From positions 1-34,276 of the forward strand of contig NZ_JAABRP010000022.1 of the NCBI RefSeq assembly GCF_011390875.1: a stretch of DNA of 34,276 nucleotides, given 5' to 3'. This DNA is from Thiocapsa sp. (GTDB lineage Bacteria > Pseudomonadota > Gammaproteobacteria > Chromatiales > Chromatiaceae). The notes beneath the pieces were generated by a model. The model searched no databases. It had not been told where the DNA came from and worked only from the letters and a program-made list of their open reading frames with translations. Numbering within the stretch: the stretch's first letter is position 1; each line of letters begins with the position of its first letter. A program made the translations under genes and the position numbers. Positions 1-34,276 of the stretch are shown here, in pieces.

Positions 1-257
1 GAAGAGGGCGCGACCTGCAGGGCACCGAGGGCATAGGCCAAGGCGCACTTGGCGCAATCGAAGAGAGAATCGCCGCCGTCTCCGGGCGTGGCTTGCGGAT
101 CGCCTTGGGAGAGGGATGTGCCGTGCATGGGACAGCTACCGCCGAGATCGGCGATGTGCTCGCAGGGCAGCGCGACACGCGACCAGGTCTGCGTCTGGAA
201 TGCCAAGACGCAGAAGAGGATCAGCATCACGGTGGCGGGATGAGCGCGGCGCATCAT
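1..257 (-). CDS. Small secreted Cys-rich protein, DUF2946/CopL-like (3' end beyond window)
   Basis: Reverse-strand reading from ATG at 257: MMRRAHPATVMLILFCVLAFQTQTWSRVALPCEHIADLGGSCPMHG...FDCAKCALAYALGALQVAPS. Signal-like N-terminus, CEH / CPMHG / CAKC metal-type motifs, no stop before the window edge. Absent from the ORF track because it is open-ended. Confidence 0.55.
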   Translation of the reverse strand, partial: MMRRAHPATVMLILFCVLAFQTQTWSRVALPCEHIADLGGSCPMHGTSLSQGDPQATPGDGGDSLFDCAKCALAYALGALQVAPS

Positions 258-474
258 CTCAATATGGGCCCGTCACCAGGATCGCGCAAGCGAGATTGCG
301 ATCGCCGGCCAGGTCGTTGATCGGAACCCGTCGGTTAGAAAAAACCTCGCCTCGGATGCCCGACGCCTGCTGCACTGCAACATTCTACGGTACAATAGTT
401 GCTAAACTTCTAATGGACCTAATAGACCCCATGGTCTCATCGTTCTTTTCACGCATCCATCGGCAGTAGCGCAT

Positions 475-1047
475 ATGAGCAGTCCCGACAGTTTCAAGCA
501 GTCCCTGACCCGCGCCCGCGAGTACGGTCTCGAGGAGTTCCTCGAGATCATCAGCGAGATGTCTCAGGTCAGTACCCGCAAGGGCATCATCGATCGGAAA
601 AACAAAGAGCTGATCACCTTGGGTATGGCCCTGACGAAGCAGTGCAGACGCTGCATCGACATCCACACCAAGGAGGCCATCCGCCTGCACGTGATGCCCG
701 GAGAGCTCACGCAGGTCCGCAAGATTGCGCTCTTTCTCAAGGCGAGCCCGCGTGAAGGCGGCGAGATGTGGGACTCTTGGGAGGATTCCTGGCGGGAATA
801 CGTCCTCGGGCGCGGACCGATCCAGCATCACGTCCGCGAGTTGATCGCCTTGGGCATCGCACTGGTGGAGCAGCGCCGCGATCATATCCACCTGCACGCA
901 CGTGCTGCGCTCGATTTCGGTGCGCCGCCCGAGGAGATCTTCGAGGTCATGCCGATCGCGCTGCTCATGGACGGCGCGCCGGCCTTGTCGCAAATCCCCC
1001 ATCTCGTCGACGCCCTCGACGGCCCTCCCCTCGCCATGAGCGCCTAA
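475..1047 (+). CDS. Carboxymuconolactone decarboxylase (CMD)/AhpD-like family protein, two CMD repeats
   Basis: 190 aa. First repeat has LGMALTKQCRRCIDIHTKEAI (CxxC...H). Second repeat LGIALVEQRRDHIHLHARAAL has the same architecture without the cysteines. Confidence 0.8.
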   Translation: MSSPDSFKQSLTRAREYGLEEFLEIISEMSQVSTRKGIIDRKNKELITLGMALTKQCRRCIDIHTKEAIRLHVMPGELTQVRKIALFLKASPREGGEMWDSWEDSWREYVLGRGPIQHHVRELIALGIALVEQRRDHIHLHARAALDFGAPPEEIFEVMPIALLMDGAPALSQIPHLVDALDGPPLAMSA

Positions 1048-1074
1048 GGAACGATTCAAAAACAACCGAAACAC

Positions 1075-1174
1075 GTAGGATGGGTAGAGCGCAGCGAAAC
1101 CCATCCTACCCGCTCAGACGCCCAATCCAGGTGGCGGGGCGGAAAAGAAGGGTTTCGCTACGCTCTACCCATCC
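1075..1174. repeat. Imperfect inverted repeat of the GTAGGATGGGTAGAGCGCAGCGAAACCC type
   Basis: Arm 1078-1102 ggatgggtagagcgcagcgaaaccc pairs with 1150-1174 gggtttcgctacgctctacccatcc (24/25). A nested 11-bp hairpin gtaggatgggt (1075-1085) / acccatcctac (1099-1109) is also present. Confidence 0.8.
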
Positions 1175-1207
1175 CGTGAATCAGGTATTCACCTTGTTTC
1201 TGTATCG

Positions 1208-1294
1208 TTAAACCGCGCCTGCTGCGGCGGTCGTCCGAGCATGCGCGGCCAAGCCAATCCAAAAAACGACGCATACCGCACCGGGCGCGGTTTA
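1208..1294. repeat. ~87-bp TIR element, solo copy (A)
   Basis: ttaaaccgcgcc ... gggcgcggttta termini. Interior gcgcggccaagccaatccaaaaaacgacgcataccgcaccgg is shared with the copies at 14674, 14783 and 21394. Confidence 0.85.
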
Positions 1295-1333
1295 GCGACC
1301 GCATCTACCTCCCCCACTGTGCGGGAGATTGTT

Positions 1334-2971
1334 TCATCTCGCATCATCGACACCGGCGGCTGCGCGCTGCAGTCGGGAGAGTCGATCCTCGACCTCGCGC
1401 CCGCGCCCCGTGCAAACATGCTGAGCAAATCCGGCACCCGCCTCTGCATAGAGGTTGAAGACCTGGCTGACGCCGGCGGCCCGCAGGATCGCCTCGTCAT
1501 CGGGAAATTTTGCGATGGCGCCGATGGTTCCCGCGAAACCCTCCTTGATCAGGTGCTCGGCGGCGAAGACGTTCTCCGAGACCTGCGGCATCGCCAAGAG
1601 CACCACCTTGATGTGACCGTCGTTCAGATGCAAACGGTGCCAAAAGTCAGCGTCCGTTGCGCTGCCCTGAACGACATTGCGACCGCTCGCCGAGTGCCGT
1701 GCGACGGCATCCGGGTCCGCGTCGATACCGACGGGTTTGAGCCCCTTGTCCATCGTGAGCGTATCGTAGGCGCCGGTGCCGACGCGCCCCATCCCGATAA
1801 TCATCGCGTTGGCGTCCGCAGGATCGATCTCGCGCTCGATCGGCAGGCGTACGGTTCGCTCCTGGCGCCGCAGCCGATCGCTGAACAGCTCGTAGAGGCC
1901 ATGCGCGCGCGAATCGAGGAAAGCGGCAATCACCAGCGACACGCCGACGGTGATCGCGACGATGGCGAGCCAATCCGACGACAACCAGCCCGACTTCTCG
2001 GCGATGGCGGCCACGATCAGACCGAACTCGCTGTAGCTCGCCAGCGACAGGCTCCCGAGCAAGGCCGTGCGGGCACGCAGCCGAAAGGCCAACAACAGCT
2101 GCTCGAACAGGAACCCCTTCAACACCAGGAACAGCACCAGCAGCAGCACGGTCGGCGCCATATCGGCACTGGGTACTGCGGTCAACCCGATGCTCAGGAA
2201 GAACCCGACCAGAAAGAGATCCTTGAGTCCGAGTAGGGTCTTCGCCAACTCCCCGGACTTGGCATGCGGGGCGATCAAGATCCCGAGCAGCAGGGCGCCC
2301 AAATCACCCTTGATGTGCAGCGCCTCGAAGAGCTGGGCGCCGCCGAGCGCGAAGGTGATACCGAACAACAACAGCAGCTCGCCATGTCCGGCGCGATCCA
2401 GGACCCGGCCGATGACGCCGCGCAAAGGGATCAAGGAGAAGAGCAGCAAGGACCAGAGCATCGGCACCTTGCCCAAGGAGAAGGCCAGAAAAAGCACCGC
2501 CGCGAGATCCTGAACGATCAGGATACCGATCGCGATGGTGCCGTACAGCGAGCCCATCTCGCCCTTCTCCTCGAGCACCTTCACGGCGAAGACGGTGCTC
2601 GAGAAGCTGAGCGCGAAGGCGAGGATCAGAGTGTTCCGATGACCGAGCTCGCCCAGATAGGGCACGCCGAGCGCACCGAACGTCAAGAGGGCCGGCACGA
2701 GCACACCGATGAAGGCAACCATATGCAGGCCGGCGACGCCCCAGACCTGGGGCTCGGCCAGGCTCTTCAGCTTGAGCTTGAGGCCGATGGAAAAGAGCAG
2801 AAGGGTCACGCCCAAGTCCGATAGCGTGTTGACCATCGAGGTCGCCTCTGCCCCGAAAGCGTGCAAGGTAAAACCCGCCACGAGATAGCCCACCAGCGGC
2901 GGCAATCCGATCTGGCGCGCGGCCAAGCCGGCCGCAAAAGCAAGGGCCAGCCAGCTTATCGTATCAATCAT
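1334..2971 (-). CDS. CPA2-family monovalent cation:proton antiporter (Kef-like) with TrkA-N/NAD-binding domain
   Basis: 545 aa; MIDTISWLALAFAAGLAARQIGLPPLVGYLVAGF, multiple TM segments, then NAMIIGMGRVGTGAYDTL Rossmann motif. Confidence 0.88.
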   Translation of the reverse strand: MIDTISWLALAFAAGLAARQIGLPPLVGYLVAGFTLHAFGAEATSMVNTLSDLGVTLLLFSIGLKLKLKSLAEPQVWGVAGLHMVAFIGVLVPALLTFGALGVPYLGELGHRNTLILAFALSFSSTVFAVKVLEEKGEMGSLYGTIAIGILIVQDLAAVLFLAFSLGKVPMLWSLLLFSLIPLRGVIGRVLDRAGHGELLLLFGITFALGGAQLFEALHIKGDLGALLLGILIAPHAKSGELAKTLLGLKDLFLVGFFLSIGLTAVPSADMAPTVLLLVLFLVLKGFLFEQLLLAFRLRARTALLGSLSLASYSEFGLIVAAIAEKSGWLSSDWLAIVAITVGVSLVIAAFLDSRAHGLYELFSDRLRRQERTVRLPIEREIDPADANAMIIGMGRVGTGAYDTLTMDKGLKPVGIDADPDAVARHSASGRNVVQGSATDADFWHRLHLNDGHIKVVLLAMPQVSENVFAAEHLIKEGFAGTIGAIAKFPDDEAILRAAGVSQVFNLYAEAGAGFAQHVCTGRGREVEDRLSRLQRAAAGVDDAR

Positions 2972-3173
2972 TCAGTCAGCTCCGCCTCGATGTCCGTCAG
3001 GCAGCGGCTCCCGGATCGCTGCCGTCGAAACTGCCTGCGAACGGTTTGGAAGCCTGCCGGGTTGCCTAAGCAAACACTGCGCCCGATAAGCCAACACCAT
3101 ACCGAGCGCACGTGGCTTTTTCGAAAGGCGGGGTCCGGGACGTGTAATGTGGCTGAAAGCCAGCGTACATTCG

Positions 3174-5585
3174 CTATAAATCCGAGTGCAACGTGCCAGA
3201 CTGCTCCCCGAGCTGCTTCAGGACTGGATCGTCCGGGGCTTGAACGCGGAGTCTCTCAAGCCAGCGCTCGGCGGCATCCGCTCGGTCGAGCTTGGCATTG
3301 TATTGGATCAGGGCGATCAGGATGTCGCGATCGGTCGGGGCTTTACCCTGGGCGGCTTCGAGGATGGAGAGTGCCTCCGGGGTCCGATCGGCACCGTCGA
3401 GCGCGACGGCGTAGACGTAGGCATAGCGGCTGTTGTGCGGGGACAGATCCGCGGCACGCGCCAGCTCTTGGACGGCGGCATCGAGCCGCTTTGATCGGAC
3501 CTGGGCAAGACCCAATGCGTAGTGTAGGTCGGCGCGCTCTGAGGCTGTGGCGGGCTCCGCGGCGAGTCCGGCCGTCAGCTCTGCCACGGCATCGGACTCG
3601 CGGCCCAGCGCCCGATAGAGGTCGGCCAGGTTCACTCGCGCCGGGGTGAAGCGTCGATCAAGGCTCAGGGCGGTGCGATACGCCTGCTCGGCGACACGCG
3701 ACTCGCCGGCATCGAATGCCAGCAGGCCGAGATTCAGGTGTGCCTCCGGTCGGTCGGCATTCACCATCTCCGCCATCGCATACTCCTCCAATGCGGCACT
3801 GAGGCGATCCGCCAGCTCGCCCCCGATGCCTTGCGTCATCATCGGCGCCAGCACGCGCGCGGCCTCCAGTCTCACCGTAAGCGCCGGATCGGAGAGCAGC
3901 GGCCAGACCAGCTCGACCCGGGTCTGCAGGTCCGCGAGGTCCAGGACGCGCACCGCTTGCGCGCGCACCTGTGCCTGCGGGTCGTCGAGCAGGCGCTGCA
4001 CGGTCGGAAGTGCAGTCGGATCTGCGTGGTCGCGGAGCCGCTCCAGGGCGCTGGCCCGAGCAATGGCGGGTTGGGTTGAATCGGCCGCGAGTGCGAGCAG
4101 CCGCGCGCCGGCATCCGGGGCATTGGTGTCCGCCGCATGCAGCGCCTCGCCGAAGTGCGGTCCCCGATACGCCGGGTCCGGATACCAGGTCTCCACCGCG
4201 CTCGCGGCCCAAGCGGCATCCTTATCCTGATGACAGGCGTTGCAGGCGTTCGGTGTGCCAAGCGTCAGGGACAGATCAGGCCGAGGCACGCGCAGGCTGT
4301 GGTCGGCGCGCTCGTCCACGACCATGTAAAAGCGTTGGGGCATATGACAGGCCACGCAGGCGGCGCCGGTCGAGCCGGCCGGGTGGTGATGGTGCTCGGG
4401 CGAATCGTAGCGGGCGGGCGTATGGCAGCGGGCGCAGACGGCGTTGCCCTCGGCGAGCAGTTCGAGGCTATGAGGCTCGTGGCAGTCGCTGCACACGACC
4501 CCTTGATGGTACATCCGGCTTTGGATAAAGGAGCCGTGGACGAAGACCTCGTCCTTGATCTGGCCATCCGGGAAGTAGAGCGCGGGATCGAGCAGGGCGA
4601 GGCGGAAACCCTGATGCAGGGGTTCGCCCGGGCTCGGCGTGTCCTGGATACGGCCGCGTCTGGAATGACAACGGGCGCAGGTCTCGCTCTGGAGGTGCGG
4701 ACCGCCTTGGGGCGAGCGGGTCACGGATCGCTCCGGCTTGCCTGTCTCGGGATTGATCTGCCAGACACCGCCGTCGCGATCCTTAAGTTCGACCAGTAAA
4801 CCGCGACCGTCGGCATCGGTCGCCGCAGCCGACTCGGCGTTCTCACCGGCCGGCCGCGCCTTGGCCCATTCGACATGACGGGCACCGGGTCCGTGACAGG
4901 CCTCGCAGGCGACGTTGATCTCCGCGTATCGGGTGTCGTAGATCTGTCGCTCGGCGTCGTAGCGTTTTTGCAGGTCGGTGGAATGGCAGTCCGCGCATTG
5001 ATAGTTCCAGGTCTGCTCCGCGGCGGTCCAATGGACCGGGTTGCTGTGGTCCATCGGCGCATTCGGATCGGCATCGGGGTAGAGATGAAACCAGCGCTGC
5101 CCGCCCTCCTCCGGCGAGCGCGTATCCCAGGCCAGGCCGAGCGCCTGGAGTCGCCCGCCCGGAAACGCGATCAGATATTGCTGCAAGGGAGACCAGCCGA
5201 AGGTGTAGCGGATCGGATAGTCCCGCAGCGCCCCGTCGGGTCCGTCGGTCTGCACGAAGTAGCCGCCGTCCCGGCGAAAGAAGCGGGATGTGACGCCGTG
5301 CGCCTCGATCTCGGCATCGTCGAAGTTGCCGAGGACGGTGTCCGGCGTCGCCTGCGTCATCGCACGGTCATGGTCGGAGCCATTCCAAAGATCAAACTCC
5401 GCCTGGTGGCACTCTGCGCAGACCGCGACGCCCACATAGCCGCGTTGCATGTGCTCCGGATCCAGATGCGGATCCAGAGACGGTTCAGGCCCGGTCGACC
5501 GGGGTGCACCCGTCTCGACGGGCACATCCGCGGCCTGCACCAAGGGGGCCAGCAGGAGGGCGAGGCAGATGGCGCGCAGGTCCAT
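3174..5585 (-). CDS. Secreted octaheme c-type cytochrome with HEAT-like and TPR repeats
   Basis: 803 aa. Signal peptide MDLRAICLALLLAPLVQA. Eight CxxCH motifs (CAECH, CADCH, CEACH, CARCH, CSDCH, CARCH, CVACH, CNACH), followed by HEAT-like and TPR regions. Confidence 0.88.
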   Translation of the reverse strand: MDLRAICLALLLAPLVQAADVPVETGAPRSTGPEPSLDPHLDPEHMQRGYVGVAVCAECHQAEFDLWNGSDHDRAMTQATPDTVLGNFDDAEIEAHGVTSRFFRRDGGYFVQTDGPDGALRDYPIRYTFGWSPLQQYLIAFPGGRLQALGLAWDTRSPEEGGQRWFHLYPDADPNAPMDHSNPVHWTAAEQTWNYQCADCHSTDLQKRYDAERQIYDTRYAEINVACEACHGPGARHVEWAKARPAGENAESAAATDADGRGLLVELKDRDGGVWQINPETGKPERSVTRSPQGGPHLQSETCARCHSRRGRIQDTPSPGEPLHQGFRLALLDPALYFPDGQIKDEVFVHGSFIQSRMYHQGVVCSDCHEPHSLELLAEGNAVCARCHTPARYDSPEHHHHPAGSTGAACVACHMPQRFYMVVDERADHSLRVPRPDLSLTLGTPNACNACHQDKDAAWAASAVETWYPDPAYRGPHFGEALHAADTNAPDAGARLLALAADSTQPAIARASALERLRDHADPTALPTVQRLLDDPQAQVRAQAVRVLDLADLQTRVELVWPLLSDPALTVRLEAARVLAPMMTQGIGGELADRLSAALEEYAMAEMVNADRPEAHLNLGLLAFDAGESRVAEQAYRTALSLDRRFTPARVNLADLYRALGRESDAVAELTAGLAAEPATASERADLHYALGLAQVRSKRLDAAVQELARAADLSPHNSRYAYVYAVALDGADRTPEALSILEAAQGKAPTDRDILIALIQYNAKLDRADAAERWLERLRVQAPDDPVLKQLGEQSGTLHSDL

Positions 5586-6088
5586 GGGCGTGGGCTTCTC
5601 CGGAGGACACTCAAGATACGCTGAATGGTATACCCGTTGCGCCGTAAGAGAATGGTCGGCGCATCAAAGACCGGCATCGGACGATGCTTCAGGCAGCGAA
5701 CGCACCAACAATGGGCACGCCGACCGGGCCGCCACGGGGCACGTCGCTGGATCGGCGCACGCCCCCGCCCCCGACTCGCGCTTGACCGAACGGCTCGGGC
5801 TTGCGTGCAGCGGACTCCCTGTCCCCGTTGACCTCGAAACCCCTCGGCAGCCGACGCGCAAGCCGTTTCGCAAGACAGCGCCGGAATTTTGTGGGATCGT
5901 TGGCACCTGAACCGAATCCCTCGGCGACACTTCGGAACGATCTTTGCTTAATGATCACCGCGGATCGCCACCCCACGGTAAGACAGCAACACCTCGAACC
6001 GTCCTTCGTTGTCTGACCGAACCCGGCCTGCGCCGCGGTACGACAGTCCGACTCGACACACGACACTTCAGTTAGGAACCCAGCCCCG

Positions 6089-9000
6089 ATGTCGATCCTC
6101 GTCGCCATTAATCATAAGACCGAATACCGCTTCGACCGCTCGGTGAACCTCGCGCCGCATGTCGTGCGCCTGCGTCCGGCCCCGCACTGCCGCACACCGA
6201 TCCGTTCCTACTCGCTGAAGGTCGAACCCGCCGAGCATTTCATCAACTGGCAGCAGGATGCCTTCGGCAACTACCTGGCACGCCTGGTCTTTCCCGAAAA
6301 AGCCAAGACGCTGACGGTCGAGGTCGACGTGATCGCCGAGATGATCACGATCAATCCCTTCGACTTCTTTCTCGAAGACTATGCCTTCTATTACCCCTTC
6401 GAGTACGAGCCCGACCTGCGCAAAGAGCTGGCACCCTACCTCGAAGTGACCGAGAGCGGAGCGCTGCTGACGGAGTGGCTCTCGGCCGTGGACCGGACCA
6501 AGCGCGAGACGGTCTACTTCCTCGTGGATCTGAACCAGCGTCTTCAGCAAGACATCAACTACGTCATCCGCATGGAGGTCGGGGTCCAGACCTGCGAGGA
6601 GACCCTGAACCGGCGTCTGGGCTCGTGCCGCGATTCCGCCTGGCTGCTGGTGCAGATCCTGCGCCACCTGGGTCTGGCTGCGCGTTTTGTCTCCGGCTAC
6701 CTGGTGCAGTTGACGGCGGATGTGAAATCGCTCGACGGCCCGTCCGGTCCGGAGGCCGACTTCACCGACCTGCACGCCTGGGCCGAGGTCTATGTGCCGG
6801 GCGCCGGCTGGATCGGGCTCGATCCCACCTCGGGGCTGTTCGCGGGCGAAGGCCACATCCCGCTCGCCTGCTCGCCGGCACCGCGCAGCGCCGCACCCAT
6901 CACGGGCGCGACGGACAAGTGCGAGGTCGAGCTCTATTTCCACAACGAGATCACGCGCATCCACGAGGACCCGCGGGTCACCAAGCCCTACACCGACGAG
7001 CAGTGGGCAGCGATCGAGTCGCTCGGCCATCAGGTCGACGCCGAGCTCAAGGCCAACGACGTGCGCCTGACCATGGGGGGCGAGCCGACCTTCGTCTCGA
7101 TCGACGACATGGACGGCGCGGAGTGGAATATCGCAGCCCTCGGCCCGACCAAGAAGATCCTGGCCGAGGATCTGATGCTGCGCCTCAAGCGCCACTTCGC
7201 ACCCGGCGGGCTTCTGCACATCGGGCAAGGCAAATGGTACCCGGGCGAACAGCTGCCGCGCTGGGCGCTGTCCTGTTTCTGGCGCAAGGACGGTCAGCCG
7301 GTCTGGCGAAACCCCGAGCTGTTCGGCCTGGAGAACACGCAATACGGCCACGGGCCCGCGGAGGCCGAGATCTTCGTGCGCACCCTGGCCCGTCACCTGG
7401 GCGTGGATCCGACGTTCGCGTCGGAGGCCCATGAAGACGTCTTCTACTATCTTTGGAAAGAGGCACGCCTGCCGGCGAACGTCGACCCGCTCGACAACAA
7501 GCTCAAGGACCCCAACGAACGCAAGCGCCTGACCCGGCTCTTTCAACAGGGCCTGAACCGCGTCGCGGGCTATGTGCTGCCGTTGCGCTGGTGGGGATTC
7601 GGTGCCGAGGGGCGCTGGAAGAGCGGGCGCTGGACCTTCCGCGACGGCAACCTCTTCCTGATCCCGGGCGACTCCCCGATGGGCTTCCGCCTGCCCCTGG
7701 ATGCCCTGCCCTACATCCCCGAGGGTGAGCTGGATACGGTCCCCGAGCGCAACCCCTTCGAGGCGGTCACCGCGCTGCGCTCGCCCTTCGACGAGGTGGC
7801 GCGCCGTTACACGCGTCTGGTCGAGCCGGCCCAAGCGCCGCAGACCATCCGCGAGCAGGGTCACCGGCCGCAGGATCTCGCCGCGCGCTACGGGCGCGTG
7901 ACGCCTCCGGACGAGTCGCACCAGTCGCTGCACCCGCAGGTCGCCTTGCCGGACGACCTGCATCCGGACCTGATCCGCACCGCGCTTTGCATCGAGCCGC
8001 GCGAAGGTCGGCTGTACTGCTTCATGCCGCCGCTCACGCATCTGGAGCATTGGTTGGATCTTGTGCTCTGTCTGGAGGACACGGCTGCCGAGCTCAAGAT
8101 GCCCATCATCATCGAGGGCTACGAGCCGCCGCGCGACCATCGGCTCCAGAAGCTGGCGGTCACGCCCGATCCCGGCGTCATCGAGGTCAACATCCATCCG
8201 TCCGAGAGCTGGGACGACATGGTGCGCGACACCCAGATCCTCTACGAAGAGGCACGCCAAGCCCGGCTCGGCACCGAGAAGTTCATGCTCGACGGCCGCC
8301 ACACGGGCACCGGCGGCGGAAACCACGTCACCCTCGGCGGCCCGACCCCGGCGGACAGCCCGCTCCTGCGCAAGCCCGATCTGGTGCAGAGCCTGATCGG
8401 CTACTGGCAGCATCACCCGAGCCTGTCCTATCTCTTCTCGGGGATGTTCATCGGCCCGACCAGCCAGGCCCCGCGGGTCGACGAGGCACGCGACGACCGG
8501 CTCTACGAGCTCGACATCGCATTCCAGCAGATGCCGCCCGGCGAGGTGCCGCAGCCTTGGGTGGTCGATCGGGTGCTGCGCAACCTGCTGACCGACGTCA
8601 CCGGCAACACCCACCGCACCGAGTTCTGCATCGACAAGCTCTACTCGCCCGACAGCGCCTCCGGGCGTCAGGGCCTGGTCGAGTTCCGCGCCTTCGAGAT
8701 GCCGCCGCACGCCCGCATGAGCCTCGCCCAGATGCTCCTGCTGCGGACCCTGGTCGCGCGCTTCTGGAAGGAACCCTACCGCCGTAAGCCCGTGCGCTGG
8801 GGCACCGAGCTGCATGATCGTTTCCTGCTGCCCCATTTCGTGCGGCAGGACTTCAACGACGTCATCTGCGACCTGCAGCGTGCCGGCTATCCCTTCGATC
8901 CGGCCTGGTTCGATCCCTTCTTCGAGTTCCGCTTCCCGCACTACGGGGATCTGGTCACCGAGAACGGGATCGACATGGAGCTGCGTGCAGCCATCGAGCC

Positions 9001-9484
9001 TTGGCATGTCCTGGGCGAAGAGGTCACGGCGCAGGGCACCGCCCGCTTCGTCGACAGCTCGGTGGAGCGGATGCAGGTGAAGGTCAACGGCATGGTCGGC
9101 GATCGGCATGTACTGGTGTGCAATGGCCGGCGTGTGCCGCTGCGACCGACGGGACGCAAGGCCGAGTTCGTGGCGGGGATCCGCTTCAAGGCGTGGAGCC
9201 CGCCGTCCGGTCTACACCCGACCATCCCCTCGCACAGCCCGCTTCTGTTCGAGATTGTCGATCTCTGGAACCGGGCGAGCCTGGGTGGCTGCACCTACTA
9301 TGTCGCCCATCCGGGCGGTCGCAGCGAGAGCAACTTCCCGGTGAACAGCTACGAGGCGGAAAGCCGACGTATCGCCCGCTTCCGGCTGATGGGCCATACC
9401 CCGGGGCCGATCGACCCGCCGCCGCACGAGCCGGCGGGGGAGCATCCCTATACGCTGGATCTGCGGTACAAACCGGGGTGCTGA
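6089..9484 (+). CDS. Large transglutaminase-like protein with DUF2126 C-terminal region
   Basis: 1131 aa. Transglutaminase-like N-terminus; Cys/His/Asp triad context RRLGSCRDSAWLLVQ, DLHAWAEVYVPG, GLDPTSG; long DUF2126-type C-terminal region. Confidence 0.9.
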   Translation: MSILVAINHKTEYRFDRSVNLAPHVVRLRPAPHCRTPIRSYSLKVEPAEHFINWQQDAFGNYLARLVFPEKAKTLTVEVDVIAEMITINPFDFFLEDYAFYYPFEYEPDLRKELAPYLEVTESGALLTEWLSAVDRTKRETVYFLVDLNQRLQQDINYVIRMEVGVQTCEETLNRRLGSCRDSAWLLVQILRHLGLAARFVSGYLVQLTADVKSLDGPSGPEADFTDLHAWAEVYVPGAGWIGLDPTSGLFAGEGHIPLACSPAPRSAAPITGATDKCEVELYFHNEITRIHEDPRVTKPYTDEQWAAIESLGHQVDAELKANDVRLTMGGEPTFVSIDDMDGAEWNIAALGPTKKILAEDLMLRLKRHFAPGGLLHIGQGKWYPGEQLPRWALSCFWRKDGQPVWRNPELFGLENTQYGHGPAEAEIFVRTLARHLGVDPTFASEAHEDVFYYLWKEARLPANVDPLDNKLKDPNERKRLTRLFQQGLNRVAGYVLPLRWWGFGAEGRWKSGRWTFRDGNLFLIPGDSPMGFRLPLDALPYIPEGELDTVPERNPFEAVTALRSPFDEVARRYTRLVEPAQAPQTIREQGHRPQDLAARYGRVTPPDESHQSLHPQVALPDDLHPDLIRTALCIEPREGRLYCFMPPLTHLEHWLDLVLCLEDTAAELKMPIIIEGYEPPRDHRLQKLAVTPDPGVIEVNIHPSESWDDMVRDTQILYEEARQARLGTEKFMLDGRHTGTGGGNHVTLGGPTPADSPLLRKPDLVQSLIGYWQHHPSLSYLFSGMFIGPTSQAPRVDEARDDRLYELDIAFQQMPPGEVPQPWVVDRVLRNLLTDVTGNTHRTEFCIDKLYSPDSASGRQGLVEFRAFEMPPHARMSLAQMLLLRTLVARFWKEPYRRKPVRWGTELHDRFLLPHFVRQDFNDVICDLQRAGYPFDPAWFDPFFEFRFPHYGDLVTENGIDMELRAAIEPWHVLGEEVTAQGTARFVDSSVERMQVKVNGMVGDRHVLVCNGRRVPLRPTGRKAEFVAGIRFKAWSPPSGLHPTIPSHSPLLFEIVDLWNRASLGGCTYYVAHPGGRSESNFPVNSYEAESRRIARFRLMGHTPGPIDPPPHEPAGEHPYTLDLRYKPGC

Positions 9485-9486
9485 GC

Positions 9487-9571
9487 TAAAACGCGTCCCG
9501 AGCGGATATCCGGGCTGCGTTGAAAGACGCGGCCCGGTGCATGCCGAGGGGTCTGCTTTGGACGAGGTTTA
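9487..9571. repeat. Diverged solo copy (F) of the ~87-bp TIR element
   Basis: taaaacgcgtcc...ggacgaggttta (10/12 pairing). Left end cgcgtcccgagcggatat matches cgcgtccagagcgacatg of the copy at 21287. Begins 2 nt after the stop codon at 9482-9484. Confidence 0.6.
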
Positions 9572-9584
9572 GAGATCGAGTGGA

Positions 9585-10259
9585 TCACCAACTCGTAAAG
9601 TCATCGGCGTTGCCGTTCCGGCACACGGCAGGCACAAATGGACGCCGCGCGACTTGATCGTTGACGATACAGCGAAAACGCACGCCGCCATCGGTACCCT
9701 TTGCCTGAAGGCATAGACCGATATCGACATTGCCGGTGACCTTTGACCCGATCGTCCGCAGTACCAGGAGGCCGCAATTACCGGCTGTGGGGCAGTTCGA
9801 CTTGACCTGCCACTCAAGATGGCTCCAGAGATCGCTCTCGAATCCGAAGACATCCTCGAATAAAGCTCGCTCTGTTTTCGTCTTGCCGAATCCCGGATCC
9901 GAGGAGTTGATCCCACCCCAGCCCAAATCCTCTAAAGAGGCGGGCATCGAGCCTGTCGACGCATAGTGCTCCGCAATCGCAGGCTTTGCACCGGACATCA
10001 GCCCCAGGCCCTCGCTGACGCGCGCTCGGATCACATAGTTCTGATACGCCGGCACGGCGAGTGCCGCCAAGATCCCGATGATGGCCACGACGATCATCAA
10101 CTCTACGAGCGTGAAACCGCTCGCTCGATTACCCTTGATGCGACGCAACCCCTTGCGCTCGAACCGCTGAGAGCGCGATACAACATCGAAGCTCCACCCT
10201 GGGCTACACGGGTGCAAACCGAGGGATGCGAGGTCGCTGACCCGCAATCGTGAAGCCAT
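9585..10259 (-). CDS. pilA: Type IV pilin (PilA-like major pilin)
   Basis: Prepilin motif [44 protein letters not shown] at 10259 is preceded by GCGGAG-N7. The ORF-track start at 10382 lies upstream of the predicted promoter. Confidence 0.82.
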
Positions 10260-10317
10260 TTTGAATCTCCGCAATTCCGACGGACTCGAAATACTTTCCG
10301 ATTCTCGGAAATCGGAA

Positions 10318-10333
10318 TGCAAGTCCGGGGCCA
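10318..10333 (-). promoter_or_regulatory. Sigma-54 (RpoN) -24/-12 promoter for the pilin gene
   Basis: Minus-strand TGGCCCCGGACTTGCA: GG-N10-GC spacing and close to TGGCACG-N4-TTGCA. Predicted start near 10307, about 48 nt upstream of the ATG. Confidence 0.7.
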
Positions 10334-10604
10334 TGAGCAAACACCCTTTTTTCGCCGGGATGGTGCCTGAGACCGAACGCAAAATGCCGCTAAGTCACCT
10401 TTTTCGCGCGGTGTATCACCGTCTCAATCGGCGAAATCGGCGCTCTCGACCTGACCCGGATCCGGCCGAAGAGCCGCCTGCGGTACGACCCGCAGAGCGC
10501 CGCACGGGCACGGCATGGTAACCTTTCACAGCCACTTTCACCCCCCCGATCGATCGCCCATGGCGACGGCAATCGGGTTCCCTGTTTCCCGGAGACCAAG
10601 CACC

Positions 10605-10994
10605 ATGTCCACCGCCCCGAGCCGTGCGCTCGAGACCTTTCCCAACCCACAGCCCGAGCGTGACTACAGCATCCGGATCCAGATCCCGGAGTTCACCTGT
10701 CTGTGCCCCAAGACCGGACAGCCGGACTTTGCGGAGCTGACGCTGGAGTATGTCCCGGAGGCGCGTTGCGTGGAGCTCAAGGCGCTGAAACTCTACGTCT
10801 GGACCTATCGCGACCAAGGTGCCTTTCACGAGGCGGTGACCAACGAGATCCTCGGCGACCTGGTCGCGGCGACCGAGCCGCGCTTCATGCGTCTGACCGC
10901 GGCCTTCAATGTCCGCGGCGGGATCTACACGACGGTGGTCGCCGAACATCGCGCCGCCGGTTGGCGCCCGGCGGATCCCGTCCAGCTCCCCTGA
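10605..10994 (+). CDS. queF: NADPH-dependent 7-cyano-7-deazaguanine (preQ0) reductase
   Basis: ORF track 10515-10994, likely start MSTAPSRA at 10605. [53 protein letters not shown] is typical of unimodular QueF. Confidence 0.95.
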
Positions 10995-11029
10995 TCTCGG
11001 CGGTTCCCCGGCAGGGATTCCGAAACCCG

Positions 11030-12337
11030 ATGGCACACGGCGCCAGGTCGACGCGCGGTCTGGCCTGGATCGGTATCGATCTCGGCACATCCGGCTGTCG
11101 CGCGGTAGCGATCGACGCAGCCGGCAGGGAGCTCGCTTCGGCACGCACCTGCCTTGCCGGGCCGCTGAGCCCGGCTCCCGGCCGGTACGAACAGGATCCC
11201 GAGCTGTGGTGGCAGGTGGTGCTCGACACCCTGACGCAGGTCGGCGCCGCTCTGCCGCCCGGGCGAGAGGCGGCGGCCATCTGTCTCGACGCTACCTCCG
11301 CCACCCTCCTGCTGACGACGCCCGACGGCAAGCCGTGCGGGCCCGCGCTCATGTACAACGACCGGCGCGCGGTTGCGGAGTCGGCCCTGATCGATGCGGT
11401 GGCCCCACCGGACAGCCCGGCGCGCGGGCCAAGCGCAAGTCTCGCCAAGCTCATGCATCTGAGCAGACAACGCCCACGTACCACCGCGCTGGCGCTGCAC
11501 CAAGCGGACTGGATCCTCGGGCGCCTGACCGGGCACCATGGTGTCAGCGACTGGAACAATGCCTTGAAGCTGGGGTACGACACCGAGCATCTGCGCTGGC
11601 CGGATTGGGTGTCGGCGCTGATCCCCGACGGGATTCGCCTGCCGCATGTCGTCGCACCCGGTGATCCGATCGGCCCCCTCGACACAACCCTCGCGGACCG
11701 GCTCGGCTGGCCGTCGACCGTTCAGGTTCTTGCCGGGACAACGGACAGCACGGCCGCAGTGATTGCCGCCGGGGCACAGCAGCCCGGCGATGCGGTCACC
11801 TGCCTGGGCAGCACGCTGGTTCTGAAGATCCTGTCGGAGCGTCCGGTGACGGCTTCCGCCTACGGGATCTACAGCCATCGCTTCGGCGACGCTTGGTTGG
11901 TCGGAGGCGCATCCAACAGCGGCGGCGCGGTCTTGCGCAGGTACTTCAGCAACGCCGAGATCGCCTCGCTCAGCCTCGGGATCGATCCCGAGAGACCATC
12001 CGGCCTGGATTATTACCCGCTCATCGGAACCGGCGAGCGCTTTCCGAGGAACGATCCCGGCCTCGCACCTCGCCTATCACCGCGCCCGAGCGAGCCGCAG
12101 GACTTCCTGCACGGTCTCCTGGAAGGCATCGCCCGCATCGAGGCGGAAGGCTACGCGCGGCTGGCCGAGCTGGGCGCACCGCCGCCTCGGCGGATCGCGA
12201 GCATCGGAGGTGGCGCGGCGAATCCGACTTGGACGGCGATGCGCACCCAGATCCTCGGAATCCCGGTGATGAGCGCCGAGCATCAGGATGCCGCTTACGG
12301 TGCCGCCCTGCTCGCCCTGACGCGCAAGAGGCTGTAG
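11030..12337 (+). CDS. FGGY-family carbohydrate kinase (D-ribulose kinase / XK-1-like)
   Basis: Start MAHGARSTRGLAWIGIDLGTSGCRAVAID; LDATSATLLL, LAGTTDSTAAVIAAGA, SIGGGAANPTW motifs. 35 nt downstream of queF on the same strand. Confidence 0.85.
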   Translation: MAHGARSTRGLAWIGIDLGTSGCRAVAIDAAGRELASARTCLAGPLSPAPGRYEQDPELWWQVVLDTLTQVGAALPPGREAAAICLDATSATLLLTTPDGKPCGPALMYNDRRAVAESALIDAVAPPDSPARGPSASLAKLMHLSRQRPRTTALALHQADWILGRLTGHHGVSDWNNALKLGYDTEHLRWPDWVSALIPDGIRLPHVVAPGDPIGPLDTTLADRLGWPSTVQVLAGTTDSTAAVIAAGAQQPGDAVTCLGSTLVLKILSERPVTASAYGIYSHRFGDAWLVGGASNSGGAVLRRYFSNAEIASLSLGIDPERPSGLDYYPLIGTGERFPRNDPGLAPRLSPRPSEPQDFLHGLLEGIARIEAEGYARLAELGAPPPRRIASIGGGAANPTWTAMRTQILGIPVMSAEHQDAAYGAALLALTRKRL

Positions 12338-12367
12338 TCCGGTGGAACAGACCCTCGGCGCGGCGCG

Positions 12368-14440
12368 TCAGCTCGGTTCCGACGGCCGTCCCAAGAGATA
12401 CCCCGAGCCCCAATCGACGCCCAGCTCGAGGAGCCGTTGTAAGGTGCTCTCGTCTTCGATTTGCTTGGCAATGGTCGTAATGCCGAGATCCTTCGCGGAG
12501 TGCTGAATCGTGGCCAAGATGGACTGCGCACGCGCGGATTCGCTGGCCAACCGAACGAGGTTCGCATCGAGCTGGATAAAGCTGACCGGCAGATGGATCA
12601 AAAAGCGAAACGACGAGGCGTCTCCTCCGTAGTCGCTCACCGCGATCTTGCATCCCAGGTCCAGCAGGGGCGCCAGCGCCCGTGCGACCTGCTCCGTTTC
12701 TGCCGTAATCTGTCGCTCGTTGAGCGTCAGCACCAGGGGCAGCGCGCCGTTCGCAGTCTTGCACACCCCGTCCAGCTCGCGCGCCAAGGCCATCAGGATG
12801 TCCGGATGGCGGACCAGGTCTCCCGACAGGTGCACGAAGTCGAACAGCGGGCTTTCAGTCGATTCACCGGGAAATTTGAGCCGGGCCGCGGTCGCACTCA
12901 GGAGCATGCTGTCGATGCGATGCAGCAGGCCAAGCTGCTCGGCGATCTCGATGAAGGCGGATGCGGCCAGGATACGGCCGTCCGCAGCAACGATGCGGGC
13001 CAACGATTCTTCGGCGACAACCCGGCGATCACGAAGGTCGAGGATGGGCTGAAACGCCGGAAGGATGCGTGCGGTCTGAAGCGCTGACTGGACCAAAACA
13101 GCCATCGAAACCGCGTAAACGCCGCTGTCGTTTCCGTCGTAGCACACCCGGTTCCGTCCTGCGTTCTTGGCATGGTAGAGGGCCATATCCGCTCGGGCCA
13201 AAACGTCCCGCGGATCACCCTCGTCGGAATGGCAGGTCGCAAAACCGATGCTCAAGGTCACGCGAATCTCCTGGCCATTGATCTCGAGTGACCGAGCGGC
13301 GACGCTCTCGCGAATGCGCTCGAGACCGGTTCGCGCCTGCACCTCGTTCGTCTCGGGCAGCGCGATCACGAATTCCTCGCCACCCCAACGCCCCAGCCAA
13401 TCGGCTTGCCGTACCTCCCGGAGCAATATCGCAGATACGCGTTTCAATACCTCGTCACCGACACCATGGCCATAGGCGTCATTGACGAGCTTGAAGTGGT
13501 CGAGGTCCAGGATTGCAAGACAGCACGGCCTGCCCGAACGCAGACCCTGGGCATGAATCCGCTGCACCGACTGCCAGACGCCGCGTCGATTCAGCAGGCC
13601 GGTCAACTCGTCGTGACCGACGAGGTACTCGAGCTTCAACTCCGCGACCTTGCGCCGGGTGACGTCGATGTGGGTGCCGGCGATACGTATGGCATTGCCG
13701 TCCGCGTCCCGCTCGTAGATCCGGGCACGGTCCTGGATCCAGACCCAATGCCCGTCACGATGACGCATTCGGTACTCCGCCTCGAACCGATCGAGGCCGC
13801 CACCCGTCACCGGCTCGGCAAGGGCCGCGACGCGGTCGCGATCGTCCGGATGCAGCATCTGTCGCCAGCTCTCGAGATTGATTTGAATCTCGCCGACGCC
13901 ATAGCCGAGCATGGCCAAATAGCGGGCATCGACCGTCATGTCCAAGGACAAAACGGAGCCGTCGTAAAGACCGATTTCGCCGCCCTCAACGGCAAGCTCG
14001 AACCGCCGCGTTGCCGCCGCCAATTCGGCCTCGGTCTCTTTGCGCTCGGTCACGTCGCGTCCGACACCGATGATCGCCGAGACCCGTCCGTCGGGATCCA
14101 GGACCGCGGTATCGGACCACGCGAACCATCGCCAGCCGTCGACGGTCAAGGCCCGTTGCTCGATGGTACAGGTATGCGGAGGCTTGAGAAGTTTCGCCAT
14201 CGCCGCCGCGGTTGCGGCTCGGTCGTCCTCGTGCACAGAGGGCATGAAGGTGCGCCCGATCAGCTCGGCCTTGGTTCGACCGAAGGTACGACAATAACTG
14301 GGACTGACGAACAGGAAGCGACCCTCGGGGTCGACCTTCACGACAAGATCCGTCTGATTCTCGATCAGCAGGCGATAGTCTTCGTCGGGCGTCTGGTCCA
14401 CACCCTGTGCCAACGTCTGCTCAGCCTTGTCTTGGGTCAT
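12368..14440 (-). CDS. PAS/PAC-GGDEF-EAL protein with degenerate EAL domain
   Basis: 690 aa. Two PAS regions; GRWGGEEFVIALPE with upstream RQAD I-site; C-terminal EAL-like fold (FQPILDLRDRRVVAEESLARI ... AVSDYGGDASSFRFLIHLPVSFIQLD ... IAKQIED). Confidence 0.92.
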   Translation of the reverse strand: MTQDKAEQTLAQGVDQTPDEDYRLLIENQTDLVVKVDPEGRFLFVSPSYCRTFGRTKAELIGRTFMPSVHEDDRAATAAAMAKLLKPPHTCTIEQRALTVDGWRWFAWSDTAVLDPDGRVSAIIGVGRDVTERKETEAELAAATRRFELAVEGGEIGLYDGSVLSLDMTVDARYLAMLGYGVGEIQINLESWRQMLHPDDRDRVAALAEPVTGGGLDRFEAEYRMRHRDGHWVWIQDRARIYERDADGNAIRIAGTHIDVTRRKVAELKLEYLVGHDELTGLLNRRGVWQSVQRIHAQGLRSGRPCCLAILDLDHFKLVNDAYGHGVGDEVLKRVSAILLREVRQADWLGRWGGEEFVIALPETNEVQARTGLERIRESVAARSLEINGQEIRVTLSIGFATCHSDEGDPRDVLARADMALYHAKNAGRNRVCYDGNDSGVYAVSMAVLVQSALQTARILPAFQPILDLRDRRVVAEESLARIVAADGRILAASAFIEIAEQLGLLHRIDSMLLSATAARLKFPGESTESPLFDFVHLSGDLVRHPDILMALARELDGVCKTANGALPLVLTLNERQITAETEQVARALAPLLDLGCKIAVSDYGGDASSFRFLIHLPVSFIQLDANLVRLASESARAQSILATIQHSAKDLGITTIAKQIEDESTLQRLLELGVDWGSGYLLGRPSEPS

Positions 14441-14673
14441 GGACCGGATCGCGCTGTGATGGGCTCGGGAGCGCGCTTCCGGTCATCAGCGATCGATCAA
14501 CCGGAGACGCCTCACCGCGTTACGTCAGCAACCTCGCCCCGAGGGATTCCGAGGCCATCGCGTCAGGCATCAGCCAAAAGGAAACCGAGCCCGGCATCCG
14601 GGGCGGGATACCACAAGCGGGAGGTTAGCGCGCCGCCGCTGTCAGGTCGAGCCCGGGTGTCGGACAAACGAGA

Positions 14674-14867
14674 TAAACCGCACTCGGTGCGGTGTACGTC
14701 GCTTGTTGGATTGGCTTGGCCGCGCCAGCTCCGGCAACTGGCGGAGCTGGCGCGACTTAAAGCATTAAAAAATATTAAATTTTAAACCGCGCCGGATCCA
14801 GCGGTGATCAAGTCTGCCGGGGCCGATCCCATCCAAAAACATCGCATACCGCACTGGGCGCGGTTTA
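14674..14867. repeat. Composite (paired) TIR element, copies B' (14674-14760) and B (14783-14867) in inverted orientation
   Basis: taaaccgcactcggtgcggtgtacgtc...ggcgcgacttaa - agcattaaaaaatattaaattt linker - taaaccgcgccggatcc...cgcataccgcactgggcgcggttta. B' contains a perfect 11-bp hairpin cgccagctccg/cggagctggcg. Confidence 0.85.
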
Positions 14868-14977
14868 AGCCTCGATGTGAAAATTCACACACGCTGATCC
14901 GATCCACCGAACGAGGACATGCCGAGCTCGCTCCGACCCTCCCGCGCCGTCGCGGACCGCGGATTCAAGACGTGGCG

Positions 14978-15850
14978 TCAATCGCGCTGCGCCGCATCCA
15001 CATAGCGATCGCGAGCCGCCTTGGCTCGCTCGAAGATGGCCAGCAGGCGCTCGCCGTCGGCGCTGCGAATACTCTCTGCGAGATCGGTCATCTCGATGCC
15101 GAAGCGCGCCAGCATGGCGCTCAATGCCTCGCGATTTGCGATACAAATGTCGCGCCACATGACTGGGTTGCTCGAGGCGATACGGGTGAAGTCTCGGAAA
15201 CCACCGGCGGCATAGCGAAAGATCTCGTCGTTCTCGCGCATGCGCGCCAGCGCATCGACCAGCCCATAAGCGAGCATGTGGGGCAGATGGCTGGTGGCCG
15301 CGAGTACCTCGTCGTGATGCGCGACGGACATACAGGTCACCTCGGCTCCGCAGGTCTCCCACATCGCGGTGACCCGTGCGAGCGCGTCGGCATCGGTCTC
15401 GGGCAGCGGGGTCAGGATAACGCGACGCTGCCGGTAAAGCTCGGCGACGGATGCCTCCACGCCGCTATGCTCGGTCCCGGCGATCGGATGGCCGGGGACC
15501 AGTCGCGGCGGCACCCCGCCGAAGACACCGCTCGCATCCGCCACCACGCTGCCTTTCACGCTGCCCCCGTCGGTCACCACCGCCGCAGGGTCGAGCCGGT
15601 CGCGGATCGCCTCGAAGACACCGCGCATGGCGCCGAGCGGCACGGAGACAAACACCATGTCCGCACCCGTCACCGCCTCGGCGGGATCCTGCGTCAGCAG
15701 ATCGACCACACCCAACTCACGCGCCCGCTCGAGGTTGGCAAGCCCGCGCCCGCAGCCGATGACCTGCCGCACGGCTCCGGCCTCGCGCAGGGCTCGGGCG
15801 AGGGATCCGCCGATGAGTCCAACCCCGATGATCGCCAGCCGCTCGATCAT
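14978..15850 (-). CDS. tyrA: Prephenate dehydrogenase
   Basis: 290 aa; MIERLAIIGVGLIGGSLARALREAGAVRQVIGCGR, DGGSVKGSV, PGHPIAGTEHSGVEA. 4-nt overlap with hisC. Confidence 0.93.
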   Translation of the reverse strand: MIERLAIIGVGLIGGSLARALREAGAVRQVIGCGRGLANLERARELGVVDLLTQDPAEAVTGADMVFVSVPLGAMRGVFEAIRDRLDPAAVVTDGGSVKGSVVADASGVFGGVPPRLVPGHPIAGTEHSGVEASVAELYRQRRVILTPLPETDADALARVTAMWETCGAEVTCMSVAHHDEVLAATSHLPHMLAYGLVDALARMRENDEIFRYAAGGFRDFTRIASSNPVMWRDICIANREALSAMLARFGIEMTDLAESIRSADGERLLAIFERAKAARDRYVDAAQRD

Positions 15851-16989
15851 GACGCGAGAACGTCCTCGAGCGCGGCGATGCAGCGGGCGTTCTCGGACTC
15901 CAGACCGATGCTGATCCGCAGGTGGTTGGGCAGACCGTAGTTGCCGACCGGTCGCACGATGACGCCGCGTTTCAGCAGGTCATGATTCACCGGACCGGCC
16001 GGTCGGCCGACATCGACCGTGATGAAGTTGCCGACCGACGGGATGTACGCGAGGCCCATGCGCTGGAAGGCGTTAAGGTACTGCCGCATCCCCGCACGGT
16101 TGAGCTCGACCGACGCACGCACATGCTCGCGATCGCCGATTGCAGCGGCCGCGGCGGCCTGAGCGAACGCGTTGACATTGAAGGGCTGACGCACCCGATT
16201 GAGCAGATCCGCCACCTGCGGATCGCTGAGCCCGTACCCGACTCGCAGCGCGGCCAAACCATGGGCCTTCGCGAAGGTCCGGGTCACGATGAGATTCGGA
16301 AACTGTTCGAGCCAGTGCGTGGCATCCGGGAAGTCCGGCTCGCCGACGTACTCCGTATAGGCCTCGTCGATCACGACGATGCAGGTCCCTGGTATGGCCT
16401 CGATGAATGACTTCAGCGGCGCGGCCGCCAACCAGGTCCCGGTCGGATTGTTCGGGTTGGCGATCCAGACCACGCGGGTCTTGTCCGATACGAGACGGGC
16501 CATCGCGTCGAGATCGTTACCGTGATCGCGCGCCTTGGCGACTCGAGCGGTCGCACCGACCGCCTGAGTCGAGATGGGATAGACCGCAAAGGCATGTTCG
16601 GAAAAGACCGACTCCACACCCGGATACAGGAAGGTCCGGGCGATCAGGTCGAGCACGTCGTTCGATCCGTTCCCGATGGTCACGGCGGTCTGCGGAACAC
16701 CGTGAAACTCGGCGAGCACACGGCGCAGCTCGAACCCGCCGCCATCGGGATAGCGACCGATCTCGCCCATCAAACCGGCGATTGCCTCGCGCGCCCGCGG
16801 GCCGGGGCCCAACGGATTCTCGTTCGAGGCCAGCTTCACCGAGTCGCGAATACCGAGCTCGCGCTCCAGCTCCGAGACCGGCTTGCCGGGGACGTAAGGC
16901 GTAAGTCCGGCGATTCCGGGGGCGGTGAGAGGAAGGAAGGGATTGTCTTGGACAGTCATGAGTAGCGGTTCGGGTTCAAGTGTTGGCAT
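15847..16989 (-). CDS. hisC: Histidinol-phosphate / aromatic aminotransferase
   Basis: 380 aa; SVKLASNENPLGPGPRAREAI, NPNNPTGTW, VVIDEAYTEYV, TRTFAKAHGLAALRVGYG. ATG 16989 has GAGGG-N8; an alternative internal ATG is at 16959. Confidence 0.93.
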   Translation of the reverse strand: MPTLEPEPLLMTVQDNPFLPLTAPGIAGLTPYVPGKPVSELERELGIRDSVKLASNENPLGPGPRAREAIAGLMGEIGRYPDGGGFELRRVLAEFHGVPQTAVTIGNGSNDVLDLIARTFLYPGVESVFSEHAFAVYPISTQAVGATARVAKARDHGNDLDAMARLVSDKTRVVWIANPNNPTGTWLAAAPLKSFIEAIPGTCIVVIDEAYTEYVGEPDFPDATHWLEQFPNLIVTRTFAKAHGLAALRVGYGLSDPQVADLLNRVRQPFNVNAFAQAAAAAAIGDREHVRASVELNRAGMRQYLNAFQRMGLAYIPSVGNFITVDVGRPAGPVNHDLLKRGVIVRPVGNYGLPNHLRISIGLESENARCIAALEDVLAS

Positions 16990-17021
16990 TTGGACGCCCT
17001 CGATCGGCAGAACAATCGAAG

Positions 17022-17168
17022 GCTCGACATGATAAACGCCTCGAAGAGACCGTCGGACAAACGAAATCCTCGATCATTCGCTTTCACGAGAATCTGCTTC
17101 GCGGATTCCGCATCCAGGATCTCACGCTGGACCGCAAGCGACAGGAGGCCGACCAATCCGAGCACTCC
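17022..17168 (-). pseudogene. Remnant of the C-terminal part of a DUF3368 (PIN-like, VapC-type) protein
   Basis: Frame reads GVLGLVGLLSLAVQREILDAESAKQILVKANDRGFRLSDGLFEAFIMSS, resembling the DUF3368 C-terminus (GTLGLL...GFRISDxLYExxL). No N-terminal PIN region is in frame upstream. Confidence 0.5.
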
Positions 17169-17349
17169 GTAAAAGGGGAATCGAAGTATAGCAGAGTGGC
17201 TTGAACAGACCTCCGGGGACGCGCAGCAGACGGGGTTTTTGGCGCAGATCATGCCTAAGTACTTGAGCACTTAAGCGCCCGGAGGCCGCACATCGAAGCG
17301 AACCCGTCCGTGATCGTGAAGCCTGTCATACCGGACGCGGCCCGAAGGT

Positions 17350-18456
17350 TCAAAGCACCGCTAATGGATAAGATCCGAGCACCTTGAACAAGAGCGATGC
17401 CTGCCTGAGGTTCTCGAGCGCGAGCGCGACCTTCGGGTCGTCTCTATGACCCATGATGTCGATGAAGAAGACATAGTCCCAGATGCCGCGGCGTGAGGGG
17501 CGCGACTCGATGCGGGTCATGCTGATGCCGTGGGCGGCCAAAGGTGTCAGCAGATTGTGGAGGCCGCCGGCATGGTTGCGGCAAGAGAGAAGTAGGCTGG
17601 TCTTGTCCTGGCCTTGGCCGCTCGGCCGAGAGTCCTGCGGACCGATGACGAGGAAGCGGGTGGTGTTGCCGGGTTCGTCTTCAATGCGCTCGGCGAGCAC
17701 CTTGAGTCGGTAAATCTCGGCGGCCTGTAGACCCGCGACAGCCGCGGCATCCTCCTCCGTCGCAGCGGTCCGTGCGGCCTCGGCATTGCTGCCGACGGCG
17801 ATGCGCTCGGCGTTCGGGAGATGGCGATCGAGCCAGCCGCGGCATTGTGCCAAGGACTGCTGATGCGAATACAGGGTGCGGATCGCGCAGAGATCCTCGG
17901 TCACGCTCATGAGGTGATGGTGGATCCGCAGGCTCACCTCGCCGGTGATCATTAGGGGCGAGGTCATGAACATGTCCAGGGTATGGCTGACCACGCCCTC
18001 GGTCGAGTTCTCGACCGGGACCACGCCGAAATCGCAGGAGCCGGCCTCCACCTCGCGAAAGATCTCGCCGATGGTGGCCAAGGCAAATGTCTTCACCGAA
18101 TGGCCGAAGTGCTTGATGGCCGCAGCCTGTGTGAAGGTTCCGGCCGGACCGAGAAAGGCGACGTTGAGCGGACGTTCGAGGGCCAGACAGGCTGACATGA
18201 TCTCGCGAAAGAGTCGGGCGACCTCTTCGCCGTCGAGTGGACCGGGGTTGGCGGCCTTGATGCGACGCAGGACCGCGACCTCGCGCTCGGGTCGATAGAA
18301 CTGCACCCGATTGCCGTCCGCCGAGGTCTTGATGTGGGCGACCTGTTGGGCGCAACTGGCGCGCTCGCTGATCAGACGAAGCAGTTCAAGATCGATCGCG
18401 TCGATCCGATTCCGCACGTCTTCCAAGGCGTCGCCCTGTGCGCTGTTTTGCTCCAT
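17350..18456 (-). CDS. pheA: Bifunctional chorismate mutase / prephenate dehydratase (P-protein)
   Basis: 368 aa; LEDVRNRIDAIDLELLRLISERASCAQQVA, NVAFLGPAGTFTQAAAIKHFG, ESRPSRRGIWDYVFFIDIMGH. ATG overlaps the serA stop by 1 nt. Confidence 0.96.
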   Translation of the reverse strand: MEQNSAQGDALEDVRNRIDAIDLELLRLISERASCAQQVAHIKTSADGNRVQFYRPEREVAVLRRIKAANPGPLDGEEVARLFREIMSACLALERPLNVAFLGPAGTFTQAAAIKHFGHSVKTFALATIGEIFREVEAGSCDFGVVPVENSTEGVVSHTLDMFMTSPLMITGEVSLRIHHHLMSVTEDLCAIRTLYSHQQSLAQCRGWLDRHLPNAERIAVGSNAEAARTAATEEDAAAVAGLQAAEIYRLKVLAERIEDEPGNTTRFLVIGPQDSRPSGQGQDKTSLLLSCRNHAGGLHNLLTPLAAHGISMTRIESRPSRRGIWDYVFFIDIMGHRDDPKVALALENLRQASLLFKVLGSYPLAVL

Positions 18457-19640
18457 CAGTCAATCCGTTCCTGAGCTCCGAGACAACGCACGGAGAGGAC
18501 GCCCTCGATGGCACGCAATTGCTTCGCCGTGTCTTCCGGGCACCGCTGATCGATATCGATCAGGGTCACCGCCACGTTGCCGCGCGAACGATTGAGCATA
18601 TCGAGGATGTTCAGCCCGGCAGCGGCCAGATCGGTCGAAATCTGCCCGACCATGTTGGGCACGTTACTGTTGACGATCGCGATGCGATAGCCGCCGTTGC
18701 GCGGGAGATTGATCTCGGGAAAGTTCACCGAGTTGGTCACATTGCCGTTCTCGAGATAATCGCGGACCTCTTCGGCGACCATGACCGCGCAGTTCTCCTC
18801 CGCCTCTTTGGTCGAGGCGCCGAGATGCGGCAGGGTGATCACCCGCGGGTGGTCTTTCAAGAGGTTGCTCGGGAAATCGCAACAATAGGCATAAAGGTAC
18901 CCCTGATCCAGTGCGGTGACGACGGCGTCGTCGTCGATGATCCCGTCGCGCGAGAAGTTCAGAAGGACAGCGCCCTTGCGCAGTGTACGCAGCCGCTCGG
19001 CGTTGATCATGTGTCGCGTATCGGCGGTGAGCGGGACGTGGAAGGTGACGAAATCCGAGCGCGAGAGCAGATCGTCGATGCTCAGCGCCGGCTGCACATC
19101 GCTCTCGAGCTGCCAAGCGCGCTGGACCGTGATGGTCGGATCATAGCCGACGACGCGCATCCCGAGCGAGCGAGCCGCATTGGCGACCTTCACACCGATC
19201 GCGCCGAGACCGATGACACCCAGCGTACGGCCCGGAAGCTCGAAGCCCACGAACTGCTTCTTGCCGGCCTCGACCGCCTGATGGATGGCCATATCGTCGC
19301 CCTCGAGCCCGCGCGCGAAGCGCCACGCCTGCCCGATGTTGCGTGCCGCGATCAACATGCCGGCGATCACCAGCTCCTTGACGGCGTTCGCATTGGCGCC
19401 GGGCGCGTTGAAGACCGCCACGCCGCGCGCCGTCATCGCCTCGACCGGGACATTGTTGGTCCCGGCGCCGGCGCGTCCGATCGCCTGGACACTCGGCGGG
19501 ATATCCGCCGCCTGCATCTTGGCCGAGCGCACCAGAATGGCATCCGGATGTGCGATCTCCGAGGCGACCTCGTAGCGATCCCGCGGCAACCGATCGAGCC
19601 CGGCGACGGCGATATTATTAAGCGTCTGGATTTTGAACAC
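18456..19640 (-). CDS. serA: D-3-phosphoglycerate dehydrogenase (short type with ACT domain)
   Basis: 394 aa; GTG start, MFKIQTLNNIAVAGLDRLPRDRYEVASEIAHPDAILVRSAKMQ; GRTLGVIGLGAIGVKVANAARSLGMRVVGYDP; C-terminal ACT region. Confidence 0.94.
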   Translation of the reverse strand: MFKIQTLNNIAVAGLDRLPRDRYEVASEIAHPDAILVRSAKMQAADIPPSVQAIGRAGAGTNNVPVEAMTARGVAVFNAPGANANAVKELVIAGMLIAARNIGQAWRFARGLEGDDMAIHQAVEAGKKQFVGFELPGRTLGVIGLGAIGVKVANAARSLGMRVVGYDPTITVQRAWQLESDVQPALSIDDLLSRSDFVTFHVPLTADTRHMINAERLRTLRKGAVLLNFSRDGIIDDDAVVTALDQGYLYAYCCDFPSNLLKDHPRVITLPHLGASTKEAEENCAVMVAEEVRDYLENGNVTNSVNFPEINLPRNGGYRIAIVNSNVPNMVGQISTDLAAAGLNILDMLNRSRGNVAVTLIDIDQRCPEDTAKQLRAIEGVLSVRCLGAQERID

Positions 19641-19836
19641 TGAATCGCGTCCTCAGTGATAAACGGATGTTGGAGTGAAGGGCCAAGCGCCAAGCGAATC
19701 AATGGCCTTTGAGCCGACGCGATTCAGAAAAAGAAAAAAGATTCATTCCTGAACCGCGTCCGCGCCGAGGACCGAGGCGACATGCGTGGCCAAGCCAAAA
19801 CCCCGACCGCGCATGTCACACCGGCGACGCGGTTCA
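19641..19836. repeat. Composite TIR element, copies E1 (19641-19726) and E2 (19750-19836)
   Basis: E1 tgaatcgcgtc...gacgcgattca (11/11), 23-bp linker, E2 tgaaccgcgtc...gacgcggttca (11/11). Spans from the serC stop codon to the base before the serA GTG. Confidence 0.85.
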
Positions 19837-20916
19837 GCCGTGCTTGCGCTCGAATTCCTGCATGAAGCCGACCAGCGCCTCGACGCCTTCCTGCGGCATT
19901 GCATTGTAGATGCTCGCGCGCATACCGCCGACCGAGCGATGACCCTTGAGCGTGGTCAGGTTCGCAGCCTTCGCCTCTTTGATGAAGGTGTCGTCCAGCT
20001 CCGAGTCGGCGAGCGTGAAAGGCACGTTCATCCAAGAGCGCGAAGCCGGCTCGACCGGGTTTTTGAAGAAGCCCGAGCCATCGATCGTCTTGTAGAGGAG
20101 CTCGGCCTTGCGTGCGTTGATCTTGCCCATCGCCTCCAAACCACCCAGGCCCTTCAGCCACTCGAACACCAGTCCGGCGAGGTACCAGGCGTAAGTCGGC
20201 GGGGTGTTGTACATGGAGTCGTTGTCGGCTTGGACCTTGTAGTCCAGCATCGTCGGTGTTGCGGGCAGGGTCTGGCCGAGCAGATCCTCGCGGACGATCA
20301 CGATGACGAGACCGGCCGGACCGATGTTCTTCTGGGCACCGGCATAGATGAGCCCGAAGCGCGAGACATCGATCGGACGCGACAGGATGGTCGAGGACAT
20401 GTCCGCAACCAGGGGTTTGTCGCCGACATCCGGGATATAGGGAAACTCGACGCCCTCGATGGTCTCGTTCGGGGTGTAGTGGACGTAGGCGGCATCGGCG
20501 CTCAGGGTCAGCTCGTCCTGACGCGGTGCGCGGGTGAAGCGCTCGGCCTCGGTACTGGCAGCCACCTTGACCTCGCCGTAACGGCGCGCCTCGGCGATGG
20601 CCTTCTTCGACCAAGAGCCGGTGTTCAGATAGTCCGCACCCGCCGCGCCGCGCAGCAGATTCATCGGGATGGCGGCAAACTGGGTGGAGGCGCCGCCCTG
20701 TAGGAACAGGACCTTGTAGTTGCTCGGGACCGCCAGGAGCTCGCGCAGATCGGCCTCGGCTTGGGCCGCGATCGACATGAATTCCTTGCCGCGATGGCTC
20801 ATCTCGGCGACACACATACCGCTGCCGCGCCACTCGAGCATCTCGTCGCGCGCCCTGCTCAGGACAGGCTCAGGAAGCATTGCAGGGCCTGCGCTGAAGT
20901 TGTAAACCCGAGCCAT
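19834..20916 (-). CDS. serC: Phosphoserine aminotransferase
   Basis: 360 aa; [66 protein letters not shown]. Confidence 0.97.
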
Positions 20917-20930
20917 TCTGTAATCTCCGT

Positions 20931-21122
20931 TGAACCGCGCCCAGCGCGGTGTGCGATGTTTTTGGATGGGATCGGCCCCGGCAGCCTTAACGACCGTTGG
21001 AGCCGGCGCGGTTTAAAATATTAAAAAATGTATCATTTAAAGCCGCGTCCCCGCTAAGGGCCGTGGATTCGCCAAACGGCGAACTCACTCGAAAATCAGC
21101 ATCTCGCTCCGGACGCGGTTGA
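20931..21122. repeat. Composite TIR element, copies C (20931-21015) and E4 (21038-21122) in inverted orientation
   Basis: C tgaaccgcgcc...ggcgcggttta; linker aaatattaaaaaatgtatcatt; E4 taaagccgcgtcc...ggacgcggttga. C and copy B (14783) differ at about 9 of 85 positions by eye. Confidence 0.8.
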
Positions 21123-21286
21123 GTCTCGACAAAACGTTTGAGATTCAAACCGCGAAGGCGCAAAGGGCGCGACGTGATTCAGGTTCCGATCTGTTGCGTC
21201 ATCATGCCGATGGATGGCGCGGTTGTCGATTTTCCGGGGTCGTGCGTCGACACGCTTCATCGACGGCACGCCTCCGCAGCCGTGCA

Positions 21287-21477
21287 TAAACCGCGTCCAG
21301 AGCGACATGCGTAGTTTTCATTTTGCGTTTGGCTTCGGAGATGTCCTCGATTCCGGTGAGACGCGGTTTAGAATTTAATATTCTTTAAGACTTTAAACCG
21401 CGCTAGCTCCGACAGTCGTCGGGGCTGGTGCGGCCCAGCCATTCCAACGAATTTACGCATACCGCACCGGGCGCGGT

Positions 21478-21480
<3 letters not shown>
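21287..21480. repeat. Composite TIR element, copies E3 (21287-21370) and D (21394-21480) in inverted orientation
   Basis: E3 taaaccgcgtc...gacgcggttta (11/11); linker gaatttaatattctttaagactt; D taaaccgcgc...gcgcggttta (10/10). Last three bases are the gyrA stop codon. Confidence 0.85.
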
Positions 21481-24129
<2,649 letters not shown>

Positions 24130-24366
24130 GGGCGTGGTGAACCGACGTTGAGGCGTGCCGCGCGGAGCACCGTAACGGGCCGCGTTCGTACGGATGGTGA
24201 GCCGGTGAAGTTTACCACGCGGGGCACCCCTTCCCCATCCACAACGGCCACTTTGTCGCCGATTCGCGCTGCTTCAGGGGCGATCGCAGACCGCCGCGTC
24301 ATGGAGCCTGTTCGGCGACAGAGCCCAGCTGCCGCGAAGGCCCGGATTTGGTGTATCGTGGCGCCT

Positions 24367-25761
<1,395 letters not shown>

Positions 25762-25790
25762 CCCGCGCCCGAGTCGGTCTCGGGCGCGGG
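25762..25790. terminator. Strong hairpin between convergent genes (terminator-like, no U-tract)
   Basis: cccgcgcccgag-tcggt-ctcgggcgcggg: perfect 12-bp stem, 5-nt loop, directly after the helicase stop. Confidence 0.5.
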
Positions 25791-25894
25791 GGCAGCAAGC
25801 ACTCCTGGCCACGGAGGCACGGTACGACACGGCAGGAGATCCGAGGGTTCGTGCCTTTTCCCGTACTTCCGCGGCAAGTTCCGATTCGGCGTCC

Positions 25895-26686
25895 TCAGAC
25901 CGCAACGCCCATCGACTGGTGGATGTGTTGCACGACGAGCGGATGCAGTCCGGCCTTCTCGGCAAAGTCGCGCAGATAGTCCTTCTCTTGCGGGGTGTCC
26001 ACCTCGACCGCAAGCAGCGATGCGGCATAGACCTCCGCAGCCACCTCGGGGCTCGGGATCTCGGCCACAAAGGCATCCAGATTCAGCGGCTGACGCAGCT
26101 CCGTCATCAACCACTCCTGCGCGTCTGAACCCATACCGGCGGCCTCGATCTTTCCGACGATGCGCTGGATCTCGTCCACACTCACCTGGCCATCCGACTT
26201 GGCGATGTTGATCATACCCTTGATGACCAACTGCGCGGTGTTCTCCATGGCCTGCTCCTCCGCCGTGGTCTGCGGAGCCCGGAGGCCCAACGGCAACTCT
26301 TGCGCACCGCTCGCGACGGGTATTCCGGAGGCCTGAGCCGCTTGCCCCGATTCTGTGAATGCCTTGTAGGCGATCCCCGCCAACATCGCCAGCGCACCCC
26401 CGGTCATCGCGCCTTTCACGGAGTTTCCGCCGCCGCCCAACACCGAACCGAGCACGGCCCCGATCCCGCCAGCCTGCATGGGGTTCTGCGAGGCACTTCC
26501 GAGTTTACCCTTGGCCATCTCGAGGAGGTTGCCGAGCATCTCGCCACCGGACCCACCGCCCTGCGCGCCGGTCATCCGACCGAAAGTCGCCTGAAGGTCT
26601 TGAAGCGCGTTCCCCATCCGGCCGGAGCCGGACTGGGACATATTGCTCTGAATGAAGCTGCCGAGTAGATCGCCGAAGTTCGCCAT
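25895..26686 (-). CDS. DUF533 / TerB-like domain protein
   Basis: Start MANFGDLLGSFIQSNMSQSGSGRM at 26686; Gly-rich membrane-proximal region; VIKGMINIAKSDGQVSVDEIQRIVGKIEAAG TerB-like. Confidence 0.85.
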   Translation of the reverse strand: MANFGDLLGSFIQSNMSQSGSGRMGNALQDLQATFGRMTGAQGGGSGGEMLGNLLEMAKGKLGSASQNPMQAGGIGAVLGSVLGGGGNSVKGAMTGGALAMLAGIAYKAFTESGQAAQASGIPVASGAQELPLGLRAPQTTAEEQAMENTAQLVIKGMINIAKSDGQVSVDEIQRIVGKIEAAGMGSDAQEWLMTELRQPLNLDAFVAEIPSPEVAAEVYAASLLAVEVDTPQEKDYLRDFAEKAGLHPLVVQHIHQSMGVAV

Positions 26687-27032
26687 GTCGTTCTCCGATG
26701 CAGATGGATCGAAAGATGGTCCTCGCGCGGGGCGTGCTCCGGGGGTCCAGCGCCCGTCACCCGGGCGGTGACGGTGAGCCATCGTCGGACGAACGCCGTT
26801 GTCAGGGGCATTCAAACCCCGGCATGAAGCACGAAGCGGTGAACTGCAAAACCTCGGGCGAGGAGTCGTGAACTACGGGACGATTCCGTGCGGCGTCTCC
26901 CGGACACCTCGCTCTATCCCCCGGCGTGCGTAATCTAGTGCCTCGAAGAACCAAAAACTAGAGGCGTCGACGAAAACGCATCGACTTCGGCCCGATTCAA
27001 ACGGGAGCAGGACGTGGTGAGGGGCGATCCGC

Positions 27033-27785
27033 TCAATTCGGATGCGTGAAGGGTCCGATGGAATCGCCGGGCGAGAGGCCGAGCAGACAATCCGCGCGAC
27101 CTTGGTTCACGGCGATCTCAACGAGGCCGAGGGCGTTTTCATACCAGAAGGCCTCGCCCGGCATCACCTCGCAGAAGGTTCGCGCATGGGCAAGTGTACG
27201 CGTGCCGATACGCAGTGATTGCATCGAGCCATGATTCGCCGCCCGCAGCCCGGTCATGAGATTGCCGAAACGATCGACATAGACCACCGCGGCGCGTTCG
27301 CTCGGCCAGTCGGATCCGACCATCTCGGCAGAATCGATCGGCGTCGGCTGAAGATCCTCGCCGGCGACCAACCGGGCTGCAGCGGGGGCAAACCAATCCC
27401 GCCCGTGAAAACTCGCCGACAGCGCGGCGGGACGCCATCCGATCCGCGCCACGGACGCACCGTCGGAGCAATGTACGAGCGGAGCCAAAAGTCCGTTGTC
27501 GGGCCCGATAAACCAGCAGTCCTGCGCACCCACCAGAAGCCCGCCACGCTCACTGCCGACACCCGGATCGACCACACAGACATAGATCCCGCCGCCGGGC
27601 ATGTCGCGAATCAATGCCGGAAGGAGGTAGGCAGCCAGATCGGCGCGGAACGGCGGAAGGTCGTGAACGAGATCCACGACCGGAACTGCGGGCAGAAGAT
27701 TCCCGAGCCGAGCCCGCATTTGCCCGACATAGATGCCGTCACCGAAATCCGTGACGAGCACGATGGGTTGGATGGGCATCGTCAT
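27033..27785 (-). CDS. SAM hydroxide adenosyltransferase / DUF62 family (chlorinase-fluorinase fold)
   Basis: 250 aa; PIVLVTDFGDGIYVGQMRARL, HDLPPF, VDPGVGSERGGLLV, GPDNGLL, YVDRFGNLMTGL. Confidence 0.92.
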   Translation of the reverse strand: MTMPIQPIVLVTDFGDGIYVGQMRARLGNLLPAVPVVDLVHDLPPFRADLAAYLLPALIRDMPGGGIYVCVVDPGVGSERGGLLVGAQDCWFIGPDNGLLAPLVHCSDGASVARIGWRPAALSASFHGRDWFAPAAARLVAGEDLQPTPIDSAEMVGSDWPSERAAVVYVDRFGNLMTGLRAANHGSMQSLRIGTRTLAHARTFCEVMPGEAFWYENALGLVEIAVNQGRADCLLGLSPGDSIGPFTHPN

Positions 27786-27793
27786 GAATCAAC

Positions 27794-27820
27794 AAAAAAC
27801 CGGGCAAAGGCCCGGTTTTC
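27794..27820 (-). terminator. Intrinsic terminator downstream of rplQ
   Basis: Minus strand GAAAACCGGGC-CTTT-GCCCGGTTTTTTG: CCGGGC/GCCCGG stem flanked by A/T tracts, U-tract at 27794-27799. Confidence 0.9.
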
Positions 27821-27845
27821 GATGACAACGGCGTCGGGAGACAAA

Positions 27846-28238
27846 TCAATCCTCGTCGGCATCCACGGCGGTGGCATCCGCCGGACGATCGACCAGCTCC
27901 ACGTATGCCATCGGCGCGGCGTCACCGGCGCGATAGCCACACTTGAGGATACGCAGATAGCCGCCGGGACGCGTCTGATAGCGCGGCCCCAGCTCGACGA
28001 AGAGCTTGCCGACCGCTTCCTTGTCGCGCAGTCGCGCGAACGCAAGGCGTCGGGTATGAACGGAATCGCTCTTCGCCAATGTGATCAGGGGCTCGGCGAC
28101 GCGGCGCAGCTCCTTGGCCTTCGGCAACGTGGTCTTGATCAGCTCATGGCGAAACAACGAGGCCGCCATGTTGCGAAACATGGCCTCGCGGTGCGAGCCG
28201 GTGCGATTGAGGTGCCTTCCGGCATTGCGATGACGCAT
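27846..28238 (-). CDS. rplQ: 50S ribosomal protein L17
   Basis: [56 protein letters not shown]. Confidence 0.98.
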
Positions 28239-28274
28239 GGTCCTAATCCCGAATAGTTCTTGAGTCGAATAGCG

Positions 28275-29285
28275 TTAACGAATGCCGAGCTCGGCGATAT
28301 TGTCCGGCGGCCAGTTCTCGAGACGCATCCCCAGCGAGAGTCCACGCGTCGCAAGCACGTCCTTGATCTCGGTCAGTGACTTCTTGCCGAGATTCGGCGT
28401 CTTGAGAAGCTCGACCTCGGTGCGCTGGATCAGATCGCCGATCAAATAGATATTCTCGGCCTTCAAGCAGTTCGCAGAGCGAACCGTAAGCTCCAGATCA
28501 TCGACCGGCCGAAGAAGAATCGGATCGTACGGTGACTCGTCGCGGGCCTCGAGGACCTGAGTGTCGGACGGACCGGAACCTTCCAAGGCGACGAAGCTCG
28601 ACAACTGATCCCGGAGAATCGTCGCGGCGCGCTGGATGGCCTCGCGCGGATCGATCGTGCCGTTGGTCTCCAGGTCGATTACCAGACGATCCAAATCCGT
28701 GCGCTGCTCGACGCGGGCGGACTGGACCTCGATCGCGACGCGCCGGACCGGACTATAGGATGCGTCGAGTGGAAGCTTGCCGATCGGACGATCCTCGCCC
28801 TCGTCGAGCTCGCGTTGCGTCGCCGGCTCGTAACCGCGGCCACGCCGGATCGTCATCGACATGCTCAACTCACCCTCGGTCATGTTTGCAATGACCAGAT
28901 GGGGATTGGCGATCTCGGCGGTATGGTCGATCGCGATGTCCGCGGCGGTCACGACACCCGGGCCGGTCTTGCTCACTGTAAAGGTCGCTTCGTCCTTGCC
29001 CTTGAGCGAGATGGCGAGTTGCTTCAGATTGAGCAGGATCTCGAGGACATCCTCTTGAACGCCCGGGATCGTGGTGTACTCGTGCAAGACGCCCTGGATC
29101 TCGACCTCCGTCACCGCCCAGCCGTCCATCGAGGATAAGAGAATACGGCGCAGCGCGTTGCCGAGGGTATGCCCGAAGCCACGCTCAAGCGGCTCCAAGG
29201 AGACCTTGGCATGTGTCGTGCTGCCGTCGACCGCCTCGACACGTACGATGCGCGGCTTGAGAAATTCGCCAATAGCGTCAGTCAT
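28275..29285 (-). CDS. rpoA: RNA polymerase subunit alpha
   Basis: 336 aa; [34 protein letters not shown]; alpha-[43 protein letters not shown]. Confidence 0.98.
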
Positions 29286-29307
29286 TCAGTGCCCCTCACG
29301 AAGCTCC

Positions 29308-29928
29308 TTACTTGGAGTACAACTCGACGATCAGCGATTCGTTGATGTCGGCCGGCAGATCCGAGCGATCCGGAATCCGCTTGAAGACGCCCTTGAAGCC
29401 TTTGGTATCGACATCCACCCAATCCGGGAAGCCGTACTGCTCGGCGAGCGCCAATGCGTTCTGCACGCGCACCTGCTTCTTCGCGACCTCTCGGACCTCG
29501 ACGTGGTCATCGGCGCCGACTTGGTAGGAGGCGATGTTCACGACCCGGCCGTTGACCAAAATGGCCTTGTGGCTTACCAATTGACGCGCCTCGGAACGTG
29601 TGGCGCCGAAACCCATGCGATACACGACGTTGTCGAGCCGGCGCTCGAGAAGCTGCAACAGGTTCTCGCCGGTCGCGCCCTTGGCTTGCGCCGCCTTCTT
29701 GTAATAATTACGGAACTGACGCTCCATGAGTCCGTAAATACGGCGAACCTTCTGCTTCTCGCGAAGCTGAACACCGTAATCGGAAAGCCGACGCCGACGG
29801 TCCGTGGTCTGACCGGGCTGCTTCTCGAGGTTGCACTTGGTATCCAGCGAGCGCGCGCGACTCTTCAGGGCGAGATCGGTCCCCTCGCGCCGTGCGAGTT
29901 TGCAGGTTGGGCCTGTATAACGTGCCAT
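29308..29928 (-). CDS. rpsD: 30S ribosomal protein S4
   Basis: [41 protein letters not shown]4 RNA-binding domain. Confidence 0.98.
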
Positions 29929-29947
29929 TTCTCTACCTGTTCCTATA

Positions 29948-30337
29948 TCAGACGCGCCGCTTTTTGGGCGGGCGGCAGCCGTTGTGCGGAATCGGCGTCA
30001 CGTCGGTAATGCTCGTGATCTTGAATCCGGCGTTGTTGAGTGCACGCACCGCCGATTCACGACCCGGACCGGGCCCCTTCACGTTGACGTCGAGATTGCG
30101 CAGCCCGTAATCCTTCACCGCCTGGCCGGCCTTGTCGGCCGCAACCTGCGCAGCGAAGGGCGTGCTCTTGCGCGAACCCCGGAACCCGGAGCCCCCTGCG
30201 GTCGCCCAAGACAACACATTGCCTTGGCGGTCCGTGATGGTGATGATGGTGTTGTTGAAGGAGGCGTGAACGTGAGCAATTCCGTCCGCCACCTGCTTCT
30301 TGATCTTTTTCTTGATCGTACGAGTCGGTTTAGCCAT
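29948..30337 (-). CDS. rpsK: 30S ribosomal protein S11
   Basis: [47 protein letters not shown]. Confidence 0.98.
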
Positions 30338-30375
30338 TCGAGGTTATCCAGCCCTTTCGCTGCGCCCAAGCGCCC

Positions 30376-30732
30376 TTATCGTTTGATGGGACGACGCGGA
30401 CCCTTGCGGGTACGTGCGTTCGTGCGGGTCCGCTGTCCACGCAACGGCAAGCCACGACGGTGGCGGATACCGCGGTTACAGCCGAGGTCCATCAAGCGCT
30501 TGATGTTCATCGACACTTCGCGCCGCAAGTCGCCTTCGACGGAATATTTGCCGACCTCGTTGCGGAGCTTGTCGACCTCTTCTTCCGTGAGGTTCTGAAC
30601 CTTGGCATCGCGCGGAACACCGGCGGCGTCGCAGATCACAGCGGCACGCACGCGGCCGATGCCATAAATCGAAGTCAACGCAATCACTGCGTGCTTCTTG
30701 TCCGGGATGTTGACGCCGGCGATACGGGCCAT
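30376..30732 (-). CDS. rpsM: 30S ribosomal protein S13
   Basis: [30 protein letters not shown]...[27 protein letters not shown]. Confidence 0.98.
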
Positions 30733-30817
30733 AGCTTAGAAACCCCTGAAATCCAAATTGCCAAGCGGGTAAACCGCGTAGTATATCAAACTGAAGCCTT
30801 CAATCAAGCCGGAGATC

Positions 30818-30931
30818 CTATCCCTGGCGTTGCTTGTGGCGTGGGTCCTTGCAGATGACCCGAACAGTCCCGTTGCGCCGGATAATCTTGCAGTTTCGGC
30901 ACAGCTTCTTAACGGATGCTCTCACTTTCAT
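30818..30931 (-). CDS. rpmJ: 50S ribosomal protein L36 (zinc-ribbon form)
   Basis: Hand translation: [37 protein letters not shown] (37 aa). Missing from the supplied ORF track because of its size. Confidence 0.97.
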
Positions 30932-30960
30932 TTGTTCTCTCCTTCAGACTCGAGCGCCAC

Positions 30961-32313
<1,353 letters not shown>

Positions 32314-32331
32314 CCGATTCGTGCCTTTAAG

Positions 32332-32766
32332 CTAGTCTTCGATCTTGCCGCCGGCTGCTTCGATCGCGGCACGGGCACCCTTCGTCACACCCACACCGCG
32401 AACCGTGAAGGCCCGTCCGACCTCGCCCGAAGCAATGATCTTCGCACTCTTGATCGACTGACTCAGGACACGCGCCCGAACCAGCGAGAGCAAATCGATC
32501 GTGTCGCCTTCGACGCGCGAAAGCTCGCTCAGGCGAACCTCTGCACGTGTCGCAGCCGTACGCGAGCGGAAACCGACCTTCGGCAGGCGACGCTGCAAAG
32601 GCATCTGGCCGCCTTCGAAGCCGACCTTATGGAAACCGCCTTTACGGGACTTCTGCCCCTTGTGACCGCGTCCGCAGGTTTTGCCCAGCCCGCTGCCGAT
32701 ACCGCGACCGACCCGCTTGGCAACGGGACGGCTGCCCGGATCGGGCTTGAGATCATTGAGCCGCAT
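32332..32766 (-). CDS. rplO: 50S ribosomal protein L15
   Basis: [44 protein letters not shown]. Confidence 0.98.
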
Positions 32767-32959
32767 TGCGAGACTCCTCCACGATCGAAACCATGTACGA
32801 CACGGTGTTGACCATGCCGCGCGTGCAGGGCGTGTCCTCGACCTCGACCACGTGGTTCATGCGACGCAGCCCGAGACCGCGCACGCATGCCTTGTGGTTG
32901 GCGAGCCGGCCGTGGACGCTTCGCACCAACTTGACCTTCATCATCTTTTTGTCGGCCAT
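32753..32959 (-). CDS. rpmD: 50S ribosomal protein L30
   Basis: [50 protein letters not shown]; 3' end overlaps the rplO start by 14 nt. Confidence 0.96.
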
Positions 32960-32962
32960 CGT

Positions 32963-33469
32963 CTACCCCAGGATCTCGGCGACCGTCTTGCCGCGCTTCG
33001 CGGCAATGGTCTCGGGATCGTTCATGGTCCGCAGGCCTTGGACGGTAGCTCGGACCACGTTGATCGGGTTGTTGGTCCCGATGCACTTGGCCAGCACGTT
33101 CTGAACGCCCAGGACCTCGAAGACCGCGCGCATGGCGCCGCCCGCGATGATCCCCGTACCTTCGGACGCCGGCTTCATGAAGACCTTCGCCGCACCATGC
33201 CGCCCGTTCAGCGGGTATTGCAAGGTGTTGCCGTTGAGCTTCACCTCGATCATGTTCTTGCGCGCGTTTTCCATCGCCTTCTGAATCGCGACAGGCACCT
33301 CGCGGGCCTTGCCGCGCCCGAACCCGACACGCCCTTTACCGTCTCCGACGACCGTCAAGGCAGCGAAACCGAATTGGCGCCCGCCTTTGACGACCTTCGC
33401 GACCCGGTTAACCGCGATCAGCTTCTCGAGGAGGTCGTCTCCCTCGTTCTTCGGATTGAAGTTCGCCAT
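32963..33469 (-). CDS. rpsE: 30S ribosomal protein S5
   Basis: [55 protein letters not shown]. Confidence 0.98.
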
Positions 33470-33479
33470 GCTCGTACCC

Positions 33480-33836
33480 CTAGAATTTCAGACCGTTCTC
33501 ACGCGCGGCATCCGCCAGCGCCTTGAGACGGCCGTGATAGCGAAACCCGGAGCGATCGAAGGCTACGGTCTCGACGCCGGCGGAAAGCGCGCGCTCGGCA
33601 ATCGCCTTGCCGATGGTCGCAGCCGCGCCGACGTTTCCTTTGTGACCCGGAATGGCTTCGCGAAGCGTCGGCTCCACTGTCGAGGCGCTGGCCACGACCC
33701 GATTGCCTTCCGGCGCGATGACTTGGGCGTAGATGTGGCGAGGGGTGCGGTGTACGCAGAGGCGAAACACACCCAGCTCGCGAATCTTCGCCCGTGCCCG
33801 CGTCGCACGACGCAGGCGAGCTTGTTTCTTGTCCAT
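33480..33836 (-). CDS. rplR: 50S ribosomal protein L18
   Basis: [55 protein letters not shown]...[26 protein letters not shown]. Confidence 0.98.
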
Positions 33837-33850
33837 TGTTTCTGAGACCC

Positions 33851-34276
33851 CTATTTCTTCTTGGCTTCCTTACGCAGAACATCTTCGTCCGCGTAACGCA
33901 CGCCTTTACCCTTGTAGGGCTCCGGCGGCCGGAATCCTCGGATCTCCGAGGCAACCTGACCGACACGCTGCTTATCGGCACCCATGACGACGATTTCCGT
34001 CTGAGTCGGCGTCTCGATCGTGATACCCGCGGGAACCGGATAATCGATCGGATGGGAGAAGCCGAGGCTCAGATTGAGTACGTTACCCTTCGCCTGCGCG
34101 CGATAACCGACACCCACCAGCGACAGCTTGCGCACGAAACCCGTGCTGCAACCCACCACCATGTTGTTCAGCAGAGCGCGTGTCGTCCCCGCCATGGCCC
34201 AGGCATTCTCATGCCCTTCGGCCGGAGCGAACCGAAGCTCTCCGTCGACCTGCGAAATGACCACCGCGGGGTGGAC
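33851..34276 (-). CDS. rplF: 50S ribosomal protein L6 (5' end beyond window)
   Basis: Frame continues to the window edge ([16 protein letters not shown]...[30 protein letters not shown]...[13 protein letters not shown]). The track start at 34264 is an internal GTG. Confidence 0.97.

Follow-up and report, generated by a model that had tools for sequence, protein, structure and literature searches.

A two-module repeat of Thiocapsa, assigned by sequence to the IS630-type MITEs, that often sits on stop codons

The window analyzed here, the whole stretch of 34,276 nucleotides from a draft Thiocapsa genome (G000; 3.98 Mb, 390 contigs, 91.5% complete), contains four composite repeats. On sequence grounds, these repeats are assigned to non-autonomous two-module MITEs within the Tc1/mariner superfamily, in its IS630 branch. 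The observations very probably describe an IS630 MITE made of two inverted modules and a linker, which occupies a stop-codon niche and of which a subset of copies may have been recruited as mRNA hairpins. No published description of these repeats was found in the literature searched (Thiocapsa, purple sulfur bacteria, MITEs).

Four composites of about 195 bp had been predicted, and all of them were confirmed at the predicted positions with lengths of 192–196 bp (Table 1). The paired build also held when the repeats were read directly and typed, but the halves, originally given as 85–88 bp, measured 84–87 bp, and the linkers, given as 21–23 bp, were all 23 bp long, a length that holds for the four composites if the terminal TA is counted within the modules. 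Opposite halves had been claimed for three of the four pairs. Inversion was found in composites 1, 3 and 4, the ones with typable modules, where an ATGCG-like subterminal sequence lies at the outward-facing ends; the divergence of composite 2 is too great for confident module typing. The module types A, B, C and D have common 11-bp ends (TAAACCGCGYC/GRCGCGGTTTA) and different interiors.

Table 1. Positions of the composite repeats, their parts and the single modules in the window.
Feature	Positions	Strand	Location or remark
Composite 1 (B> linker A<)	14674..14867	.	between GGDEF/PAS gene and tyrA
Composite 1, module type B, 86 bp	14674..14759	+	
Composite 1, linker, 23 bp, AT-rich, AAGCATTAAAAAATATTAAATTT	14760..14782	.	
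Composite 1, module type A, 85 bp	14783..14867	-	
Composite 2, old and diverged	19641..19836	.	occupies the entire serC–serA spacer
Composite 2, diverged module, 86 bp, stem TGAATCGCGTC/GACGCGATTCA	19641..19726	+	adjoins the serA GTG start
Composite 2, linker, 23 bp, GAAAAAGAAAAAAGATTCATTCC	19727..19749	.	
Composite 2, diverged module, 87 bp, stem TGAACCGCGTC/GACGCGGTTCA	19750..19836	-	
Composite 3 (A> linker C<)	20931..21122	.	14 bp upstream of the serC start
Composite 3, module type A, 85 bp	20931..21015	+	
Composite 3, linker, 23 bp, AAATATTAAAAAATGTATCATTT	21016..21038	.	
Composite 3, module type C, 84 bp	21039..21122	-	
Composite 4 (D> linker B<)	21287..21480	.	inserted in the gyrA stop codon
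Composite 4, module type D, 84 bp	21287..21370	+	outer end compared with IS630 ends
Composite 4, linker, 23 bp, GAATTTAATATTCTTTAAGACTT	21371..21393	.	
Composite 4, module type B, 87 bp	21394..21480	-	
Single module type B	1209..1294	-	unpaired
Single module, old	9487..9571	.	same site occupied in several relatives

The search for further copies that had been suggested was carried out with a strict module pattern (AAACCGCGY-N58..80-RCGCGGTTT), using the same pattern read backwards as a control. At least 356 modules were found in the host genome, while the reversed control gave 0 over the whole 3.98 Mb. An 800-kb portion of a complete relative contained 142 modules (0 in the reversed sequence), among them 43 module pairs separated by a gap of 19–30 bp with a mode of 23. 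The host belongs to the Chromatiaceae, as had been guessed originally. A scan of 210 Chromatiaceae genomes with a related pattern detected modules in 28 genomes of 10 genera; the highest count was 515 (G010), a genome of another genus (G134) had 231, and the reversed control had no matches among the genomes listed. A 27-base stretch of module A recurs exactly in records of T. roseopersicina, T. marina, KS1 and Lamprocystis.

The typed pairs in 1.58 Mb from three relatives were A/C (28), B/D (17), A/D (9) and B/C (6), all with heads out, and there were few others. The majority of typed composites follow the rule that A or B is paired with C or D; the exceptions are composite 1 of the window (B/A) and its second, full-length copy in the host genome (L002, 84%). 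The proposal that the pair plus its linker is the dispersing unit was supported, yet the halves are complete short modules that are also found alone. Of 43 typed single modules, 13 have a linker-like inner flank and 27 do not, so some singles are taken to be broken composites and others solo modules. At composite 3, genome G008 has the first module only, and exactly the linker and the second module are missing, a loss that would fit deletion between two CGCGGTTTA repeats. Several relatives keep composite 3 at 192 bp, and eight further genomes of the genus conserve composite 2 in the orthologous serC–serA spacer.

Comparison of filled sites with clean empty orthologous sites, as originally suggested, showed that TA is duplicated upon insertion. 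At position 212056 of G002, a 192-bp composite is inserted in the TA that ends the ortholog of the window's old module (9487–9571), and its empty counterpart is a plain TA in G000, G001 and G004. The insertions G004:248821 and G002:241275 both face an intact TA in G010 and are possibly one single site. Imprecise empty sites, with TC or AC or with bases lost, are also present. The flanks gave the target consensus YTAR (93% Y, 93% R). ISY100, of the Tc1/mariner family, inserts at TA with duplication of the TA (PMC2170065), and IS630 is cited in that paper as preferring the TA in CTAG (Tenzen and Ohtsubo 1991). The Thiocapsa repeat resembles these elements as far as the cited text describes them, with YTAR here and CTAG for IS630; they are autonomous, whereas the Thiocapsa composite has no transposase.

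The repeats are short (192–196 bp, or about 85 bp for a module), multicopy and devoid of an internal transposase. A DDE_3 search of eleven genomes of the genus produced matches in nine; the two without a match were the host genome, which is 91.5% complete, and G009. Of the IS630 loci of Thiocapsa that were inspected, only the G006 locus had matching ends; the ends of that element are TAAACC..CGTAATTTT, with the recorded end sequences TAAACCGAGCCTAGCCCGAGATACGTAATTTTT and TAAACCCCGCCCAGAGCGGGATACGTAATTTTCAT. With a score of 177.5 bits, the transposase exceeds the cut-off (100) of the NCBIfam IS630 model; it contains HTH and DDE_3 regions (NCBIfam, Pfam). Other Chromatiaceae have homologues of the G006 transposase with the same kind of paired ends about 1.27 kb apart, including an open 396-amino-acid copy in G165. 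The IS630 ends, taken from IS copies in other genomes, are identical to the outer end of module D at 25–31 of 36 bases, while any 36-mer starting with TAAAC in the reversed genome reached at most 19 of 36. Since the host and G009 have no DDE_3 match and the end match within Thiocapsa is confined to G006, the mobilizing enzyme is inferred from other species. Most MITE-rich genomes lack the IS with matching ends, and in most Thiocapsa the MITEs therefore appear to be orphans. A search of 800 kb of G010 for a large element between unpaired module ends found none. The MITE-like nature suggested originally is therefore borne out by the TA duplication and the IS630-like ends, and the proposed search for a transposase with matching ends succeeded for IS630 elements, in other genomes, and failed for RAYT, as the RAYT genes of the genus are not flanked by such ends.

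In about 40–60% of the copies, the end of the element coincides exactly with a stop codon, where the TA and the first A of the element form TAA. In the window, the gyrA stop is the terminal TAA of composite 4 (21478–21480, minus strand) and the serC stop is the terminal TGA of composite 2 (19834–19836, minus strand). None of the relatives examined has composite 4 at gyrA; four element-free relatives stop at the same codon (TAG, TAA, TAA, TAG), and element-free relatives likewise stop at the same codon at other loci. Because the unit starts with AACC after the duplicated TA, insertion in TAA or TAG always leaves TAA and the gene product is unchanged. In G010, 47 of 104 unit ends facing gene 3′ ends were at exactly −3, so that the element supplies the whole stop codon with its first three bases. 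In the pooled samples, fusion to a stop codon was seen for 71 of 171 intergenic units (59 ends TAA, 14 TGA), against a background in which stops account for 216 of 1458 (15%) of the free non-coding YTAR sites. The proportions were 26 of 45 sampled units in the host genome and 14 of 24 units in G134. In a test independent of gene callers, frames of at least 120 codons were closed by 45 of the 90 singles and by 54 of the 152 ends of composites; the baseline was 9% of all TAA/TGA triplets. In about 1.8 Mb of sampled Thiocapsa sequence, the TAA of the element lies at 59 fused gene ends, and the TAA stops called numbered 293 in all. The coincidence of element ends with gene stop codons was not part of the original prediction.

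Better conservation of the 11-bp stems than of the interiors suggests that some copies are now kept as 3′-UTR hairpins. In ortholog pairs of old, diverged modules, 3.0% of the stem positions had changed versus 24.2% of the interior, and at the serC–serA composite the values were 0% versus 19.8%. This conservation is not general. Type D modules showed no difference between stem and interior in ortholog pairs and, like composite 3, decay freely. Complementary double changes numbered seven (six clear, one in a degraded copy) versus 0.95 in the permutations, with modules found by their interior only, and none of 2000 permutations reached the observed count. The ratio of one-sided to compensated changes was 95 to 7, which indicates that the majority of copies decay and some retain pairing. 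An earlier ortholog covariation count had been discarded, as it included a forced alignment to the element-less G006 locus and chance coding matches in the rpoA region. The within-genome symmetry of the ends (26 of 27) was not taken as proof because the TGAACC subfamily confounds it.

The predicted RNA folds are strong (z −5.9 and −5.6), and 43 of 61 linkers have a T-run after the C/D hairpin. There is no indication of a canonical terminator: a terminator scan performed no better on the repeats than on shuffles, and the C/D side is not preferred among stop-fused ends. Rfam 15 contained no match at the gathering score. The original view that the repeat belongs to no named family was supported.

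That the repeat is a purely selfish IS630 MITE has about an even chance of being correct, and this reading competes solely with the last, functional step of the main explanation. The stop bias would then reflect target preference and the purging of harmful insertions, and stem conservation would be an artefact, arising either from the way in which old copies were detected or from the correction of imperfect palindromes by template switching. The one-sided decay of many copies and the unconserved stems of composite 3 and type D agree with it; in addition, the YTAR preference by itself favors stop codons, and the ends were partly used to find old copies. However, the difference of 3% versus 24% persists in a genome where the ends played no part in the finding, both serC–serA stems are kept with few changes in eight other genomes, and template switching matches the arms but would not by itself produce so low a substitution rate.

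The other two alternatives concern the origin of the family. A structural RNA or terminator family spread by recombination rather than transposition would account for the strong predicted folds, the T-runs and the position at gene ends, but it is improbable in view of the clean insertion with TA duplication, the matching IS ends, the lack of an Rfam match, the equal performance of shuffles in the terminator scan and the absence of a C/D-side preference at fused ends. The comparison with BIMEs made originally implies a REP/BIME-type element mobilized by a RAYT (Y1) transposase. Like REP, BIME and REPIN sequences, the Thiocapsa repeats are inverted palindromic units paired in hundreds of intergenic copies, and Y1_Tnp genes were present in 11 of 11 genomes. 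Those systems, however, depend on another transposase class, while the Thiocapsa repeat duplicates TA, has IS630-like ends and consists of modules of about 85 bp (84–87) instead of 20–40 bp. No RAYT linkage was found: a module occurred within the fetched flanks at 2 of 12 Y1_Tnp loci, and 0 of 12 were bracketed. This origin is highly improbable; the putative parent that replaces it is a DDE element of the IS630 family that duplicates TA.

Among known systems, the Thiocapsa repeat is close in principle to RUP of pneumococcus, and different in build, abundance and position. The cited passages on RUP describe a 107-bp AT-rich single unit of Streptococcus with about 110 copies, which reportedly favors IS-containing regions and for which mobilization by IS630-Spn1 was proposed (PMC2229807, PMC3049150). 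As described there, both are short non-coding repeats that carry TA on either side, resemble a resident IS630 at their ends and insert at TA. The Thiocapsa repeat differs in having two GC-rich modules plus a linker, a several-fold copy number and a stop-codon bias, and its size, base composition and host set it apart from RUP. The BOX element of pneumococcus is likewise a composite modular repeat with structured RNA, but it has other modules and ISSpn2 as the proposed parent, and the cited passage mentions no stop-codon niche (PMC3049150). Compared by description, Correia/NEMIS elements of Neisseria are similar in size range (about 105–155 bp), TA termini and a hairpin RNA for which an influence on mRNA processing was proposed (PMC2229807); they are set apart by their host.

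In the main explanation, the 194-bp unit would be excised at its ends by an IS630 transposase supplied in trans and pasted into a TA within YTAR with duplication of the TA. Stop codons provide safe TA sites in a GC-rich genome, and about half of the surviving copies lie there. A copy fused to a stop turns into the 3′ untranslated region of the gene. The majority of copies then decay, while a subset keep the 11-bp stems despite interior drift, most clearly at serC–serA, and these copies may have been recruited as mRNA hairpins. A broader proposal is more doubtful and is put forward tentatively: the transposon family may supply gene ends genome-wide, placing a TAA and a two-hairpin 3′ UTR on hundreds of genes, with a subset (serC–serA and the old TGAACC copies) selected as hairpins setting transcript ends or stability. 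The repeat clearly exemplifies a mobile element persisting on stop codons while the protein stays unchanged, and its two-module build is one in which the modules reassort. As related species show empty sites next to fresh and to old, conserved copies, it offers a countable natural experiment on the recruitment of 3′-end hairpins.

A composite, that is, two inverted ~85-bp modules separated by a linker of typically 23 bp, was found inserted in the TA at the end of a single module that was already in place in a Thiocapsa relative (G004:C62, about 287 kb; positions 14889-15164 of the compared region). The TA is common to the inserted composite and the older single module, and end-to-end stacking of elements is therefore possible. 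A linker T-run of at least 5, read from the C/D side, is present in 43 of 61 composites from G010, G002 and G004. A separate REP-like dispersed repeat directly adjoins several modules, including those at loci L020, L025 and L029 and, apparently, the single module at 1209.

Features of the Thiocapsa sp. contig
Feature	Positions	Strand	Sequence	Location
REP-like repeat	about 1047-1208		CGTAGGATGGGTAGAGCGCAGCGAAACCCATCC	
Composite 2 outer stem	19641-19660	minus	CTGAGGACGCGATTCA-GTG	serC-serA spacer
Weak module-like ends	21146-21226		CAAACCGCGA..GCGCGGTTGT	between composites 3 and 4

A possible serA ribosome-binding site lies within the outer stem of composite 2, and this composite may thus have supplied the serA translation start region. 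The weak module-like ends lie within a stretch conserved in relatives, and the segment that they bound is possibly a very old module copy or a product of chance.

Three copies of the parent IS630 element in another Chromatiaceae genome (G165; L220, L229 and L234) have equal scores and an open transposase, which suggests recent IS630 activity in a genome that has only one exact module. A restriction-enzyme-like gene has its TAA stop where the IS630 copy of G006 (L194:1331-1410) is located; thus, the stop-codon niche may be valid for the parent IS630 as well as for the MITEs.
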